A stretch of DNA of 64,000 nucleotides from an uncultured Lachnospiraceae bacterium (GTDB lineage Bacteria > Bacillota > Clostridia > Lachnospirales > Lachnospiraceae): contig CANRLR010000001.1 of the NCBI GenBank assembly GCA_947631505.1, positions 1 through 64,000 of the forward strand, written 5' to 3'. The translations under genes and the position numbers were made by a program. Numbering within the stretch: the first letter of the stretch is position 1; every line of letters begins with the position of its first letter. This document shows, piece after piece, positions 1 to 64,000 of the stretch. The notes beneath the pieces were generated by a model, which saw only the letters and a program-made list of their open reading frames with translations, did not search any database and was not told where the DNA came from.

Positions 1-1033
1 CTTCCGGGTGAAACTGTACCGTAAAAATCTTTTTGTTCTTATATTTTAATCCCTCCACCGTCTTGTCATTTACATTCATAAATGCTACTTCTGCCACATC
101 TTTTGGAACAGTTTCCGCTTTTACCATATATCCATGATTTTGGGAAGAAATATATACACGTCCCGTTTCTAAATCCTTTACCGGATGATTTGCCCCCCGG
201 TGTCCATATTTCATTTTTTCTGTATCACAACCATTTGCCAGTGCCATCAGCTGATGTCCAAGACAAATCGCGAATACCGGCACGTCCGACTGATAAATTT
301 TCTTTAATTCTTCAATTATATCTGTGCATTCTTTGGGATCGCCCGGTCCATTCGTCAACATGATTCCATCCGGATTTTCGGCAAGAATGTCCTCTGCTTT
401 TGTTCTTGCCGGAAAAATGGTTACTTCACAACCACGCTTTAGCAGACACCTTGCAATGTTAAATTTAGTCCCTACGTCAAGAATAGCAACCTTCTTTGTA
501 ACCGGAATGTTGCTATCTGTATCGAAATCGCCTGGTTTGTAAGAGATGACTTCTTTTGTTGTCACTTGCTCTACAACACCACGAACGGAATATTCTTTTA
601 TTTTAGAAAGAATGGGTTCCATTTCCACCGGCTCTTCGGTGGTAATCATACCATTCATCGTTCCCTTTTCCCTTAATATTTTAGTCAATGCACGAGTATC
701 AATTCCCTCAATTCCCGGAATATCCTGTTCTGTAAGAAACTCCTGAATACTTTGTTCATTCCGGAAATTACTGCCAAGTCTGGCTAATTCATGAACAATA
801 AAACCATCTGTACTAGAACCTTTTGCCTCCATATCCTGACGACAGATTCCATAATTGCCAATAAGAGGATAGGTCATCACTACAGCCTGTCCTGCATAAC
901 TTGGATCTGTAAGGACTTCCAAATATCCGGTCATCGAAGTATTAAACACAATTTCACTAATTATTTCTTTTGTACTGCCAATACTTTTACCGGTGAAGAT
1001 TGTCCCGTCCTCCAATATAAGGTATGCTTTCAT
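1..1033 (-). CDS. carA: Carbamoyl-phosphate synthase small subunit (partial, 3' end outside window)
   Basis: Glutaminase subunit of carbamoyl-phosphate synthetase; it releases ammonia from glutamine for the large subunit, feeding pyrimidine and arginine synthesis. About 344 codons are visible. The N-terminal domain (MKAYLILEDGTIFTG) is followed by a class I amidotransferase domain with GPGDP, the nucleophile elbow FAICLGHQL (Cys) and, at the window edge, VQFHPE, which carries the catalytic His. The start ATG at 1033 follows GGAGGACAAA. The gene lies 38 bases after the ANTAR regulator on the same strand and probably belongs to the same nitrogen-related transcript. Only the last residues and the stop are missing, cut by the window. 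Confidence 0.95.
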   Translation of the reverse strand, partial: MKAYLILEDGTIFTGKSIGSTKEIISEIVFNTSMTGYLEVLTDPSYAGQAVVMTYPLIGNYGICRQDMEAKGSSTDGFIVHELARLGSNFRNEQSIQEFLTEQDIPGIEGIDTRALTKILREKGTMNGMITTEEPVEMEPILSKIKEYSVRGVVEQVTTKEVISYKPGDFDTDSNIPVTKKVAILDVGTKFNIARCLLKRGCEVTIFPARTKAEDILAENPDGIMLTNGPGDPKECTDIIEELKKIYQSDVPVFAICLGHQLMALANGCDTEKMKYGHRGANHPVKDLETGRVYISSQNHGYMVKAETVPKDVAEVAFMNVNDKTVEGLKYKNKKIFTVQFHPE

Positions 1034-1071
1034 TTTGTCCTCCTTTTGCCCTTTCACAAAGGGACTTACAT

Positions 1072-1617
1072 TTAATCAAATGTCAGAATCATTTCTGCGG
1101 TTTCCACAAGATTATTGCCGCTATCCATACTCAGTTTCTGGATGTACTTATGTGCCTCGCTCTCTGACAGATGATTTCGTTCCATCAAGAGAGCTTTGGC
1201 ATCATCAATTACTTTCTGTTCTTTCTCGGTACGCTTCTTTGCTCTTGGCTTGACCGTTTTTTTTCCGGGACGTTCCAATTCCAACAGCATCGTATCTAAT
1301 GTATTTACCAGTTCATGTGTTTGAACCGGCATTGCCAGACACATAATATCATGAGAGGAACATTCCTGCAGCTTTGCCGGTGACGCCACCAAAAGCATAC
1401 GAAACTCCCGTGGCAGATAACCATACAATTCGCTGTAGTGCATATCAGCAAGACGATATCCACATAGCACAATGCCGCCATCGCTCTCATTGGCGGTAGC
1501 AATTACCGAAGATGCACTGTTACATGCTAGTATATCACTATAACCATTTCGATTCAAAACATTTTTTATTTTTTTTGCATCCTCCAGTTGCGGAAACGCT
1601 ACAATTATTTGCAGAAT
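1072..1617 (-). CDS. ANTAR-domain RNA-binding response regulator with a non-ATG start
   Basis: ANTAR proteins are antiterminators that bind nascent leader RNA. The C-terminal third has the ANTAR helical signature (residues about 130-180, EKEQKVIDDAKALLMERN then SEAHKYIQKLSMD), preceded by a receiver-like domain. A TTG at 1557 would cut off the first strand of that domain. Reading upstream in frame gives QIIVAFPQLEDAKKIKNVL, a typical receiver start. An in-frame TAA lies just before it, and the only codons after a strong AAGGAGG (1626-1632) are ATT (1617, spacing 8) and CTG (1614, spacing 11). I choose ATT. The gene lies between glnA and carA, so a role in nitrogen regulation is likely. The domain call is firm and the start is inferred. 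Confidence 0.85.
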   Translation of the reverse strand: MLQIIVAFPQLEDAKKIKNVLNRNGYSDILACNSASSVIATANESDGGIVLCGYRLADMHYSELYGYLPREFRMLLVASPAKLQECSSHDIMCLAMPVQTHELVNTLDTMLLELERPGKKTVKPRAKKRTEKEQKVIDDAKALLMERNHLSESEAHKYIQKLSMDSGNNLVETAEMILTFD

Positions 1618-1679
1618 AACTTACACCTCCTTGCATGATGTATCTATATACTGTAATACGGCAAAGAAAGTATTTAAAA

Positions 1680-2993
1680 TTAAATTCTGTCAAGATACTT
1701 CTCTACTTCCCAGGCAGTTACCTGTTCACAGAATTCATTCCATTCCTCCTTTTTCAGTTTAATGAATATTTCCGACAATTGCTCTCCATATACCTTTTGT
1801 AAGAACTCATCTTTTTCAAATTCCTGAATCGCCTCCATCAGTGTACGCGGCAAAATATCAAATTCCGCATTAGAAAGGTCTTCAATTTCATCCAGACTCA
1901 CTGGCGGTTCAATTTTATTACGGATTCCCTCCAGTCCGGCAGCTAAACATCCGGCTAACACAAGATAGGGATTGCTTGCTCCGTCCGGGCTGCGTAGAAC
2001 GAGACGCGGGCCGATTGCACCACTGCTTGTAATACGCATAAGCGGGGTACGGTTCTTCCTTGACCAGCTGATATTAACAGGCGCATTATATCCCGGTACC
2101 AGTCGTTTATAGGAATTAATGATAGGATTGTTAATCAACGTCATTCCTTTAATATGTTTCATAATACCACCCATGAAATAATATGCCTCTTTACTTAGTC
2201 CATATTCCTCACTGGCGTCACTGAATACATTTTTCCCCTCTTTGCAGAGGAACATATGAAAGAATAATGCGGAACCTCTCATACCGTATTTCGGTTTTGG
2301 CATGAAAGTTGCATGAAGACCGTGACGTTTTGCCACCGTGCGGACAGCAAGCTTAAATGTCATAAGATTATCAGCCGAATGAAGACAGTCATCAAATTTG
2401 AAATCAATACAATGCTGGGCATTTTCGTTGGAATGATAGGAAGAATCCATTTCAAAGCCCATTTCTGAAAGTGACAATACAATATCACGCCGGGCATTCT
2501 CTCCGGAATCGATCGGTCCAACATCAAAAAATCTTCCCTGCTCCGAAGTTTCTGCTGTCGGTGCACCATCCTCTGCTGTATCAAAAAGAAAAAACTCGGA
2601 TTCCGGGCTCACGTTAAAGGTATAACCTTCTTTGGCCGCTTCTTTTACTACTTCACTTAAAATATAACGGGAATCCGCCATAAAGGGAGTTCCATCCGGG
2701 TTCTGTACATCGCAGATAAACCGTGCCACCCTTCCTCTCTGCGGACGCCATGGAAAAATGGCAAAAGAATCCAGATCCGGTACAAGAACTAATTCGTCTA
2801 CATTAACAGTGTCAAAGCCATTAATTGCCGCTCCATCAAAGGTGCATTGATTATTTAATACAACATCTAATTGTTTGGCAGTTACCGCCATATTTTTCAG
2901 GTTTCCAAAGGTATCCACAAATTGAAGCCGGACAAATTCTACGTCTTCCTCCTCCACCATCTGTATAATATCTTCCTTCGTATAATGTGACAT
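1680..2993 (-). CDS. glnA: Type I glutamine synthetase
   Basis: ATP-dependent synthesis of glutamine from glutamate and ammonia; cytoplasmic dodecamer. The 437 residues match the GSI-alpha length. The N-terminal beta-grasp domain (FVRLQFVDTFGNLKNMAV) is followed by the catalytic domain with NPIINSYKRLVPGYNAP and the nucleotide-binding stretch SGAIGPRLVLRSPDGASNPY. The adenylylation-loop tyrosine segment typical of GSI-beta is not evident, as expected for Firmicutes. The start ATG at 2993 follows AAAGGAG. It lies after gltD, separated by an intrinsic terminator, and before the ANTAR regulator. No separate promoter was recognised in the 86 bases upstream, so read-through of that terminator is possible. 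Confidence 0.97.
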   Translation of the reverse strand: MSHYTKEDIIQMVEEEDVEFVRLQFVDTFGNLKNMAVTAKQLDVVLNNQCTFDGAAINGFDTVNVDELVLVPDLDSFAIFPWRPQRGRVARFICDVQNPDGTPFMADSRYILSEVVKEAAKEGYTFNVSPESEFFLFDTAEDGAPTAETSEQGRFFDVGPIDSGENARRDIVLSLSEMGFEMDSSYHSNENAQHCIDFKFDDCLHSADNLMTFKLAVRTVAKRHGLHATFMPKPKYGMRGSALFFHMFLCKEGKNVFSDASEEYGLSKEAYYFMGGIMKHIKGMTLINNPIINSYKRLVPGYNAPVNISWSRKNRTPLMRITSSGAIGPRLVLRSPDGASNPYLVLAGCLAAGLEGIRNKIEPPVSLDEIEDLSNAEFDILPRTLMEAIQEFEKDEFLQKVYGEQLSEIFIKLKKEEWNEFCEQVTAWEVEKYLDRI

Positions 2994-3030
2994 ACATACT
3001 CCTTTCCATGCAAACGCACTTTGTTTTTTT

Positions 3031-3063
3031 CAAAAACCGACGGTGTAATTTTTACACCGCCGG
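3031..3063 (-). terminator. Intrinsic terminator between gltD and glnA
   Basis: On the minus strand a 12-bp stem (one G-T wobble, 3037-3048 with 3052-3063) with a 3-base loop is followed by TTTTTG. It sits immediately after the gltD stop and before glnA, so it either ends gltBD transcripts or lets a fraction through to glnA. Confidence 0.85.
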
Positions 3064-3079
3064 AATCATAACAAATCAA

Positions 3080-4561
3080 TTAGTTGAGGTTCGTATACCC
3101 CATCAGATCTTCATCCACTGCTTTGGCAACTTCTCTTCCCTCCCGGATTGCCCATACAACAAGGGACTGACCACGGTGCATATCTCCTGCAGTAAAAATT
3201 CCTTCTTCGCTGGTAGCATAACTTCCTGCTTTTGTCTTTACATTAGTTCGTTCTGTCAAAGCAACGCCAAAATCTTTTGTTACATATTCTTCGGCACCTA
3301 AAAATCCAGCTGCAATAAATACATAATCGACATCCAGTACATATTCACTGCCTGATATCTCACTCATATTCATACGGCCCGTCTTTTCATCCCTGACCCA
3401 GTTCAACTTAATCCCTTTCACCTGCTTTAAGTTCCCTTTGTCATCTGCAATAAATTCCTTTACCGTCGTCTCATAAATTCGCGGATCATTACCAAATACA
3501 GCAATTGCTTCCTGCTGGCCATAATCGGTCTTCAAAATCTTTGGCCATTCCGGCCATGGATTATCAAACGTTCTGTCTTCCGGTGGTTTTGGCATCATTT
3601 CTAACTGTACAACACTTTTTGCCCCTTGTCGGATCGAAGAGCCAACACAATCATTCCCGGTATCTCCACCACCAATTACCAGTACATTCTTTCCCTTTGT
3701 GTCAATATAATCCTGATACTCAGGATTTCTCAAATGCTTTGTTACCCGCTTCAAGTAATCTACTGCAAAGTAAATTCCTTTTGCTTCCCGTCCGGGTGCC
3801 GGAATGTCTCTTGGATGGGATGCTCCACAGGCAAGAATGACCCGGTCAAATTCCTGCTTTAATTGTTCTGCTTTAATGTCAGCCCCGACATTTATTCCTG
3901 TTCTGAAAACAATACCTTCTGCTTCCATTACTTTAATTTTACGTTCAATTACTGATTTGTCAAGCTTCATATTCGGAATACCATACATTAATAGTCCTCC
4001 CGGATAATCTTCCCGTTCAAATACTGTAACACTGTGTCCACGTTTGTTCAGCTGGTCCGCAGCCGCCAGACCGGATGGACCGGAACCGACAACGGCAACT
4101 TTTTTACCCGTACGCACTTTCGGCGGTTCTGGCTCCATCAAACCATGCTGATAACCATATTCAATAATAGCATTTTCATTCTCTTTAATTGTTACCGGTG
4201 TGTCATTTAGACCACAAGTACAGGCAGCTTCACAAGGCGCCGGACAGACACGGGACGTAAATTCAGGAAAATTATTTGTCTTTAATAATCGCCCCAGTGC
4301 CATTTCATAATTTCCATGATACAGTAAATCATTCCATTCCGGACACAGGTTATTGAGTGGACATCCGCTTGCCATGCCGCCAATCATCATACCCGACTGA
4401 CAAAACGGAACACCACAGTCCATACAACGAGCGGCCTGTACTTTACGTTCCTCTTCCTCCATCGGTACATGAAACTCATCAAAATTTTTAATGCGCTCTA
4501 AAGGCTTAATTTCTGTATTACCCTGTCTTCTATATTCTAAAAAACCAGTTGATTTACCCAT
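3080..4561 (-). CDS. gltD: Glutamate synthase small subunit, NADPH-dependent
   Basis: Passes electrons from NADPH through FAD and Fe-S clusters to GltB. 493 residues. The N-terminal cysteine clusters (CMDCGVPFC, GCPLNNLC, CPAPCEAACTCG) bind [4Fe-4S]. The FAD Rossmann motif VAVVGSGPSGLAAADQL is near residue 150 and the NADPH-site VLVIGGGDTGNDCVG near residue 290. The chosen ATG at 4561 (MGKSTGFLEYRRQ) lies one base after the gltB stop and uses AAAGGATG inside gltB, so translation is probably coupled. An upstream in-frame ATG at 4612 would add 17 unconserved residues overlapping gltB. Confidence 0.96.
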   Translation of the reverse strand: MGKSTGFLEYRRQGNTEIKPLERIKNFDEFHVPMEEEERKVQAARCMDCGVPFCQSGMMIGGMASGCPLNNLCPEWNDLLYHGNYEMALGRLLKTNNFPEFTSRVCPAPCEAACTCGLNDTPVTIKENENAIIEYGYQHGLMEPEPPKVRTGKKVAVVGSGPSGLAAADQLNKRGHSVTVFEREDYPGGLLMYGIPNMKLDKSVIERKIKVMEAEGIVFRTGINVGADIKAEQLKQEFDRVILACGASHPRDIPAPGREAKGIYFAVDYLKRVTKHLRNPEYQDYIDTKGKNVLVIGGGDTGNDCVGSSIRQGAKSVVQLEMMPKPPEDRTFDNPWPEWPKILKTDYGQQEAIAVFGNDPRIYETTVKEFIADDKGNLKQVKGIKLNWVRDEKTGRMNMSEISGSEYVLDVDYVFIAAGFLGAEEYVTKDFGVALTERTNVKTKAGSYATSEEGIFTAGDMHRGQSLVVWAIREGREVAKAVDEDLMGYTNLN

Positions 4562-4562
4562 A

Positions 4563-7500
4563 TTAATCATCCTTTCTGCTCTGGTAAAATGCTTCAATCT
4601 GTGCCTGTTCATTGCTCATTCCCTTTTCCTCCATCTGAGCAATTCTCTGCAGCATTGCCTGATAATCATGAGGAATAATTTTCTTGAACTTCGGCAGATA
4701 TTCGCTGAAGTTATTTAAGATTTGCTTACCACGGTCGGAATCTGTCGCTTCGACATGGGCAGCGATCATTTCCTTTAGCTGCATAACGTCATATTTATCC
4801 GATACCGAATTTGAGGATACCAGTTCTTTATTTAACTTTAAATATAAATCACTGTTTTCATCCAGTACATAAGCAATACCGCCGCTCATACCAGCAGCAA
4901 AGTTTTTACCAGTCAGGCCAAGGACAACAACACATCCGCCTGTCATGTATTCACAGCCGTGGTCACCAACACCTTCTACTACCGCATTGGCACCGGAGTT
5001 ACGAACACAGAAACGTTCTCCTGCAACACCATTAATATAAGCTTCCCCACTTGTAGCACCGTAAAGTGCCACATTTCCGATAATAATGTTATCTTCTGCT
5101 GTATACTGGACATTTTTTGGCGGATATACAATTAATTTTCCACCGGAAAGTCCCTTTCCAAAGTAATCGTTACTATCTCCTTCCAGTTTCAACGTAAGTC
5201 CGCTCGGAATAAAAGCACCAAAGCTCTGTCCACCGCTGCCGGTACATTCTACGGTAAAGGTATCCTTTTCCACATGGTCACCTAATTTTCTGGTAATTTC
5301 TGAACCGAGAATGGTTCCCAGTGCACGGTCAATATTCGTTACTCTGGCACGAATCTTTGTTTTTTCTCCCGTCTCCAGAGCCGTCTTAAATTTCTTTAAA
5401 AATACTCTTTCATCAATGGTTTTATTTAATTGAAAGTCATAAGCATCTTTTTCATGAAAAATACGTTTTTTGTCATTTGCAAATGGATTGTCAATAATTG
5501 GGGACAAGTCCAGTTTTTTCGTTCTCTCATCCTCTGCAATTTCATCTCTTATTTTCAATAAATCGGTACGTCCAATCAATTCATCCAGTTTCTTAAAGCC
5601 GAGTTTTGCCATGAGTTCACGCACCTCTTCTGCGATAAAACGCATGAAATTCTCAACATATTCCGGTTTTCCGGCAAAACGTTTCCGCAATTCCGGATTC
5701 TGTGTGGCAACACCTACCGGACAGGTATCTAAATTACATACCCGCATCATAACACATCCCATTGTTACCAGTGGTGCGGTAGCAAATCCATACTCCTCCG
5801 CACCGAGCAGAGCTGCTACTACGACATCCCGTCCAGTCATTAATTTACCGTCCGTTTCAATGACAACCTTAGAACGAAGTCCATTCATCAACAAAGTCTG
5901 ATGCGTTTCTGCCAATCCTAACTCCCAGGGAAGACCTGCATTATGAATCGAACTGGACGGTGCAGCACCGGTACCGCCGTCATACCCGGAAATAAGAATA
6001 ACACCGGCTCCTGCTTTGGCAACACCAGCTGCCACCGTGCCGACTCCTGCTTCGGACACCAGCTTAACAGAAATTCTTGCCGCCGTATTTGCACTCTTTA
6101 AGTCATATATTAACTGTGCCAAATCCTCAATGGAATAAATATCATGATGAGGCGGCGGTGAAATTAACGATACACCCGGTGTGGAAAGTCTGGTTTTTGC
6201 AATCCATGGATACACTTTACCTCCCGGCAGGTGTCCCCCCTCCCCGGGTTTTGCCCCCTGTGCCATCTTGATCTGTATTTCTTTTGCACTAACGAGATAA
6301 TGACTGGTCACACCAAAACGTCCGGAAGCTACCTGTTTAATCGCAGAACAGCGGTTCAAGCCGTCTTTACCCACGGTCAGACGTTCCAAGCTCTCTCCGC
6401 CTTCACCGGAATTTGATTTTCCGTGAAGACGGTTCATGGCAATTGCCAATGTTTCATGAGCTTCCTGCGAAATGGAGCCATAGGACATAGCACCTGTTTT
6501 AAATCGCTGTACAATACTGTCCACACTCTCTACCTGAGAGAGAGGAATCCCCTTTTTCGGAAACCTGAACCCTAACAGATTGCGCAGATTCATAAAACGG
6601 TCTTCTTTATCGATTTCCTTTGAGTATTGTTTAAATAATTTGTAATCACCAAGTTTTGTTGCCTGCTGCAAAAGATGAATCGTTTTCGGATTATATAAAT
6701 GCTCTTCTTTTCCGCTTCTTGACTTATGCATCCCCACACTGTCCAGTGTCGTATCATGACCAAGTTCCAATGGATCAAAGGCTTTCGTATGAAGCTCTTC
6801 CACCTGCTTTTCGATATCTTTCATCGTAATTCCGCCAATTCGGGAAACGGTATCGGTAAAGTAAGTATTGGTCACCTCTTTCGAAATACCAATTGCCTCA
6901 AATATTTTAGAGCCCTGATAGGACTGTATTGTGGAAATTCCCATTTTGGATGCGATTTTTACAATTCCATGTAAAATAGCAGCATTGTAATCATCCACGG
7001 CAGCATAATAATCTTTCTCTAACATACCCGCATCAATTAACCGCTGAATCGTATCCAGTGCCAGATACGGGTTTACTGCACAGGCACCGTAACCAAGCAG
7101 CGTAGCAAAATGATGAACCTCTCTTGGCTCGGCACTCTCCAAAATCATGGCTACTCTTGTTCTCTTTTTCGTCCGAACCAAGTGCTGCTGCATTGCTGAT
7201 ACAGCTAATAATGACGGAATTGCCACATGATTTTCATCCACTCCACGGTCAGAAAGAATCAGCACATTCACACCGTCCTTATAAGCACGGTCTGCTTCGA
7301 GATACATCCGGTCAATTGCTTTTTCCAAAGAAGTATTTTTGTAATAGGTAATCGGAATTACACCAACCTTGAAGCCCTCAATTTTCATATTCTTAATTTT
7401 CAATAAATCCGTGTCGGTTAAAATTGGATTTTTTATACGAAGAACACGGCAGTTTTCCGGCTCCTCATGAAGAAGGTTTCCATCTTCTCCAATATAGGTG

Positions 7501-9122
7501 GAGGTTGCCGTAACAACTTCTTCCCGAATGGCATCAATCGGTGGGTTCGTGACCTGTGCAAAACGCTGTCTAAAGTAATTAAATAATGGCTGTGGCTGCT
7601 CACTCAGCATCGGAAGCGGTGTATCATGCCCCATGGCAGCAATCGGTTCTCCGCCATTCTTTGCCATTGGCAAAATGGAATTCTTCACTTCCTCATAAGT
7701 ATAGCCAAATGCTTTCTGCAGCAGCCTGCGTTCCTCATCGGAATAGTGCTCCACCCTCTTATTCGGAATATGCAGATCTTTCAATTCTACCAGATTATTG
7801 TCCAGCCATTCACCATAGGGACGGCGGGAAGCATATTTCTCTTTTAAATCATTGTCGTCCACCAGCTCGCCTTTCACGGTATCTACCAAAAGCATTTTTC
7901 CCGGACGGAGGCGGTCTTTTTTTATAACATGCTCCTCACTAATCGGCATTACACCTACCTCAGAGGATAAAATCAACTGGTCATCATCCGTAATATAATA
8001 ACGAGATGGGCGGAGTCCATTTCGGTCAAGGACAGCACCTACCATATCACCATCACTGAACAAAATAGATGCCGGACCGTCCCATGGCTCCATCATCGTG
8101 GCATAATACTGATAAAAGTCCTTTTTCGCCTGACTGATATACCGGTTATTTGCCCATGGCTCCGGTATGGTGATCATAACCGCCAAGGGAAGCTCCATTC
8201 CACTCATAACAAGAAACTCCAGCGTATTATCTAACATGGCAGAATCGGAACCGCTGGCATTGACTACCGGAAGAACTTTATGCAGTTCTCCCTTTAATTG
8301 TTCGGATTCCATTGTCTCTTCTCTAGCAAGCATTTTATCTGCATTGCCAATAATTGTATTAATTTCACCATTGTGAACAATAAAGCGGTTCGGATGTGCC
8401 CGCTGCCAGCTTGGCTGTGTATTCGTAGAAAAACGGGAATGCACAATGGCAATCGCCGATTCATAATCCACATCCTGCAGATCATCAAAAAACAAACGAA
8501 GCTGGGCAACCAAGAACATTCCTTTATATACAATCGTCCGGGAGGATAAGGATACCACATACGTGTTTTCATTGGATTGCTCAAACACACGTCGGGCAAT
8601 ATATAATTTCCGGTCAAAATCCAGCCCTTTTTCGACATTTTTCGGCTTTTTAATAAAACACTGCATAATGTAAGGCATACATTCTACCGCACGTTTTCCA
8701 AGAATATCCGGTGCAATCGGAACCTCACGCCATGCCAGAAATTCAAGTCCCTCTTTGTCTAAAATGGTCTCGAACATTTTCTTTGCCTGATTTCTCATTA
8801 ATTCATCCTGCGGAAAGAAAAACATTCCGACACCATATTCACGCTCTTCTCCGATTTCTACTCCCATATTTTTTGCTATCTTGCTAAAAAATTTATGGGA
8901 AATCTGCAAGAGAATACCTACACCGTCCCCGGTCTTTCCCTCTCCGTCTTTTCCGGCACGATGCTCCAGATTGGCAACAATTTCCAAAGCATTCTTTACG
9001 GTATCATGGGTTTTCCTTCCCTTAATATTAACAACCGCACCAATACCGCAGTTATCATGTTCAAAACTCGGATGATATAAACCAATCGGTTCTCTCTTAC
9101 ACTCTTCAACATATTGACTCAT
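4563..9122 (-). CDS. gltB: Glutamate synthase large subunit
   Basis: Makes two glutamates from glutamine and 2-oxoglutarate. 1519 residues, the full family length. A propeptide of about 24 residues precedes Cys25 (HDNCGIGAV), the N-terminal nucleophile of the class II amidotransferase domain; cleavage there is expected. Central and FMN-binding domains follow (GEGGESLERL, KPGEGGHLPGGKV, GYDGGTGAAPSSS). The cysteine set in CVMMRVCNLDTCPVG binds the 3Fe-4S cluster, and a GXGXG beta-helix is C-terminal. The start follows GAAGGAGGAAGATTC. The leader upstream is unusual: see the promoter at 9308-9336 and the hairpins at 9249-9294 and 9165-9191. Confidence 0.97.
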   Translation of the reverse strand: MSQYVEECKREPIGLYHPSFEHDNCGIGAVVNIKGRKTHDTVKNALEIVANLEHRAGKDGEGKTGDGVGILLQISHKFFSKIAKNMGVEIGEEREYGVGMFFFPQDELMRNQAKKMFETILDKEGLEFLAWREVPIAPDILGKRAVECMPYIMQCFIKKPKNVEKGLDFDRKLYIARRVFEQSNENTYVVSLSSRTIVYKGMFLVAQLRLFFDDLQDVDYESAIAIVHSRFSTNTQPSWQRAHPNRFIVHNGEINTIIGNADKMLAREETMESEQLKGELHKVLPVVNASGSDSAMLDNTLEFLVMSGMELPLAVMITIPEPWANNRYISQAKKDFYQYYATMMEPWDGPASILFSDGDMVGAVLDRNGLRPSRYYITDDDQLILSSEVGVMPISEEHVIKKDRLRPGKMLLVDTVKGELVDDNDLKEKYASRRPYGEWLDNNLVELKDLHIPNKRVEHYSDEERRLLQKAFGYTYEEVKNSILPMAKNGGEPIAAMGHDTPLPMLSEQPQPLFNYFRQRFAQVTNPPIDAIREEVVTATSTYIGEDGNLLHEEPENCRVLRIKNPILTDTDLLKIKNMKIEGFKVGVIPITYYKNTSLEKAIDRMYLEADRAYKDGVNVLILSDRGVDENHVAIPSLLAVSAMQQHLVRTKKRTRVAMILESAEPREVHHFATLLGYGACAVNPYLALDTIQRLIDAGMLEKDYYAAVDDYNAAILHGIVKIASKMGISTIQSYQGSKIFEAIGISKEVTNTYFTDTVSRIGGITMKDIEKQVEELHTKAFDPLELGHDTTLDSVGMHKSRSGKEEHLYNPKTIHLLQQATKLGDYKLFKQYSKEIDKEDRFMNLRNLLGFRFPKKGIPLSQVESVDSIVQRFKTGAMSYGSISQEAHETLAIAMNRLHGKSNSGEGGESLERLTVGKDGLNRCSAIKQVASGRFGVTSHYLVSAKEIQIKMAQGAKPGEGGHLPGGKVYPWIAKTRLSTPGVSLISPPPHHDIYSIEDLAQLIYDLKSANTAARISVKLVSEAGVGTVAAGVAKAGAGVILISGYDGGTGAAPSSSIHNAGLPWELGLAETHQTLLMNGLRSKVVIETDGKLMTGRDVVVAALLGAEEYGFATAPLVTMGCVMMRVCNLDTCPVGVATQNPELRKRFAGKPEYVENFMRFIAEEVRELMAKLGFKKLDELIGRTDLLKIRDEIAEDERTKKLDLSPIIDNPFANDKKRIFHEKDAYDFQLNKTIDERVFLKKFKTALETGEKTKIRARVTNIDRALGTILGSEITRKLGDHVEKDTFTVECTGSGGQSFGAFIPSGLTLKLEGDSNDYFGKGLSGGKLIVYPPKNVQYTAEDNIIIGNVALYGATSGEAYINGVAGERFCVRNSGANAVVEGVGDHGCEYMTGGCVVVLGLTGKNFAAGMSGGIAYVLDENSDLYLKLNKELVSSNSVSDKYDVMQLKEMIAAHVEATDSDRGKQILNNFSEYLPKFKKIIPHDYQAMLQRIAQMEEKGMSNEQAQIEAFYQSRKDD

Positions 9123-9164
9123 GAATCTTCCTCCTTCAACGTAGCTGTCTCTCTATTTCCACAC

Positions 9165-9244
9165 AAAAAAGCGTCGTGAAAGGCCGACGCTCCTGAAGTT
9201 TTCCTGTGGCAAACTTCGCTCCGCAAATGCCGGACTTTCCTATA
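9165..9244 (-). repeat. Dispersed structured repeat, copy 1, ending in a terminator
   Basis: Read on the minus strand this 80-base block starts TATAGGAAAGTCCGGCATTT, forms a GAAGTTT/AAACTTC hairpin, then an AGCGTCG/CGACGCT stem (9170-9191) followed by six T. It matches the plus-strand block at 49560-49640 almost base for base. One difference is compensatory: a G-C pair in the first hairpin here is A-T in the other copy. It lies inside the presumed gltB leader, 43 bases before the start codon. Confidence 0.75.
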
Positions 9245-9248
9245 CAAC

Positions 9249-9294
9249 AAAAAAAAGACGCCAAAAAACGCAGTTCCACTGCATTTTTGACGTC
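9249..9294 (-). terminator. Strong intrinsic terminator, also the first hairpin of the gltB leader
   Basis: Minus strand: GACGTCAAAAATGCAGT, loop GGA, then the complementary arm ending GGCGTC and eight T. The stem is about 17 bp. It lies after the lipoprotein gene that ends at 9390, but it also begins about 7 bases after the predicted start of the 9308-9336 promoter, so it could act as an attenuator for gltB. Confidence 0.85.
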
Positions 9295-9307
9295 TTTGTC
9301 TTATGAC

Positions 9308-9336
9308 ATTATATAACAGGATGTTATAAATAGCAA
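9308..9336 (-). promoter_or_regulatory. gltB promoter with a dyad in the spacer
   Basis: Minus strand TTGCTA (9331-9336), 17 bases, TATAAT (9308-9313). The perfect dyad TATAACA-TCC-TGTTATA (9312-9328) fills the spacer and touches the -10. TGTTA-N7-TCATA downstream resembles the GlnR/TnrA consensus TGTNA-N7-TNACA with one mismatch. Expected transcript start is near 9301. Confidence 0.65.
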
Positions 9337-9389
9337 GTATTTTTTTACCAATGCTGCATCAGTACTGATATAAACTATTCTGATTTCTT

Positions 9390-10880
9390 TTATTCTTCAA
9401 TTTGAAAACTCAGGAAAGAATCTGCCAGTTCATGGTAGAGATAATCTTCATTCATGCGGTAAAGATTTGCCTCGCAGCTTTCTTTCCACCCAAGGACTGC
9501 CTCTCCCTTTTTCATATTCCGCCAGAACTTATCTACATAAGAATCATATTCCTTTTTTGATACTTTCTCATCCTTCTCTCCTATATAGTAAGCTGTTTTT
9601 TCTTTCTCGTAATCCATCTTTTTCCATTTTCCGGCATACTTTTCTACCCATTGATTTTTTTGGAGTGCAACGGCAAGTTCCGCGTTGAAATTCTCTTGTG
9701 CTGACACATGACAATAATCATCAAACATATAATATCTTACTTTATTTTTTTCATCCCAATAGGTACTTACCTTTTTCCTTTTACTGATATCGGCAGAGGA
9801 ACTTCCTTCTCTCTGGTCTTTGATTTTGATTTCTATCAACTTTTGGGCATCCTTGGAAACCTCATATACTTCCGTGTAAGAAAATTGTCCGGAACCCTGT
9901 ATGGAAGATTTTATAATTTCCAACTGCCCATCCTCATCGAGATCTGTCACCATATAACTGAGCGGTACATGATTAAATTCACCTAACTCCTCTCCCATAC
10001 CTCCAACGCTGTACCAGAGCGATGACCCGGCAATCTTACGCAGCTGGTCCTTTTCCGAATCAGTCAGTTTCTTTTCCGAAGAGAAATCCTGTCTGTCCTC
10101 TTGTATTTCAAAACTGTACCATAAGTCCTCTAATTCCCATATCATACTTTCCATATCCACATCTGCACCAACTTCTTCTATACTGTCATATTCGCAGCAC
10201 TCCGTATTATAGAACAGAAGAAACGGTTCCATTGACTGATAATACGATTTTTCTCCTTTTATCTCCGTTATTTTTACCTGATTATCTTTCATCGATAAAT
10301 CAAGACTGACCACATCCGTATCGGCGGCGGAAGCATGAATAGAATCGCAGGAATTGTAATGCCAGCATGCATTGTCTGTATCATAATACACTTTCATTGG
10401 ATATTCGTGCCAGTCCGCTTCATTATCCTCATCTCCTGTCTTACTCCATTCACTTAACCCGCTTCCATCTTCCTTTACTTCATAAATCTGAACGTCGGTA
10501 TTGTGTCCCCCTGTTCCTGTTCGGGAAAAGGTGATTATTTCCATGTAACCATCAAAATCCAAATCCACAACAGAAAACTCATAGCGATTCATAAATGCCA
10601 GCTTTTCTTCCTCTTCCGCATTCTCTCCCGGTAAGGAGAGATAACTCACATCCCACTGTTTCCAGTTTCTGGCAATAATTTCCCATTGCTTTTCTTCTTT
10701 GATCGGTAATTTTTCCGCTTCTTTTATCCGGGCACTTCCGCTCATTACACTTCCACTTACCGTACTTTCATTCACGGTACTTTCCCTGTTATCAGATACC
10801 ATTGCCTCATATTTGCCGCAAGCGGTAAGATTTAACACGATACCGGCAGCAATGACGGATATTACTATTTTTTTTATCAC
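9390..10880 (-). CDS. Lipoprotein with Asp-rich DxDxDG repeats, function unknown
   Basis: Predicted exported lipoprotein of about 496 residues. The GTG start at 10880 gives a short basic N-terminus, a hydrophobic stretch and the lipobox LTAC. Two segments, VVDLDFDGYMEIITF (about residue 105) and MVTDLDEDGQLEIIK (about residue 310), look like the calcium-loop motifs of FG-GAP/VCBS-type repeats. An in-frame ATG at 10907 would overlap the upstream gene and lengthen the signal peptide. It follows another lipoprotein gene after 10 bases, so the two are probably one operon. No enzymatic motif was recognised. Confidence 0.7.
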   Translation of the reverse strand: MIKKIVISVIAAGIVLNLTACGKYEAMVSDNRESTVNESTVSGSVMSGSARIKEAEKLPIKEEKQWEIIARNWKQWDVSYLSLPGENAEEEEKLAFMNRYEFSVVDLDFDGYMEIITFSRTGTGGHNTDVQIYEVKEDGSGLSEWSKTGDEDNEADWHEYPMKVYYDTDNACWHYNSCDSIHASAADTDVVSLDLSMKDNQVKITEIKGEKSYYQSMEPFLLFYNTECCEYDSIEEVGADVDMESMIWELEDLWYSFEIQEDRQDFSSEKKLTDSEKDQLRKIAGSSLWYSVGGMGEELGEFNHVPLSYMVTDLDEDGQLEIIKSSIQGSGQFSYTEVYEVSKDAQKLIEIKIKDQREGSSSADISKRKKVSTYWDEKNKVRYYMFDDYCHVSAQENFNAELAVALQKNQWVEKYAGKWKKMDYEKEKTAYYIGEKDEKVSKKEYDSYVDKFWRNMKKGEAVLGWKESCEANLYRMNEDYLYHELADSFLSFQIEE

Positions 10881-10890
10881 TTTCTCCGGG

Positions 10891-12228
10891 CTAGAAATCA
10901 AAACCATACGAAGAAAGTTGATATCCCCAATTACTTTCTTTTTCATCTTTTATCTCCATACTTTCCTCTGACTTAATGTTATAAATCTCTCTATCCTCGA
11001 TATTAATATAGGGATAATACGTCAAAAAGGGAGTTGCATCCTCCTGCCTATGTTTTATGTTGTATCTGTCTGTAAAAACTTCCTTGTCACCTTTATCCCG
11101 AATTTTGTCATTCAGTTTCGTTTCACATTGCAGACCGGACTCCCCTGTAATACTTCTGCTTACCAGTATATAGTTACGGTGACGGACTTTTTTCCTATCA
11201 AACTTTTCCATGGAAACAACCATGTACAGACGCCCTTCCCCTTCCATAATCTGCTCCACAGAGACGGTCAGACCTTTTTCCCACAATTTTTCTTTTTTTA
11301 GAAACGTTTTCCATTCTTCTTGTGTAATAACATCTTCTACTTGATCGGTCTTCATATTATAGCGTTTTAGTGTTATAATTCCCTCATAAAGAGAGGTGGC
11401 ACAATCCTCATCCGTAAAATATATATTTTCTCCACATTGGTGAATGATAGAATACTTATTATAAAAAAAATCTCCCAAATCTGCTCTGCAGACCCTGTTC
11501 TGTCCCTTATTATAATAGTAGTATTCAATTGCCTGCTCGGTATCGGTATAATAAGCGACTAATTCTGTATCCGACACCTTTAAGCTGCCATAGAGCAATT
11601 CGCTGTCCGGTGGTGTTCCCTCGAGTACCGCCGTTTCTTTTTTATCCATATCATAGCGATACCAGTGAACTGCTTCTATACCACCTCCGTCAGCTTCCTC
11701 TTCCAAGACCTGATAGACAACGCTATTATCATCCAGATAAGAATAATCCAAGACCGCATCCGCACTTGTCATTATTTTTTCCTTTTCGTCTACTAAAACA
11801 ATGTCATTCCCCTCTGTTTTCTTTAGCGGAATCCGATACAGATATTCTTTGGACTTCTTACTATTATGACTGCAGCAGTAAATAGCTTTCTCTGTTACCT
11901 TCTCAATAAACAGAAGGCCTTCAATTCCTGTATCGATCTCCGCCGATACGTTTTTGCTTCTGTCAAATTGCAGGATATCTGTGGAAGAACGAAATTCCTT
12001 TTCTCTGTCTTCTTCATAATCGTATAGAGCATAGCAATTTGTAGAATTTCCGCTCGAAAATGTTGTATATCCGATTGTTTCATTTTTATTCTGGTACTCA
12101 TCACTCTGACAGACTGCCTGCCCGCTCGCCGCATTCTCCTGTATCGTTCCGGGAATGTAGTTCTCACAGGATATAAGCCCGGCTGCCATACTTCCCAGTA
12201 GCAATACAGATAAAATTCTTTTTTTCAT
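10891..12228 (-). CDS. Predicted lipoprotein, function unknown
   Basis: 445 residues with a lipoprotein signal peptide (MKKRILSVLLLGSMAAGLISC, lipobox LISC). The rest is beta-rich with repeats of the type YLYRIPLKK, VHWYRYDMDKKET and ITLKRYNMKTDQ, suggestive of a beta-propeller or TolB-like surface protein; no named family was recognised. The start at 12228 follows GGGGATTTGC. An in-frame codon at 12267 lies in the promoter -10 and is rejected. It is the first gene of a two-lipoprotein operon. Confidence 0.7.
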   Translation of the reverse strand: MKKRILSVLLLGSMAAGLISCENYIPGTIQENAASGQAVCQSDEYQNKNETIGYTTFSSGNSTNCYALYDYEEDREKEFRSSTDILQFDRSKNVSAEIDTGIEGLLFIEKVTEKAIYCCSHNSKKSKEYLYRIPLKKTEGNDIVLVDEKEKIMTSADAVLDYSYLDDNSVVYQVLEEEADGGGIEAVHWYRYDMDKKETAVLEGTPPDSELLYGSLKVSDTELVAYYTDTEQAIEYYYYNKGQNRVCRADLGDFFYNKYSIIHQCGENIYFTDEDCATSLYEGIITLKRYNMKTDQVEDVITQEEWKTFLKKEKLWEKGLTVSVEQIMEGEGRLYMVVSMEKFDRKKVRHRNYILVSRSITGESGLQCETKLNDKIRDKGDKEVFTDRYNIKHRQEDATPFLTYYPYINIEDREIYNIKSEESMEIKDEKESNWGYQLSSYGFDF

Positions 12229-12250
12229 GCAAATCCCCATTTCAAAATAT

Positions 12251-12297
12251 TTTATATTGTAAACCAATTATAGACCAATTGTTTTATATTGTCAACC
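12251..12297 (-). promoter_or_regulatory. Consensus promoter with two operator-like boxes
   Basis: Minus strand TTGACA (12290-12295), 17 bases, TATAAT (12267-12272). GGTTGACAATATAAA (12283-12297) overlaps the -35 and GGTTTACAATATAAA (12251-12265) lies just after the -10. The second box is close in sequence and position to the GGTTTACAAAGTA boxes of the blaI/oatA region at 40.3-40.45 kb. Confidence 0.75.
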
Positions 12298-12330
12298 ATA
12301 TATTTCCGTTCTATATTTCCCGATACGGCA

Positions 12331-12362
12331 AAAAGGTTCAGGGATTATTCCCTGAACCTTTT
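12331..12362. terminator. Intrinsic terminator after the NlpC/P60 gene
   Basis: Perfect 14-bp stem AAAAGGTTCAGGGA with loop TTAT. The A and T flanks make it usable on both strands; on the minus strand it ends in five T. It overlaps the stop codon of the broken NlpC/P60 gene. Confidence 0.85.
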
Positions 12363-13687
12363 AAGGACGTCCTACCAAAGCAGCTCCCGCACCATAGCCC
12401 TCTCCTCTGGCCGCCCACAAGGTTCCGAGAACCGGTTTATTTTCATAAAATCCATAGCACCGGTAACCGACAAACATTTCCACGTGGTAGATTCCTTTAT
12501 ATCGGCCATTGTCACTGCCAGTCTGGAACAACAAATCCCCCGGCCGCAGTTTCATTTTCTGAATATTGGATTCTCTGGCGCCGCCTTTTATAATTTTTTT
12601 CTTTTTTTTTGCACCATTTCGCCAAATCTGCCGCCACAGGAGCATAGTGTTTATTACCGAAAGTTTTTCCCACTGTCCGGTATGACTTCCACACAAGAGA
12701 ACTGCAGTCATAGTATTTTGCTTTCATTCGTTTCGCCTGACTGTATTTACAGGTTTTTGCAATTTTCTTTGCCTTATTGATTACCTTTTTCATTTTAGAA
12801 GTTACAACGGAAACAGCACAGCCAACCTTGTGTTTTCCGATTTTAGCATAAATCACCGCATTCCCTGTTCTTTTTGCTTTAACGGTCCCTTTTGAACTGA
12901 CGGTGGCCGCTTTCTTATTGGTAGATGCCCACTTGATCTTGCCCGGATAACCTTTCACTGCCAGCTTCAGTTTCTTCTTTTTTACAATCAATGCTGAAGT
13001 TTTCTTAATTTTTACTTCTTTCACTTTCATTGAAACATAAAAGGTCTTTCCGTTAAGTATAATCGTGACTGTCGCCGTCCCGGTGCCATAAGCCTTTAAA
13101 ACAAATGCCTTTTTTGTCGTATCAAACTGACAAAAGATTCCCATATACTGATTATTCGTCACATAATCCATCTTGTAATAGGTAAGATCCGGAGCATTTA
13201 CTAACGGTATTGTAACTTCATCTGTCAAGTATGTACTATAATCCTGTGGAAATAAATATGCCTGAACCGAATTTGTTTTCAGTGTCGTTCTGGAAACATC
13301 TGAACAGACCCGAAAGCGACATGATGCCTGAAAAACAATCTCTCCCTCTTCATTCCATCCGGTGACACGGATATCTGCCTGTCCACCTGCTAAGACAACA
13401 TACCTTCCTTCCCCATCCACCCGGACTACCGATGGGTCAGAAGAAAGAAACTCCTTTTTCACAAGTTCCCCCATCCACCAAGAACCGGTGTAAGACAGTT
13501 CAATTTCTCCAGTATCTCCCACAAGATAATAATCTCCATCACTATAATCCGAATTCTCCTGCGGGGTACTGCCATTTTCCAATGTAATATTCTGTACCTG
13601 TGCACTGGCGGAAATAGGAATCATCATTCCCAGCAGAAATAACAGGACCAGCATTCCACTCACTCGAATTATTCCAAAGCCTTTCAT
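12361..13687 (-). pseudogene. Secreted BIG2-NlpC/P60 cell-wall hydrolase, frameshifted at a poly-A tract
   Basis: Signal peptide (residues 1-29), a beta-sandwich region, a BIG2-like lysine-rich domain (WASTNKKAATVSSKGTVKAK, about 250-270), then an NlpC/P60 domain with catalytic Cys in YYDCSSLVW. At 12602-12610 the coding strand has nine A. With nine, the frame ends at 12512 in unrelated sequence. With eight, it continues into the rest of the domain, through LRPGDLLFQTGS and the catalytic His in YHVEMFVGY, to a stop at 12361. Decay, phase variation, polymerase slippage or a sequencing error are all possible. The ATG overlaps the scpB stop (ATGA). Confidence 0.8.
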
Positions 13688-14271
13688 TCCGGTATCACCT
13701 CCCCATGATGAAGTTCCCTCATCACTTCCTGTTCTGCCTCTTCTTTAAAATCTTCGATGGTTTCCTGATTTAAAATCGGCAGGTCATCCAAAGATTCAAT
13801 TCCAAAATACCGCAGAAATTCCTCGGTTGTCGCAAACAAAATCGGGCGTCCCGGTGCCTCCAGCCGTCCTGCCTCACAAATCAGTCCGTACTCTACTAAT
13901 TTATTTACCGCATGGTCACAGGATACACCGCGGATCTTTTCAATTTCTAAACGTGTAATCGGCTGTTTATACGCAATGATTGATAAGGTTTCTAAAAGAA
14001 CATCTGTAAGTACATGCTTCTTTGGAATGTGTGCAATTTTTATCAGATATTCATACATTTCCGGTTTCGTGCAGAGCTGGAATGAGCCATCTAATTCAAT
14101 CAAATGAATCCCTCTGTCCTCTTCTTCATAGCGGGTAATCATATTTCGCAGAATTTTACGCACTGTATCCTCATCATGTTCGACTGCCGCTGCCAGCCGT
14201 TCAATCTCAACAGCCTCTCCCATCGTAAAAAGAATGGCTTCTACTACGGCTTCCAGTTTCTTAATGTTCAT
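13684..14271 (-). CDS. scpB: Segregation and condensation protein B
   Basis: Winged-helix kleisin partner of the SMC-ScpAB condensin that organises and segregates the chromosome. 195 residues. It has the family features KLEAVVEAILFTMGEAVEIERL at the start and LETLSIIAYKQPITRLEIEKIRG in the second winged helix. It starts two bases after the scpA stop and its own stop overlaps the next gene by four bases. Confidence 0.96.
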   Translation of the reverse strand: MNIKKLEAVVEAILFTMGEAVEIERLAAAVEHDEDTVRKILRNMITRYEEEDRGIHLIELDGSFQLCTKPEMYEYLIKIAHIPKKHVLTDVLLETLSIIAYKQPITRLEIEKIRGVSCDHAVNKLVEYGLICEAGRLEAPGRPILFATTEEFLRYFGIESLDDLPILNQETIEDFKEEAEQEVMRELHHGEVIPE

Positions 14272-14273
14272 TT

Positions 14274-15059
14274 TTACCTCCGTTCCGAAACGTCAATCTC
14301 TTCTTTTTGTTCTTTCTGATATGTAATGATAATATCATCAAATAGCTTATCCTGCACAATTGTAAGCATTCCTGTCTTCATCATTTCCAAAATGCTGAGA
14401 AAGGAAACAATAAGGTAACTCTTTCCTTTTCCTGCATGATGCTCTAACATCTCGCGAAAACGAAAAGTACCATGGAGCATTGCATATTCCTCCACATAAA
14501 GCATTTGGTCTTCTATATTTATTTCTTCCTTTTCAATTTCTCCGAACTTACTGCGGATCGGATCAATCTTATCCACCTGTTTTTGCATCACAGAATCAAA
14601 TATGCTCTGCAGTTTTGACAGTGTAACATCCGATAAGAGTTCATCAAAATCTACTTCTTCTTTATAATTTTTAATCTCCTCCGGCACAGAAGGTTCTTTA
14701 AAAAAGATTTTTCCGGCATCGAACTGACGGTCTTTTAATTCAAAAGAAGCATACTTATACATTTTGTACTCTAATAATCGCTCCACCAATTCAGCACGGG
14801 GATCCTCTTCTTCCTCTTCCTCCGTCTCTTCTTTTGGCAATAACATTTTTGACTTAATCCGTACCAGCGTAGCTGCCATAACAAGGAATTCACTCATCAA
14901 ATCCATATCTTTAGCATCCATTTGGCTGACATAATCCAAATACTGCTCCGTAATTAGCACAATCGGAATATCATAGATATCCACTTTATTCTTTTCAATC
15001 AGATGAAGCAATAAGTCCAACGGCCCTTCAAATACTTCTAACTTAACCGGTATTCCCAT
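14274..15059 (-). CDS. scpA: Segregation and condensation protein A
   Basis: Kleisin subunit bridging SMC heads. 261 residues; the N-terminal signature VKLEVFEGPLDLLLHLIEKN and the C-terminal winged helix (FLSILEMMKTGMLTIVQD) are present, with an acidic linker (EETEEEEEEDPRAEL) near 110. The ATG at 15059 follows GGAGGATATC; the alternative ATG at 15071 overlaps that ribosome binding site and is rejected. Confidence 0.96.
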   Translation of the reverse strand: MGIPVKLEVFEGPLDLLLHLIEKNKVDIYDIPIVLITEQYLDYVSQMDAKDMDLMSEFLVMAATLVRIKSKMLLPKEETEEEEEEDPRAELVERLLEYKMYKYASFELKDRQFDAGKIFFKEPSVPEEIKNYKEEVDFDELLSDVTLSKLQSIFDSVMQKQVDKIDPIRSKFGEIEKEEINIEDQMLYVEEYAMLHGTFRFREMLEHHAGKGKSYLIVSFLSILEMMKTGMLTIVQDKLFDDIIITYQKEQKEEIDVSERR

Positions 15060-15107
15060 GATATCCTCCATGCTTAATTCATATTTAACGCAACTCTTAT
15101 ATTTTAA

Positions 15108-15986
15108 CTACTTTTTCTCTACTTGGCAAGATAAATTTATCACCGATAATTCCGGACGGTTAAAAAAGCGGAACTTAATATGATGCAGTCCAAGTCCCCG
15201 GCTAATCAGAAGGTACCGCCCGTTCTCCTTTTTTAACCCTTGGTCATATTTGGGAAACAGACGCAGGCTCGGAGATAATACTCCCCCTAAAAATGGCAGT
15301 ATAGCAATACCTCCATGAATGTGCCCGCATAATGTCAAATCTGCTCCCCACTGCCCATAAGCCGGAAAATATTCGGGATTATGGGCAAGCAAAAGATGAA
15401 AAACAGATTCTTCTTTATCAAAAGGAATAAATTCTTCTAACGCCTCTGCAGTAAGTACCCGCTTGTCCCACACCTTATGATACCAAAACTCCGGTAAATC
15501 TAAACCAGTGATATTCACATTATATTCGGATAAAGTAACCGACTGGTTTTCAAGGTAGAAAATTCCTCTGTCTTTTAAGTTCTTTTTGTATTCGTCATAC
15601 TGCTCCAAACGGATTTCATGATTTCCCGGTGAATAATAGACAGGATATTTCTCCCCCAATTTTTCCATAAAAGCAAGAACACGCTCCGTATGATTGTTGT
15701 TTTTTACTACCATATCACCAGTAATACAAATAATATCCGGTTCTATTTTGCAGATTCGGTCGAACAATTGGTAGTTGTCTCTCCCATGTTCATTGGCGTG
15801 CAAATCAGTCAAAAAAACGAGCGTCAGTGGTTTTTTCAGCTTTTCACTTTTTAATTCATAGCGTTCTGTTTTTAAATGATAATTTTCAAAATATCCATAT
15901 AAGAACAATAGAACGATACATACTGTTAGGAATCCCAGAATAATGATCACAAAAACATCTCCTCTGATTTTAACTCTCTGATTCAT
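15108..15986 (-). CDS. Membrane-anchored metallophosphoesterase
   Basis: Calcineurin-like phosphoesterase, 292 residues. One N-terminal membrane segment (VFVIIILGFLTVCIVLLFLY, about 12-31), then metal-binding motifs FLTDLHANEHG, ITGDMV, SPGNHEIR and LCGHIHGG in the usual order. It resembles YkuE/YaeI-type enzymes; the substrate is unknown. The ATG overlaps the end of the upstream lipoprotein gene by 17 bases. A second enzyme of the same kind lies at 58.6-59.7 kb. Confidence 0.88.
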   Translation of the reverse strand: MNQRVKIRGDVFVIIILGFLTVCIVLLFLYGYFENYHLKTERYELKSEKLKKPLTLVFLTDLHANEHGRDNYQLFDRICKIEPDIICITGDMVVKNNNHTERVLAFMEKLGEKYPVYYSPGNHEIRLEQYDEYKKNLKDRGIFYLENQSVTLSEYNVNITGLDLPEFWYHKVWDKRVLTAEALEEFIPFDKEESVFHLLLAHNPEYFPAYGQWGADLTLCGHIHGGIAILPFLGGVLSPSLRLFPKYDQGLKKENGRYLLISRGLGLHHIKFRFFNRPELSVINLSCQVEKK

Positions 15987-17760
15987 CAACCGGAAAATCT
16001 TCTTTGTAGTTCTTTTTCAAAGATTTCGGGAAAATAAACTTGGAGCTATAAGTTGGCTCATCCGTCATAAGATATTCGACTCCTTCGGGAATCGTAATTT
16101 TTTCTTCTCTCGAATTAACATAATAAAGTGTTTTTCCGTCAGCACTGTAAAGCCAGCCCTTTTCATCTGCTTTAAAAAGCCGGTTCCCATCGGCAACAGA
16201 AAAACCGATATGAGAACTGTCCCCATCTGAATAAAATATATCTAACGGACAGAAGCCGACCTTTTCCAGAGAAGCCGGCAGTACAAATTTCTGTGCACCG
16301 TCACTGTTCATAGAAATACAATAATTTCCGATTTCTTTTAATCCCTCTGGCAGAATGTAGCCTTGATCTGTTGCAGGCCGCCAATTATTCAATGCTCTGT
16401 CTCCCAGTCTGGTAACACCGGACGGTAAATCCACCCGCAATCCATATAATGCATTCGCCTCTATTTCTGTAATTCCTTCATTCAATGAAACCTCCAGCAT
16501 CAGCTTCAAATCTGACGCTTCCTGCTCAAATGCACATTCTCCCAGCTTCGTTATACTTTTGGGCAGTGTAATCCGTATCGGCGACGGATATTTATAATCA
16601 TCAGAATCCAGACACATATTGCGGAATGCACCGGGTTCTATTTCAGTTCGCCCCTCTTCAAAAGTAATATCCGCGGAAGCAATTCCCCGAAAAGCATTGG
16701 ACTCCAAATACATATCTTTAGGAATATAGATCGAAGCTTTTTTAAATTCAGATTTATCACGCTCAATATGAGGAAATCCCTCCTCATCATATTCATCTAC
16801 GATTGTTAAGGCATCGGCTTTTACCGCTACGGCCGTTTTGGGAAACTCCAGCTTTCCTTCCTTGGTAAAAGCATGATTCCACTTTACAAGATTTCCTCCC
16901 CGGAGTGTAAAATCCCCCTCCGTATATTCCTGATAAGCCTTCTCCCTGCTTCCAAGATATATTCCCATTTCCTGCATTCGCTGGTTCTCATATTTAATGG
17001 CTATTTCATATTTATCCTTATATTGGTAAATTCTTGTGCCATCCTCTTTCACTTCCGGCGTACCAAAGGCTTTATCACATTCTTCCTCTGTAGAAAAGAA
17101 GGTAATACCACCAATACAATATTTTAAATTCTGTTGTCTGTCCTTCCATTTATCGGGTGCCTTCACCTGTACATAGGATACCTGATCCGAGGAAGAATCT
17201 TTTCCGATTTCACTATTGCCGGCACCGTCCCGATAAAATTCTTTTCTTGTAGCGTAAAATTCTCCTAAACATTTTGTCAAATCATAGGCCTTCATTTCCT
17301 GTGCCTTCTCGGCTAACTTCAAAGAACCTTTGAACTCAAAAAAAGCAGCATCCGTATCCGGTCTTACATACACCTTATCCCCTTTGAGCTGAAACGCAAT
17401 ACCGGCACTATAATCTCCCATTTGACTAAAATCATATTCACTATAGGATTCTTCGTCTGTTCGATAACTGACAATAACTTCATAGCTGTCACCACTGTCC
17501 TTTTCTGCACGAATCATACCGATTTCCCCCGAATCATTATATGCAAGCCACATATAGCGTTCTGTCACCCGGTATAAATATAGTTTCGTTTCCTTATATT
17601 CCGTATCAAAATACAATCCGGCATTTTCTGAAGCCGGCGTGATTTTAGAATATAAATCCACTGTTTGCTCCTGTTCCTGTGCACCCTTATCACAACCGGT
17701 CATCACCCCAACGATTAAAATACTGGCGAAAACAAATAGCTTTGCCATACTTTTTTTCAT
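15970..17760 (-). CDS. Lipoprotein with LRR_5 (BspA-like) repeats
   Basis: 596 residues. Lipoprotein signal (MKKSMAKLFVFASILIVGVMTGC). From about residue 340 there are repeats of the BspA/LRR_5 type: ITLPKSITKLGECAFEQ, EGITEIEANALYGL, PEGLKEIGNYCIS and LPASLEKVGFCPLD. Such repeats are used by surface proteins for binding hosts or other cells. The ATG at 17760 follows GGAGGAAGCT. It overlaps the metallophosphoesterase gene, so the two are probably co-expressed. The N-terminal 300 residues are not recognised. Confidence 0.8.
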   Translation of the reverse strand: MKKSMAKLFVFASILIVGVMTGCDKGAQEQEQTVDLYSKITPASENAGLYFDTEYKETKLYLYRVTERYMWLAYNDSGEIGMIRAEKDSGDSYEVIVSYRTDEESYSEYDFSQMGDYSAGIAFQLKGDKVYVRPDTDAAFFEFKGSLKLAEKAQEMKAYDLTKCLGEFYATRKEFYRDGAGNSEIGKDSSSDQVSYVQVKAPDKWKDRQQNLKYCIGGITFFSTEEECDKAFGTPEVKEDGTRIYQYKDKYEIAIKYENQRMQEMGIYLGSREKAYQEYTEGDFTLRGGNLVKWNHAFTKEGKLEFPKTAVAVKADALTIVDEYDEEGFPHIERDKSEFKKASIYIPKDMYLESNAFRGIASADITFEEGRTEIEPGAFRNMCLDSDDYKYPSPIRITLPKSITKLGECAFEQEASDLKLMLEVSLNEGITEIEANALYGLRVDLPSGVTRLGDRALNNWRPATDQGYILPEGLKEIGNYCISMNSDGAQKFVLPASLEKVGFCPLDIFYSDGDSSHIGFSVADGNRLFKADEKGWLYSADGKTLYYVNSREEKITIPEGVEYLMTDEPTYSSKFIFPKSLKKNYKEDFPVDESES

Positions 17761-17857
17761 AGCTTCCTCCATTCTGAACCTTTTCTTTCTCTTGTTCTTT
17801 TTTTTTCCCTACTTTCATATCATAAACAAAGGAATGAAAAAAATCAAGGAGGGTTTC

Positions 17858-19072
17858 ATGAAATTACGTTTGACATTCACCCTTTCCACCCTGTTTCTCT
17901 TTATCACAATTGTTATTTTAGGGGGAATACGGATACCCTCTAAAATCTGTCATGCGGAGACAGCCACTGGTTCTGCTGTCAACATCAGTGCAAAAGCAGC
18001 CGTATTAATTGAGGGAAGTACAGGGGAAATCCTCTATGAAAAAGAGAAAGATGTAGAACTGGTCCCTGCCAGTATTACAAAAATTATGACCTTAACACTT
18101 ATTTTTGAGGCTATTGATAACGGAAAAATCAAACTGACCGATACCGTATCGGTCAGCGAATATGCTGCCAGTATGGGAGGCTCCCAAGTATTTCTGGAAC
18201 CAAATGAAACCCAAACTGTCGATACAATGATTAAATGTATCAGCATCGCCAGTGCCAATGATGCAGCCGTTGCCATGGCAGAGAAGATTGCCGGCTCAGA
18301 AGCAAATTTTGTAAAATTAATGAATCAGAAAGCCAAAAATCTTGGTATGAAACATACGCAATTTAAAAATTGTACCGGATTGGATGATGACATCACATCG
18401 GGACATTTCTCCAGTGCCTATGATGTAGCACTGATGTCCCGGGAATTAATTATGAAACATCCTCAAATATCCAATTACTCCACCGTTTGGATGGATACCA
18501 TCACGCACAAGACAAAAAAGGGAGAGACCGAATTCGGGCTTACCAATACCAATAAGCTGGTGCGTTTTTATCAAGGAATTACCGGATTAAAAACCGGTTC
18601 CACCAGCAAGGCAAAATATTGTCTTAGTGCTACTGCCAAACGAAATGGTCTCAATCTGATTGCTGTTGTCATGGCAGCACCTGACCACAAGATCCGATTT
18701 ACGGAAGCACAATCTTTACTGGATTATGGCTTTGCCAATTGTCAGATCTATGAAGACAACGGCAAAGGTTTAAGTTTTGAGCCAGCCATCATAAAAGGAG
18801 GGATTCCCTCTACCGTATCGGTAACCAGTCAGGGAATCTTTTCCCATACTTTCACCTCGGATTTTGACAAGAACAGAATCGAAAGAAAAATACAATATAA
18901 TGAGGTACACGCTCCTTTGAAAAAGGGAGAAACAGTTGGTTCGATCCATTATTCTTACGAGGGAAAAGAACTCGGAACACTGCCCCTTGTTTCCTGTGAA
19001 GATGTCAAGGAAGCAAATTATTTTGACTTTTTAAAACAGAGTATCTCTCGGCTCTTTCTTGTAACAGATTAA
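17858..19072 (+). CDS. D-alanyl-D-alanine carboxypeptidase (PBP5/DacF type)
   Basis: Trims the terminal D-Ala of peptidoglycan stem peptides; secreted S11 family. 404 residues. Signal peptide to about residue 35 (ending SKICHAE). The active-site SxxK is in PASITKIM, SxN in SIASANDAAV and KTG in TGLKTGST. A C-terminal beta domain follows (PBP5_C-like, HAPLKKGETVGSIHY). The ATG at 17858 is preceded by AAGGAGGGTTTC; upstream in-frame sequence would overlap the divergent lipoprotein gene. dacF is the likeliest name. Confidence 0.93.
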   Translation: MKLRLTFTLSTLFLFITIVILGGIRIPSKICHAETATGSAVNISAKAAVLIEGSTGEILYEKEKDVELVPASITKIMTLTLIFEAIDNGKIKLTDTVSVSEYAASMGGSQVFLEPNETQTVDTMIKCISIASANDAAVAMAEKIAGSEANFVKLMNQKAKNLGMKHTQFKNCTGLDDDITSGHFSSAYDVALMSRELIMKHPQISNYSTVWMDTITHKTKKGETEFGLTNTNKLVRFYQGITGLKTGSTSKAKYCLSATAKRNGLNLIAVVMAAPDHKIRFTEAQSLLDYGFANCQIYEDNGKGLSFEPAIIKGGIPSTVSVTSQGIFSHTFTSDFDKNRIERKIQYNEVHAPLKKGETVGSIHYSYEGKELGTLPLVSCEDVKEANYFDFLKQSISRLFLVTD

Positions 19073-19092
19073 TAATATGATGTCAGGGGCAA

Positions 19093-19137
19093 AAGGTCAA
19101 CATTGTATGTGCTTGCACGAAAGCAATGTTTGACCTT
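19093..19137 (-). terminator. Long hairpin, probable purE terminator
   Basis: Arms AAGGTCAACATTG (19093-19105) and CAATGTTTGACCTT (19124-19137) pair with one bulge, and a GTGC/GCAC stem lies inside. On the minus strand the stem ends CCTTTTGCCCC, weakly T-rich. Its edge shares the GGGG(T)CAAAAGGT wording with the hairpin at 29167-29194. Confidence 0.55.
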
Positions 19138-19147
19138 ATTGACCCGC

Positions 19148-19204
19148 CAAACATGAGAAAGTAGCCGTTTCTTCCTACGGAAACGCACGGATTTCTAATG
19201 TTTG
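19148..19204. repeat. Nested inverted repeat between dacF and purE
   Basis: Outer arms CAAACAT (19148-19154) and ATGTTTG (19198-19204), a middle AGAAA/TTTCT stem and an inner CGTTTC/GAAACG stem (19166-19185) fold into one hairpin. No T-tract on either strand, so not an obvious terminator. Function unknown. Confidence 0.5.
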
Positions 19205-19223
19205 CAGGATTGTTCCATTGAAA

Positions 19224-19736
19224 CTACATCTGTGCAATATACTCATTATGTCCCAGCTCTGCAAGTTTTTCATCCTTTGCCAAGACACCGTCTTTCATTT
19301 CTTTCTTATAATCCTTTAATTTTACCCGCAGCTCTTTATCCGATACGGAAAGAATTTTTGCTGCAAGAATAGCCGCATTTGCTGCACCGTCAATAGCAAC
19401 CGTTGCCACAGGAATTCCCGATGGCATCTGTACAATCGAATACAAGCTGTCCACACCACCAAGACTTTTCGTATGAATCGGAATACCGATAACCGGTAAA
19501 TCATACAGTGCGGCACACATCCCCGGAAGATGGGCAGCCCCGCCGGCTCCGGCAATGATCACTTCGACTCCACGAGCTTCTGCTCCTGTTGCATAATCTA
19601 CGAAAACATCTGGCATACGATGGGCTGAAATAATCTTCATCTCATACTCAATTCCGAATTTTTCCAGCATATCTGCTGCTTTCTTCATAACAGGAAGGTC
19701 TGAGTCGCTTCCCATCAAAATACCTACTTTGACCAT
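19224..19736 (-). CDS. purE: N5-carboxyaminoimidazole ribonucleotide mutase
   Basis: Class I PurE, de novo purine synthesis. 170 residues; signature GILMGSDSDLPVMKKAAD, SAHRMPD (catalytic His), AGAGGAAHLPGM and SIVQMPSGIPVATVAI. The ATG at 19736 sits 9 bases after GGAGG; the ATG at 19742 is only 3 bases away and less likely. It is the last gene after an HD hydrolase and an M29 peptidase, with no other purine genes nearby. Confidence 0.95.
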   Translation of the reverse strand: MVKVGILMGSDSDLPVMKKAADMLEKFGIEYEMKIISAHRMPDVFVDYATGAEARGVEVIIAGAGGAAHLPGMCAALYDLPVIGIPIHTKSLGGVDSLYSIVQMPSGIPVATVAIDGAANAAILAAKILSVSDKELRVKLKDYKKEMKDGVLAKDEKLAELGHNEYIAQM

Positions 19737-19779
19737 TATCATTATCCTCCATCTAATTTCTTATACTTTAAAGAAGTTA

Positions 19780-21768
19780 TTATAACTCCTCCAGTACCGT
19801 ATTCAGTTCTTCTGTTCCTGGAAGAACAAAACGTCCCTCCTGAATTAGTGTAATGCTTTTTCCTTCATTTGTAAATACCACAATATCACCTAATTCATCA
19901 TAAGGAATTGTAATATCCGTATGACAATTAAAATAAGCCTTTTCCCTATCTGTTTTCCGAAGTGCCGAGCACTCATTTTCTTTGGCGATTATTTCTTTTC
20001 CGTCAGGATTATGAAGTATCACATCTTCACTCATAGAATAACAGGTATCTCCTACCGCAAAATGAGGTCCGGTCTTTTCTGCAATGAGAATTGGCAGTTT
20101 TGCTTCAATCCCATACTTTCTTCCCATAACAAAAGCGGTCGTATTCGTTCCGATGGCAAATTCGCCCATCGGAAGCGTCTCTCTGTTATGAAGAACGTTT
20201 TCTTTTATATACTTTTTATTTTCTTCCTCTGTTGCATAATTGGAACAAGTATAGCTTGTGATCATGCCATCCTGAAAGGTCAGTTCCAGATTTTTGTAAC
20301 AGAGTTCATTCAGATACACCTGCGTTACATGAAGTACACCATTCGTTCCCGTAAGAACCGGTGAAGTAAATACTTCCCCTACCGGAATATTGACATCCGC
20401 AAGACAGTTCTCAAAGTTTGTCTCTTTTGTCTTATCTTTCAGCTTATGCAGCTGAACTTGAATGTCCGTATGATTTTCTCCCCGTCCTGTGACTTTCACA
20501 TAATCCCCTTCATCCAGTGCATCAATTAACCTCTGATGGATTTTTTCATACCGGCCCATATCCAATGTATTTACTTTTACCGTTTCTCTGAAAATTTCTT
20601 CAAACTGTTCCCCGATTTCCGGTATCGGATAAGCAATAATCGTAAAACTGTAATTGTCCTGTGGAATAAAGCGGTTCACCATAAGAGAATAATCCCTTGC
20701 ATATTCCACTGACAATTTCTCCTGTTCCTTTGTATAGGAAGGACTTTCCTTTTTGGTTTCCGGCGAAAATAGTTTTTCCCCGAATACTTCAATCACAGCC
20801 GGTCCCGCATACTCCAAGGCCTGTTTCTTATAAATCTCAAACTGGCTTTCCGCCTGCTGCAATCGGTTACTGACAATGGCTCGATTCAGATACAAAGCAT
20901 CATCAAAACGATGGTCATAGCCATACTGCCTGTTCGGTGCCGTAGTAGAAATGCCGTTACGGCGGCTAAACAGAGGCTCTAATCCCATTTTGCGGAATTG
21001 TATAACTGCCTGCCGCACCATTGGCTCAAATCCAATGTGATAACGAATCTGCACTGTCCTTTTCTTTGTCAAATCAATGCCTGCGGCTTCAAACCCCTTC
21101 CGGTATCCCTCGGTATAAGTCCGAGCCATCTCCGAAAGTATTTCTTCCGGTAAAGAATTTAGAAATTGAGCCATTTTGATTTCATTTTCTGTTATATACT
21201 CACCATATCGGTACAAAAAGCCGGTGTCGGAAAAATCACTGTCCATAATAATAGACAAAATAAACTGACTTTCTTCTGGAAGAAGCATGCGGCGAACATT
21301 TTTTTCCGCACGCTCCTCCTCATAATCATGCACAAAATAATACATGGTTTCTTTTAATGAACGTTCCTTGTCCTCTTCTTCCTGTAAAATAAAAGAAAGC
21401 TGGGAATACAATTCCATAAGTGGTACCAGAGTCTCCAGATCTTTTTCATAGGCTGCTGTGATGCCATTGTGAAACATCGCAAAATACCAACAAAGATATT
21501 GTCCCATTTTTCCCTCATACTGTTCTGCTATATAACGGGGATTGCCATAACAGGTTTCATAAGCAGCTCCTGCCATATTTTTATATAAAGTTTCGTTCCA
21601 TTCCTGTAACTGTATATAAGACGGATTGTCTGTCTGTACAATCTCTATAAGATTTTCAAACAAAACGCATATTACCCGCTCATAGTCGGCATATTTACCA
21701 TCAATTTCGCTCATACGCTGACGGATTCTCTCCGCTACAAGTTCAAAACGCTCTTCCCAAATTGTCAT
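19780..21768 (-). CDS. M29-type aminopeptidase with long N-terminal extension
   Basis: About 662 residues, far longer than classical M29 enzymes (about 410). The C-terminal half carries M29 features: NIPVGEVFTSP and MGEFAIGTNT (metal-binding Glu), EKTGPHFAVGD (His) and FNCHTDI (His-x-Asp). The first 250 residues are helical and unrecognised (WEERFELVAERIRQRM and onwards). ATG at 21768 follows GAGGGATAG; ATG at 21780 overlaps the preceding stop as ATGA and is also possible. It is predicted to release N-terminal amino acids in the cytoplasm, using a metal cofactor. Confidence 0.8.
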   Translation of the reverse strand: MTIWEERFELVAERIRQRMSEIDGKYADYERVICVLFENLIEIVQTDNPSYIQLQEWNETLYKNMAGAAYETCYGNPRYIAEQYEGKMGQYLCWYFAMFHNGITAAYEKDLETLVPLMELYSQLSFILQEEEDKERSLKETMYYFVHDYEEERAEKNVRRMLLPEESQFILSIIMDSDFSDTGFLYRYGEYITENEIKMAQFLNSLPEEILSEMARTYTEGYRKGFEAAGIDLTKKRTVQIRYHIGFEPMVRQAVIQFRKMGLEPLFSRRNGISTTAPNRQYGYDHRFDDALYLNRAIVSNRLQQAESQFEIYKKQALEYAGPAVIEVFGEKLFSPETKKESPSYTKEQEKLSVEYARDYSLMVNRFIPQDNYSFTIIAYPIPEIGEQFEEIFRETVKVNTLDMGRYEKIHQRLIDALDEGDYVKVTGRGENHTDIQVQLHKLKDKTKETNFENCLADVNIPVGEVFTSPVLTGTNGVLHVTQVYLNELCYKNLELTFQDGMITSYTCSNYATEEENKKYIKENVLHNRETLPMGEFAIGTNTTAFVMGRKYGIEAKLPILIAEKTGPHFAVGDTCYSMSEDVILHNPDGKEIIAKENECSALRKTDREKAYFNCHTDITIPYDELGDIVVFTNEGKSITLIQEGRFVLPGTEELNTVLEEL

Positions 21769-21776
21769 TCTATCCC

Positions 21777-22385
21777 TCATTTCTTGTCAGTCATTTCCGT
21801 GGAATCTGAAATTTCTTTTCCCACATGAGGAGAAATAAAGTTCTCCCATGAATAATTCCACAATGCCTCGGAACCGTTTTTTGTTTTTTCATTTCGCTTT
21901 AATACCTGTGATAAGAAAACACCATGTTCTTTCCATGCCTTTCCACCAGAAGCATGATTTAACATAGTCGGCTGTATATTATCCAATGTTCTGGCAAATT
22001 TCGCCTCAGGTGTTTCTTCTGCTTCAAATTCTTCCCACAATCCACGAAAATATGCTTCCTGATCTTCCGGTAAAAGATGAAAAATACGGTCTGCCGCCGT
22101 TTTCTCTCTTTCGTGCTGGCTCAACTTTCCTTTTTGGTCATACGCATATGTATCTCCGGCATCTATTTCTACTGCATCATGAATTAGTACCATTGTCATT
22201 ACTTTTAATACGTCTACTTTTTCATTGGCATGCTCTGCTAAAACAGCCGCCATCAGTGCCAGATGAAACATATGCTCCGCATCGGTTTCTTTGCGCTCTC
22301 CCTGTAACACATAAGTCTGTCTTCCAATTCCTTTATTTTTATCCAATTCCTCAATAAACTGCATTTGCTGTTCTAATCGTTTCAT
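21777..22385 (-). CDS. HD-domain hydrolase, YfbR-like
   Basis: 202 residues. Metal-binding residues in TDAEHMFHLALMA (His), LIHDAVEIDAGD (His-Asp) and a later FARTLDNIQP (Asp) match the HD family of 5'-deoxynucleotidases such as YfbR. Substrate not proven. It overlaps the aminopeptidase start by up to four bases and follows the RNase P RNA gene. Confidence 0.8.
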   Translation of the reverse strand: MKRLEQQMQFIEELDKNKGIGRQTYVLQGERKETDAEHMFHLALMAAVLAEHANEKVDVLKVMTMVLIHDAVEIDAGDTYAYDQKGKLSQHEREKTAADRIFHLLPEDQEAYFRGLWEEFEAEETPEAKFARTLDNIQPTMLNHASGGKAWKEHGVFLSQVLKRNEKTKNGSEALWNYSWENFISPHVGKEISDSTEMTDKK

Positions 22386-22426
22386 AGAAATCCCCTTCTC
22401 TTCCCTGTTTGCTCACAAAAAAAAGA

Positions 22427-22780
22427 AAATGAGCAGCACGATAAGCCGAGTTCTGTCGTTGGGTGAACATCTATCTACGCCTGCTGTTACCAACAGGCTC
22501 CAGCGACCTACCCGGAAACACGACGGGCCGCCGTATCGTTTCCTGTTCGGTCTTGCTCCGAATGGGGTTTACATCTGCCCTCTTTGTTACCAAAGAGACG
22601 GTGAGCTCTTACCTCGCCGTTCCACCCTTACCAGACAAAAATCTGGCGGTTTATTTCTGTTGCACTAGCCTGGGAGTCACCTCCACCGGACGTTATCCGG
22701 CATCCTGCCCTATGGAGCTCGGACTTTCCTCATCCATTCCCTTTCGTCTGAATGGATGCGTTCACCTGTGCTGCTCATTT
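22427..22780 (-). ncRNA. rnpB: RNase P RNA, bacterial class A
   Basis: Catalytic RNA that matures tRNA 5' ends. On the minus strand the conserved 5' block GAGGAAAGTCCGAGCTCC and the 3' block ACAGAACTCGGCTTAT are present. The P1 ends pair over 13 bp (AAATGAGCAGCAC with GTGCTGCTCATTT) and are followed by a T-rich run that should terminate the RNA. It also has the ATAGGGCAGG core and an inner GGTAAGGGTG-type segment. About 354 bases. It fills the gap between the HD hydrolase and the TGS/kinase gene. Confidence 0.95.
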
Positions 22781-22785
22781 CTCAT

Positions 22786-24444
22786 CTAATCTAATAATAT
22801 ACCACCGCCGATAAATTCGCGCAAGATGGAATTTAACGGAACCTCATGGGGATCAACTGGCAGGAAATAATCCAAAAATTTTAAAATTCTTTGCGCTTCG
22901 CTATATTCCGGGCAATCCTTAGGTACCTGAAATAAGATTGGATCCGCAAAAAGTTTCATCGCTGCAAGTTCATATATCAATGCAGAATTGAACATCGCAT
23001 CTGCCTGTTCCTGAAAAGGAAAAATATTTTGATTTTCACCATTTCGCACAGAATTCCACATTGAAATCGTTTTCTGTGCAGAATTCCCCCTTGTTCTCGC
23101 ATCCCGGATAATTCGCCGAATCAATCGTCCCTCCGTTGTTGGAATCCGGTTATGGTCATCCAGATTCAGCGTAGTCAACGCACTGATATAAATTTTAAAT
23201 TTATCCTCTCTGGGAATGGAATACGTCAACTTATCATTCAGTCCATGAATCCCTTCTATCACAAGAATTTCATCCTTTTCTAACTGCATAAACGGCTTAT
23301 TATATTCTCTCATTCCCGAAATAAAATTATAAGTAGGAAGCTGAACCTTTTCTCCTTCTAAAAGATGGTTCAAGTCATCATTGAAAGTTTTTGTATCAAT
23401 TGCTTCCAAACATTCGTAATTATAATTTCCCTCTGCATCGAGCGGTGTATCTTTCCGATTGACAAAATAATCATCCAGACCAATCGGATGCGGGCGTAGA
23501 CCCAATGTTTTTAACTGAGTAGACAAGCGGTACGAAAATGTTGTCTTTCCGGAAGAGGAAGGGCCTGCTATTGTTATGACCCGGCATCCCTTTTCTGCGA
23601 TCCGTTCTGCAATATCACCAATCCTCTTTTCGTGTAATGCCTCCTGCGTGAGCATCAGCTCGCGAAAATCCCCCTTTACAATTTCCCGATTCAACTCTCC
23701 GACCGAAGAGACATGCAGTTTTTCTGCCCATTCATTTGTCTGCTGCATCGTATGATACAATTTCATACTAGGTACAAATTCCGGCACCTCTACCGGATTG
23801 CTCCGTTTGGGTATAATGAACACAAATCCATTTTCAAATAATTGTAACGAAAAATAAGATAATATCCCGGTACTGTATGGCATTGCACCATAATAATAAT
23901 CAATAAATCCTCCTAAGCGGTATACGGTCATGCGGGAATTTCTCCTATATTCCGTAAGAAGGCTTTTTTTATTCATACCAAGTGAATCAAACAACCGCTT
24001 GGCATCCCTTGTTGAAATAACCTGTTTTTCAAACAGAAGGTCTTGTTTTACATAGTCTTTCATCCGCTTTTCGATTCGTTGTAACAAGGTTTCATCCAGT
24101 AAACAATCACCATGTATTCTGCCAAAATATCCGGTATCCAAACTATATTCTAAAGTTACTCGTTCTATTTTCTCTTTTGGAATTTCTGCATAGACTGCCT
24201 TTAACAACAACATCGACATGCCACGGATATAAGCCCTTTTCCCGTCCTTTTCTTCCATTGTGACAAATTCCACTTCACTCCCATCCGTTACCTGATGATA
24301 CAGTTCCTGAATTACCCCATTGCATCTCGCCACAATAATCGGATATTTATAGTCTTTTTCATACGTTCTGCTTAATGTAAATAATGTCGTATCTTTCGGA
24401 CACGTTACTTTTTTTCCATGCAATGTAAGTGTGATTTCCTCCAC
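22786..24444 (-). CDS. TGS-domain protein fused to a uridine kinase/PRK-like domain
   Basis: 552 residues. N-terminal TGS-like ubiquitin fold (about 1-65), then a region resembling the second domain of threonyl-tRNA synthetase (RMKDYVKQDLLFEKQVISTRDA, about 130-150). A kinase domain follows with Walker A ITIAGPSSSGKTTF near residue 290, GLDDYFVNRKDTP, and IEGIHGLNDKLT. The family is common in Clostridia and named uridine kinase or phosphoribulokinase-like, but the substrate is unproven. GTG start at 24444 after GGGGAAC. It is the last protein gene of the dgt-to-trmK run. Confidence 0.85.
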   Translation of the reverse strand: MEEITLTLHGKKVTCPKDTTLFTLSRTYEKDYKYPIIVARCNGVIQELYHQVTDGSEVEFVTMEEKDGKRAYIRGMSMLLLKAVYAEIPKEKIERVTLEYSLDTGYFGRIHGDCLLDETLLQRIEKRMKDYVKQDLLFEKQVISTRDAKRLFDSLGMNKKSLLTEYRRNSRMTVYRLGGFIDYYYGAMPYSTGILSYFSLQLFENGFVFIIPKRSNPVEVPEFVPSMKLYHTMQQTNEWAEKLHVSSVGELNREIVKGDFRELMLTQEALHEKRIGDIAERIAEKGCRVITIAGPSSSGKTTFSYRLSTQLKTLGLRPHPIGLDDYFVNRKDTPLDAEGNYNYECLEAIDTKTFNDDLNHLLEGEKVQLPTYNFISGMREYNKPFMQLEKDEILVIEGIHGLNDKLTYSIPREDKFKIYISALTTLNLDDHNRIPTTEGRLIRRIIRDARTRGNSAQKTISMWNSVRNGENQNIFPFQEQADAMFNSALIYELAAMKLFADPILFQVPKDCPEYSEAQRILKFLDYFLPVDPHEVPLNSILREFIGGGILLD

Positions 24445-24462
24445 TCCGTGTTCCCCTTTCTC

Positions 24463-25173
24463 TCATTTTGATTCCATTTCTGAGCATACCAGTATCTCAT
24501 TGATACATTTTAGTGTATGCAATAGTTCTTCTCTTCTTGTCTTGGACGAATCAGAAAAAAATGGATTCAATTTTTCGATAATATGTAATATTTTTTCCTT
24601 TTCTCCCAGTAAATACGCTTTATATTCTAACGGATTCTGCTGTAAAGACATTTTCCCATAACAATATTCCGATTCACTGTATACAGGAACCGCCAAATCA
24701 CTCCTGACTGCTCTGACTGCCAAATATGGTTTACCCTCATCGATACAAAAATCCTCTTTGATTATCTTAAAATTTAATTTAGACAACAGCCGGCGTACCA
24801 TGCCACAATCCGATTGGGGCTGCAGAACTAAGTCCTTCACATTTACAAGCACCTCTGGATTTCTCTGTAAAATACGGCAGATCAACATACCGCCTACTCC
24901 CGCGATCAGAACGGTATCCACTTCTCCCGGTACGATTTTTTCGAGCCCATCACTTAACCGGCAATCAATCTGTCCTTCCAGCCTTTCACGAACAATATTT
25001 CCTTTGGCAATCTGAAGTGGTCCCTCATTTACATCCATGGCAATTACTTTCGGACACTTTTTTTGCTGAGCAAGATAAATCGACACATAGCCATGGTCAC
25101 AGCCAATGTCAGCAACACGACTTCCTTCAGAAACCAGATCGGCATTCATCTGCATCCGTTTTGACAATTCCAT
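24463..25173 (-). CDS. trmK: tRNA (adenine22-N1)-methyltransferase
   Basis: SAM-dependent methylation of A22 in tRNA. 236 residues. SAM motif I VADIGCDHGYVSIYL, VIAMDVNEGPLQIAKGNI, then VDTVLIAGVGGMLICRIL and LVLQPQSD, all as in TrmK. The ATG overlaps the rpoD stop by one base (TAATG), the usual rpoD-trmK order in Firmicutes. The Nif3-like gene that often follows is absent. Confidence 0.92.
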   Translation of the reverse strand: MELSKRMQMNADLVSEGSRVADIGCDHGYVSIYLAQQKKCPKVIAMDVNEGPLQIAKGNIVRERLEGQIDCRLSDGLEKIVPGEVDTVLIAGVGGMLICRILQRNPEVLVNVKDLVLQPQSDCGMVRRLLSKLNFKIIKEDFCIDEGKPYLAVRAVRSDLAVPVYSESEYCYGKMSLQQNPLEYKAYLLGEKEKILHIIEKLNPFFSDSSKTRREELLHTLKCINEILVCSEMESK

Positions 25174-26309
25174 TAGTCCAAATAATCCTTTAATTTTCTA
25201 CTGCGGCTCGGATGTCTCAGTTTTCGGAGTGCCTTTGCCTCAATCTGCCGAATACGCTCACGAGTCACATCAAATTCTTTGCCGACCTCTTCTAAGGTTC
25301 TGGCACGTCCGTCATCCAGTCCAAAACGAAGGCGGAGAACTTTCTGCTCCCGTTCCGTAAGGGTACCAAGAACTTCTACCAGCTGTTCCTTTAATAACGT
25401 AAATGCTGCTGCTTCAGCCGGTACCGGTACATTATCATCCTGAATAAAATCACCAAGATGACTGTCCTCCTCTTCACCAATCGGTGTTTCCAAGGAAACC
25501 GGTTCTTGTGATATCTTTTGAATTTCACGGACACGTTCCACCGGAAGATTCATTTTTTCAGCGATTTCCTCCGGGTATGGTTCTCTTCCCAATTCCTGTA
25601 ATAGCTGACGCTGCACACGAATTAACTTATTAATGGTCTCTACCATGTGTACCGGAATACGAATCGTTCTTGCCTGATCAGCAATTGCCCTTGTAATCGC
25701 CTGTCGGATCCACCATGTAGCATAGGTACTGAATTTATACCCTTTGCGGTAATCAAATTTTTCTACTGCCTTGATCAGACCAAGATTTCCCTCCTGAATC
25801 AAATCCAAAAAGAGCATACCACGTCCTACGTACCGTTTGGCAATACTTACCACAAGCCGGAGGTTTGCTTCTGCCAGACGCTTCTTTGCCTCTGCGTCTC
25901 CCTCTTCCATGCGCATTGCCAGTTCTTTCTCTTCATCAGCCGTCAAAAGCGGAACTTTACCAATCTCTTTCAGATACATACGAACCGGATCCTCAATGCT
26001 GACACCATCCGGAACTGCCAATTCTATATTTTCTAATTCCTCTTCCGTAGGCTCGTCATCAACATCCAGAATAATATCATCCTCACCCGTATCATCCTCT
26101 GGAACAATTGCAACAATTCCCTTATTCTCTAAATACTCAAAAACCTTTTCCGTTGTGTCTGGATCAAGTTCCATTCCTACTTTCACAAATGCATTATTAA
26201 TCTCATCGAAATACAATACATTTTCCTTTTTCTTTGCACTTTCAACCAGAACACCTAATATTTCAAGCATTTTTTGTTGTTCCTCTACATTTGTATTTTT
26301 ATTATCCAT
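25173..26309 (-). CDS. rpoD: Primary sigma factor RpoD (SigA)
   Basis: Housekeeping sigma factor, 378 residues. Region 1.2 [16 protein letters not shown], region 2 [20 protein letters not shown] with [16 protein letters not shown], region 3 [12 protein letters not shown], and region 4.2 [23 protein letters not shown] at 26309 after TTGGAGGAAAAC; the TTG at 26321 is part of that site. The -35/-10 boxes noted across this window (TTGACA-N17-TATAAT) fit its target. Confidence 0.97.
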
Positions 26310-26350
26310 GTTTTCCTCCAATTCTGCTGCTTTTCAGCGTTCAAATTATT

Positions 26351-28114
26351 TTATAAAGAGATTTGTAATGTCTGTATTTTTCTTTTTTCTTCGATCAGTT
26401 TTTGTAATTCATTCAAATCGGTTACATGGCGGCTGCGATAATCCAAACTGTATTTCTTAATACTCTGCACCACTTCATTTAAAGCCTTTTCCTGCTCGGC
26501 ATTTTGCGTTACCGCCTTGAGCTCCTTATTAAAAAGTCCTGCCACCAGAGATTGCTCCTCTTTACTTTGAAACCTGCTAATTATTTTGGCCGGTTCTACA
26601 TGCCCCATCTTGTCATGCTGTTCATACATCATTTCTGCTACCTGATGATAAGGCTCGTCCACAAAATCATCCACGGAAATAATATTTTTCGTCTTATCAA
26701 ACAATGCCGGATCATTGCTCAGCCATGTAAGAAATATACCTTGCCGCTTTGCAATTCCGTCCTCTTTTTGAGTAATTCCCGCCTGCAAACGTTCCTTTTT
26801 CCTCTTTTCATAATCAATTCCTGCCATTTTAGCACTGTGATATGCTACTAATTTGCGAAAGTCTTCCGTTCTCACGGAATATTCTCTGGCAAATGCTTCC
26901 ATGTAATTATTTCTTTCAATCTCATTATCAAAGGTTAAGCATTTTTTCGCTACTTCATTCATAAATCTTGTCTTTGATTCCGGATCATCCATATCATATT
27001 CTTCTTTGATATGGTCAATTTCATAAAAGAAACTGGTTTTTGCCTTTTTTATCCGTTCTTTAAATTCCTGCGGTGACAATCCCTTCATAAATTCATCTGG
27101 ATCTTTATAAGGATGCATATCAATAACTTTTACCCGTATATCTGCTTCCTTCAACATAGGAATTGCCCGCATCGCCGCTTTTATACCGGCACCATCACTG
27201 TCATAGCACAAATATACTAAATCCGTATACCGCTTTAACAAACTGCAATGCTGACTGGTGAACGCAGTTCCTAAAGAAGCAACAGCATTGGAAAAGCCTG
27301 CCTGATGAAGTGCGATAACATCCATATATCCCTCACAGATTATGATTCCTTCACTTTGCTTTCCATGAATAAAATTCAGACCGTATAAATTACGGCTCTT
27401 ATCAAATACAATCGTCTCAGGCGAATTCAGATACTTCGGTTTTGCCTCTCCCATCACCCGTCCGCCAAAAGCTATAACACGGTTGTTGCGGTCAAGAATG
27501 GGAAACATGACACGATTCCAAAATTTATCATAGGCTCCCCGTTTTTCGTCATACGTAAATAGTCCGGTTTCCTTTAAAATATCATCCCCATAACCTTTGC
27601 TCTTCATGTATCGATAGAGTTCACCGCTGTTTTTATCCGAAAAACCAAGTCCAAATTTGATAATCGTTTCTGGTTCAAGTTCCCGGTTCCTAAGATAGGC
27701 ATAACCATCTTTTCCCCGCTCTGATTTTAGTTTGGCAAAATAATATTTTGCTGCCAGTTTATTGACTTCCAAAACAGCATCCCGCAAATCCCTTTTCCTT
27801 CGTTCCGCAGCAGAATCACTGCTTTTTGGCATATCCATTCCCGCTTTTTCAGCCAGCTGCTCCAAGGCCTCCACAAAAGTCAAATTCTCATATTCCATTA
27901 AAAAAGTAAACACATTCCCACCAGCACCACAGCCAAAACAGTAATACATCTGCTTTCCGGGACTGACTGAAAAGGAAGCCGTTTTTTCGTTATGGAAAGG
28001 ACACAATCCAACATAGTTGCTCCCCCCACGTTTCAACGTCACATAAGTAGAAATAACATCTACAATATCATTGCGGCTGCGAACCTCTTCCACAAATTCT
28101 TCCTCGTAATACAT
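26351..28114 (-). CDS. dnaG: DNA primase
   Basis: Lays down RNA primers at replication forks. 587 residues. CHC2 zinc finger CPFHNEKTASFSV and YYCFGCGAGGN (about 40-65), catalytic core with TOPRIM motifs CEGYMDVIAL and YLCYDSDGAG (about 255-310), helical C-terminal DnaB-binding domain. ATG at 28114 (MYYEEEFVEEVRSRN) follows GTGAGGTTA; the codon at 28147 would run into dgt. Confidence 0.97.
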   Translation of the reverse strand: MYYEEEFVEEVRSRNDIVDVISTYVTLKRGGSNYVGLCPFHNEKTASFSVSPGKQMYYCFGCGAGGNVFTFLMEYENLTFVEALEQLAEKAGMDMPKSSDSAAERRKRDLRDAVLEVNKLAAKYYFAKLKSERGKDGYAYLRNRELEPETIIKFGLGFSDKNSGELYRYMKSKGYGDDILKETGLFTYDEKRGAYDKFWNRVMFPILDRNNRVIAFGGRVMGEAKPKYLNSPETIVFDKSRNLYGLNFIHGKQSEGIIICEGYMDVIALHQAGFSNAVASLGTAFTSQHCSLLKRYTDLVYLCYDSDGAGIKAAMRAIPMLKEADIRVKVIDMHPYKDPDEFMKGLSPQEFKERIKKAKTSFFYEIDHIKEEYDMDDPESKTRFMNEVAKKCLTFDNEIERNNYMEAFAREYSVRTEDFRKLVAYHSAKMAGIDYEKRKKERLQAGITQKEDGIAKRQGIFLTWLSNDPALFDKTKNIISVDDFVDEPYHQVAEMMYEQHDKMGHVEPAKIISRFQSKEEQSLVAGLFNKELKAVTQNAEQEKALNEVVQSIKKYSLDYRSRHVTDLNELQKLIEEKRKIQTLQISL

Positions 28115-28131
28115 TAACCTCACACTTTCCC

Positions 28132-29142
28132 TTACATTACCGACCATGTTTTTGGTACGGTCAGACTTTCAAACTTCATTACGGCATACCGGTCTGTCAT
28201 TCCCGCAATAAAATCACATACCGTACGCTCTGTTTTTTCCCCTTTTTCCTCCATTCTCTGCCGATACTCTGCCGACATTTCTTCTGGATGTTTTAAATAA
28301 TAATCATATAATAAATCTATCATATACTCCGCTTTTCCCTCTTCTGCTTTGGCAACAGAATTAGTATAGACCATTTCGAACATAAAAGCACGTAATCCCT
28401 TCAACGCCCTTTCAATTTCCTTTGACATAATAATATCATTCTTCCCCATACTACTGCTTATTAAATCATGAATCAACGTATTTAGGCGTTCCCGCAGGGT
28501 ATTCCCCAATATATCAGTAAATTCCTTTGGAATATTTTCTTCACAGATTACTTTTCCCCGGATTGCATCATCAATATCCGAATTTATGTATGCAATTTTA
28601 TCACATATACGAACAATTTTCCCCTCTAAAGTAGATGGATTTCCTGCCGTAGAATGATTGCGGATACCATCTCTTACTTCCTTTGTAAGATTCAGTCCCT
28701 TACCGTCTTTTTCTAACAGTTCCACCACGCGGACACTCTGCTCCTGATGATGGAATCCTCCCGGACATATGCGGTCCAGCACTCTCTCACCAGCATGTCC
28801 GAAAGGTGTATGTCCCAGATCATGTCCTAATGCAATTGCCTCTGTCAAATCTTCATTTAGACGCAATGCCTTTGCCACTGTTCTGGCATTTTGTGACACC
28901 TCTAACGTATGTGTCATCCGGGTGCGGTAGTGATCCCCCTCCGGGGCAAGAAATACCTGCGTTTTTCCCTTCAGACGCCGAAACGATTTAGAATGTAAAA
29001 TCCGGTCCCGGTCCCGCTGATAAACAGGTCTTAAATCACAGGGTTCCACATAATAATCCCGTCCCAACGATTCGTCGCTAAAAGAAGCATACGGACTTAA
29101 AATATCATGTTCTCTCTGTTCTAATTGTTCGCGAATTGTCAT
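28132..29142 (-). CDS. dgt: dGTP triphosphohydrolase
   Basis: Hydrolyses dGTP to deoxyguanosine and triphosphate. 336 residues, the short Firmicute form. Metal residues in TRMTHTLEVSQ, IALGHDLGHTPFGHAGE and ICDKIAYINSDIDDA (Asp). ATG at 29142 after GAGGTGCAT. First gene of the dnaG-rpoD run; its leader carries the hairpin at 29167-29194. Confidence 0.93.
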   Translation of the reverse strand: MTIREQLEQREHDILSPYASFSDESLGRDYYVEPCDLRPVYQRDRDRILHSKSFRRLKGKTQVFLAPEGDHYRTRMTHTLEVSQNARTVAKALRLNEDLTEAIALGHDLGHTPFGHAGERVLDRICPGGFHHQEQSVRVVELLEKDGKGLNLTKEVRDGIRNHSTAGNPSTLEGKIVRICDKIAYINSDIDDAIRGKVICEENIPKEFTDILGNTLRERLNTLIHDLISSSMGKNDIIMSKEIERALKGLRAFMFEMVYTNSVAKAEEGKAEYMIDLLYDYYLKHPEEMSAEYRQRMEEKGEKTERTVCDFIAGMTDRYAVMKFESLTVPKTWSVM

Positions 29143-29166
29143 ATGCACCTCTGTATAACTATGATA

Positions 29167-29194
29167 TTGGGGTCAAAAGGTATTTTGCCCCCAA
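29167..29194. repeat. GGGG(T)CAAAAGGT hairpin in the dgt leader
   Basis: TTGGGG-T-CAAAA pairs with TTTTG-C-CCCCAA (one mismatch) around a short loop, 25 bases before dgt. Its wording recurs at the edge of the hairpin near 19086, which suggests a short dispersed motif. No T-tract. Confidence 0.45.
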
Positions 29195-29235
29195 CTGATA
29201 TCCGAAATACACCTACATAGTATAATTTACAACAT

Positions 29236-29256
29236 AAAAAAGGATTTTCCTTTTTT
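29236..29256. terminator. Bidirectional A/T-flanked hairpin
   Basis: AAAAAAGGA, loop TTT, TCCTTTTTT. It is placed after the cyclophilin-like gene on the minus strand and would terminate either strand. Confidence 0.65.
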
Positions 29257-29281
29257 ATTTTCAAAAAACCCCGGTCCTATT

Positions 29282-30091
29282 CTATCCGAGCTTAAATGTT
29301 ATGGATACCGTTCCCCTTCCAATGGCATTTTCCAATCCGGTAATATTATTGACTCTTGCTAATTTAGTATAAGAATAGGAAGTTTTAAAAGTTTTGTAAA
29401 ATAGGACCAAACAGTCAGAACCATATAGCTTTAAATCACCTGCCTGAATTGTCCCCGGCTTTTCTGCTTTTGTAGGCAGGGAATAGGATAAATAGTAATA
29501 TTTTTCATTGCGGTTCAAATCACTCATTTTTATTGTCATCGGCAATTTTTTCTTCCATGCCCTTGTCGTTTTGTTATTATACAAAGTTGCCTCAAATTTT
29601 TGTCTTCCAATTTCAAGAATCAGCTTTTCTTCTGCCTCTTCGGGATTTTTTGCTGCTGGTCCTGCCGTCGGTTTAACTGTCGGCTTTGCTGTCGGCGCGG
29701 AAGCTGCTGTTGTCTGGGAACGTTTCTTCTTTGAAGTCGTTTTCTTTTTCTTTGCCGCATTCTTTTTCGTAACTATCACCTTACAATTATATTTTGCTTT
29801 TCCAATCTTAGCTTGTACAATGGCAGTCCCTGTTTTCTTTTTGGCAGCAATGGTAACACCGGATTTACTCTTTCTTTTCAGGGATACAGAACTTTTGCCT
29901 CTGATTACTTTCCATGTCACCTTTTTCTTATTATTGGATAATTTTATTTTCTTTGATTTTCCCACAGTCAGAGTTATTTTTTTACTGGATAATTTCACCT
30001 TGCCCGCTGCAGATACCGGAACAGAGACAAGAGAAATGATTAAAATTCCAGACAAGAATAGGGAAAATATCCGCTTTATCATCATTTTCAT
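29282..30091 (-). CDS. Secreted BIG2-like protein with a C-terminal cyclophilin-like domain
   Basis: 269 residues. Signal peptide ends near VPVSAAG. A lysine-rich BIG2-like domain (KITLTVGKSKKIKLSNNKKK, about 38-110) and a K/T/P linker follow. The C-terminal 115 residues match the cyclophilin-like fold often found alone in Clostridia (FEATLYNNKTTRAW, LPMTIKMSDLNRNEKYYYL, AGDLKLYGSDCLVLFYKTF). ATG at 30091 follows AAGGAGGTTCACA. It begins 17 bases after the ZIP transporter, so they may share a transcript. Function unknown; the basic domain may hold it on the anionic wall. Confidence 0.78.
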   Translation of the reverse strand: MKMMIKRIFSLFLSGILIISLVSVPVSAAGKVKLSSKKITLTVGKSKKIKLSNNKKKVTWKVIRGKSSVSLKRKSKSGVTIAAKKKTGTAIVQAKIGKAKYNCKVIVTKKNAAKKKKTTSKKKRSQTTAASAPTAKPTVKPTAGPAAKNPEEAEEKLILEIGRQKFEATLYNNKTTRAWKKKLPMTIKMSDLNRNEKYYYLSYSLPTKAEKPGTIQAGDLKLYGSDCLVLFYKTFKTSYSYTKLARVNNITGLENAIGRGTVSITFKLG

Positions 30092-30108
30092 TGTGAACCT
30101 CCTTATCA

Positions 30109-30885
30109 TTATCCTAATGCCACATCTAATACCATCATCAGAACAAATCCCAATGCCACACCAATTGTACCTACGTTGGTATGTTCCCCCGCTTGCGCTT
30201 CCGGAATCAGTTCTTCCACTACAACATAAATCATTGCTCCCGCAGCAAAGGATAAAAAATAGGGAAGAAAGGGAACGACCTGTCTGGTGAGCAGAATGGT
30301 GACCACCGCCCCGATCGGTTCCACAATTCCAGATAACATACCGTACAAAAATGATTTTCTTCTTGATACTCCTTCACTGCATAGAGGCATGGAAATAATT
30401 GCTCCCTCCGGAAAATTCTGAATGGCAATTCCCACTGCCAATGCCATTGCTCCGGCCATGGAAATACCACTATTTCCTACAATTGCTCCGGCAAAGGTCA
30501 CGCCTACTGCCATTCCCTCTGGAATATTATGAAGGGTTACTGCTAGGACAAGCATTGTCGTTTTTTTTAACTGTGTCTTAATTCCCTCCGGCTTTTCACT
30601 GTCCAAATGAATATGTGGGATAATACTATCCAAAAAAAGTAAAAAACCCATTCCGAGCAGAAAGCCTGCTGCCGCCGGAACAAAAGCAAACGTTCCTTTC
30701 TCTTCTGACATTTCTAGAGAAGGAATCAGCAAAGACCAGACGGATGCGGCAATCATGACACCCGAGGCAAAACCTAACAGTAATTTTTCGATTTTCCTAT
30801 TCATATCCCCTCTCATAAAAAATACGGTAGCCGCACCGAGTGCTGTACCGAAAAAGGGAATCATCAGTCCTGTTATTATATCCAT
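30109..30885 (-). CDS. zupT: ZIP-family divalent metal transporter
   Basis: Imports zinc and possibly other divalent metals. 258 residues, eight predicted membrane segments, with the diagnostic HNIPEGMAVG and IQNFPEGAI metal-site motifs in segments 4 and 5 and a His-containing loop (IPHIHLDSEK). ATG at 30885. The naming follows the ZupT/GufA subgroup. Confidence 0.88.
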   Translation of the reverse strand: MDIITGLMIPFFGTALGAATVFFMRGDMNRKIEKLLLGFASGVMIAASVWSLLIPSLEMSEEKGTFAFVPAAAGFLLGMGFLLFLDSIIPHIHLDSEKPEGIKTQLKKTTMLVLAVTLHNIPEGMAVGVTFAGAIVGNSGISMAGAMALAVGIAIQNFPEGAIISMPLCSEGVSRRKSFLYGMLSGIVEPIGAVVTILLTRQVVPFLPYFLSFAAGAMIYVVVEELIPEAQAGEHTNVGTIGVALGFVLMMVLDVALG

Positions 30886-30938
30886 ATACTTCTTTCCTTT
30901 CTGAAAACTCGGGATTGCTTAATTTATAAAAATAGTGT

Positions 30939-30954
30939 ATTCTATAAACAGAAT
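30939..30954. promoter_or_regulatory. Dyad ATTCT-N6-AGAAT upstream of zupT
   Basis: A perfect 5-bp-arm dyad 54 bases upstream of the zupT start. Possible metalloregulator site; it does not match a textbook Zur or Fur box and no regulator gene is adjacent. Confidence 0.3.
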
Positions 30955-31054
30955 ATTTGTTTGCTTTCTTCAAACGAATGATTCTACTATAAACATATGA
31001 ATAACAAAAAATACAGTGTATGTCAAACTGTATTTTGGAATGGAGGAAATTAAC

Positions 31055-31315
31055 ATGGCACGAGGAGCAGGAAAAAATGGATGGGCTCTTTTTCTCTTGG
31101 TATTAGCAGGCGTTGTGCTTGGTAGTTTTATCGGACATCTGGCAAGTGGTGTCTCTGCCCTTTCTTGGTTGGATTACGGCATGAATTTCGGACTTGCATC
31201 TCCCATCAAATTGGACATCGGTGTTATGGTTCTTACCTTTGGTCTGACCATTAAATTTACCATCGCAAGTATTATTGGCATTATTATTGCTGCCATTATT
31301 TATCATTTCATCTAA
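31055..31315 (+). CDS. DUF4321 membrane protein
   Basis: 86 residues with two or three hydrophobic segments (WALFLLVLAGVVLGSFIGHLA; LTFGLTIKFTIASIIGIIIA) and the MARGAGKN start seen in this small clostridial family. ATG at 31055 follows GGAGGAAATTAAC. A hairpin AAAATACAG/CTGTATTTT (31008-31036) lies just before the ribosome binding site. Function unknown. Confidence 0.8.
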   Translation: MARGAGKNGWALFLLVLAGVVLGSFIGHLASGVSALSWLDYGMNFGLASPIKLDIGVMVLTFGLTIKFTIASIIGIIIAAIIYHFI

Positions 31316-31356
31316 GAAAAAGCGGCATGAAATGGGAAGTGCACCCCAAATATCAG

Positions 31357-31386
31357 AAAAAAACAGCTAATATTTGAGGTGCTGTT
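31357..31386 (-). terminator. Terminator after the NUDIX genes
   Basis: Minus strand AACAGC, 14-base loop, GCTGTT running into seven T. A longer stem GCACCTCAAATAT/ATATTTGGGGTGC overlaps it and would compete for the loop. Confidence 0.6.
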
Positions 31387-31391
31387 CGCTT

Positions 31392-31901
31392 TCACAACGC
31401 TTTTTTTAATAAATTTTTTTCCATAAAAGGTCTCAACCGTTTTTGATTTCCCTTTGTAAGTTCATCTGAATCATAAATATGTACATATTCTTCCAGCGTT
31501 ATCCATTTATAGTCAATCGTTTCACCCTCCTGCAAAGTAATGGAGTCTTTTTCTGCATCCGTAATACAAAGATAGCCATAGTAAATCGACGCCTTTGACA
31601 TTGTCTTATAAATAAATTCCAGATCTCCGGCAGCGATTCCTGTTTCCTCTAACAATTCACGCCTTGCTGCCGCTTCAAATTCTTCTCCTTTTATTACCGA
31701 CCCCCCTGCACTGGCTTCCCATAATCCCGGAGCATTCTCTTTGTTCCGGTCACGTCTCATCAAAAGAACCGTTCCGTCCTTATGCATAACAAGAATCTCC
31801 ACAACGACATGGAACAATCCAGCCGGAATTTTTTCCCCTCTCACCAAATCGACACCCGCCAGTGTACCGTCTGCCCTGTAGGCATCCCATAACTCAACCA
31901 T
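31392..31901 (-). CDS. NUDIX hydrolase
   Basis: 169 residues. Full Nudix box GGSVIKGEEFEAAARRELLE followed by ETGI. The N-terminal part (ELWDAYRADGTLAGVDLVRG) resembles the isopentenyl-diphosphate-isomerase-like NUDIX branch often annotated YfcD/YqkG-like. Substrate unknown. ATG at 31901 after GGAGGATTTAACAGA. It follows a second NUDIX gene 36 bases upstream. Confidence 0.88.
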   Translation of the reverse strand: MVELWDAYRADGTLAGVDLVRGEKIPAGLFHVVVEILVMHKDGTVLLMRRDRNKENAPGLWEASAGGSVIKGEEFEAAARRELLEETGIAAGDLEFIYKTMSKASIYYGYLCITDAEKDSITLQEGETIDYKWITLEEYVHIYDSDELTKGNQKRLRPFMEKNLLKKAL

Positions 31902-31937
31902 TCTGTTAAATCCTCCCTCTTACCGTCACACAAAGCA

Positions 31938-32432
31938 TTATAACTCCATTTTTCTACCATCTAAAACAGCTTCTACTAATTTATCCCCATTATAGCATAA
32001 TTTCAAAGAAAAGAAATCCTCTTTTTCTTCCATCAAATGAAAAAATATTTTATCTCCCTCCCATATGGGCAGATCATATACTTTATCTTTCTCTACCCAT
32101 TCTAAATCTCCCTCTGTACAATCGGTAAGTTCTCCGGTAAAACCGTCCGCCTTATATAAACACATATATTCGACCATATCCCATTGGTCGGCGATAAAAG
32201 TAACAATGCCGCAAAATTTCCATGATGTCAATGTAAGTCCTGTCTCCTCCTTCACTTCCCGGAGCAGACATTCTTCCGGTGTTTCCTCCGGCTCAAAATG
32301 CCCGCCTACACCAATCCATTTGTCCTTATTGACATCCTTTTCCTTTTTTACCCGGTGCAGCATTAAATACTGATTCTCTTTCTCAATGTAGCATAACGTT
32401 GTTAAGGATGTTCCCTTTTTCTTTTCAGACAA
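31938..32432 (-). CDS. NUDIX hydrolase, MutT-like (8-oxo-dGTPase type)
   Basis: 164 residues. Nudix box GGHFEPEETPEECLLREVKE followed by ETGL. The ending WEGDKIFFHLMEE matches the clostridial 8-oxo-dGTP diphosphatase group. I choose TTG at 32432, eight bases after GGAGG inside the upstream gene; the ATG at 32447 has no site. The start overlaps the hydrolase stop. Confidence 0.87.
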   Translation of the reverse strand: MSEKKKGTSLTTLCYIEKENQYLMLHRVKKEKDVNKDKWIGVGGHFEPEETPEECLLREVKEETGLTLTSWKFCGIVTFIADQWDMVEYMCLYKADGFTGELTDCTEGDLEWVEKDKVYDLPIWEGDKIFFHLMEEKEDFFSLKLCYNGDKLVEAVLDGRKMEL

Positions 32433-32988
32433 TTTTTTCACCTCCATACAATTTTACAATCTGATTCAAAATTTTCAGATTATCCGTAAAATTTTCTTCT
32501 GTTTCCAGACGGTGTCCTACTCCATCTATCACCGTAAGCGGATAATTTTTCTGCTGACAGACTTTCTTTAAACGCTGCATATCAACAAAGGAATCTTCTG
32601 TTCCTGTTACAATACATTGATAGTCACGCTCCTTTTCCATATAAGGCAATGTCTGATTCAATGGAGTTAAAAGAATATGGGTAACCGGTGAAAGTTCCCA
32701 TTCATCCTCCAGCCAATGGGCAATCACTGTACCAATGCTTTTGGAGGCAAAAACAATATGAGTATATTGGTTCCAATCCACCTTCTGTAATTGTGTTTTT
32801 ACATTTTTTTCTGCTATCGCAGCATAAGTATCTAAATCTGACAAGCCATGAATCCCTTCCACATTATAAGATTCTATTTCTATCACTTCATATCCTTTTA
32901 ACTGATAGTAAAATTCTGCATAATACAAAAGTGGGCAATCGACACTGTAATTTACACCCGGAAATAATACGATTAATCTTTTATCCAT
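32425..32988 (-). CDS. Small alpha/beta hydrolase
   Basis: 187 residues. LIVLFPGVNYSVDCPLLYY at the start, a nucleophile-elbow-like FASKSIGTVIAHW near residue 82, a late Asp (TGTEDSFVD) and a His in VIDGVGHRLE form a plausible Ser-Asp-His triad. Substrate unknown. ATG at 32988; overlaps apbE by eight bases. Confidence 0.75.
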   Translation of the reverse strand: MDKRLIVLFPGVNYSVDCPLLYYAEFYYQLKGYEVIEIESYNVEGIHGLSDLDTYAAIAEKNVKTQLQKVDWNQYTHIVFASKSIGTVIAHWLEDEWELSPVTHILLTPLNQTLPYMEKERDYQCIVTGTEDSFVDMQRLKKVCQQKNYPLTVIDGVGHRLETEENFTDNLKILNQIVKLYGGEKIV

Positions 32989-34015
32989 TTTGACCTTGGT
33001 CTCCCTTCTGAGAACGATATTCATTTCTTGTCATCCCGGCCTGTTCTGACTGCCAGCATGTACCATCCTTAAAAATCAATATGATTTGAATTTCCGGATG
33101 ATTTTCCTGAAATATCTTTGCCTCTCCCTCACCCATAACATAAAGTGCCGTTGCCAGTGCATCCGCTTTTACACCGTCCTCTGAAATCACGGTGACGGAA
33201 GCCAGTGTATTATCTGCCGGCATGCCCGTACGCTTGTCCATAATATGGTGGTATTTTTTGCCGTCCTTTTCAAAATACCGCTGATATATTCCACTCGTAA
33301 TAACCGCTTTATCTTCTACCTTTATTGTACCATACAAGCTGCTCCCATCGGAAGGATCTGTAATTCCAACAACAAAAGAACTTCCATCTTCTTTTTTCCC
33401 TAATGCCTGTACATTGCCACCAAGAGAAACAATGGCAGAGTCGACTTTTTCTCCCTGTAACAGTTCCATTAATTTCTGTGATAAATATCCTTTTGCCACC
33501 GCTCCTAAATCTATTTCCATTCCTGCCTCTAACTGCACCTGATGTTCCGCAAGAAGTTTAATTTTCCTATAGTCAACTTTCGCTAATGCTTCTTTTCTCT
33601 GTTTATCTGTTGGTATCTGATAATTTTCCGTCGTAAACCCCCATGCTTTCACAACCGGATAAACAGAGATATCAAAAAGCCCTCCGGTTTCCTTTGAAAT
33701 CTCTATGCTTTTTTGAATCAGCTCATAAGTTTCTGTCGAAACAGTCACGGGTGTCCCTCCGGAACTGTTGATTTTTGCCACATCACTTTCTTTATCTGTC
33801 ACAGAAAAGACTTTATCCATACGTTGAATCAATGCCACCGCTTTGTTCATTGCCTCTGAAGCATTACTGCCATAAATGGTTACTTTCATTATCGTATCCA
33901 TGGCAAAGATTTCTTTTTCACACTTGTTTTCCTTTGTTTCTAAAACATTACTTTCACCACTGCAGCCGCAAAGAAAAACAATAGCAAGAATCACACTAAT
34001 GATTACCTTTTTCAT
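32981..34015 (-). CDS. apbE: FAD:protein FMN transferase (ApbE lipoprotein)
   Basis: Covalently attaches FMN to Thr/Ser of flavoproteins, outside the membrane. 344 residues. Lipoprotein signal with lipobox FLCGC, then MDTIMKVTIYG, EIDLGAVAKGYL (FAD and Mg site) and YHHIMDKRTGMPADN near the end. The ATG at 34015 follows AAAGGA; longer in-frame sequence would overlap queH entirely. No Rnf or Nqr genes are in view. Confidence 0.93.
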   Translation of the reverse strand: MKKVIISVILAIVFLCGCSGESNVLETKENKCEKEIFAMDTIMKVTIYGSNASEAMNKAVALIQRMDKVFSVTDKESDVAKINSSGGTPVTVSTETYELIQKSIEISKETGGLFDISVYPVVKAWGFTTENYQIPTDKQRKEALAKVDYRKIKLLAEHQVQLEAGMEIDLGAVAKGYLSQKLMELLQGEKVDSAIVSLGGNVQALGKKEDGSSFVVGITDPSDGSSLYGTIKVEDKAVITSGIYQRYFEKDGKKYHHIMDKRTGMPADNTLASVTVISEDGVKADALATALYVMGEGEAKIFQENHPEIQIILIFKDGTCWQSEQAGMTRNEYRSQKGDQGQNG

Positions 34016-34649
34016 CACATTGTTCCTTTCTCCGCTGTTCTCTTGAAAAAACACATCCGCAATAATCCTGTCGGTATAAATGATACTGACGGGACAGCTC
34101 AATGCTCCTCTTATAACCATTTTTCTTTTTGAAGTCTGACGGCAAATAGGAAATGCCATATCTCTCTGCTGCTTCCTCTCCCACATGCATTAATAAGTCC
34201 GCATTTTTATGAGGACTTATCGATAATGTAGTGCAGAAATAATCATAGTTTCTTTTTTGGGCTTCTCCTGCCGTTTCAAACAGCCGCAACCGGAAACATT
34301 TTTTACATCGTGCCCCCCGCTCTGGTTCATGTTCCATCCCCTTGGAAATTTCCAAAAATCTCTCTGGATCATAATCCGCATCGATCCAATGAATTCCATT
34401 CCCAAAAGATGATTCCGACACAAAGCGTTTTAATTCCTCTTTTCTTTTTCTGTATTCCTTCTCTTCTGTAATGTTCGGATTATAAAAAAATAACGTAATC
34501 TTAAAGTATTCATGTAAGTATTCCAATACATAACTACTACAGGGAGCACAACAGCAATGGAGAAAAAGAGAAGGCTTTTCTTCTGAGCTATCTGCTTTTA
34601 TCGTTTCTAATAACACATCCAATTCTTTTTGATAATTCCTTTTATTCAT
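33996..34649 (-). CDS. queH: Epoxyqueuosine reductase QueH
   Basis: Last step of queuosine synthesis in tRNA by the non-cobalamin enzyme. 217 residues. Cysteine motif LHCCCAPCSSYVLEYL near residue 33, ARCKKCFRLRL, and the family ending LPSDFKKKNGYKRSIELS with QDYCGC. ATG at 34649, overlapping pgeF by eight bases. QueH rather than B12-dependent QueG is worth noting beside the B12 locus at 50-58 kb. Confidence 0.93.
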   Translation of the reverse strand: MNKRNYQKELDVLLETIKADSSEEKPSLFLHCCCAPCSSYVLEYLHEYFKITLFFYNPNITEEKEYRKRKEELKRFVSESSFGNGIHWIDADYDPERFLEISKGMEHEPERGARCKKCFRLRLFETAGEAQKRNYDYFCTTLSISPHKNADLLMHVGEEAAERYGISYLPSDFKKKNGYKRSIELSRQYHLYRQDYCGCVFSREQRRKEQCDEKGNH

Positions 34650-35481
34650 CAATCGTTATTCCTTTCCTTGCCAGCGTTATCACTCCTGCCAGATTTCCAC
34701 GCTTTCCATGACTGGCACGATGGGAAAATAATTCCCCGGAATGACAACAGGTACAAAGACCACTTGTCTCAATATGCTCTTTCGGCACACCTATTTCCCT
34801 AAAAATGATTTCATTGGCACGCCATAAATCCAGCTGATATTTCTCCCTTGATTTCTGAAACAAAATCTCATTCCAATCTCTCTCTTCAAACTCCTCTTGG
34901 AACTGTTCTGCCACCTCTGCACTCACTTCATAACAGTCCTGACAAATGGACGGTCCAATAACACATAAAATTTCTTCCGGATCGGAACCAAATTCACTTT
35001 CCATTTCCCGAATCATTTTTGCACCAATCCGTGCGACTGTTCCCCGCCAGCCGGAATGGGCAGCCCCAATGGCACGATTCCTTCTGTCATAGAAAAATAG
35101 TGGTACACAGTCTGCAAAAAAGGTCATCAGAACAACACCCTCATCATTGGTAATCAGACCATCCACTCCAACAATGTCTGACTCCCTGTTAAATCCTTTT
35201 CCTGCATCCGCTTCCGTTACTCTCCGAATTGTCGTCTCATGAATCTGGTCACTAAACACTAACTGGTCAATATTGTATCCCACAGCTTCTGCAAAACGCC
35301 TATGATTCTCCCTTACATCTTCCTCCTTATCCCCTCTCTGAAAGCTCAGATTCATCGAAGAACAAAAGCCTTTGCTCACGCCACCATAACGTGTGGAAAA
35401 ACCATGAACAATCCCCTCTTTTTCCAAAGAAGGAAAGGTATAGTAGACAACACCATTGATTTCTTTTCGATTTGCCTTCAT
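34642..35481 (-). CDS. pgeF: PgeF/YfiH multicopper-oxidase-like (laccase domain) protein
   Basis: 279 residues. Metal ligands in FSDQIHETTI, FFADCVPLFFYD and GAAHSGWRGTVARIG. The family includes peptidoglycan editing factor PgeF and purine nucleoside phosphorylases, so the biochemical role is uncertain. ATG at 35481 follows GAGGTGAAAAAT. Confidence 0.9.
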   Translation of the reverse strand: MKANRKEINGVVYYTFPSLEKEGIVHGFSTRYGGVSKGFCSSMNLSFQRGDKEEDVRENHRRFAEAVGYNIDQLVFSDQIHETTIRRVTEADAGKGFNRESDIVGVDGLITNDEGVVLMTFFADCVPLFFYDRRNRAIGAAHSGWRGTVARIGAKMIREMESEFGSDPEEILCVIGPSICQDCYEVSAEVAEQFQEEFEERDWNEILFQKSREKYQLDLWRANEIIFREIGVPKEHIETSGLCTCCHSGELFSHRASHGKRGNLAGVITLARKGITIDE

Positions 35482-35552
35482 ATTTTTCACCTCTTTTGAT
35501 ATACTATTGTTATCAATATAATTGATTTTATTTTCCGAATGGAGGTTTTACT

Positions 35553-36368
35553 ATGCCATGTATTTATGCTCATGATTCCTTTGGCCGCCGTGTGGCCGCA
35601 CTGCTTCCAGAGGAGTTACAGCAAATTATTAAAAAACATCAGGATGAATTTAATGCCGGATTACAGGGACCGGATTTTCTTTTCTTTGACCGCCCGATGT
35701 TTCATCTGCGAACAAACCGCATCGGTCACTGGCAGCACGGAACGTCTCTGACCCCATTTCTGAATCGGCTTATCCCCCTGATCAAAGAAGAGGGAATTGA
35801 TTCTGGTATGTACGCCTATACGCTCGGTTTCCTATGTCATTTCATTTTAGACAGCGAATGTCACAGCTTTGTAATTCCTATGTCAAATAAACCGGGATAC
35901 CGTCATCTTGCCATTGAAAATGAATTTGACCGTCATCTTTTGCGAAAAGATGGATACCGTCCTATCACTTACCCAATTTGGAAAAAGGTTCTATGCAGCC
36001 CTAAAATCATATCGGCAATTTATAAAACTTATCGTCCATTTCATCTCTCTAAAGACGAAATCAAACGTTCTCTTAAAGGTATGCGTTTTTACAAATGGCT
36101 GCTGACAGGCGGCCGTTCCATCAAACGGGCAATCGTCCGTCTCCTTATGCTGCTATCTTTACATTATGCCGATCTGGAAGGTCATATGATGGATCTGCAT
36201 CCGAAAAAATATGCCAGAAAAACAAATCAGAGTTTACAGTTCATATATGATAATGCGGTTCACATTGCGGAAGAACTGTTACCGGATTTTCATTTGAGCG
36301 TAACAACAGGAAAACCGCTTCACGAACGGTTCAACACTACGTTTAAATGCAATGCACAGGAAACGTGA
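35553..36368 (+). CDS. Zinc-dependent phospholipase C family protein
   Basis: 271 residues. Short family form without a signal peptide: MPCIYAHDSFGRRVAALLP, GPDFLFFDRP and the metal-binding GFLCHFILDSECHSF, with a conserved His-Trp-Gln-His segment. It is related to clostridial alpha-toxin only in the catalytic fold; the substrate is unknown and it is probably cytoplasmic. ATG at 35553 after GGAGGTTTTACT. Divergent from pgeF. Confidence 0.85.
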   Translation: MPCIYAHDSFGRRVAALLPEELQQIIKKHQDEFNAGLQGPDFLFFDRPMFHLRTNRIGHWQHGTSLTPFLNRLIPLIKEEGIDSGMYAYTLGFLCHFILDSECHSFVIPMSNKPGYRHLAIENEFDRHLLRKDGYRPITYPIWKKVLCSPKIISAIYKTYRPFHLSKDEIKRSLKGMRFYKWLLTGGRSIKRAIVRLLMLLSLHYADLEGHMMDLHPKKYARKTNQSLQFIYDNAVHIAEELLPDFHLSVTTGKPLHERFNTTFKCNAQET

Positions 36369-36386
36369 TTCATGTGATTTCTTTTC

Positions 36387-37037
36387 TTATTTCATATCAC
36401 CCAGATCACGCTTATACTGACGCAGAAATTCATATACCAGTTTTCGTTTTTCATGCCAGAACCGCTTCCCCGGAGCTGTAACAAATTCCATTTGCTTCAT
36501 ATGTCGATAGGTGTATTTTTCAAAATGCCTGCACACCGAATCAAAGGAACAGTTCTCCTCCTTAGAAGCAATCCATGAATCCAAAATGATTCCCATAGCT
36601 CCGGTATCATCCAGCATATCGGATTCCATAAGCACCACCAATTCCAAAGGGGTGCTTTTTTCATGAAGTAGTTTTTTATTGGAATGTTCTTCAATTAAAT
36701 AACAGATAAAATCTACTTTATCCTGTGGGTAATTCCGTCGTTCCAAATATTCACGACAGAGAATGGAACTCGCTTTTGCATGTCCGTCTTCCTCTTCGTT
36801 TCTCCCATATCCGGCATCATGAAAAATAGTAGCGATTTTCAATGACTCTGTATCCAATGAATCATCCTTTAACTGATTGGAGATCCGAATCATCCACTGA
36901 TAGACGCGAACCGTATGAGCGTAGCGGTCATATGCAATTTTATTCTTACTTTTGTCGCCTTTTTTTCGGTCATAACTGTAGAGAATCTCCTCTACATACT
37001 GAAACATCCCCTTGTGCTGTCTCATTTTCTCCTTCAC
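36387..37037 (-). CDS. HD-domain phosphohydrolase
   Basis: 216 residues. RYAHTVRVYQWMIRI (His), IFHDAGYGRNEEEDGHA (His-Asp), LIEEHSN and MESDMLDDTGAMG give the HD metal site. GTG start at 37037 after AGAGGACAAAAAA; ATG at 37025 also possible. It converges with the phospholipase gene. Substrate unknown. Confidence 0.8.
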   Translation of the reverse strand: MKEKMRQHKGMFQYVEEILYSYDRKKGDKSKNKIAYDRYAHTVRVYQWMIRISNQLKDDSLDTESLKIATIFHDAGYGRNEEEDGHAKASSILCREYLERRNYPQDKVDFICYLIEEHSNKKLLHEKSTPLELVVLMESDMLDDTGAMGIILDSWIASKEENCSFDSVCRHFEKYTYRHMKQMEFVTAPGKRFWHEKRKLVYEFLRQYKRDLGDMK

Positions 37038-37049
37038 TTTTTTGTCCTC

Positions 37050-37364
37050 TTATTTATTTTCTTCCTGCCGAATCTCCCAGTGAATCAAAAATGTCAGTGC
37101 GGCACGCAATACAATGATTCCTGCTACCACACCAAGTTCCTCCCACTCCCGTACTACAACTGTTCTGAGAATTTCACTTCCCAGCTTAAATTCCAGTCCC
37201 ATTGCCATTCCTTTTGCCAAAATCAATCTGGTATCCGGATTCCCTTTCACATAATAGAAGAATCCTCTTAATCCACTGTATATCAAAACACCGACACCAA
37301 TTGATTCAAATAGCAGAATTGCCCATGCAACAATTTCATCTAAAATATAATTCACAAATTCCAT
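37050..37364 (-). CDS. DUF1622 membrane protein
   Basis: 104 residues with three predicted membrane segments and the family core LIYSGLRGFFYY, RLILAKGMAMGLEFKLGSEILRT and AALTFLIHWEI. ATG at 37364 follows GGAGGACTACC. Function unknown. Confidence 0.85.
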   Translation of the reverse strand: MEFVNYILDEIVAWAILLFESIGVGVLIYSGLRGFFYYVKGNPDTRLILAKGMAMGLEFKLGSEILRTVVVREWEELGVVAGIIVLRAALTFLIHWEIRQEENK

Positions 37365-37377
37365 GGTAGTCCTCCAT

Positions 37378-37986
37378 TCATGCTTTATCTGCACACCCCT
37401 TTCCCTTAAACACCTTTTCGCGGTAAACATGTTCCGTTTTTGTCACTAAATCAGTCCCTTCAAAATCGAATTCAACCACATAGGGCATCCAATCAATAAT
37501 ACGAAGAAAATCCTCACAGCCAAAGCTGTCATCATAATAATTCAATATCGTACTCAACGCAGTTCCATGCGTACCAATCACAATGTTTTTTCCCAAATTG
37601 GTTTTCAGAATTTCGTCGAAAGCCTCCATATTACGCTCTTGTACCATAGCAATGGATTCTCCACCCTCTTCGTGGTAATTGTGGTCTGCCCAACGCTTTT
37701 GAAACATTCCGTGGTTATTTCCATTTTTCCCTTTCTCCCTTTCCCTTAAACGCTCGTCGGTTATAATTTCTTTGCCGTAATATGCAGCAGTTCCGGCAAT
37801 GGTATCAAGACTTCTTTTATAAGGGCTGCAATAAAATCGGTCAATCTGCTTATCCTTCAGAAAATCTAATACAATCCGGGAATCTGCTTTTCCCTCTTCT
37901 GTCAAGGGACGTGTCCGGTCCTCTTTCCATGCATGCTCCGGCTGTGCATGACGCACAAAATAGACTTTCGTCCTTGTTTTCCTCAT
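37378..37986 (-). CDS. Histidine phosphatase family protein
   Basis: 202 residues. Catalytic RHA motif YFVRHAQPEH at residue 9-18, FYCSPYKRSLDTI, and the second His in VIGTHGTALS. Phosphoglycerate-mutase-like fold; substrate unknown. It has its own promoter at 38036-38064. Confidence 0.88.
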   Translation of the reverse strand: MRKTRTKVYFVRHAQPEHAWKEDRTRPLTEEGKADSRIVLDFLKDKQIDRFYCSPYKRSLDTIAGTAAYYGKEIITDERLREREKGKNGNNHGMFQKRWADHNYHEEGGESIAMVQERNMEAFDEILKTNLGKNIVIGTHGTALSTILNYYDDSFGCEDFLRIIDWMPYVVEFDFEGTDLVTKTEHVYREKVFKGKGCADKA

Positions 37987-38035
37987 TTCTGCACCTCCTA
38001 TATTTCAAAAAACTTTCCATTTTTAGTATAACTGA

Positions 38036-38064
38036 ATTATAAAACACTATGTCCCCCAAGTCAA
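38036..38064 (-). promoter_or_regulatory. Promoter of the histidine phosphatase gene
   Basis: Minus strand TTGACT (38059-38064), 17 bases, TATAAT (38036-38041). The -35 lies in an 11-bp hairpin (GTCCTCCAAGT with ACTTGGGGGAC) flanked by ACATAGTGT repeats, which may end the upstream blaR1-like transcript. Confidence 0.7.
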
Positions 38065-38119
38065 CACAACTTGGAGGACACTATGTTCTGTCTCTCTATT
38101 AAATTAGAAGATATCAAAA

Positions 38120-39790
38120 TTAAAGCAGGATATCCTTCATGTCCGTAATAAACCACCCGCCATTTCTGAATTCACAAGTGTACTGATACTTTTGTTTTAC
38201 AATCTTTGATGTATCATTCCCGTAATAGACCTTAATTTTTTCTTTGGAATTAATTTTTACCTGATTAGGAGCAACGGTGTCCAATGCCGTAATTGAACAC
38301 GCTTTTACTTCCTCATGAATTCCACGCTTATAATAATTTTTTACTAAGTTACACTGCTGGCGATACACATCACTGTCTATCGCCAGAACCTGATACATCT
38401 GATCTGTGTTCCCAGTGTTTACCGACTCCGTAAATATATTGATATAATCTTGAAAAACTTTCTCTAAGGAACTTACATAAAACGAGGATGTGTAATAACC
38501 TTTATCCTTTCCCGTCCGCACAAAGGAATCCTTGCTGTCCCCTGTATATGTTTGAAAGAAATTTGAATATACCGGCAGTTGTTCCTTCATTCCCAACTGA
38601 AAAAGCTGGCCTGCCTTATCCTTCTGCTGTTCCTTCTCTTCTCCCACGCTGCTCTCCGATTGCATTGGTTCTTCTGTTTCGTTCCCCTTTGCCGATGGCT
38701 TAACTCCGGTACTGCAGGTAATGCCTGCCGTCGCCAATACAACCACTATAAGAGGTATGAGTACCCATCTGGAATAACATTTTTTCACACTAATGGCACG
38801 AATTCTTCTCTCCATTTCTTTTCCTTTTCTGCTCATTGACAGAATCGGATATCGAAAATCTCCCCATTTTGCATCCGACGCCAGCCGCACCAGCATTCTT
38901 CCATAGCAAAAACGCCTTTCTTCCCCTAACAGCTGAATTGCTGTTTCATCACAGAACAATTCCGCATCCTTTTTGGAACAGGATACCGCCAGCCAGACAA
39001 AGGGATGGAACCAATATACCGATGCCAAAAGCATGCGGGCCATTGCCCAGATGTGGTCTCTGTGACGGTAATGTACATATTCATGCGTAATGATCTGCTC
39101 CATTTCTTCCTTGTCCGCTCTTACACACTCCTCCCCATATACTAAAAACTTGGGAATATAGATCACTGGCCGGAAAAAGCCGTACAAACATGGATTCTGA
39201 ATACCGGAAACGGTATATATTTTAACGCTATCCCGTTTTCCATAGAATCTTCGATTCTGTTTTAACCTTTGAAGCAGACAGATATTGGATAAAACAAACC
39301 ATAACAATAAAAGCACCGAAATAATCAGCCACCCAATACCCAAAATAAGTTTTCCATTTACACCCTTCAAATTCTGTACAAATTCTTGAAAAGTATTTCT
39401 CTCTGTATTTTCCGACTCTAGACTGTTGTAACCATTCTGTCTGACCGGAAACTTACCGGCATTCTCCCAACTAGAACCGGAATTCCAGACCTGCCCTGTT
39501 TCCCTATCCGGCTGTTGACCGGCTTCGCCCAAATTGGAAGTCTCTATCTTCTGTTCTGTCTGTTCTGTCTGTTCTGCCGCCGGCCAGTCTGAAACCCTGT
39601 CTGAAATAATATTTCCCACACTGAACGGTGTCGAAATGAAATTCACTGGAATCATAAACCGCAGCAGAACTACAAGCCAAAGGGCATAGATTCCGGCATA
39701 ACGGATTTTTCCCATGAAAATTTTCCGAATTCCCAGAATCAGCAATATCAGAATAGAGGATTCCAAAATCCACTCCAAAAAACTTCCCAT
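38120..39790 (-). CDS. BlaR1/MecR1-type M56 sensor metallopeptidase with a non-PBP sensor domain
   Basis: 556 residues. N-terminal membrane segments (about 11-25, 31-49, 148-173), cytoplasmic zinc protease with HEYVHYRHRDH (HExxH at 236-240) and the third ligand in AELFCDE. A last membrane segment lies near 350. The extracytoplasmic part (about 370-556) has no penicillin-binding SxxK/KTG set and instead looks like a small NTF2-like fold (YQVLAIDSDVYRQ, KEKIKVYYGND), so the signal is probably not a beta-lactam. It lies 39 bases after the blaI-type repressor gene; the pair likely works by signal-induced repressor cleavage. Confidence 0.85.
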   Translation of the reverse strand: MGSFLEWILESSILILLILGIRKIFMGKIRYAGIYALWLVVLLRFMIPVNFISTPFSVGNIISDRVSDWPAAEQTEQTEQKIETSNLGEAGQQPDRETGQVWNSGSSWENAGKFPVRQNGYNSLESENTERNTFQEFVQNLKGVNGKLILGIGWLIISVLLLLWFVLSNICLLQRLKQNRRFYGKRDSVKIYTVSGIQNPCLYGFFRPVIYIPKFLVYGEECVRADKEEMEQIITHEYVHYRHRDHIWAMARMLLASVYWFHPFVWLAVSCSKKDAELFCDETAIQLLGEERRFCYGRMLVRLASDAKWGDFRYPILSMSRKGKEMERRIRAISVKKCYSRWVLIPLIVVVLATAGITCSTGVKPSAKGNETEEPMQSESSVGEEKEQQKDKAGQLFQLGMKEQLPVYSNFFQTYTGDSKDSFVRTGKDKGYYTSSFYVSSLEKVFQDYINIFTESVNTGNTDQMYQVLAIDSDVYRQQCNLVKNYYKRGIHEEVKACSITALDTVAPNQVKINSKEKIKVYYGNDTSKIVKQKYQYTCEFRNGGWFITDMKDILL

Positions 39791-39829
39791 TACTTCCCCT
39801 GTCTTCCTTTCCCTTTACAACATCACACA

Positions 39830-40219
39830 TCATTCTTCTTTTGTCTTTTCTTCGGCAGCTTTTAATATTTCCTGTAATTCCTGAATATCCTCTTTGGATA
39901 AATCATTCTGACGCACCAAAGCACTCATCATCATGCCAACACTTCCATCATAAATTCGCTGAAGAAAATCTCTTGTCTCCTGTACAACAACATCTTCTTT
40001 TTTTACTTTTGGGAAAAAGTATTTTGTTTTTCCTTTTTCCTCATAACCAATGAGACCTTTTTCTGCCATTCTTCGCACCATCGTTGCAGAGGTACTTTTA
40101 CTCCAGCCGATACGCTCATTCAAAATCGGTACAATCTGCATCAACGTCCGCGGATGTTCCTCCCAAAGGCAATTCATCAAATACCATTCACTGTTTGTTA
40201 CACGAATTTCCTGTTTCAC
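39830..40219 (-). CDS. BlaI/MecI-family repressor
   Basis: 129 residues. Winged helix VTNSEWYLMNCLWEEHPRTL with LNERIGWSKSTSATMVRRMA, then a dimerisation segment. GTG at 40219 is five bases after AAGGAGG; the ATG one codon earlier is only two bases away. It should bind the paired TACAAAGTA boxes at 40271-40279 and 40444-40452, repressing itself and the divergent acetyltransferase operon. Confidence 0.88.
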   Translation of the reverse strand: MKQEIRVTNSEWYLMNCLWEEHPRTLMQIVPILNERIGWSKSTSATMVRRMAEKGLIGYEEKGKTKYFFPKVKKEDVVVQETRDFLQRIYDGSVGMMMSALVRQNDLSKEDIQELQEILKAAEEKTKEE

Positions 40220-40268
40220 CATGTCCTCCTTCACTGCGCTTCCTATAATACGCAATTGATATTTAGAA

Positions 40269-40314
40269 TCTACTTTGTAAACCTTATTATAATGCAATCA
40301 GTTTAGTATGTCAA
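40269..40314 (-). promoter_or_regulatory. blaI promoter and operator
   Basis: Minus strand TTGACA (40309-40314), 17 bases, TATAAT (40286-40291). Two bases after the -10 is GGTTTACAAAGTA (40271-40283), identical to the box in the divergent promoter. Confidence 0.8.
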
Positions 40315-40364
40315 CCGTTTTTGCAAAGAATTAATTTCGCTGTAAGCATTTTCACTGAGGGTGG

Positions 40365-40381
40365 GGGCACAGACAGTGCCC
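40365..40381. repeat. Hairpin between the divergent promoters
   Basis: GGGCAC, loop AGACA, GTGCCC. No clear T-tract. It sits between the two divergent promoters; role unknown. Confidence 0.4.
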
Positions 40382-40408
40382 GTTAAAAATATTTTCATAA
40401 AATTATGG

Positions 40409-40454
40409 TTGACCCAGTAAACCTTTTGGGTTATAATTTGGTTTACAAAGTAAA
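40409..40454 (+). promoter_or_regulatory. Promoter and operator of the O-acetyltransferase operon
   Basis: TTGACC (40409-40414), 17 bases, TATAAT (40432-40437). Two bases later GGTTTACAAAGTA begins at 40440; the extended site TTTAC-AAA-GTAAA (40442-40454) is a perfect dyad. Confidence 0.8.
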
Positions 40455-40488
40455 ATTTATTATTAGTACGAAAGAGAGGTTCTATGAA

Positions 40489-41451
40489 ATGAGTCAGTCT
40501 AATAATTTGCAAAGGAAAAAAGGATTCGATGTTCTGAGAGGAATCGGCATCACTGGAATTGTTCTATACCATTTATTCCCCTCTGTATTTCCGGGTGGCT
40601 TTCTCGGTGTTCCTTTATTTTTTGTATTATCCGGCTATCTTATGTTTAACACCAGTGAACGAAAATGGAAAGACGGAAATTTTCACATTATAAGTTATTA
40701 CAAAAATCGTATTCAGAAAATAACTCCACCATTATTTACAATGGTTATAATTGTATGCTGCTTTCTGACCTTGACAGAGAGCAGTCTTCTGACAGGAATA
40801 CGGGAAGAAATCTGCAGCATCCTTTTGGGTTATGACAACTGGTGGCAGATTGTCGAAAATGCCTCCTATTTTTCCAATCTGTCCGATCCTTCTCCTTTTA
40901 CTCATCTTTGGTTTTTGGCAGTAGAAATACAATTTTATCTTTTCTGGCCATTTCTATTTCTGTTTTATAAAAAATGCTGTCAGCGGATAAGCGGCAGAAA
41001 AATGTGTTTTTTCTTTTTGCTGCTCGCCGTTCTCTCCGCTGGAGAAATGTTATTTCTATACACTCCGGGCGAAGATCCGTCCCGGGTCTATTACGGAACA
41101 GATACCATGGCATTTTCATTATTGATTGGTATGTTTTTAGGTGCTGTCCGGCAGCAATATGACAGCCTTTGTTCTGATTTACCAAGAAATATAATTGTTG
41201 AATTCATTTTTGTGCTCGTTCCATGCATTCTATTTCTCACAATGAACGGGCAGAACGGTTTTCTCTATCAAGGTGGCATGTTCATGATCAGTCTGTTTTA
41301 TGCTGTCATGATAAACCTGATAGAAAATCAGGACAGACCGGATAAAGATACCGTCAACGCTTCCCTCTTCTCCTTTTTGGGGAAGAAAAGCTATTCTATT
41401 TATTTATGGCATTATCCAATCATCATCTTAACATTTATTCAAATGAAATAG
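40489..41451 (+). CDS. Membrane acyltransferase (OatA N-terminal-like)
   Basis: 320 residues of Acyltransferase_3 type with about ten membrane segments: RKKGFDVLRGIGITGIVLYHL (catalytic His), GVPLFFVLSGYLMF, THLWFLAVEIQFYLFWPFLF and KKSYSIYLWHYPIIIL. In OatA this part moves acetyl groups across the membrane for transfer to muramic acid, which gives lysozyme resistance. ATG at 40489 with AGAGG nine bases upstream. The esterase-like part is a separate downstream gene. Confidence 0.85.
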   Translation: MSQSNNLQRKKGFDVLRGIGITGIVLYHLFPSVFPGGFLGVPLFFVLSGYLMFNTSERKWKDGNFHIISYYKNRIQKITPPLFTMVIIVCCFLTLTESSLLTGIREEICSILLGYDNWWQIVENASYFSNLSDPSPFTHLWFLAVEIQFYLFWPFLFLFYKKCCQRISGRKMCFFFLLLAVLSAGEMLFLYTPGEDPSRVYYGTDTMAFSLLIGMFLGAVRQQYDSLCSDLPRNIIVEFIFVLVPCILFLTMNGQNGFLYQGGMFMISLFYAVMINLIENQDRPDKDTVNASLFSFLGKKSYSIYLWHYPIIILTFIQMK

Positions 41452-41463
41452 GAGGATAAGCAA

Positions 41464-42174
41464 ATGAAAAAGACAATAAAAAAATATTCACGGATCGTTA
41501 TATTATTATGTTGTACAATAGTTGGCATTTATGGTATATGGAAAGCACCAAAATCAGATGAAACAGAAATGAAACAGGAATTACTGCAACATGAACAGGC
41601 CTTACAACATGAGAATTCATCAACGGGAGCTGCCTTATCAGATACAGAAGCTCAGGCAACGGCTTCTCCTGATAAAAAACAGAACATAAAAGAACCGGAA
41701 TTGTCAGAAACCCTCACCGTTATTGGAGATTCTGTTTTTCTTGGTGCGGCACCATCTTTCCAAAAAATACAGAAAAATGTAGTAATTGATGCGAAAATTT
41801 CAAGACAGGTCCGTCACGGTCTTGATGTGGCAAAGAAATTACAGAAAAAAGAAAAATTGGGAGACACTGTTATTATTTCACTCGGGACAAACGGAGTATT
41901 TAATCCTGTCACCGGTCAGGAATTCATTGATTATCTGGGAACCAAAAGAACCATTTATTGGATTACTGCCTATGGAAAAAATTTAGAATTTCAAGAGGAA
42001 GTAAACCAGACCATTCAGGAGCTGGCAGACAAAAACAGCAATGTCCATCTGATATCGTGGGATAAAGAGGCAGAAAAACATCCCGACTGGTTCTATCAGG
42101 ATGGTACTCATCTGAATACAAAGGGGCAGGATGGGTTTTCACATTTTATTAAAGAACAGATGGGGGGAGAGTAA
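41464..42174 (+). CDS. Extracytoplasmic SGNH hydrolase (OatA C-terminal-like)
   Basis: 236 residues. Membrane anchor at 10-28, a Q/E-rich linker, then an SGNH domain with the nucleophile in VIGDSVFLGA, ISLGTNGVF and DGTHLNTKGQ (Asp-His). It corresponds to the C-terminal acetyltransferase domain of OatA. ATG at 41464 after AGGAGGATAAGCAA, 12 bases after the membrane acyltransferase, so the two are an operon. Confidence 0.87.
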   Translation: MKKTIKKYSRIVILLCCTIVGIYGIWKAPKSDETEMKQELLQHEQALQHENSSTGAALSDTEAQATASPDKKQNIKEPELSETLTVIGDSVFLGAAPSFQKIQKNVVIDAKISRQVRHGLDVAKKLQKKEKLGDTVIISLGTNGVFNPVTGQEFIDYLGTKRTIYWITAYGKNLEFQEEVNQTIQELADKNSNVHLISWDKEAEKHPDWFYQDGTHLNTKGQDGFSHFIKEQMGGE

Positions 42175-42180
42175 TCCCCC
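42162..42180 (+). terminator. GC-rich hairpin at the end of the acetyltransferase operon
   Basis: GGGGGA, loop GAGTAA (containing the stop codon), TCCCCC; a T-run comes only 10 bases later. It may serve both converging genes. Confidence 0.45.
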
Positions 42181-42906
42181 TCACTTCCTTTTTTCCGGTA
42201 TCTTTCCAAGTAAGAACATAACAATTGCAGACACGGCAAAAAGAGTAACAAATGCAACTGCGATGCGGCTTATCAATAATATGAATGACTGCTCTTTCTG
42301 CCATGTATCATCTATGGTATAGAACACATACTGCGTATCTGCCCCATACTCCTGACAGATTTCAGTTAATTCTTTTTTTGCCTTTTGGGAAAACCCGATT
42401 TTATATCCCACCGGAAGCCGGACACTCTCTCCCTTTTCTACCTCTCTTGCAACACAGTCACTCATCTGTGCCAATATGTAACTATCATCTTCCAATTGGA
42501 TCAAATAATACTGATAATATTCGCCCCATATCCGTGCTAAAAATGTACTGGTAAGCACCTCCGCTTTTTTACGCTTTGTTGCACGTTTCCTTGATTTGGT
42601 ATATTTATCACACCATCTGCCAAGATTGTATACTCCGGTAGAAATAATTGATTTGGGGGTAATAACTCCCGTTTCCGCAGAGTTCGTCATCTTATCAAAT
42701 TCCGCCTTAGAAGCAATCTGTTTTACATCTTCCGCTGCCGGTCTGCCAACTAAGGCATCACAGGTTTTTTCCTCCAGATCCTTTGCCGTAACAACATCTT
42801 CTTTTTCTTTGTCCCATAAATATCCCTCCAAACTAAAATTTGTAAACACAAAGAGTGCCACAGCAATTCCAATTATAACAGATATCCATGTCTTTAATTT
42901 TTCCAT
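42181..42906 (-). CDS. Two-pass membrane protein of unknown function
   Basis: 241 residues. Membrane segments at the two ends (WISVIIGIAVALFVFTNFSL; ILLISRIAVAFVTLFAVSAIVMFLL) enclose a basic central region with RKRATKRKKA and a beta-rich part. No family recognised. ATG at 42906 after GGAGGATTTTG. It follows the amidohydrolase gene by 33 bases. Confidence 0.65.
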   Translation of the reverse strand: MEKLKTWISVIIGIAVALFVFTNFSLEGYLWDKEKEDVVTAKDLEEKTCDALVGRPAAEDVKQIASKAEFDKMTNSAETGVITPKSIISTGVYNLGRWCDKYTKSRKRATKRKKAEVLTSTFLARIWGEYYQYYLIQLEDDSYILAQMSDCVAREVEKGESVRLPVGYKIGFSQKAKKELTEICQEYGADTQYVFYTIDDTWQKEQSFILLISRIAVAFVTLFAVSAIVMFLLGKIPEKRK

Positions 42907-42939
42907 CAAAATCCTCCTAAATCAAACAAATGCAATTTT

Positions 42940-44115
42940 TTATCTGTTTTCATAAACAATTTCCCCATCAATAATAGTATATAGTGTCTTTGTAAAAACT
43001 TCCATGGGATTCCCTGTAAAAACAGCAACATCCGCATCTTTTCCCACCTCAAGTGAACCAACACGGTCGGATACCCCGCAAATTTCTGCGGCATTGATTG
43101 TAATTGCTTTGAATCCTCCCTCCATAGAAAGCCCCTGTTTCACAGAAAGTCCGGCACAGAGCGGTAAATACCGAATTAAGGAGACCGGATGGTCTGTCAT
43201 AATTGCTGTTTTTATTCCGGCACGCTCCAAAACTCCTGCTGTTTTAAAACTCATGTTTTTCACTTCTATCTTGGAGCGGGAAGTTAAATCCGGTCCTACG
43301 ATGACAGGAAAGCCGGAATCTGCAATCTCTTTTGCAATTAAATGCCCTTCTGTGCAGTGATCCAGTGTCAAATTCAAATGAAATTCTTTTGCGATACGAA
43401 TTGCAGTCAAAATATCATCCGCCCGGTGTGCATGAGCTTTCAAAGGAATTTCCCGACGAAGTACCGGAAGCCAGCACTCCATTTTAAAGTCTTCTACACC
43501 GTTTTCCGTTTTTCCCTGTTCTTTCTTTTCTTTATACTGACACGCCCGGTATAATTCTTCCCGAAGCATTGCCCCGATCGCCATTCGGCTGCCGGGCATT
43601 TTATCCTTCTGCCCATAATTCATTTTCGGATTTTCTCCAAAGGCTACTTTCATTGCAGCCGGGGCTTTTACTACCATTCTATCGACACAGCGTCCCTGAA
43701 CTTTCATAAACAAGGACTGTCCCCCCACTACATTGGAACTGCCCGGACCCGTCATTAACGAAGTGACTCCGGCAATGATCGCATCATGAAATGCCGGATC
43801 CATCGGATTAATGGCATCCAATGCACGTAAATAAGGTGTTACCGGAGATGTCATTTCATTACAATCATCACCGACAATGCCCCATTTTTCCTCCGCAATC
43901 CCTGCATGGCAATGGGCATCAATGAATCCCGGCATCACCCACGCTCCCTGAACATCGAGTATCTGTTCGTTCTTCCGAGATTCTCCCGACAGTTCTTTCA
44001 TATCTCCTACTGCTGCAATTTTACCGTTTTCTATATACACATAACCGTTTTCATATGTTACACCTGCCATTGTAAGGACTTTCCCATTTTTCACCAGCAA
44101 TGATACCAACTCCAT
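42940..44115 (-). CDS. Amidohydrolase-family protein
   Basis: 391 residues. Metal-dependent hydrolase fold: PGFIDAHCHAGI (His-x-His), KAHAHRADDILTAI, TLDHCTEGH and MTDHPVSLIRYLPLCAG (Asp), ending in the small beta domain VGSLEVGKDADVAVF. Clostridial relatives are annotated as imidazolonepropionase-like or simply amidohydrolase; the substrate is not known. ATG at 44115 after AAGGGACAGAA. It starts 14 bases after rlmD. Confidence 0.85.
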   Translation of the reverse strand: MELVSLLVKNGKVLTMAGVTYENGYVYIENGKIAAVGDMKELSGESRKNEQILDVQGAWVMPGFIDAHCHAGIAEEKWGIVGDDCNEMTSPVTPYLRALDAINPMDPAFHDAIIAGVTSLMTGPGSSNVVGGQSLFMKVQGRCVDRMVVKAPAAMKVAFGENPKMNYGQKDKMPGSRMAIGAMLREELYRACQYKEKKEQGKTENGVEDFKMECWLPVLRREIPLKAHAHRADDILTAIRIAKEFHLNLTLDHCTEGHLIAKEIADSGFPVIVGPDLTSRSKIEVKNMSFKTAGVLERAGIKTAIMTDHPVSLIRYLPLCAGLSVKQGLSMEGGFKAITINAAEICGVSDRVGSLEVGKDADVAVFTGNPMEVFTKTLYTIIDGEIVYENR

Positions 44116-44129
44116 TTCTGTCCCTTAGT

Positions 44130-45539
44130 TTAAGCAAAAGAAGAGGTTTTATGCATCAGAATCACGGTCTCAATCCCCCTCGTCCACGGGAACATATCGA
44201 TACACTGTGCCTTCACCGGCTGATAGCCATGCTCCAAAAATACTTCCAGATCTCTGGCAAAGCTCGTCGGTTTACAAGAAATATACAAAATCTTACTAAC
44301 ATTAAAATCAATTATTTTCTTAATTGCTTTTGGATGAATCCCCTCTCTTGGAGGGTCCAAAACAATAAGGTCAGGAACTTCCTCCAGTTCATCCATTACA
44401 TTCAGTACATCACCGGCATGAAAGGTACAATTTGTCAGATGATTGAATGCCGCATTTTCCCTTGCTGCATCGACCGCCTCCTCTACAATTTCCACACCGA
44501 CAACTCTTTTTGCCACCGGAGCAAGAACCTGTGCAATCGTTCCGGTTCCGCTGTACAAATCAAAAACGACCTTTCCCTCCACATCACCAACATATTCTCT
44601 TGCCACCTCATAGAGCTTCTCTGCTCCCAACGAGTTCGTCTGAAAAAAGGAAAAAGGTGAAATTTTGAACTTTAAGCCAAGCAGTTCTTCGTAAAAATAG
44701 TCTTTTCCATACAGAATGTGTATTTCATCTGCTTTCACCACATCGGACAAGCTGTCATTTATCATATGTAAAATTCCGGCATAATGTCCCCTTGTCTCAA
44801 TTTCTAAAAGCCGATTCCGGTACTCTTCCAACAATTCTTTTCCTTCCGGTGATTGAATCATTCCCTGTGAAGTTGTCACAAGACAAATTAGCATTTCACC
44901 TGTTTTTCTTGCCTTTCTCACAAGAAGATGACGCAAAATCCCCTCGTGCCGCATTTTATGATAGAAGGTCAGAAGTTCTCCCCCCAACTTCTTTTCCCTA
45001 AAAAAATGCAACGTAGCTGTTAAAATTTTACGGATATCCTCATCCACAATCTGACATTGTGTCACTGGCACAATATCATAAAAACTCCCCCTTTTGTGAA
45101 GCCCTAATGCCAGCTCCCCGTCCTTTACTTCATCTCCGAAAGAAAATTCCATTTTATTACGGTATTCCCATTCATCCGGACTTGCCACACAATTCTCAAG
45201 CGGAAAATCTGCCAGTATTGGTGTAAGCAGATTTTTCACCTGTGTCAATTTCAGTCTCTTTTGCCCCTCATAATCCAGTGTCTGATAAGAGCAGCCGCCA
45301 CAATCTGAAAAATGCGGGCAAGGCGGGATTTGTACCTCATCTTCTGCCAGTTCTAGAACTTCAATCAGCATACCCTCCGGTCTTCCCTTTCGAAGCTTAC
45401 TGCAACGGAAAGAAACTTTCTGGCCCGGCAGTGTATTCTTTACCAGTACGGGAGTCCTTTCCCCCTCTACTCTTACGTAACCTTTATTTGGAAATTTCAG
45501 AGCGGTCACCACTCCTTCATAGCATTCATTTTTCTTCAT
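44130..45539 (-). CDS. rlmD: 23S rRNA (uracil1939-C5)-methyltransferase
   Basis: 469 residues. TRAM domain (about 1-55), 4Fe-4S cysteines in IPPCPHFSDCGGCSYQ, SAM site VFDLYSGTGTIAQVL and the catalytic region VLDPPREGIHPKA and ILYISCKPTSFARDL (Cys). ATG at 45539 after GGAGGGTTTC. Firmicutes may use this family for U747 as well, so the exact target could be 1939, 747 or both. Confidence 0.9.
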   Translation of the reverse strand: MKKNECYEGVVTALKFPNKGYVRVEGERTPVLVKNTLPGQKVSFRCSKLRKGRPEGMLIEVLELAEDEVQIPPCPHFSDCGGCSYQTLDYEGQKRLKLTQVKNLLTPILADFPLENCVASPDEWEYRNKMEFSFGDEVKDGELALGLHKRGSFYDIVPVTQCQIVDEDIRKILTATLHFFREKKLGGELLTFYHKMRHEGILRHLLVRKARKTGEMLICLVTTSQGMIQSPEGKELLEEYRNRLLEIETRGHYAGILHMINDSLSDVVKADEIHILYGKDYFYEELLGLKFKISPFSFFQTNSLGAEKLYEVAREYVGDVEGKVVFDLYSGTGTIAQVLAPVAKRVVGVEIVEEAVDAARENAAFNHLTNCTFHAGDVLNVMDELEEVPDLIVLDPPREGIHPKAIKKIIDFNVSKILYISCKPTSFARDLEVFLEHGYQPVKAQCIDMFPWTRGIETVILMHKTSSFA

Positions 45540-45620
45540 GAAACCCTCCATTTATTCAATCCATTCACTTGAATCAGTATAACATACTCCATTCATCAGG
45601 GCAATTCTCAGTTAGTGTAG

Positions 45621-45682
45621 ATCATACAGTTTTTCTTTATGATATGAATTGCTAAAGTTAATAACAAAGGGGACTGTATGAT
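45621..45682 (+). promoter_or_regulatory. Inverted repeat that would hide a start codon
   Basis: ATCATACAGT (45621-45630) and ACTGTATGAT (45673-45682) are perfect complements; the second covers the ATG of the transposase remnant. In IS10 and IS50 such stems block translation from read-through transcripts. Confidence 0.5.
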
Positions 45683-45842
45683 GCTTACTATTGTAAAGGA
45701 AGGGCTCGTATCTTTCAAGGAACTGGAACAAAAAATATTTACTTCTGTTTGTGAATCGGGAAGAGAAATGACACAAGGAGTTTGGAATCTTGTTCAAAAG
45801 CTTGGGGAACGAATTGATGAAGAAGAAAAAGAGAAGCCGTAG
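45678..45842 (+). pseudogene. N-terminal remnant of an ISLre2-like (UPF0236) transposase
   Basis: 54 codons from ATG at 45678 (AAGGGGA upstream) to TAG at 45842. The start, MLTIVKEGLVSFKELEQKIF, resembles the N-terminus of ISLre2-family transposases, which run to about 450 residues. After residue 35 the similarity fades and the frame ends. Recognition is from memory of the family and needs a search. It could instead be an intact small protein. Confidence 0.5.
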
Positions 45843-45864
45843 GCACATCTGTAATTGCACAGTA

Positions 45865-46000
45865 TTTCACGCAGAAACAAAACAATGAGAACAGTATTTC
45901 AATTGCGTCACTAAGAGGTGTGCGTGGTCGCGCGCACCCTTAGTGCTACGTAATTGATGAAGCGGGAGCGGCTGTTCGAGTGTTTTGTTTCTGCGTGAAA
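45865..46000. repeat. 136-bp fold-back element with 20-bp perfect terminal inverted repeats
   Basis: Ends TTTCACGCAGAAACAAAACA (45865-45884) and its exact complement (45981-46000). Inside, GAACAG/CTGTTC, CAATTGCGT/ACGTAATTG (one G-U), CACTAAG/CTTAGTG and GGTGTGCG/CGCGCACC pair in register, so the whole block forms one long interrupted hairpin. No target-site duplication is clear. A MITE-like element or a structured RNA is possible. Confidence 0.8.
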
Positions 46001-46014
46001 GACAGGAAATTACC

Positions 46015-46043
46015 TTGATTTACCATGAAAAATCATATATACT
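46015..46043 (+). promoter_or_regulatory. Promoter of the DUF1836-pcrA operon
   Basis: TTGATT (46015-46020), 17 bases, TATACT (46038-46043), starting 15 bases after the fold-back element. Confidence 0.6.
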
Positions 46044-46065
46044 ATACTACATAGTATTAGAAACA

Positions 46066-46123
46066 ATATCATACACTGTGCCAGCACTGTAGCACGGTTA
46101 CAGCATCATATCATACACAGTGC
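46066..46123 (+). repeat. Two direct repeats in the DUF1836 leader
   Basis: ATATCATACACTGTGC (46066-46081) and ATATCATACACAGTGC (46108-46123), 15 of 16 identical, 42 bases apart, between the promoter and the start codon. They are possible operator or RNA-binding sites, perhaps for autoregulation. Confidence 0.55.
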
Positions 46124-46140
46124 AGAAACGAGGAATGCAT

Positions 46141-46761
46141 ATGGAACGTTCAAGCGAAGAAAGTATTATGGACATTCTGAAAAAATTACAGGCAATTGAT
46201 TACATTGATCCGGATGAAATACCGAACATTGATTTATACATGGATCAGGTAACGACCTTTATGGATGAGCATCTTGCTGCCTGTAAACGGATGGATGATG
46301 ATAAAATCCTTACCAAGACCATGATTAATAATTATACCAAAAATGACTTTCTCCCGCCACCAGTGAAGAAAAAATATTCCAAAGATCATATGTATCTTCT
46401 CATTTTTTTATACTATTTTAAAAATGTGCTGTCGATTAATGATATTCAGAAAATTTTCAGACCTCTGACTGAAATGTTTTATGACAATAAATCAAGAGAT
46501 GTTTCTTTGGAAGAAATTTATCAAATAATTTTTAAGATGGAGAAAATTCAAACCGACCACCTCGCCAAAGAGATCTTGCGGCGGTTTAAAATCTCCCAGA
46601 ATCTGTTTCCTGACGTCAAAGATGAAAAAGAGGCAGATTTTCTCTCTCACTTTGCCACCATTTGTCTGCTCAGCTTTGATGCCTATATGAAAAAAATACT
46701 GGTGGAACGAATGATTGACGAAATCCTTTCGGATGATAATGATACCAAAGTAAAAAAATAA
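46141..46761 (+). CDS. DUF1836 protein
   Basis: 206 residues. Family core LTKTMINNYTKNDFLPPPVKKKYSKDHMYLLIF, in which the first part resembles a MerR-like helix-turn-helix, then a helical domain. It is probably a DNA-binding regulator, but no target is known. ATG at 46141 seven bases after GAGG. It lies 29 bases before pcrA on the same strand. Confidence 0.82.
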   Translation: MERSSEESIMDILKKLQAIDYIDPDEIPNIDLYMDQVTTFMDEHLAACKRMDDDKILTKTMINNYTKNDFLPPPVKKKYSKDHMYLLIFLYYFKNVLSINDIQKIFRPLTEMFYDNKSRDVSLEEIYQIIFKMEKIQTDHLAKEILRRFKISQNLFPDVKDEKEADFLSHFATICLLSFDAYMKKILVERMIDEILSDDNDTKVKK

Positions 46762-46790
46762 TCCGTTCAACCACAATAATGGAGGTTTAT

Positions 46791-49070
46791 ATGAGTAATT
46801 TATTCACTGGATTAAATGATAAACAACAAGAAGCGGTTCTCCATTTTGAAGGACCGCTCCTTATTTTAGCAGGAGCGGGATCCGGAAAGACCAGAGTACT
46901 GACTCACCGCATTGCCTATCTGATAGAAGAACATCAGGTGAACCCTTACAACATTCTGGCGCTGACTTTTACCAATAAGGCAGCAAAAGAAATGCGGGAC
47001 CGTGTGGATAATATCGTGACCGATGGTGCCCAAAATATATGGGTAAGTACATTCCACTCCACCTGTGTACGTATATTACGCCGTTATATTGACCATCTTG
47101 GATATGACAGGAATTTTACCATATATGATTCCGATGACCAAAAAACATTAATGAAAGATATTTGCAAACACTTAAACATTGACACAAAAAAATATAGGGA
47201 ACGCACCTTTTTAAATGCGATTTCCTCTGCCAAGGATGAATTGAAAACACCGGCACAGTATGCTGATGAAGTGGCAAAAGAATACAACAAAAAAATATTT
47301 GGCACCGTTTATAAAGAGTACCAAAAAAGATTAAAGCAGAACAATGCATTAGATTTTGATGATTTAATTATGCTGACCGTTCAGCTTTTCCGGGAAAATG
47401 CAGAAGTTCTTGATTACTATCAACAGCGTTTTCAATTTATTCTGGTCGATGAATATCAGGATACCAATACCGCACAGTTTACCTTTTTAAGTCTTCTTGC
47501 CAGCCGTTATCAGAATCTGTGCGTAGTAGGTGATGATGACCAGTCCATTTACAAATTCCGCGGTGCCAACATTTATAACATTCTTAATTTTGAAAAAATA
47601 TTTCCTGCTGCTAAGACAATACGACTCGAGCAAAACTACCGCTCCACCGGAAATATTTTACAGGCCGCTAATGAAGTAATAAAAAATAATACGATGCGGA
47701 AAGAAAAATCACTTTGGACCGATGCCAAGGAGGGAGCACCTATTTTTTATGGCAGATACGACAATGAATATGAGGAGGCTCAGGGTGTTGCTTCGGATAT
47801 TCGGAAAGAGAAAAAGGAATCTGGTCGAGGTTATTCGGATTTTGCCATTTTATACCGCACTAATGCTCAGTCCCGCATATTTGAGGAAAAACTGGTATAC
47901 GAGGGGATTCCTTACCGAATCATTGGTGCAATCAATTTCTATGCACGAAAGGAAATTAAAGATCTGCTCTGCTATTTGAAAACGGTAAACAATTCTGCCG
48001 ATGACATTGCTATCAAGCGAATTATCAATATTCCGAAAAGAGGCATTGGACAAACCACGATCAGCCGGATTACCGACTACTCTTTCGAGAATGAAATCTC
48101 TTTTTATGATGCTCTGACTCAGATTGACAGCATCCCGGGATGTAACCGCTCTGTATCGGCCATCCATTCTTTTGTAGGGTTTATTGAAAAACTCCGTGCC
48201 AAATTAAGAGACGAAACCTACTCCTTGGAAGATTTAATCAACGAAATTATAGATACCACCGGATATGTACGTCTTTTAGAGGCGGAAGATACCGTAGAAG
48301 CCACCTCGCGTATTGAGAACATTGATTCCTTAATCAATAAAATTGTCCAATATGAAGAAGACTGCGAAGAAATACCTACTTTAGCAGGATTATTAGAGGA
48401 GATTGCTCTTGTTGCAGATTTAGATACCGTATCCGACGATGCCGAGCAGGTTTTACTCATGACATTACATAGTGCCAAGGGACTTGAATTTCCTCACGTG
48501 TATATTTGTGGAATGGAAGAAAACATTTTTCCCGGCGCCATGGCGGTATTTGGTGATGATCCAACAGAACTGGAGGAAGAGCGCCGGCTTTGCTATGTGG
48601 GAATCACAAGAGCAAAGGAGAAATTAACACTGACCAGTGCCAATCAGCGAATGAAAAATGGAGAGGTAAATTTTAATCGTCCTTCACGGTTTATTCATGA
48701 GATTCCCCGCTATCTCATAAAACAGACCTATGGTGCCGTTCCCCCAAAAATAGAAAACTCATTTACACCCCAGAGCAATTTCTCATTTGGGACATCAGCG
48801 GATTATTCCAGCAAGAAAGCCTCCCTTTACCGTAAGGACCGCAAAAATCCTTTTGCTGATAATCCTTACATCCAAAAAGGAATCGGAAACAATACCGGAA
48901 TGGGAGAACCCGATTATCAGACAGGGGATGCCGTACGTCATTTCAAATTCGGAACCGGCACTGTTACCTCCATGACAAAATTGGATTCCGATTATGAAGT
49001 TGTAGTAGAATTTGAAGGATTCGGACAGCGTAAACTCCGCTCTTCGTTTGCCAAATTAAAGAAATTGTAA
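46791..49070 (+). CDS. pcrA: ATP-dependent DNA helicase PcrA/UvrD
   Basis: SF1A 3'-5' helicase for repair and plasmid replication. 759 residues. Walker A ILAGAGSGKTRVL (about 33), DEYQDTNTAQ, VVGDDDQSIYKFRGA, QNYRST, TLHSAKGLEFPHVYICGMEE and VGITRAKEKL. A C-terminal Tudor-like tail (RHFKFGTGTVTSM, VEFEGFGQRKL) is typical of PcrA. ATG at 46791 follows GGAGGTTTAT. Confidence 0.96.
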   Translation: MSNLFTGLNDKQQEAVLHFEGPLLILAGAGSGKTRVLTHRIAYLIEEHQVNPYNILALTFTNKAAKEMRDRVDNIVTDGAQNIWVSTFHSTCVRILRRYIDHLGYDRNFTIYDSDDQKTLMKDICKHLNIDTKKYRERTFLNAISSAKDELKTPAQYADEVAKEYNKKIFGTVYKEYQKRLKQNNALDFDDLIMLTVQLFRENAEVLDYYQQRFQFILVDEYQDTNTAQFTFLSLLASRYQNLCVVGDDDQSIYKFRGANIYNILNFEKIFPAAKTIRLEQNYRSTGNILQAANEVIKNNTMRKEKSLWTDAKEGAPIFYGRYDNEYEEAQGVASDIRKEKKESGRGYSDFAILYRTNAQSRIFEEKLVYEGIPYRIIGAINFYARKEIKDLLCYLKTVNNSADDIAIKRIINIPKRGIGQTTISRITDYSFENEISFYDALTQIDSIPGCNRSVSAIHSFVGFIEKLRAKLRDETYSLEDLINEIIDTTGYVRLLEAEDTVEATSRIENIDSLINKIVQYEEDCEEIPTLAGLLEEIALVADLDTVSDDAEQVLLMTLHSAKGLEFPHVYICGMEENIFPGAMAVFGDDPTELEEERRLCYVGITRAKEKLTLTSANQRMKNGEVNFNRPSRFIHEIPRYLIKQTYGAVPPKIENSFTPQSNFSFGTSADYSSKKASLYRKDRKNPFADNPYIQKGIGNNTGMGEPDYQTGDAVRHFKFGTGTVTSMTKLDSDYEVVVEFEGFGQRKLRSSFAKLKKL

Positions 49071-49155
49071 AAAATGAAAAAAGTTGTAGTATAAAAGCCA
49101 AAAACGTGTTACAATAGTATTATCGAATGAAACCGTAGAAAGGATGGTTGTTATT

Positions 49156-49443
49156 ATGGCTGGAAAATTAGATGAACTTATTAACAATGTTAAAATCAAT
49201 GAACTTTTAAATAAGAAAAAGGCAGAGGACGAAAATAAATCTTGTGTTCTATGGGTACTTGCTATTATTGGTGCCGTTGCTACTGTTGCGGCAATTGCTT
49301 ATGCTGTATATCGCTATATGAATCCAAAATATGCAGATTTTGACGGTGATTTTGATTACGATGAGTTTGAGGATGATTTCGATGATGATGACATTGATGA
49401 TAAAGATGTTTACGTGAAATCTGTGAAATCTTCAAATGAATAA
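49156..49443 (+). CDS. Small membrane protein with an acidic tail
   Basis: 95 residues: basic amphipathic start (MAGKLDELINNVKINELLNK), one membrane segment (VLWVLAIIGAVATVAAIAYAVYRY, about 34-57) and a very acidic tail (DFDGDFDYDEFEDDFDDDDI). No named family. ATG at 49156 chosen; ATG at 49144 is too close to AAAGG. Followed by two tandem terminators. Confidence 0.75.
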   Translation: MAGKLDELINNVKINELLNKKKAEDENKSCVLWVLAIIGAVATVAAIAYAVYRYMNPKYADFDGDFDYDEFEDDFDDDDIDDKDVYVKSVKSSNE

Positions 49444-49527
49444 TGATAAAATCTTTTCATTATATTTATATAAAGCAAAATAAATATGCGGCTTATCTTT
49501 TGTTAAGTCGCACATTTGTTTTGTTTT

Positions 49528-49555
49528 GAGCGTCGGTTTTTCACGACGCTTTTTT
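49528..49555 (+). terminator. Intrinsic terminator AGCGTCG/CGACGCT
   Basis: AGCGTCG (49529-49535), loop GTTTTTCA, CGACGCT (49544-49550) and a T-run. The same stem-loop is repeated at 49613-49640 inside the dispersed repeat. Confidence 0.85.
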
Positions 49556-49559
49556 ACTG

Positions 49560-49640
49560 TATAGGAAAGTTCGGCATTTGCGGAGCAAAGTTTGCTACAG
49601 GCAAACTTTGAGAGCGTCGGTTTTTCACGACGCTTTTTTT
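49560..49640 (+). repeat. Dispersed structured repeat, copy 2, ending in a terminator
   Basis: Plus-strand counterpart of 9165-9244: TATAGGAAAGTTCGGCATTT, a perfect 10-bp hairpin CAAAGTTTGC/GCAAACTTTG (49586-49610, loop TACAG) and an AGCGTCG/CGACGCT terminator with seven T. It lies between converging genes and starts ten bases after an identical terminator stem. Its end touches the degV stop. Confidence 0.75.
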
Positions 49641-50517
49641 ATTTTAATTCCTCTACTACCTTTGATATTGCAATCGCTAATGCTCCCGGACCAATATGGC
49701 AGGAAACACTCAGGGACAATGGATTTACCACAATGTCATGTCCCGGGAATTCCTCTTCTAACTCAGCCCGAAGTTTCATTGCTTCCGTATCATCTGCCGT
49801 ATAGGCAATTTCTACATGGAAATTATCTCCTGCCGGATCATGAAACCGCTCCTCCAAATCTTTTCGAACCGCTCTTAACATCGTTGTCTTTGCCTGTTTT
49901 AATGTTTTCACCTTTGCATAGGCATCCAGTTTTTCACCTTGAATCTGCAGAACAGGTTTAATACGAAGAACCGTACCAATAGCAGCCGCTGCCGCAGTAA
50001 TACGTCCGCCCTTTTTCAAATATGACAGTGTATCTACCATTATATAAATACTGGACTCAAACTTCTCTCTGAGAAGAATTTCCTTTATTTTTGCTCCATC
50101 ATAACCTTTCTCTGCCAGCTGTATGGCATCCAGAACAGACTGTCTCTGTGTAACCGATATTCTCTGATTATCCACAACAAAAACTTTACCTTCAAACTCT
50201 TCTTCATAAGATAACATCATTGCCGTTCCGCAGGCACTGCTAAGCCCACTGGACATCGGAATATAAATGATCTCATCATACTCCTTTAACGTATTATTCC
50301 AAAGCTCCGTCAAGGCCTCTGGACTAGGCTGTGATGTCATAACATCAGCATCCTGTGCCAGATAATCATAGAACTCTGTCTGAGTCATGCTAATATCTTC
50401 AAAAAAAGTTTCTCCATTTACAAAGAAAGGCATTGGTACGACCTGTATTCCCAGTTCTCTTGCCTCATCCTGTGTAATTCCACTGTTACTATCTGTAATA
50501 ATGGCTATTTTACTCAT
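49639..50517 (-). CDS. DegV family fatty-acid-binding protein
   Basis: 292 residues. Family start SKIAIITDSNSGITQDEARELG, then DVMTSQPSPEAL and MSSGLSSACGTA around the fatty-acid carboxylate site. The fold is that of FakB, which presents fatty acids to the FakA kinase. ATG at 50517 after GGAGGTTTTTT. It has its own promoter at 50553-50581. Confidence 0.93.
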   Translation of the reverse strand: MSKIAIITDSNSGITQDEARELGIQVVPMPFFVNGETFFEDISMTQTEFYDYLAQDADVMTSQPSPEALTELWNNTLKEYDEIIYIPMSSGLSSACGTAMMLSYEEEFEGKVFVVDNQRISVTQRQSVLDAIQLAEKGYDGAKIKEILLREKFESSIYIMVDTLSYLKKGGRITAAAAAIGTVLRIKPVLQIQGEKLDAYAKVKTLKQAKTTMLRAVRKDLEERFHDPAGDNFHVEIAYTADDTEAMKLRAELEEEFPGHDIVVNPLSLSVSCHIGPGALAIAISKVVEELK

Positions 50518-50552
50518 AAAAAACCTCCATTCCAAAAACATAAGATTAACAT

Positions 50553-50581
50553 ACTATACTATTTTTTTTCCTATTTGTCAA
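50553..50581 (-). promoter_or_regulatory. degV promoter
   Basis: Minus strand TTGACA (50576-50581), 17 bases, TATAGT (50553-50558). The -35 overlaps the stop codon of the upstream S-component gene. Confidence 0.75.
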
Positions 50582-51257
50582 TGATCCGGTACTTTTTTTG
50601 AATCCGATCCAGCTGTCTTAATAGAGGACGATACAGTAAAAATAGAAAAGCAGCTGTCGAAATTCCAAAAATGATATTAAAGGGAAGCCCCTGTGCAAGA
50701 ACCGCCAGTACAATTGACAAATTTGGTTTCTGTGATGTATAAAAAATCGTATTAATGTCTACAATCCCGCCATACAATACAACGGTTGCCACAAGACCAT
50801 AGACAGCAACCAAATATTTATTGCCGCCTTTTCGAAAGAACACACCTGCCAAATATCCAATTAGCCCTAAAGCAAACATCTGAAACGGCGTCCATGAGCC
50901 TTGTCCAAAATAAAAATTGGAAACAAAAGCACTGACTGCCCCCGTTATAAAACCAACTTCTCTTCCCAAGGCAATTCCGGCAATTATAACAATGGCGGCC
51001 ACTGGCTTTACTTGTGGTAAAAAGAAAAATGCAATTCTCGAAACAATAGCAATTCCACATAAAGCTGCCATAATGGTCAGAAGAGCTACACTTGGTTTTT
51101 CTTTTTCAAACAAAAGAAAAAATCCAACCAAACCGGACAATATAATAGCAAGACTGACCGCATAATAAGCTTCTCCCTTCAATACTCCGATACCATACCA
51201 CAAAATGACTGCCATCCAAACACACAGCCCTATTTCAATCCCTGTTCTTTTCTGCAT
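50571..51257 (-). CDS. ECF transporter S component, putative corrinoid
   Basis: 228 residues with six or seven membrane segments. The central segment KPVAAIVIIAGIALGREVGFITGAVSAFVSNFYFGQGSWTPFQ has the layout of the vitamin ECF S-component family (ECF_trnsprt-like). Substrate cannot be read from motifs; the riboswitch and transcobalamin-like neighbours suggest cobalamin, as for CbrT. ATG at 51257 overlaps the ATPase gene by 23 bases; TTG at 51269 is possible. Confidence 0.8.
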   Translation of the reverse strand: MQKRTGIEIGLCVWMAVILWYGIGVLKGEAYYAVSLAIILSGLVGFFLLFEKEKPSVALLTIMAALCGIAIVSRIAFFFLPQVKPVAAIVIIAGIALGREVGFITGAVSAFVSNFYFGQGSWTPFQMFALGLIGYLAGVFFRKGGNKYLVAVYGLVATVVLYGGIVDINTIFYTSQKPNLSIVLAVLAQGLPFNIIFGISTAAFLFLLYRPLLRQLDRIQKKYRIIDK

Positions 51258-52791
51258 AACACTCAACATCCTCTATCGTAATAATATTCCTTGAGACTTC
51301 TCTGGCAATTCGATTCATACTGGTTGTATAAAATTGATTTTCTACAAAAAAGGTTCTCGCTGCCGACATGACCTTGGTTCTTCCCTGAAACATAAGAGCG
51401 ACATAATCTGCTGTTTCTGCCATAAATTCCATATCATGACTTACAACAACAAACGTTTTACCTGACTTTTTGTAATCAGACAAAAGCTTCCGCAGCTTTT
51501 GTTTGGAAGCAGCATCCAACCCTCTGGTGGGCTCATCTAATAAATAAAGTTCTCTCTCCTCCCCCAAAATAAGCGATAATGCCAGACGCTCCTGTTCTCC
51601 TCCGCTCAAATCCAGCGGATTTTGTTCTTCATACCCCTTCAATCCGAAAAACTGAGCCAGTTCCCCGATTCTTTTCCTGTCTCCGATTTCTTCCTGAACC
51701 GTCTCTCTCAAAAATAAATATTCCGGCTGCTGCGGCAGAACGCCACATCTTTTGGGCATATTCCGAATTTTCCCAAGATAAGGCCGTATATTTCCTGCCA
51801 AAAGCTTCAAAAATGTACTCTTTCCACTTCCATTTCCTCCCGCTATAAAGGTAATTGCTCCCTTCGGAATACGAATGGAACAATCATGTAAGACATCCGG
51901 TTCTTTTTTCTCATAACGGAAAAATAATTTTTTGCATATAATCTTATCTTCACTTATTTCACATTTTTCTTCTAGTTCTGCCTGCTGTTTCTCTTTATAA
52001 TTCTCACAGAACCATATACGTGCTTCCTTTTTGGAAAGTAAATGACTCAGTCCTTCGCTCTCTCCCTCGAACAGTCGAAAATAAGATGGAAAAAAGGACA
52101 AAAAAGTATCCCCCGAATTCATCCTTCTGCACATGGCATAGACTTCATATGGTTTTCCCTGTGCCTTTAGCTTTCCCTTTTCCATGTAAAACATTGCATC
52201 CGCATATAAAATCAAATCCTCTAACCGCTGTTCTGCCACAATAATAGTAATGCCAAGTTCCTCATTGATCTGATGTAATAATTCATATAATCTTCTAGCC
52301 GCCACCGGATCTAACTGACTGGCAGGCTCATCCAACAGAAGAATCTCAGGATTCATCGCCACTGTGGAAGCAATATTGAGTATTTGCATCTCCCCTCCGC
52401 TTAATGACATAGTATCCTTTTTTAATAAATCCTCCATCCCGAAAAACGTAACCATTTCCGCCAAGCGTCTCGACATCCGGTCTTTTGACATTCCTATATT
52501 CTCAAGTCCGAAAACAATCTCATATTCCACCCGGTCCGTCACGATCTGATTCTCCGGGTTCTGCCATACATATCCTTTCCGTAATGCATGACAGAGCATA
52601 GTTCCGTTTTTTTCTCCTGCCCGCTCCTTATCCCCAAAAATCTGTCGCAGCAATGTTGTTTTCCCACAGCCGGATGGCCCTGTCAAGAGAGAAAAAGAAC
52701 CTTTCTGAACAGAAAAATCATTTATTTGAATGGCTGGCTCTGTCTGTCCCGGATAAAAATACCGGAAATCCTTCGCTTGGACAATATCCAT
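51235..52791 (-). CDS. Fused double ECF ATPase (EcfA1-EcfA2 in one chain)
   Basis: 518 residues with two complete ABC domains. First: GPSGCGKTT, LSGGEMQ, LLLDEPASQLDP, with the clear start FRYFYPGQTEPAIQ. Second: GGNGSGKST, LSGGEQERLALS, LYLLDEPTRGLDA and VVVSHDMEFM. Group II ECF transporters use dedicated ATPases next to their S and T genes, and fused forms occur. ATG at 52791 follows AAAGGAGGAACTCTT; it overlaps the end of the EcfT gene by 70 bases in another frame. Confidence 0.92.
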   Translation of the reverse strand: MDIVQAKDFRYFYPGQTEPAIQINDFSVQKGSFSLLTGPSGCGKTTLLRQIFGDKERAGEKNGTMLCHALRKGYVWQNPENQIVTDRVEYEIVFGLENIGMSKDRMSRRLAEMVTFFGMEDLLKKDTMSLSGGEMQILNIASTVAMNPEILLLDEPASQLDPVAARRLYELLHQINEELGITIIVAEQRLEDLILYADAMFYMEKGKLKAQGKPYEVYAMCRRMNSGDTFLSFFPSYFRLFEGESEGLSHLLSKKEARIWFCENYKEKQQAELEEKCEISEDKIICKKLFFRYEKKEPDVLHDCSIRIPKGAITFIAGGNGSGKSTFLKLLAGNIRPYLGKIRNMPKRCGVLPQQPEYLFLRETVQEEIGDRKRIGELAQFFGLKGYEEQNPLDLSGGEQERLALSLILGEERELYLLDEPTRGLDAASKQKLRKLLSDYKKSGKTFVVVSHDMEFMAETADYVALMFQGRTKVMSAARTFFVENQFYTTSMNRIAREVSRNIITIEDVECYAEKNRD

Positions 52792-53591
52792 AAGAGTTCC
52801 TCCTTTCCCCACATCCACAGTGGCATACCATAATACAGCCCGGCCAACAATACCTCTCCGGCAGATGGTTTCTCTATATGAAGAGAGGGAAAAAATCGGA
52901 CCGGTCTATTCTCCGTAAAAGAAACCAAACAAATACCCGCAAATAAGATTAGTATTAACAGAAGCAGAATCCTATCTTCTGTTTGAAATTTTTTATCATA
53001 ATATGAACTTCTGTCCTTCATGCCATAATAACGGTCTTTCATCGCAATGCTTCTCTCCATGGAATGCTCCAGCTCCATCCTGATCAGACTGGAAATTGCC
53101 AGCCATTTGTTTCCATGGATAGATGACATTTCACGAAAATCTTTTGCCGCCTTTGGTACAAGCCTCAGTACCATTGAAAAAAGCAAAGAAAATGCCGGCA
53201 GTCTCTTTCCCGTTAAAGTCATAATTTTCTCTGCCGTCATGCCCCTGCTGAAGCAGGCAAATAAAAGAAGAGACGCCATAAGGATACCTGCCATATGAAT
53301 TCCGTAAACCAAGGCTTCTAAAGTAAATCTCGTATCCATAATCTCAAAAAGGAGGGTTCTCCCTCTATGATTAAATAAGGGATTCAATATAATACAAAAA
53401 AAGGCAGTCAGAGCACTTGCCCCGACCATTTTCATCCCCTTTGTCACTCCCATAAATGTAAAATATGTGCCTAATCCCATACAAAAAATAATAAGGTCTA
53501 TTATGGGATGCCCCAGCCAGATCATAATGACAACGGCCAAAATATAATACAATAGAATAAGCAGGGGATGGCACCTGAAAAAACCACTCAT
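52722..53591 (-). CDS. ECF transporter T component
   Basis: 289 residues, five or six membrane segments, with the coupling region of the CbiQ/EcfT family (RGMTAEKIMTL, LLFSMVLRLVPKAAKDF, ERSIAMKDRYYGMKDRSSY, where the usual Ala-Arg-Gly motif is modified). It links the ATPase to the S component. ATG at 53591 after GGAGATACGC. It lies 15 bases after the DUF4430 gene. Confidence 0.88.
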   Translation of the reverse strand: MSGFFRCHPLLILLYYILAVVIMIWLGHPIIDLIIFCMGLGTYFTFMGVTKGMKMVGASALTAFFCIILNPLFNHRGRTLLFEIMDTRFTLEALVYGIHMAGILMASLLLFACFSRGMTAEKIMTLTGKRLPAFSLLFSMVLRLVPKAAKDFREMSSIHGNKWLAISSLIRMELEHSMERSIAMKDRYYGMKDRSSYYDKKFQTEDRILLLLILILFAGICLVSFTENRPVRFFPSLHIEKPSAGEVLLAGLYYGMPLWMWGKEELLWILSKRRISGIFIRDRQSQPFK

Positions 53592-53606
53592 GCGTATCTC
53601 CTTTAT

Positions 53607-54431
53607 CTAATACTGATAATCATAAAAAAACCGAATGTTATCTTCTGTTCTTACTTTATAATTACTCGCCCCCACTCCCGGTATTATTTCCTTAACAGCA
53701 TATTTCCAGCCACTTTCCCCACCGCAGTCAAATTCATACAGATTTCCGATTCCTTTGATATAATAGGTACCATATAATGGTGTATATTGGCTGTCTAGGG
53801 GAATACCGTTTTCTTTGCAGATTTTTTTCAACAAATCATATACCGTTTCACCTTCCGTAAAAGAAACGACTCCTTTATAAAAAATACCATTCGATGGAAT
53901 AATTTCCTCGATTCCCTCTTTCCATAACTCCCTTTGTGATAAGATATTGATACAATCAATTTGAAAAGAGACCTGCAGGGGGTTCTGTTTCTTTTCCTCT
54001 TTCCCGGTTTCCTCTTGGGATAAATCCGGGGTAACCGTCGGTTTTGCTGTTGCTGTATTATGTTCCTCTGCTTTTTCTGTATTTTTTTTCTTTGTCTGTC
54101 CCGATTGTTTTTTATCTGTATTTTTCTGATTCGTCTTTGTCTGCTCCTGCTCCGAATTTTTCCCCTGTTTTCTGCTTTTTTCAGAAATGTTCTTCTCCTG
54201 CTTTTTCGACTTTATTTCTTCTGTTTTTGTATCATGATCGGGAACTGCTTCTCCTGTCTTATTCTCCTGTATAAAACTTCCGGTAACAGAAGGCTGGATA
54301 ATGTTTTCTTCGATTCCCTTCTGGGTCATATTTTCTTCCTTTGGCATTTGCCATCCCTTACCAATCAGAAAAGCGGCCAGAATAAAAAAGAAAGCACTAC
54401 AGATTACAATATATTTTCGATTCCATTTCAT
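53607..54431 (-). CDS. Membrane-anchored DUF4430 (transcobalamin-C-like) protein
   Basis: 274 residues. Signal-anchor (WNRKYIVICSAFFFILAAFLIG), a charged K/E/T/Q linker of about 120 residues that could span the cell wall, then a DUF4430 domain (about 165-274): VSFTEGETVYDLLKKICKENG, LYGTYYIKGIGNLYEFDCG and ESGWKYAV. This fold corresponds to the C-terminal cobalamin-binding domain of transcobalamin and intrinsic factor. ATG at 54431 after GGGGATTTTTAT. First gene of the DUF4430-EcfT-EcfA-EcfS operon, so it may hand the ligand to the ECF importer. Ligand inferred. Confidence 0.85.
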   Translation of the reverse strand: MKWNRKYIVICSAFFFILAAFLIGKGWQMPKEENMTQKGIEENIIQPSVTGSFIQENKTGEAVPDHDTKTEEIKSKKQEKNISEKSRKQGKNSEQEQTKTNQKNTDKKQSGQTKKKNTEKAEEHNTATAKPTVTPDLSQEETGKEEKKQNPLQVSFQIDCINILSQRELWKEGIEEIIPSNGIFYKGVVSFTEGETVYDLLKKICKENGIPLDSQYTPLYGTYYIKGIGNLYEFDCGGESGWKYAVKEIIPGVGASNYKVRTEDNIRFFYDYQY

Positions 54432-54530
54432 ATAAAAATCCCCATTCCAAAGTGCCACAAATCGTGTCACAGCATTTCATTCACTTTACACTTTAACAAA
54501 GTTCCCTCTTTATTACAAGCAATTTTTTGA

Positions 54531-54559
54531 TAGACAAACCTTGGCAGCATTGCTATAAT
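54531..54559 (+). promoter_or_regulatory. Promoter of the B12 riboswitch transcript
   Basis: TAGACA (54531-54536), 17 bases, TATAAT (54554-54559) with an extended TGC before the -10. Transcript start is expected near 54566. Confidence 0.75.
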
Positions 54560-54574
54560 GAGTTCGGATGGTAT

Positions 54575-54775
54575 CAAACTGGCAATCTGCCAGTAATGAA
54601 TAACATAGTTGCCATAATGGTTTTCGCAAGAAATTAATAGGGAAGGCGGTGTGAGTCCGCCACAGCCCCCGCTGCCGTATTAGGGGATATGGACAAAGAG
54701 ATACCACTGGCATATGCTGGGAAGGTTTTGTCCGTAGATGATTCTTAAGTCGGAAGACCTGCCTTATGGTGTGAA
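54575..54775 (+). promoter_or_regulatory. Cobalamin riboswitch (class I)
   Basis: Conserved elements in order: GGGAAGGCGGTGTGAGTCCG, the B12-box-type CCACAGCCCCCGCTGCCG, CCACTGG, GCTGGGAAGG and AGTCGGAAGACCTGCC. A small accessory hairpin CTGGC/GCCAG (54579-54593) lies at the 5' side. Binding of adenosylcobalamin should favour the terminator at 54831-54874 and switch off the genes from 54939 on. Confidence 0.95.
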
Positions 54776-54830
54776 ATGTGACCTTTCGGAGGGAGAGGAA
54801 ATGTTTTGACTGAATTCATAGTCATCACAG

Positions 54831-54874
54831 GTCCTGCTATGCCCTTTTTTGGGAAATATCAGGACTTTTCTTTT
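54831..54874 (+). terminator. Riboswitch-controlled intrinsic terminator
   Basis: GTCCTG (54831-54836) pairs with CAGGAC (54860-54865), an inner CCC/GGG pairs, and TTTTCTTTT follows. An upstream GACCT (54780-54784) could pair with AGGTC (54829-54833) as antiterminator. Confidence 0.75.
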
Positions 54875-54938
54875 GTTATCGCATTATAATTAATACCACA
54901 AAATATAATACGCGATACGCGAGAAAGAAGGTTTTCTT

Positions 54939-56216
54939 ATGAAACAATCAAAGAAACTGTTTTCCTTGCTGATGACTCTTGTTCTGGCATTGTCCCTGAC
55001 AAGCGGCTTCTCAGCAAAGGCGGCAGACACACAGACGAACAATCTCACCGTGACACTACGGGTAGAACAGGATGCTGCTACGCTTCTACCACCAGTTAAA
55101 ATCACGCTGACAGAAGCAGACAAAAAGGATTACGGAATCGGTCTGTCAACCGAAACTCTGACACCGCTCCATGCACTTGCAAAATATCTTCAAACGGAAA
55201 AAAAAGTCAGCGATGAAAACATGTCAGATTATATCTCTCAGAATAATGGCTGGATTACTTCCATCAAGGTAAATGAAAGTGATAACGGAACTCCGAGCAG
55301 TATGAATCAGACGGATACCTCTTGGATGTTCGCCGTGAATGACAAAAGCAATCTTGTGAACGAGAAAGCATCCGAAGGAAGCGATTACGCAATTCATTAT
55401 ACTTCCTATGATTATCCATTGACAAATAATGATTCCATTTTGTTCTATGGTATATGGTGGGGTGTTTACGGAAAAATTGATGCCTACTATTCTGCATTTG
55501 ATAAAGAACAGTACAATGCAGCAACAAATCAGGAGGTTAATATTTCCTTGAAACAGACCGGAATTTATGATACAACGAACACCTTTGGTGCCAGTGCAGA
55601 TTCTATCGTTATTGCGTCCAAAAATGGTATTCCTGTTCCGACAGAATATGACCTGAAAGGCGTCACTGACAAAAATGGTAATGTTACATTAAAGTTCCCA
55701 TCCGCCGGAACTTATACGTTATCTGCCTACCGCGAAATCAGCGTAGAAAATGATGACAGTACAACCACTGAACATTATGACATTTCCCGTCCTTATTCGG
55801 TTGTGACCGTAACAGAGGAACAACTGGCAACACCTCCTCAAAAAAATGATACAACCGTTACCAATTCAAAAAACAAACCAGCGTCGGGTATTACCGTGAA
55901 AAAACCAGCAAAAGTAAAAAAATTAAAAGCCACGGTAAAAAAATCAAAAAAGACAAAAAAAACAGTAAAACTTACTTGGAAAAAAGCGGCGAATGCCAAA
56001 GGATATCAGGTCTATGTATTAAAAAAAGCGAAAAAGGGAACAGCAAAAAAAGGTCTCAAAAGTTCCTACAAGAAAAAGGCAACCGTGAAAAAGAATAAAG
56101 CTGCCATTAAGCTGAAAAAGGGAACGTACAAAATAAAGGTACGTGCCTACAACAAATCCGGCAGCAAAACAAAAAACGGTTCCTTTAGTAAGGTAATTAC
56201 GGTAAAAGTAAAATAA
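54939..56216 (+). CDS. Secreted DUF4430 protein with Ig-like and cationic FnIII-like domains
   Basis: 425 residues. Signal peptide ending FSAKAAD (about 30). A DUF4430/transcobalamin-like domain (about 35-175) has LTPLHALAKYLQTEKK, NGWITSIKVNES, TSWMFAVNDK and DSILFYGIWWGVY. A beta-sandwich of the SpaA or Ig type (GVTDKNGNVTLKFPSAGTYT, about 190-285) follows. The last domain is lysine-rich and FnIII-like (TVKLTWKKAANAKGYQVY) and may bind anionic wall polymers, as there is no LPXTG motif. ATG at 54939 seven bases after GAAGG. It is the first gene under the B12 riboswitch and a candidate corrinoid scavenger. Confidence 0.85.
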   Translation: MKQSKKLFSLLMTLVLALSLTSGFSAKAADTQTNNLTVTLRVEQDAATLLPPVKITLTEADKKDYGIGLSTETLTPLHALAKYLQTEKKVSDENMSDYISQNNGWITSIKVNESDNGTPSSMNQTDTSWMFAVNDKSNLVNEKASEGSDYAIHYTSYDYPLTNNDSILFYGIWWGVYGKIDAYYSAFDKEQYNAATNQEVNISLKQTGIYDTTNTFGASADSIVIASKNGIPVPTEYDLKGVTDKNGNVTLKFPSAGTYTLSAYREISVENDDSTTTEHYDISRPYSVVTVTEEQLATPPQKNDTTVTNSKNKPASGITVKKPAKVKKLKATVKKSKKTKKTVKLTWKKAANAKGYQVYVLKKAKKGTAKKGLKSSYKKKATVKKNKAAIKLKKGTYKIKVRAYNKSGSKTKNGSFSKVITVKVK

Positions 56217-56240
56217 TCGAAACGATGGAGGAAGGATACC

Positions 56241-57878
56241 ATGAGACAGATATTTAAAAAATTAATGCTATTTCTATTAACGGTATCCACTGGTTTGATG
56301 TTCTGTTCTTTTTCCGCAGCATCTGTGGTGCAAACACAAACACCAATTCAAACAGCAAAGGGCGGGACTATTTGGACCCGCTCTTTCTCCACCAGTGGAA
56401 TTTCCTACAATTCCGTTCCTGTTGTAACCGAATCAACCATTTATCTGGTAAACGAAAATACACTTTTTGAGATGGATTTAAACGGAACTATACTTCGCAG
56501 GCTCACTTTGACGAAAAGTATGAACTCAGCCTGTCATATGATTTTAGAGGGCAAAAAACTATATATCCCGCTTTCTGGCGGCATAATGCAGTGCGTAGAT
56601 ACAGAGACCCTCTCCTCTCTTTGGATTAGCGAAGCTTTTGGAGGACAGTCCCTATCGAAAGTAATTTATCATAATGGATATCTGTATGCAGGTACTACAA
56701 CAATGATTGACAGTTCTTCTACAAAGGGGCTCTTTTTTTGCTTAGACTCCGAAAACGGGAAAACGAAATGGAGCTATGCGGATTATGAAAATCCCGGTGG
56801 TTATTATTGGAGCGGTGCTGTTGTGATAAAGGACCGACTCTATTTCACTGGTGATAATGGCAGGCTTGTTTGCCATAGTCTGCTGACCGATGAATTATAT
56901 CATACATGGACGCTTACACAATCTGCCAAAATTCGGACCGGCATTCTCTGTGATTCCAATACAGACACATTATATACAGCCTCTAATGATGGGATGCTGT
57001 ACCGGATTATTCTTAATGAACAAGGGGCCCCCGAAAAAATTGAAACTCTGAATTTACATCCGGACGCAGTCTCAAAAAACTGCACCTCCACTCCTGCCAT
57101 ATACAATGACAGGCTTTATATCGGCTCGATAGCAGATGGCTACGGAACTCTTTCCGTTATTGATTTAAAATCCTTTACACTTCTATATTCTGTCCGTGGC
57201 AATAAAGCAGCAGAAATCAAATCCACACCTCTCATCAGCACCGGATATGCAACGGAAGAAAATCATAACAAAGTATATATCTATGTTACCTATAATGCTC
57301 CGCCCGGAGGTATTTACTATTTAGAGGATGATGAAAACTCGGCTGCCGGAACAATGAAAACCTTGTACACCCCTTACACAGCAAAACAATTTTGTCTGTC
57401 CAGCATTGTCAGCGGTGCAGACGGCACCTTGTATTATTCCAATGATAGTGGTACACTATTTGCAGTACAAGAAGTAGATACCAGCTCTGACCGTACTGCG
57501 ATATCGACGGTGTCTCCGGCTTCGACGACTTATGAACCGAATGAACGTCCAATTCCTGTTAAAAAAGCAAAAATAGTAACACCAAAGAAACCAACGAAAA
57601 TAAAGGTGAAAGTAAAAAAAGCAGGAAAAACAAAAAAAGGAAGGAAAAAAAAGAAATATACCGTCACTTGGAAAAAGAATTCCAAAAAAAGCCAGACATT
57701 ACTTTATATAAAGCAGGGTTCTGGTTCATGGAAAAAACATGTAATAAAGACAAAAAACAAATATTCGTTTACCAGTACAAAGAAAAAAATATGGATTCGT
57801 TTTCGCAGCAGAAACAAACAGAACCGACAATGGATTTACTCTTCTTATACAAAAACAAAAAAAATCACACTAAAATAG
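56241..57878 (+). CDS. Secreted PQQ-type beta-propeller with cationic C-terminal domain
   Basis: 545 residues. Signal peptide (about 1-28). Residues 40-420 are PQQ-like propeller blades: TIYLVNENTLFEMDLNGTIL, KLYIPLSGGIMQCVDTETL, GLFFCLDSENGKTKWSY, RLYFTGDNGRLVCHSL, TLYTASNDGMLYRI, RLYIGSIADGYGTLSVIDL and TLYYSNDSGTLFAVQ, about seven in all. The C-terminal 100 residues are lysine-rich and FnIII-like, echoing the upstream protein. ATG after GGAGGAAGGATACC. Under B12 control, a seven-bladed exported propeller recalls BtuG of Bacteroides, though no homology is claimed. Confidence 0.85.
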   Translation: MRQIFKKLMLFLLTVSTGLMFCSFSAASVVQTQTPIQTAKGGTIWTRSFSTSGISYNSVPVVTESTIYLVNENTLFEMDLNGTILRRLTLTKSMNSACHMILEGKKLYIPLSGGIMQCVDTETLSSLWISEAFGGQSLSKVIYHNGYLYAGTTTMIDSSSTKGLFFCLDSENGKTKWSYADYENPGGYYWSGAVVIKDRLYFTGDNGRLVCHSLLTDELYHTWTLTQSAKIRTGILCDSNTDTLYTASNDGMLYRIILNEQGAPEKIETLNLHPDAVSKNCTSTPAIYNDRLYIGSIADGYGTLSVIDLKSFTLLYSVRGNKAAEIKSTPLISTGYATEENHNKVYIYVTYNAPPGGIYYLEDDENSAAGTMKTLYTPYTAKQFCLSSIVSGADGTLYYSNDSGTLFAVQEVDTSSDRTAISTVSPASTTYEPNERPIPVKKAKIVTPKKPTKIKVKVKKAGKTKKGRKKKKYTVTWKKNSKKSQTLLYIKQGSGSWKKHVIKTKNKYSFTSTKKKIWIRFRSRNKQNRQWIYSSYTKTKKITLK

Positions 57879-57887
57879 GAGGTCACT

Positions 57888-58613
57888 ATGGAACAAAAAG
57901 AACAGTTAAAGCAATTCAAGCAGTGGATTGAAGAAAGTAATAATATTGTATTTTTTGGCGGTGCCGGTGTTTCTACCGAAAGTAACATACCAGACTTTAG
58001 AAGTGTAGATGGCTTGTATAATCAAGAATATGATTATCCACCGGAAACCATTTTATCCCACACCTTCTTCATGCAGAATCCAGAAGAATTTTACCGTTTT
58101 TACTGGAATAAGATGATTTTTGAAGAAGCAGAACCAAACAATGCCCATCTTGCCCTCGCCAATTGGGAACGGCAGGGGAAATTAAAAGCAGTAATTACGC
58201 AAAATATTGACGGACTTCACCAAAAAGCCGGCAGTAAAGAAGTATTAGAATTGCATGGTTCCGTACTTCGCAACAACTGTATGCACTGTCACAAATTCTA
58301 TTCTTTGTCCGATATTTCCCCCAAAAACGGTATTCCAAAATGTGAATGCGGGGGAACGATCAAACCGGATGTGGTTCTTTATGAAGAGGGATTAGATACT
58401 TATACCTTGGAAAAATCGGTGTCTTATATAAGCAATGCAGATATGCTTATTATCGGTGGAACTTCTCTTGCTGTATATCCGGCCGCCGGCCTGATTGACT
58501 ACTACCGTGGCAATAAGCTGGTACTGATCAATAAGGACAAAACCAGCCGGGATACAAAGGCGAATCTTGTCCTCCATCTGCCGATCGGAGAGGTACTCTC
58601 GCCTTGGGCCTGA
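57888..58613 (+). CDS. cobB: NAD-dependent protein deacylase, sirtuin
   Basis: Removes acetyl or other acyl groups from lysines using NAD. 241 residues. FFGGAGVSTESNIPDFRSVDG, TQNIDGLHQKAG (catalytic Asn, Asp) and LHGS (His); zinc cysteines in CMHCHKF and CECGG, then IIGGTSLAVYPAA. ATG at 57888, nine bases after the propeller stop with AGGAGGTCACT, so it is very probably on the riboswitch transcript. In Salmonella, CobB was first found because it can compensate for CobT in cobalamin synthesis; whether that matters here is unknown. Confidence 0.94.
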   Translation: MEQKEQLKQFKQWIEESNNIVFFGGAGVSTESNIPDFRSVDGLYNQEYDYPPETILSHTFFMQNPEEFYRFYWNKMIFEEAEPNNAHLALANWERQGKLKAVITQNIDGLHQKAGSKEVLELHGSVLRNNCMHCHKFYSLSDISPKNGIPKCECGGTIKPDVVLYEEGLDTYTLEKSVSYISNADMLIIGGTSLAVYPAAGLIDYYRGNKLVLINKDKTSRDTKANLVLHLPIGEVLSPWA

Positions 58614-58618
58614 TTCTC

Positions 58619-59740
58619 TTATCCTTTAAAATGAATCGTAAGTTCTACAATTTCACTTGGCACTGTGAGTTTGGAAGGAATTCCATAGCCGCCTGCCCCT
58701 GAGGTAGTGATGGCACTCATCGTGTCATATTTTTTGATACCATAATTCATATCGTTCGCTGCCAAAACAGCAAGAAATCCAAGTGGATACTGTCCTCCAT
58801 GGGTATGTCCGCAAAGAACAATATCAGCTCCCGCTTTACTGAGCTTTTCCAAATCCTTTGGTCTGTGACTAATGACAATTACCGGTTTTTCTGTATCAAG
58901 ACCACTCATGATCTGCTCTACCGGCATTTTGTTCCGATCTGCATTATCCCGTAACCCCACAATCTGAATTCCTGCTGGAAGATATGCCGTCTGATCCTGC
59001 AAAACAGTAATACCTGCGTTCCTGAAATAGGTCGTGAAATCTTCTTTCAGGCGAAGCTCCTGATTTCCCTCTACATAATAAATTCCCTGCTTCGCCACCA
59101 GTTTTTTTAATTCTCTGCTCGTATACTGTTTCAAGGAATCGGTCGTATTCCTATCAAAAATATCCCCTCCCAGTATAATCATATCCGGTTTCATTGAATG
59201 AATCTTTTCTACTAAATGTGAAACACCGCTTCTTGTCACAGCACTTCCTATATGAGTATCTGCCACATATACAATTGTCAAAGACTCTTTCTCTGATGTT
59301 TTATTCACCTCAACGGTATAATCTGTCTCTGTCACATATCTCATACGAAACAGGGAAAAAACGCCAATCAGAGCCGTTACAACAAGAATCATATAGATTG
59401 TCTTTGCCGGATGATTAAAAAATTTATAAAGTTTGCCCTGCTTCTTCTTTCTTTTCCCGAACACTCGAATGATTCCCCTCAAAAAGCAAAAAAATGGCGT
59501 GTATAACAGAATGCTCAGATACACAGCACTGACCCCCTGTAAAATAGTCCGTAAGGTCTCATTTGAAATCCATGAAGCATTATAATAGCATACATATAAA
59601 TTCAGAATAAATAAGAAGTTCAAAATAAAATATGTGATATCGGGAATTCGGTTTCTTTTATATAAATGAAAATACCGCAAGACAGAATAAGCCCCTAATA
59701 AGAATACTACCAGATAACATAACATCCGAAGAAAAATCAT
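58619..59740 (-). CDS. Membrane metallophosphoesterase
   Basis: 373 residues. Four or five N-terminal membrane segments (MLCYLVVFLLGAYSVL to TIYMILVVTALIGVFSLF), then a calcineurin-like domain with YVADTHIGS, LGGDIFDRN, VEGNQELR (usual His replaced by Gln), VISHRP and LCGHTHGGQYPLG. The GNQE in place of GNHE is odd and may alter activity. ATG at 59740 after GGGGATTAAA; longer readings run through the tRNA gene and are rejected. Converges with the sirtuin gene. Confidence 0.87.
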   Translation of the reverse strand: MIFLRMLCYLVVFLLGAYSVLRYFHLYKRNRIPDITYFILNFLFILNLYVCYYNASWISNETLRTILQGVSAVYLSILLYTPFFCFLRGIIRVFGKRKKKQGKLYKFFNHPAKTIYMILVVTALIGVFSLFRMRYVTETDYTVEVNKTSEKESLTIVYVADTHIGSAVTRSGVSHLVEKIHSMKPDMIILGGDIFDRNTTDSLKQYTSRELKKLVAKQGIYYVEGNQELRLKEDFTTYFRNAGITVLQDQTAYLPAGIQIVGLRDNADRNKMPVEQIMSGLDTEKPVIVISHRPKDLEKLSKAGADIVLCGHTHGGQYPLGFLAVLAANDMNYGIKKYDTMSAITTSGAGGYGIPSKLTVPSEIVELTIHFKG

Positions 59741-59786
59741 TTTAATCCCCATTTCTGAGCGATTTATCGCAAAGAACCGCACTAAC

Positions 59787-59809
59787 AAAGCGGCGATTAC
59801 CGCCGCTTT
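59787..59809 (-). terminator. Hairpin after tRNA-Ser
   Basis: Minus strand AAAGCGGCG, loop GTAAT, CGCCGCTTT then GTTAG. Strong stem, weak T-tract. Confidence 0.55.
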
Positions 59810-59817
59810 TGCAACAA

Positions 59818-59903
59818 CGGAGACGGTGGGATTCGAACCCACGTGCCCGTGAAGGCAAAACGATTTCGAGTCGTTCTCGTTATGACCACTTCGATACGTC
59901 TCC
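59818..59903 (-). tRNA. tRNA-Ser (anticodon CGA)
   Basis: Minus strand, 86 bases. Acceptor GGAGACG pairs with CGTCTCC; anticodon loop CTCGAAA gives CGA, reading UCG. A long variable arm (TTTTGCCTTCACGGGCAC region) and T-loop GGTTCGAATCC fit class II tRNA-Ser. CCA is not encoded. It lies between holA and the metallophosphoesterase. Confidence 0.95.
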
Positions 59904-59919
59904 ATAACATAACAATATG

Positions 59920-59948
59920 ATTAAACCATTATTTTGTCATTTTGTCAA
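59920..59948 (-). promoter_or_regulatory. tRNA-Ser promoter
   Basis: Minus strand TTGACA (59943-59948), 17 bases, TTTAAT (59920-59925). The -35 overlaps the 3' end of holA. Confidence 0.75.
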
Positions 59949-60914
59949 TGCCTGAATGAAAAACATTTCGACTGCCAGCTGGTCTGATATCTTTCCTGTC
60001 TTAAATGATTCTTCTAATTCTAAGCGTATTCCCAGCATATGGAGTAGTTTTTTCCTCGAAAATAATTCTGCCTGCTTTCCATATTTGGAAACGGTAAAGG
60101 AGGGAATACCGATTTTTTTTGCCAGTTCATTGTTAGAAAGTCCCAACCCCCGGCATTCTTTCACCTGCAAAAGAATATTCAGATGTCTTGTAAAAAGATA
60201 TAAAATAGACATCGGTGATTCCTTATTAGCCAGCAGGTCTGAATATAATCGCAGTGCCCTGTCCTTCTCCTTCAATGCTACGGCATCTATCATATCAAAA
60301 ATCCGGGACACCGTAAGACCGGAACAAATGATGTCCACATCCTCAGCCTCGATATTTACCCGTTTTCCTACATAGCCGATTAATTTATCCAGTTCATTAT
60401 TTAACATCTCCATATCCGTACCTACACGCTCAATGAGGCATTCTACTGCCGCACCGGAAATTGTTTTCCCTTCCTTTCCGGCATAACCGGCAATCCATTT
60501 CCGAAGCATTCCTTCCTTTTGCGGGAGACATTCCGTAACACATCCATTCTTGTTCAGCCATTTATACAATTTATTCCTTTTATCGACTTCCCGTTCCACA
60601 AAGACCACATAGGTCGTATCCGGAAAACCTTCTAAAAAATCAGTCATATCACTCGCACTTTTCAATAGGGAACTATCCTGAATCACAATAAGGCGGTGAG
60701 ATGCCATAAAGGGCAGAATCTGTCCTACATCCGCAATGCTCGATGGTATCGCTTTCTCCCCCTGAAAATAGGTGCAGTTCATCTCATCTCCCGGTACGGA
60801 TAATTTTTCGATAAGGCAGTGCTTGTAATAGCGGACCATGTACCGTTCCTCTCCATATACTAATTGAAAACGGGAAATCGTGTTATTTTTTAATTCTTCT
60901 GCCAGTTTTAGCAT
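59937..60914 (-). CDS. holA: DNA polymerase III delta subunit
   Basis: Clamp-loader subunit that opens the beta clamp. 325 residues. LVYGEERYMVRYYK, LPFMASHRLIVIQDSSLL, TYVVFVEREVDKRNKLYK and the C-terminal collar SILYLFTRHLNILLQVKE. ATG at 60914 after GGGAGGAACCT. Normal position after comEC. Confidence 0.94.
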   Translation of the reverse strand: MLKLAEELKNNTISRFQLVYGEERYMVRYYKHCLIEKLSVPGDEMNCTYFQGEKAIPSSIADVGQILPFMASHRLIVIQDSSLLKSASDMTDFLEGFPDTTYVVFVEREVDKRNKLYKWLNKNGCVTECLPQKEGMLRKWIAGYAGKEGKTISGAAVECLIERVGTDMEMLNNELDKLIGYVGKRVNIEAEDVDIICSGLTVSRIFDMIDAVALKEKDRALRLYSDLLANKESPMSILYLFTRHLNILLQVKECRGLGLSNNELAKKIGIPSFTVSKYGKQAELFSRKKLLHMLGIRLELEESFKTGKISDQLAVEMFFIQALTK

Positions 60915-60971
60915 AGGTTCCTCCCTTCTGTTCTTAGTATACCCTCTGCCATTCCAAAAGTCACGATTTTT

Positions 60972-63122
60972 TTAATTTTTGCGAAAACTTGTAACCTCCA
61001 CTTCCCTTCCATCCGTTGACACCGTGACCGCCCCGGAATCGATTGTTGAATAAATCTTCGCCCCTGTTTTTTGTAACCGTGCTATTGTCTCCTTTGCAGG
61101 ATGTCCGTAACGATTCCTTTTTCCGGCAGAAATAACCGCAATTTCAGGTTTTACAATAGAAAGAAACCCTTCACCGGAGGCCCCTTTGGAACCATGGTGG
61201 CTAACCTTTAAATAATCAATGTTTTTCGGCAGTTCTATCAATTCCTCCTCCCCCTCCTGCTCTAAGTCACCGGTTAATAATCCCGTAAAAGTCCCATATG
61301 TGATTTGTAATACCAAAGAATAATTATTTTCGGATTGCCAGTTATATTCAAAAGTGGGATGCAGACAGGAAATCTTCATTCCTTCCGGTAATACAATCGA
61401 ATCTCCCCGTTGCATTTTTCTTATTGGCACAGTATTCCTTTTACATACCTCCTCCAAGGTGTGGTAATTCGTATCTGTTTTCTTTAGCTCTGGCAGCACT
61501 ACCGTTTCAATCTCAATTCCAGATGAATCCTTTTTTTCCAAAAGTTCTGTGATACCATTGACATGATCACCATCGGAGTGAGTGAGGAAAACATAATCTA
61601 CCTTTGTAATTCCATAATACTTTAAATATTTTTGAATGCGGTATGTTCCCACTTGATCTACACTGGAACTCCCACCATCAATCAGAATTGTTTTATCCTT
61701 TATCTGAACGCAGGTACAATCTCCCTGTCCCACATCCAAATTCGTTATTTGAAGTTTGTTTTCCTTTGGAACCGGCAGAACCAGAAGAGCCACTGCCAAA
61801 ATCAGGATACCGGCATGATTTTTTCTTTTTTCTTTTGCAAAAGTCCAAAAAGCCAGACCACTATAATACAACAGTATTTTCCACATTTCCGGCCGTCCGG
61901 ATACCCATACCGCACCGGGAAGCCGGATAACCAGATGACAAAGTTCCTGATAATATAGTAGAATAAAATGAACACTTCCCAAAAAGAATCTGCCCAGAAA
62001 TATAGAAAAAAAAGAGGACACTCCACCGCATATGCTAAAGAGCAGTAACAGACTTAAAAAAGGAAGAATCATAAAATTAACCGTGGCACTGTAACAATTG
62101 ATTTCAAAATAGAAATAAAGAATAATCGGCAGCGTAATCAGACTGATTCCTACATTTCCGGTAATTATGTTCCATATCCCTTCTATTCTCTTATAAGCTG
62201 TCCCGCCTTTTTCCCAGATTGGTAAGAAGAGGGCAATTCCCAATACCGTTCCATAGGATAATAAGAAACCGGCTTGATAGATGGATATAGGATGTAGCAC
62301 CAACTGTATACATGCACTAAAAGCCAGTGCATTCAGTAAATCATACCGCCTTCCGATGAATCTTGCCAGCAGAATACAGCACATCATGAGTACGGCTCTT
62401 GTTGTAGAAACGGAAAATCCCGTCAGTTCTCCGTACAGTACAAGCAATAATGCCGATGTCACTGCTGCTCCCTTCATTGGCATAATAAATCGGCGCAGTA
62501 TGAAAAAAAGACCGGCACCAATAAGAGAAATATGTAGACCGGATATCGCCAGTATGTGGGCAATCCCATTCCGCTGATACAGATTCTTTATATCCTCAGA
62601 AAGAGCGGACGAATCACCTAAAACCATGGCAGCAATAATACCTGCTTCCTCCTCCGAACAGCATTTTTCTAATTGTTGGAAAAACAAGACTCGTATCTCA
62701 TGTAATTGTTGCTGTATTCTTTTACAGTTCGTATGTTGTATCGTAAGTGATCTGGCAAAGAATTTAGCATCAATGCCCATTTCCAAATAGTACTGATATT
62801 CATTGAATTGTCCGGGATTTCCGGGTTTTTCAAAACAATAGAGAGTTCCTGAAAGGGAAATAAGATTCCCTATTTTTAGATTTTGAAATAGATTCCCACC
62901 GCTTTTCTGATATACTTTTAAGGAACGACATCGCCAATGTTCTTTCGATATTACATCCGTTACAACAATATATTTCCCATCTCCGCTTATTTCCGAAACC
63001 TCACAGGTAATTGCTTGTTCCGTGTTATCTTTTGCTTGCAGCTCCGTTCCCTTTGGCCGGTAGAACAATAATATTCCCGCCACAAGAATTACTGACAACA
63101 TACACAACGGGCGTTTTGTCAA
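60972..63122 (-). CDS. comEC: ComEC/Rec2 DNA uptake channel
   Basis: 716 residues, full three-part form: an N-terminal OB-like DUF4131 region (about 30-130), the competence membrane domain (MVLGDSSALSEDIKNLYQRNGIAHILAISGLH onward, about 160-430), and a C-terminal metallo-beta-lactamase nuclease-like domain with FLTHSDGDHVNGI and VSHHGSKGA. It imports single-stranded DNA during transformation. TTG start at 63122 about nine bases after GGGGGGA; no competing ATG has a better site. Natural competence is unproven in most relatives. Confidence 0.93.
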   Translation of the reverse strand: MTKRPLCMLSVILVAGILLFYRPKGTELQAKDNTEQAITCEVSEISGDGKYIVVTDVISKEHWRCRSLKVYQKSGGNLFQNLKIGNLISLSGTLYCFEKPGNPGQFNEYQYYLEMGIDAKFFARSLTIQHTNCKRIQQQLHEIRVLFFQQLEKCCSEEEAGIIAAMVLGDSSALSEDIKNLYQRNGIAHILAISGLHISLIGAGLFFILRRFIMPMKGAAVTSALLLVLYGELTGFSVSTTRAVLMMCCILLARFIGRRYDLLNALAFSACIQLVLHPISIYQAGFLLSYGTVLGIALFLPIWEKGGTAYKRIEGIWNIITGNVGISLITLPIILYFYFEINCYSATVNFMILPFLSLLLLFSICGGVSSFFSIFLGRFFLGSVHFILLYYQELCHLVIRLPGAVWVSGRPEMWKILLYYSGLAFWTFAKEKRKNHAGILILAVALLVLPVPKENKLQITNLDVGQGDCTCVQIKDKTILIDGGSSSVDQVGTYRIQKYLKYYGITKVDYVFLTHSDGDHVNGITELLEKKDSSGIEIETVVLPELKKTDTNYHTLEEVCKRNTVPIRKMQRGDSIVLPEGMKISCLHPTFEYNWQSENNYSLVLQITYGTFTGLLTGDLEQEGEEELIELPKNIDYLKVSHHGSKGASGEGFLSIVKPEIAVISAGKRNRYGHPAKETIARLQKTGAKIYSTIDSGAVTVSTDGREVEVTSFRKN

Positions 63123-63140
63123 GCTTTCATTCCCCCCATT

Positions 63141-64000
63141 TTATCCCAAAGATTCTGCTCCTCCCTCAATCAAATTCAAATTTCTTTCAAAAGGAGTATT
63201 AAAGTTTTTTGTTTCACCATATTTTTCCTGCTGTTCTCCTTCAATCGCGAACTGCACTTTACTGACATTTGGCAATTCACAAAGTGTATTGACGACCGAA
63301 TAAATCACAACATCACTTTTCACATTCAGGACCCGCTCTTCCAATTCGCGGCTAAAGTCCACATAACAAATGTTGTCCCGAATGGTAACACTATTTATTG
63401 TTGTATCCGGCGGAAGAGTCGGCAGAACGTCAGATACATTCAGGTTTTCTATCGCATCCGGTCCCTCAATCAATTTTTCGACCAGAAGCTTTGCCAGTGG
63501 TTCTGCTGCACTATAAGTGACCTCCGATGAGATTTCCTGTAGTTTTTCACCATTGGATGCTGCAAAATATAACGTAACCTGTTTACTCTGCTCCGCATTC
63601 GCAGGATTTAATTCGTCAATGAACATATCACTATTCATAAGCCCCACTGCATTTCCGGACAACATAAGAGGCTGGTCTTCCACATAGAATTCGACATAAT
63701 CAATCCCTTTGATCTGACATAGTGTCTTAACAATCGCTGCTCTGGATAAAATCTCATCCAAGCCGCTTTTATTATTATATCCAGCTGAAAAATAAATCGA
63801 TAACTGATTCTCTTTTACCTGAAAATCACTGATTTCATTATTGGCATCAATCGGATTGATTGTTCTTTTTGCATTCTGCTCCTTTAACTGCAGGAGCAAA
63901 TCGCCAATCACCTCCAGCAAGTCCTGCCTTGGAGCCGTCTGCTCATAATCCTTTGTTACCAGTCCCGTTCCATCTTCATTCAATAAATAGAGCTGATAAC
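63141..64000 (-). CDS. GerMN-domain (sporulation/germination) lipoprotein, 5' end outside window
   Basis: At least 286 residues; the frame is open to the window edge (YQLYLL before NEDGTGLVTKDYE), so the signal peptide is missing. Two GerMN units: about 30-130 (QLSIYFSAGYNNKSGLDE, LCQIKGIDYVEFYV) and 140-255 (VTLYFAASNGEKLQEIS, LLVEKLIEGPD, DNICYVDFSREL). The family includes GerM of spore formers. It ends 18 bases before comEC. Confidence 0.85.
   Translation of the reverse strand, partial: YQLYLLNEDGTGLVTKDYEQTAPRQDLLEVIGDLLLQLKEQNAKRTINPIDANNEISDFQVKENQLSIYFSAGYNNKSGLDEILSRAAIVKTLCQIKGIDYVEFYVEDQPLMLSGNAVGLMNSDMFIDELNPANAEQSKQVTLYFAASNGEKLQEISSEVTYSAAEPLAKLLVEKLIEGPDAIENLNVSDVLPTLPPDTTINSVTIRDNICYVDFSRELEERVLNVKSDVVIYSVVNTLCELPNVSKVQFAIEGEQQEKYGETKNFNTPFERNLNLIEGGAESLG

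Follow-up and report, generated by a model that had tools for sequence, protein, structure and literature searches.

A putative corrinoid capture-and-import locus combining a cobalamin riboswitch, exported DUF4430 proteins and a CbrT-like ECF importer in a Lachnospiraceae genome

Results

Organization of the locus

The DNA studied is a 64-kb window, the whole stretch analysed, from the Lachnospiraceae genome G000, and the feature spans positions 50571..58613 within it. A cobalamin riboswitch and a downstream secreted pair lie on the plus strand, and the ECF operon runs in the opposite direction on the minus strand, carrying on this divergent side a membrane-anchored DUF4430 protein, EcfT, a fused double ATPase and an S component. 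The riboswitch points toward the secreted DUF4430 protein and the propeller only. Every part named in the original prediction is present, each in its place:

50571..51269, minus strand: ECF S component, CbrT-like (PF07155, E 6.2e-11; PF12822, E 2.1e-7)
51235..52818, minus strand: fused double ECF ATPase (two ABC_tran stretches)
52722..53591, minus strand: EcfT-like transmembrane coupling protein (family profile against solved EcfT)
53607..54470, minus strand: membrane-anchored DUF4430 protein (Pfam DUF4430, residues 207-283, E 7.8e-13)
54531..54559, plus strand: promoter-like site 5' of the riboswitch (11 of 12 consensus matches, by consensus only)
54600..54780, plus strand: cobalamin riboswitch aptamer (RF00174)
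54830..54875, plus strand: terminator-like hairpin and then a U-rich run, in the interval from the aptamer to the first gene (predicted fold)
54939..56216, plus strand: secreted protein with signal-peptide-like start, diverged DUF4430, Ig-like domain and polycationic C-terminal domain
56241..57878, plus strand: secreted PQQ/BamB-type propeller with polycationic C-terminal domain (PQQ_2, E 3.4e-11)

The core parts of the predicted span, which ran to 58613, stand, but its 3' end takes in a sirtuin gene outside the conserved system. The sirtuin and DegV genes are neighbours of the locus, set aside because they are kept mainly inside the genus.

The aptamer scores 107.5 bits against a curated RF00174 cut-off of 31.5, with the full model (1-189) matched and an E-value of 5.9e-26 in a scan of the 64-kb window, and it is the sole copy detected genome-wide. 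Its predicted position ahead of the secreted DUF4430 and propeller genes, upstream and on the same strand, is borne out. Promoter-like sites at the level of the one listed number 3 in 701 bases, against 1.6 expected. The predicted fold of 54780-54925 contains the terminator-like hairpin, with a whole-stretch z of -4.73; the consensus scan missed this hairpin and gave 54782-54798 instead. Because aptamer, promoter-like and terminator-like elements are all present, the secreted pair is probably under riboswitch control. Searches of the window and of locus L074 for another riboswitch, one directed at the ECF operon, found none.

The ECF importer

The S component clears the cut-offs of two ECF S families in Pfam, the better match carrying a riboflavin name (E 6.2e-11), and NCBIfam adds a FolT match under its cut-off. 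Its best PDB match is CbrT (6fnp_A, E 2.3e-9, residues 56-226), and two hydrophobic N-terminal stretches precede the aligned part in the hydropathy profile. Searched against solved structures, the S family profile reaches CbrT at E 4e-22 and 82 bits, the next match being RibU at 25 bits. By sequence comparison, the S component thus appears closest, among solved S components, to the proven B12 S component CbrT.

The fused ATPase scores 262.9 bits against ECF_ATPase_1, below the cut-off of 315. The window's T protein alone matched no Pfam family; its family profile matches solved EcfT at E 1.5e-16, and 6 of 11 T family members match CbiQ, the window's own T not being among those 6. The predicted set of EcfT, fused double ATPase and S component therefore holds, through the T family profile, two ABC_tran stretches and two S families, respectively.

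Exported DUF4430 proteins and propeller

The tethered DUF4430 protein expected beside the ECF genes is confirmed by its Pfam match (E 7.8e-13) and a single N-terminal hydrophobic stretch at residues 21-39; judged by eye, the ATG at 54431 (274 aa) is the more likely start. Sequence comparison of this protein with the PDB returned noise only (p300, SEC9 and others), and the DUF4430 profile found nothing convincing among solved structures, with no transcobalamin or intrinsic factor recovered by sequence.

The secreted protein at 54939-56216 has no Pfam DUF4430 (PF14478) match of its own. Its profile aligns to the tethered DUF4430 profile over 110 columns (hhalign 99.1%, E 1.5e-18), and two genus homologues match Pfam DUF4430 (E 1.1e-6 and 1.5e-6), so its predicted assignment to DUF4430 survives as that of a diverged member on which Pfam alone is silent. 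An AlphaFold model of residues 28-305 (pLDDT 78.4) places an Ig-like fold at model residues 154-268. Match lists from a structure search with this N-terminal model are filled by the Ig-like part, and no solved transcobalamin or intrinsic factor is among the matches listed; by sequence, the PDB gave barnase-like noise only (E 0.35 or worse). Of 36 genomes of the same genus, 18 lack a close homologue of the secreted protein, with no match reaching E 8e-21.

Both secreted proteins terminate in a polycationic, Lys/Arg-rich and almost acid-free domain; the last 105 residues of the DUF4430 protein comprise 41 K/R and 0 D/E, and within the window's genus the secreted DUF4430-type part carries a cationic domain at its C-terminus. 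The description of the secreted binders as soluble is therefore doubtful. The cationic domain is a general module, and many homology matches of the secreted protein cover that domain alone.

The structural matches listed for the propeller, 50 from each program, consist of BamB, YxaL and further propellers; proteins of this fold have many roles. The secreted DUF4430-type part and the propeller are joined in one protein in L067, L095, L102 and L104. In the model of a further fused homologue, L116 (pLDDT 72.7, pTM 0.50), the domain orientation is too uncertain to be read.

Conservation and riboswitch association

Conservation of the locus is far above chance. In a sample of 150 family genomes, all 34 genomes with a close S homologue (E<1e-10) also carry DUF4430, compared with 38 of the 116 others (hypergeometric p 7e-14, uncorrected for kinship), and DUF4430 lies within 5 kb of the close S locus in 32 of 35 cases. 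A DUF4430 gene is also present in 24 of the 93 family genomes that have no S match at all. Of 61 riboswitches found across 51 genomes, 34 have a listed DUF4430 gene no more than 10 kb away, where 0.53 would be expected, and 25 of these 34 are upstream on the same strand.

Riboswitches occur in 14 of the 33 family loci from other genera (L082-L114), upstream of the ECF genes and on the same strand in 14/14. In 11 of these 14, the gap from the riboswitch to the first scored operon gene is free of frames of at least 100 aa; L084, L094 and L107 have same-strand frames inside it, overlapped by opposite frames in L084 and L107. In L102 and L104, a single riboswitch-led run encodes the DUF4430-type/propeller fusion, the tethered DUF4430 protein, S, T and A. 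Within the genus, 12 of 19 loci have the secreted pair behind a B12 riboswitch; none was detected at the pair in the other 7, one of which is ended by a contig edge.

Among named loci (the best 80 listed for the S query), 47 have at least 5.5 kb on the left. T and A are present in 47/47 of these and the tethered DUF4430 protein in 42/47, being missing from 5. A reduced form also recurs, in which a mini-DUF4430 gene sits beside the S gene with no EcfT match nearby.

The toroid partner

A transcobalamin-like alpha/alpha toroid is encoded at most other loci. Toroid profile A4 found none in G000, although a diverged toroid could be missed, and none in 17 of the 18 genus relatives with a secreted DUF4430 protein, the exception being a partial match in G001 (E 1.8e-5). 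The same profile is positive in G087, G162 and G130. No toroid was detected in G109 or G125 either, so its absence is not special to propeller lineages. Against the PDB, the toroid profile matches squalene cyclases and other proteins, with no animal B12 carrier among the 26 matches listed; Pfam Cobalamin_bind is reached by 2 of the 8 relatives' proteins scanned (L154 and L163), weakly and below the cut-off.

Strict exclusivity of propeller and toroid is rejected: outside the genus, strong-propeller family loci split evenly, 3 of 6 with a toroid (L095, L100, L110) and 3 of 6 without (L102, L104, L109). The named locus L180 has both, and 7 of 33 family loci, some incomplete, have neither. The secreted DUF4430-type part is paired or fused with a propeller, with the toroid undetected, in 19 genus genomes (a partial match in one), G096 and G204. 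It is conceivable, though doubtful, that the propeller stands in for the toroid as the other half of a transcobalamin-like clamp; the corrinoid would then be held between propeller and DUF4430 domain before passing to the tethered DUF4430 protein at the importer.

B12-related genes of the genome

CbiD is absent from G000 and found in 0 of 19 genus genomes; CobA/BtuR is present in G000 and in 17 of the 19. G000 further encodes a protein with a B12-binding domain that appears MetH-like and carries a GDIHDIGKN motif. The host bacterium appears unable to make the corrin ring or vitamin B12.

Discussion

Proposed function and alternatives

The locus is very probably a corrinoid capture-and-import system of a Gram-positive bacterium, in which putative binders would hand over to a CbrT-like importer. 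This core of the original prediction is upheld by the CbrT match, the riboswitch-led ECF operons elsewhere, the proximity counts, and the presence of CobA/BtuR and a MetH-like protein without CbiD. Low internal B12 would let the riboswitch permit synthesis of the secreted DUF4430 protein and propeller, which would be exported and probably retained at the wall through their cationic C-terminal domains. Outside the membrane, the pair would bind corrinoids and transfer them to the tethered DUF4430 protein, which would load the CbrT-like S component, with the dedicated EcfT and fused ATPase powering uptake; capture, hand-over and uptake are proposed from homology and gene order. The imported cobamide would presumably serve the MetH-like protein, its adenosyl form being made by CobA/BtuR.

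That the importer instead takes riboflavin, folate or some other vitamin, and adjoins a B12-regulated secreted pair by chance, is highly improbable. The riboflavin-type Pfam name (E 6.2e-11), the sub-cut-off FolT match in NCBIfam and the window's riboswitch pointing away from the ECF genes would fit such a transporter, but CbrT stands 57 bits above RibU, and in all 14 riboswitch-bearing loci of other genera a riboswitch precedes the ECF genes on the same strand. A more serious candidate, still well short of an even chance, is that the system imports cobinamide, further corrinoid precursors or certain cobamides in place of complete B12. CbrT itself carries cobinamide as well as cobalamin (PMC5997447), and salvage of alternative vitamers is described as possible in gut strains (PMC6593275); nothing decisive speaks against this reading, the point to set beside it being that G000 lacks CbiD.

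The secreted pair might also be wall-structure or protein-protein scaffolds that bind no corrinoid and whose expression tracks B12 need. The BamB/YxaL-like matches of the propeller, with their many roles, and the general nature of the C-terminal module are compatible with this, as is the view of Burroughs et al. 2007 (PMC1796856) that accessory domains, a fused propeller among them, may act as tethers. Given the B12 riboswitch ahead of the pair in 12 of the 19 loci of the genus, and the fusion of a secreted DUF4430-type part with a propeller in L067, L095, L102 and L104, a scaffold role is unlikely.

Relation to known systems

Burroughs et al. 2007 (PMC1796856) predicted that transcobalamin-like SLBB proteins of low-GC Gram-positives scavenge B12, on the grounds that their genes share operons with CbiO/CbiQ and that another extracellular paralogue is encoded there, so the scavenging logic is already known. 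Like the proteins here, those belong to the same domain clade, are exported, lie in CbiO-/CbiQ-like operons with an extracellular paralogue, and include a noted propeller fusion; the passages of that paper on these proteins name neither a riboswitch nor an S component of the CbrT type (PMC1796856). A further difference is that their toroid partner was not found by profile search in the window's genome. New here are the link to CbrT, the riboswitch, the conservation counts, and a toroid encoded at most other loci but undetected in this genome. A literature search on DUF4430 listed no paper on a bacterial B12 importer, and among the papers listed by searches combining the locus features none describes this locus.

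The importer resembles ECF-CbrT of Lactobacillus delbrueckii (PDB 6FNP), a proven carrier of cobalamin and cobinamide, in its S family by profile, EcfT and two ATPase domains; the L. delbrueckii gene sits in an nrdJ-cbrS-cbrT-pduO cluster (PMC5997447), whereas here the module genes adjoin the S gene. CbrT has been expressed in a laboratory E. coli strain deficient in metE, btuC and btuF (PMC5997447). The window's system differs in its fused ATPases, extra hydrophobic N-terminal S stretches and accompanying exported DUF4430 proteins. In another system, CbrUVT, U and V are presumably the module genes. CbrUVT is a listed B12 transporter in gut-genome reconstructions and appears, by its description, to be a dedicated ECF importer of this kind, but that description, unlike the window, names no exported binder (PMC6593275).

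TCN proteins have DUF4430 as their C-terminal domain (PMC4350170). The system shares this domain with animal transcobalamin and intrinsic factor, and the window's relatives also encode an alpha/alpha toroid; it differs from the animal carriers in that no toroid was detected in the window's genome and no direct sequence match to solved carriers was obtained. In Bacteroides, BtuG and BtuH are surface B12 binders beside riboswitch-bearing transport loci, and a BtuH homologue has been noted in a Firmicute, close to a predicted ECF-like transporter; BtuG is a propeller (PMC8941943; PMC6977713). The window's propeller is of the PQQ/BamB type. In a host with a single membrane, a BtuB system is not to be expected. 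The locus joins B12 riboswitches, CbrT-type importers and bacterial transcobalamin relatives into one conserved, testable unit.

Organization of the locus

The locus probably serves corrinoid capture and import, as the original prediction proposed, a reading supported by gene co-occurrence, riboswitch linkage and a CbrT-type S component. A cobalamin riboswitch, the only one detected in the 2.74-Mb genome (G000), is flanked by two divergent gene groups within 50571–57878, and the predicted secreted pair and the divergent tethered DUF4430 and ECF genes are all in place. The secreted pair would, we infer, reside at the wall, bind corrinoids and hand them over towards the importer.

54531–54559, plus strand: promoter-like site (consensus match), 5' of the aptamer
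54600–54780, plus strand: cobalamin riboswitch aptamer
within the fold of 54780–54925, plus strand: terminator-like hairpin (z −4.73)
54939–56216, plus strand: secreted protein (diverged DUF4430), 3' of the hairpin
56241–57878, plus strand: secreted propeller
minus-strand group: membrane-anchored DUF4430 protein, EcfT-like protein, fused double ATPase, S component
elsewhere in the window, 19078–19231, plus strand: Clostridiales-1 sRNA
elsewhere in the window, 22426–22777, minus strand: RNase P RNA

Two neighbors are kept within the genus: a DegV gene (49639–50541) 3' of the S gene, which also adjoins S at a small number of further loci, and a sirtuin gene (57888–58613) 3' of the propeller, which in some relatives is set kilobases apart from the riboswitch-led genes. 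Among the matches listed, the three nearest named loci belong to MAGs of Clostridia and Lachnospiraceae.

Co-occurrence and riboswitch linkage

The expected association of DUF4430 with ECF genes is conserved across the family sample (150 genomes, 149 genera). An S match (E 0.001 or better) occurs in 57 genomes, 48 of which encode DUF4430; at E<1e-10, DUF4430 is present in 34/34 genomes with S versus 38 of the 116 remaining genomes, the p-values taking no account of kinship. DUF4430 lies within 5 kb of the close S in 32/35 loci and on a separate contig in the other three (G149, G168, G099). Among the best 80 named loci listed, 47 have enough left-hand sequence to score; EcfT and the ATPase are present in all 47, the tethered DUF4430 protein in 42 and a toroid in 38.

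The predicted riboswitch association is likewise borne out. Across 51 genomes picked by S or secreted-protein homologues rather than by riboswitches, 34 of 61 riboswitches have a listed DUF4430 no more than 10 kb away, against 0.53 expected under random placement. Fetched stretches of 14/33 other-genus family loci contain a riboswitch, and in all 14 at least one lies upstream of the ECF genes on the same strand; L097 has a second, facing the opposite way. In L102 and L104, all components sit in one such riboswitch-led run, and the secreted-DUF4430-type part is joined to the propeller in a single protein; a Pfam scan of these fusions did not detect DUF4430.

Within the window's genus, a close homologue of the secreted protein (E 8e-21 or better) was found in 18 of 36 genomes searched and not in the other 18. 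Across the resulting 19 loci, window included, the propeller is present in 17, the remaining two (L073, L078) meeting a contig edge on the propeller side. A riboswitch faces the secreted pair in 12 and was not detected there in seven, one of these being truncated at a contig end. Five genomes (G006, G014, G024, G034, G036) have, instead or additionally, a riboswitch elsewhere; it precedes, by about 3.8 kb, a DUF4430 domain that belongs to a protein some 1,330–1,450 residues long. Examples with a short cobalamin riboswitch ahead are L202:2564-6547, L203:366-4457 and L204:2319-6656 (1,327–1,445 aa).

The toroid and the propeller

In animal transcobalamin, the half that is not DUF4430 has an alpha/alpha toroid fold. 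With an iterated profile, a toroid gene was found next to the tethered DUF4430 gene or in its vicinity in 23/33 other-genus family loci, and a toroid in 48 of the best 80 named loci listed. Eight exported toroid proteins were scanned: five carry S-layer anchors, and two weakly match the eukaryotic Pfam Cobalamin_bind (L154, E 6.5e-5; L163, E 5.8e-4), neither reaching the cut-off. The profile found no toroid in the 19 genus loci, and whole-genome searches found none in 18/19 genus genomes, G001 giving a partial match; nor was one found in G096 or G204, both of which carry the secreted-DUF4430-type/propeller fusion.

The propeller may stand in place of the toroid, though not as a rule. A simple swap is disfavoured by the coexistence of both in L095, L100, L110 and L180, by loci having neither, and by toroid absence in G109 and G125.

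Variant architectures

In a reduced version (L209–L219), a DUF4430 mini-protein of ~130–200 aa is encoded immediately 5' of the S component (e.g., L211:4800-5807, L212:2808-3726), and no EcfT match was found in the fetched stretches. These loci make up 11 of 12 sites with DUF4430 within 124 bp of a weak S match; a riboswitch adjoins at least five of the 12. Of the best 80 named loci listed (L115–L194), 52 encode S and the double ATPase in a single open frame (e.g., L118), as do 9/33 family loci; these frames reach 1,151 aa, the shortest being cut by contig ends. Two EcfT-like genes lie close to a single S gene in L091, L092, L097 and L190. A small Cys-containing protein, presumably DUF2284-like, is encoded between EcfT and the ATPase–S fusion at L159:6077-6607, L171:7550-8086 and L188:3819-4367, loci in which no DUF4430 protein was detected.

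Relation to earlier work and corrinoid physiology

Burroughs et al. 2007 (PMC1796856) describe this clade of the transcobalamin-like domain in Gram-positives: it is exported, can be fused to a toroid or a propeller, shares operons with CbiO- and CbiQ-like genes and has a second extracellular paralogue, and its carriers are usually missing key B12 biosynthesis enzymes. They predict B12 scavenging; the window locus is therefore an instance of that prediction. CbrT function was demonstrated in 2018 (PMC5997447). Added here are the CbrT-type S component, the riboswitch association and its counts, the cationic C-terminal domains of the secreted proteins, the reduced DUF4430–S version and the pattern of a propeller with the toroid absent. 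No experimental test of such a locus was found in the literature searched, most subscription journals lying outside its scope.

CbiD was absent from G000 and from all 18 of its relatives in the genus that were searched (completeness below 90% in several), and present in 3/4 genomes of other genera. CobA/BtuR is encoded in G000 and in 17/19 genus genomes overall. G000 also encodes a protein with a B12-binding domain that is MetH-like by its motifs. With this combination, dependence on imported corrinoid would be expected.
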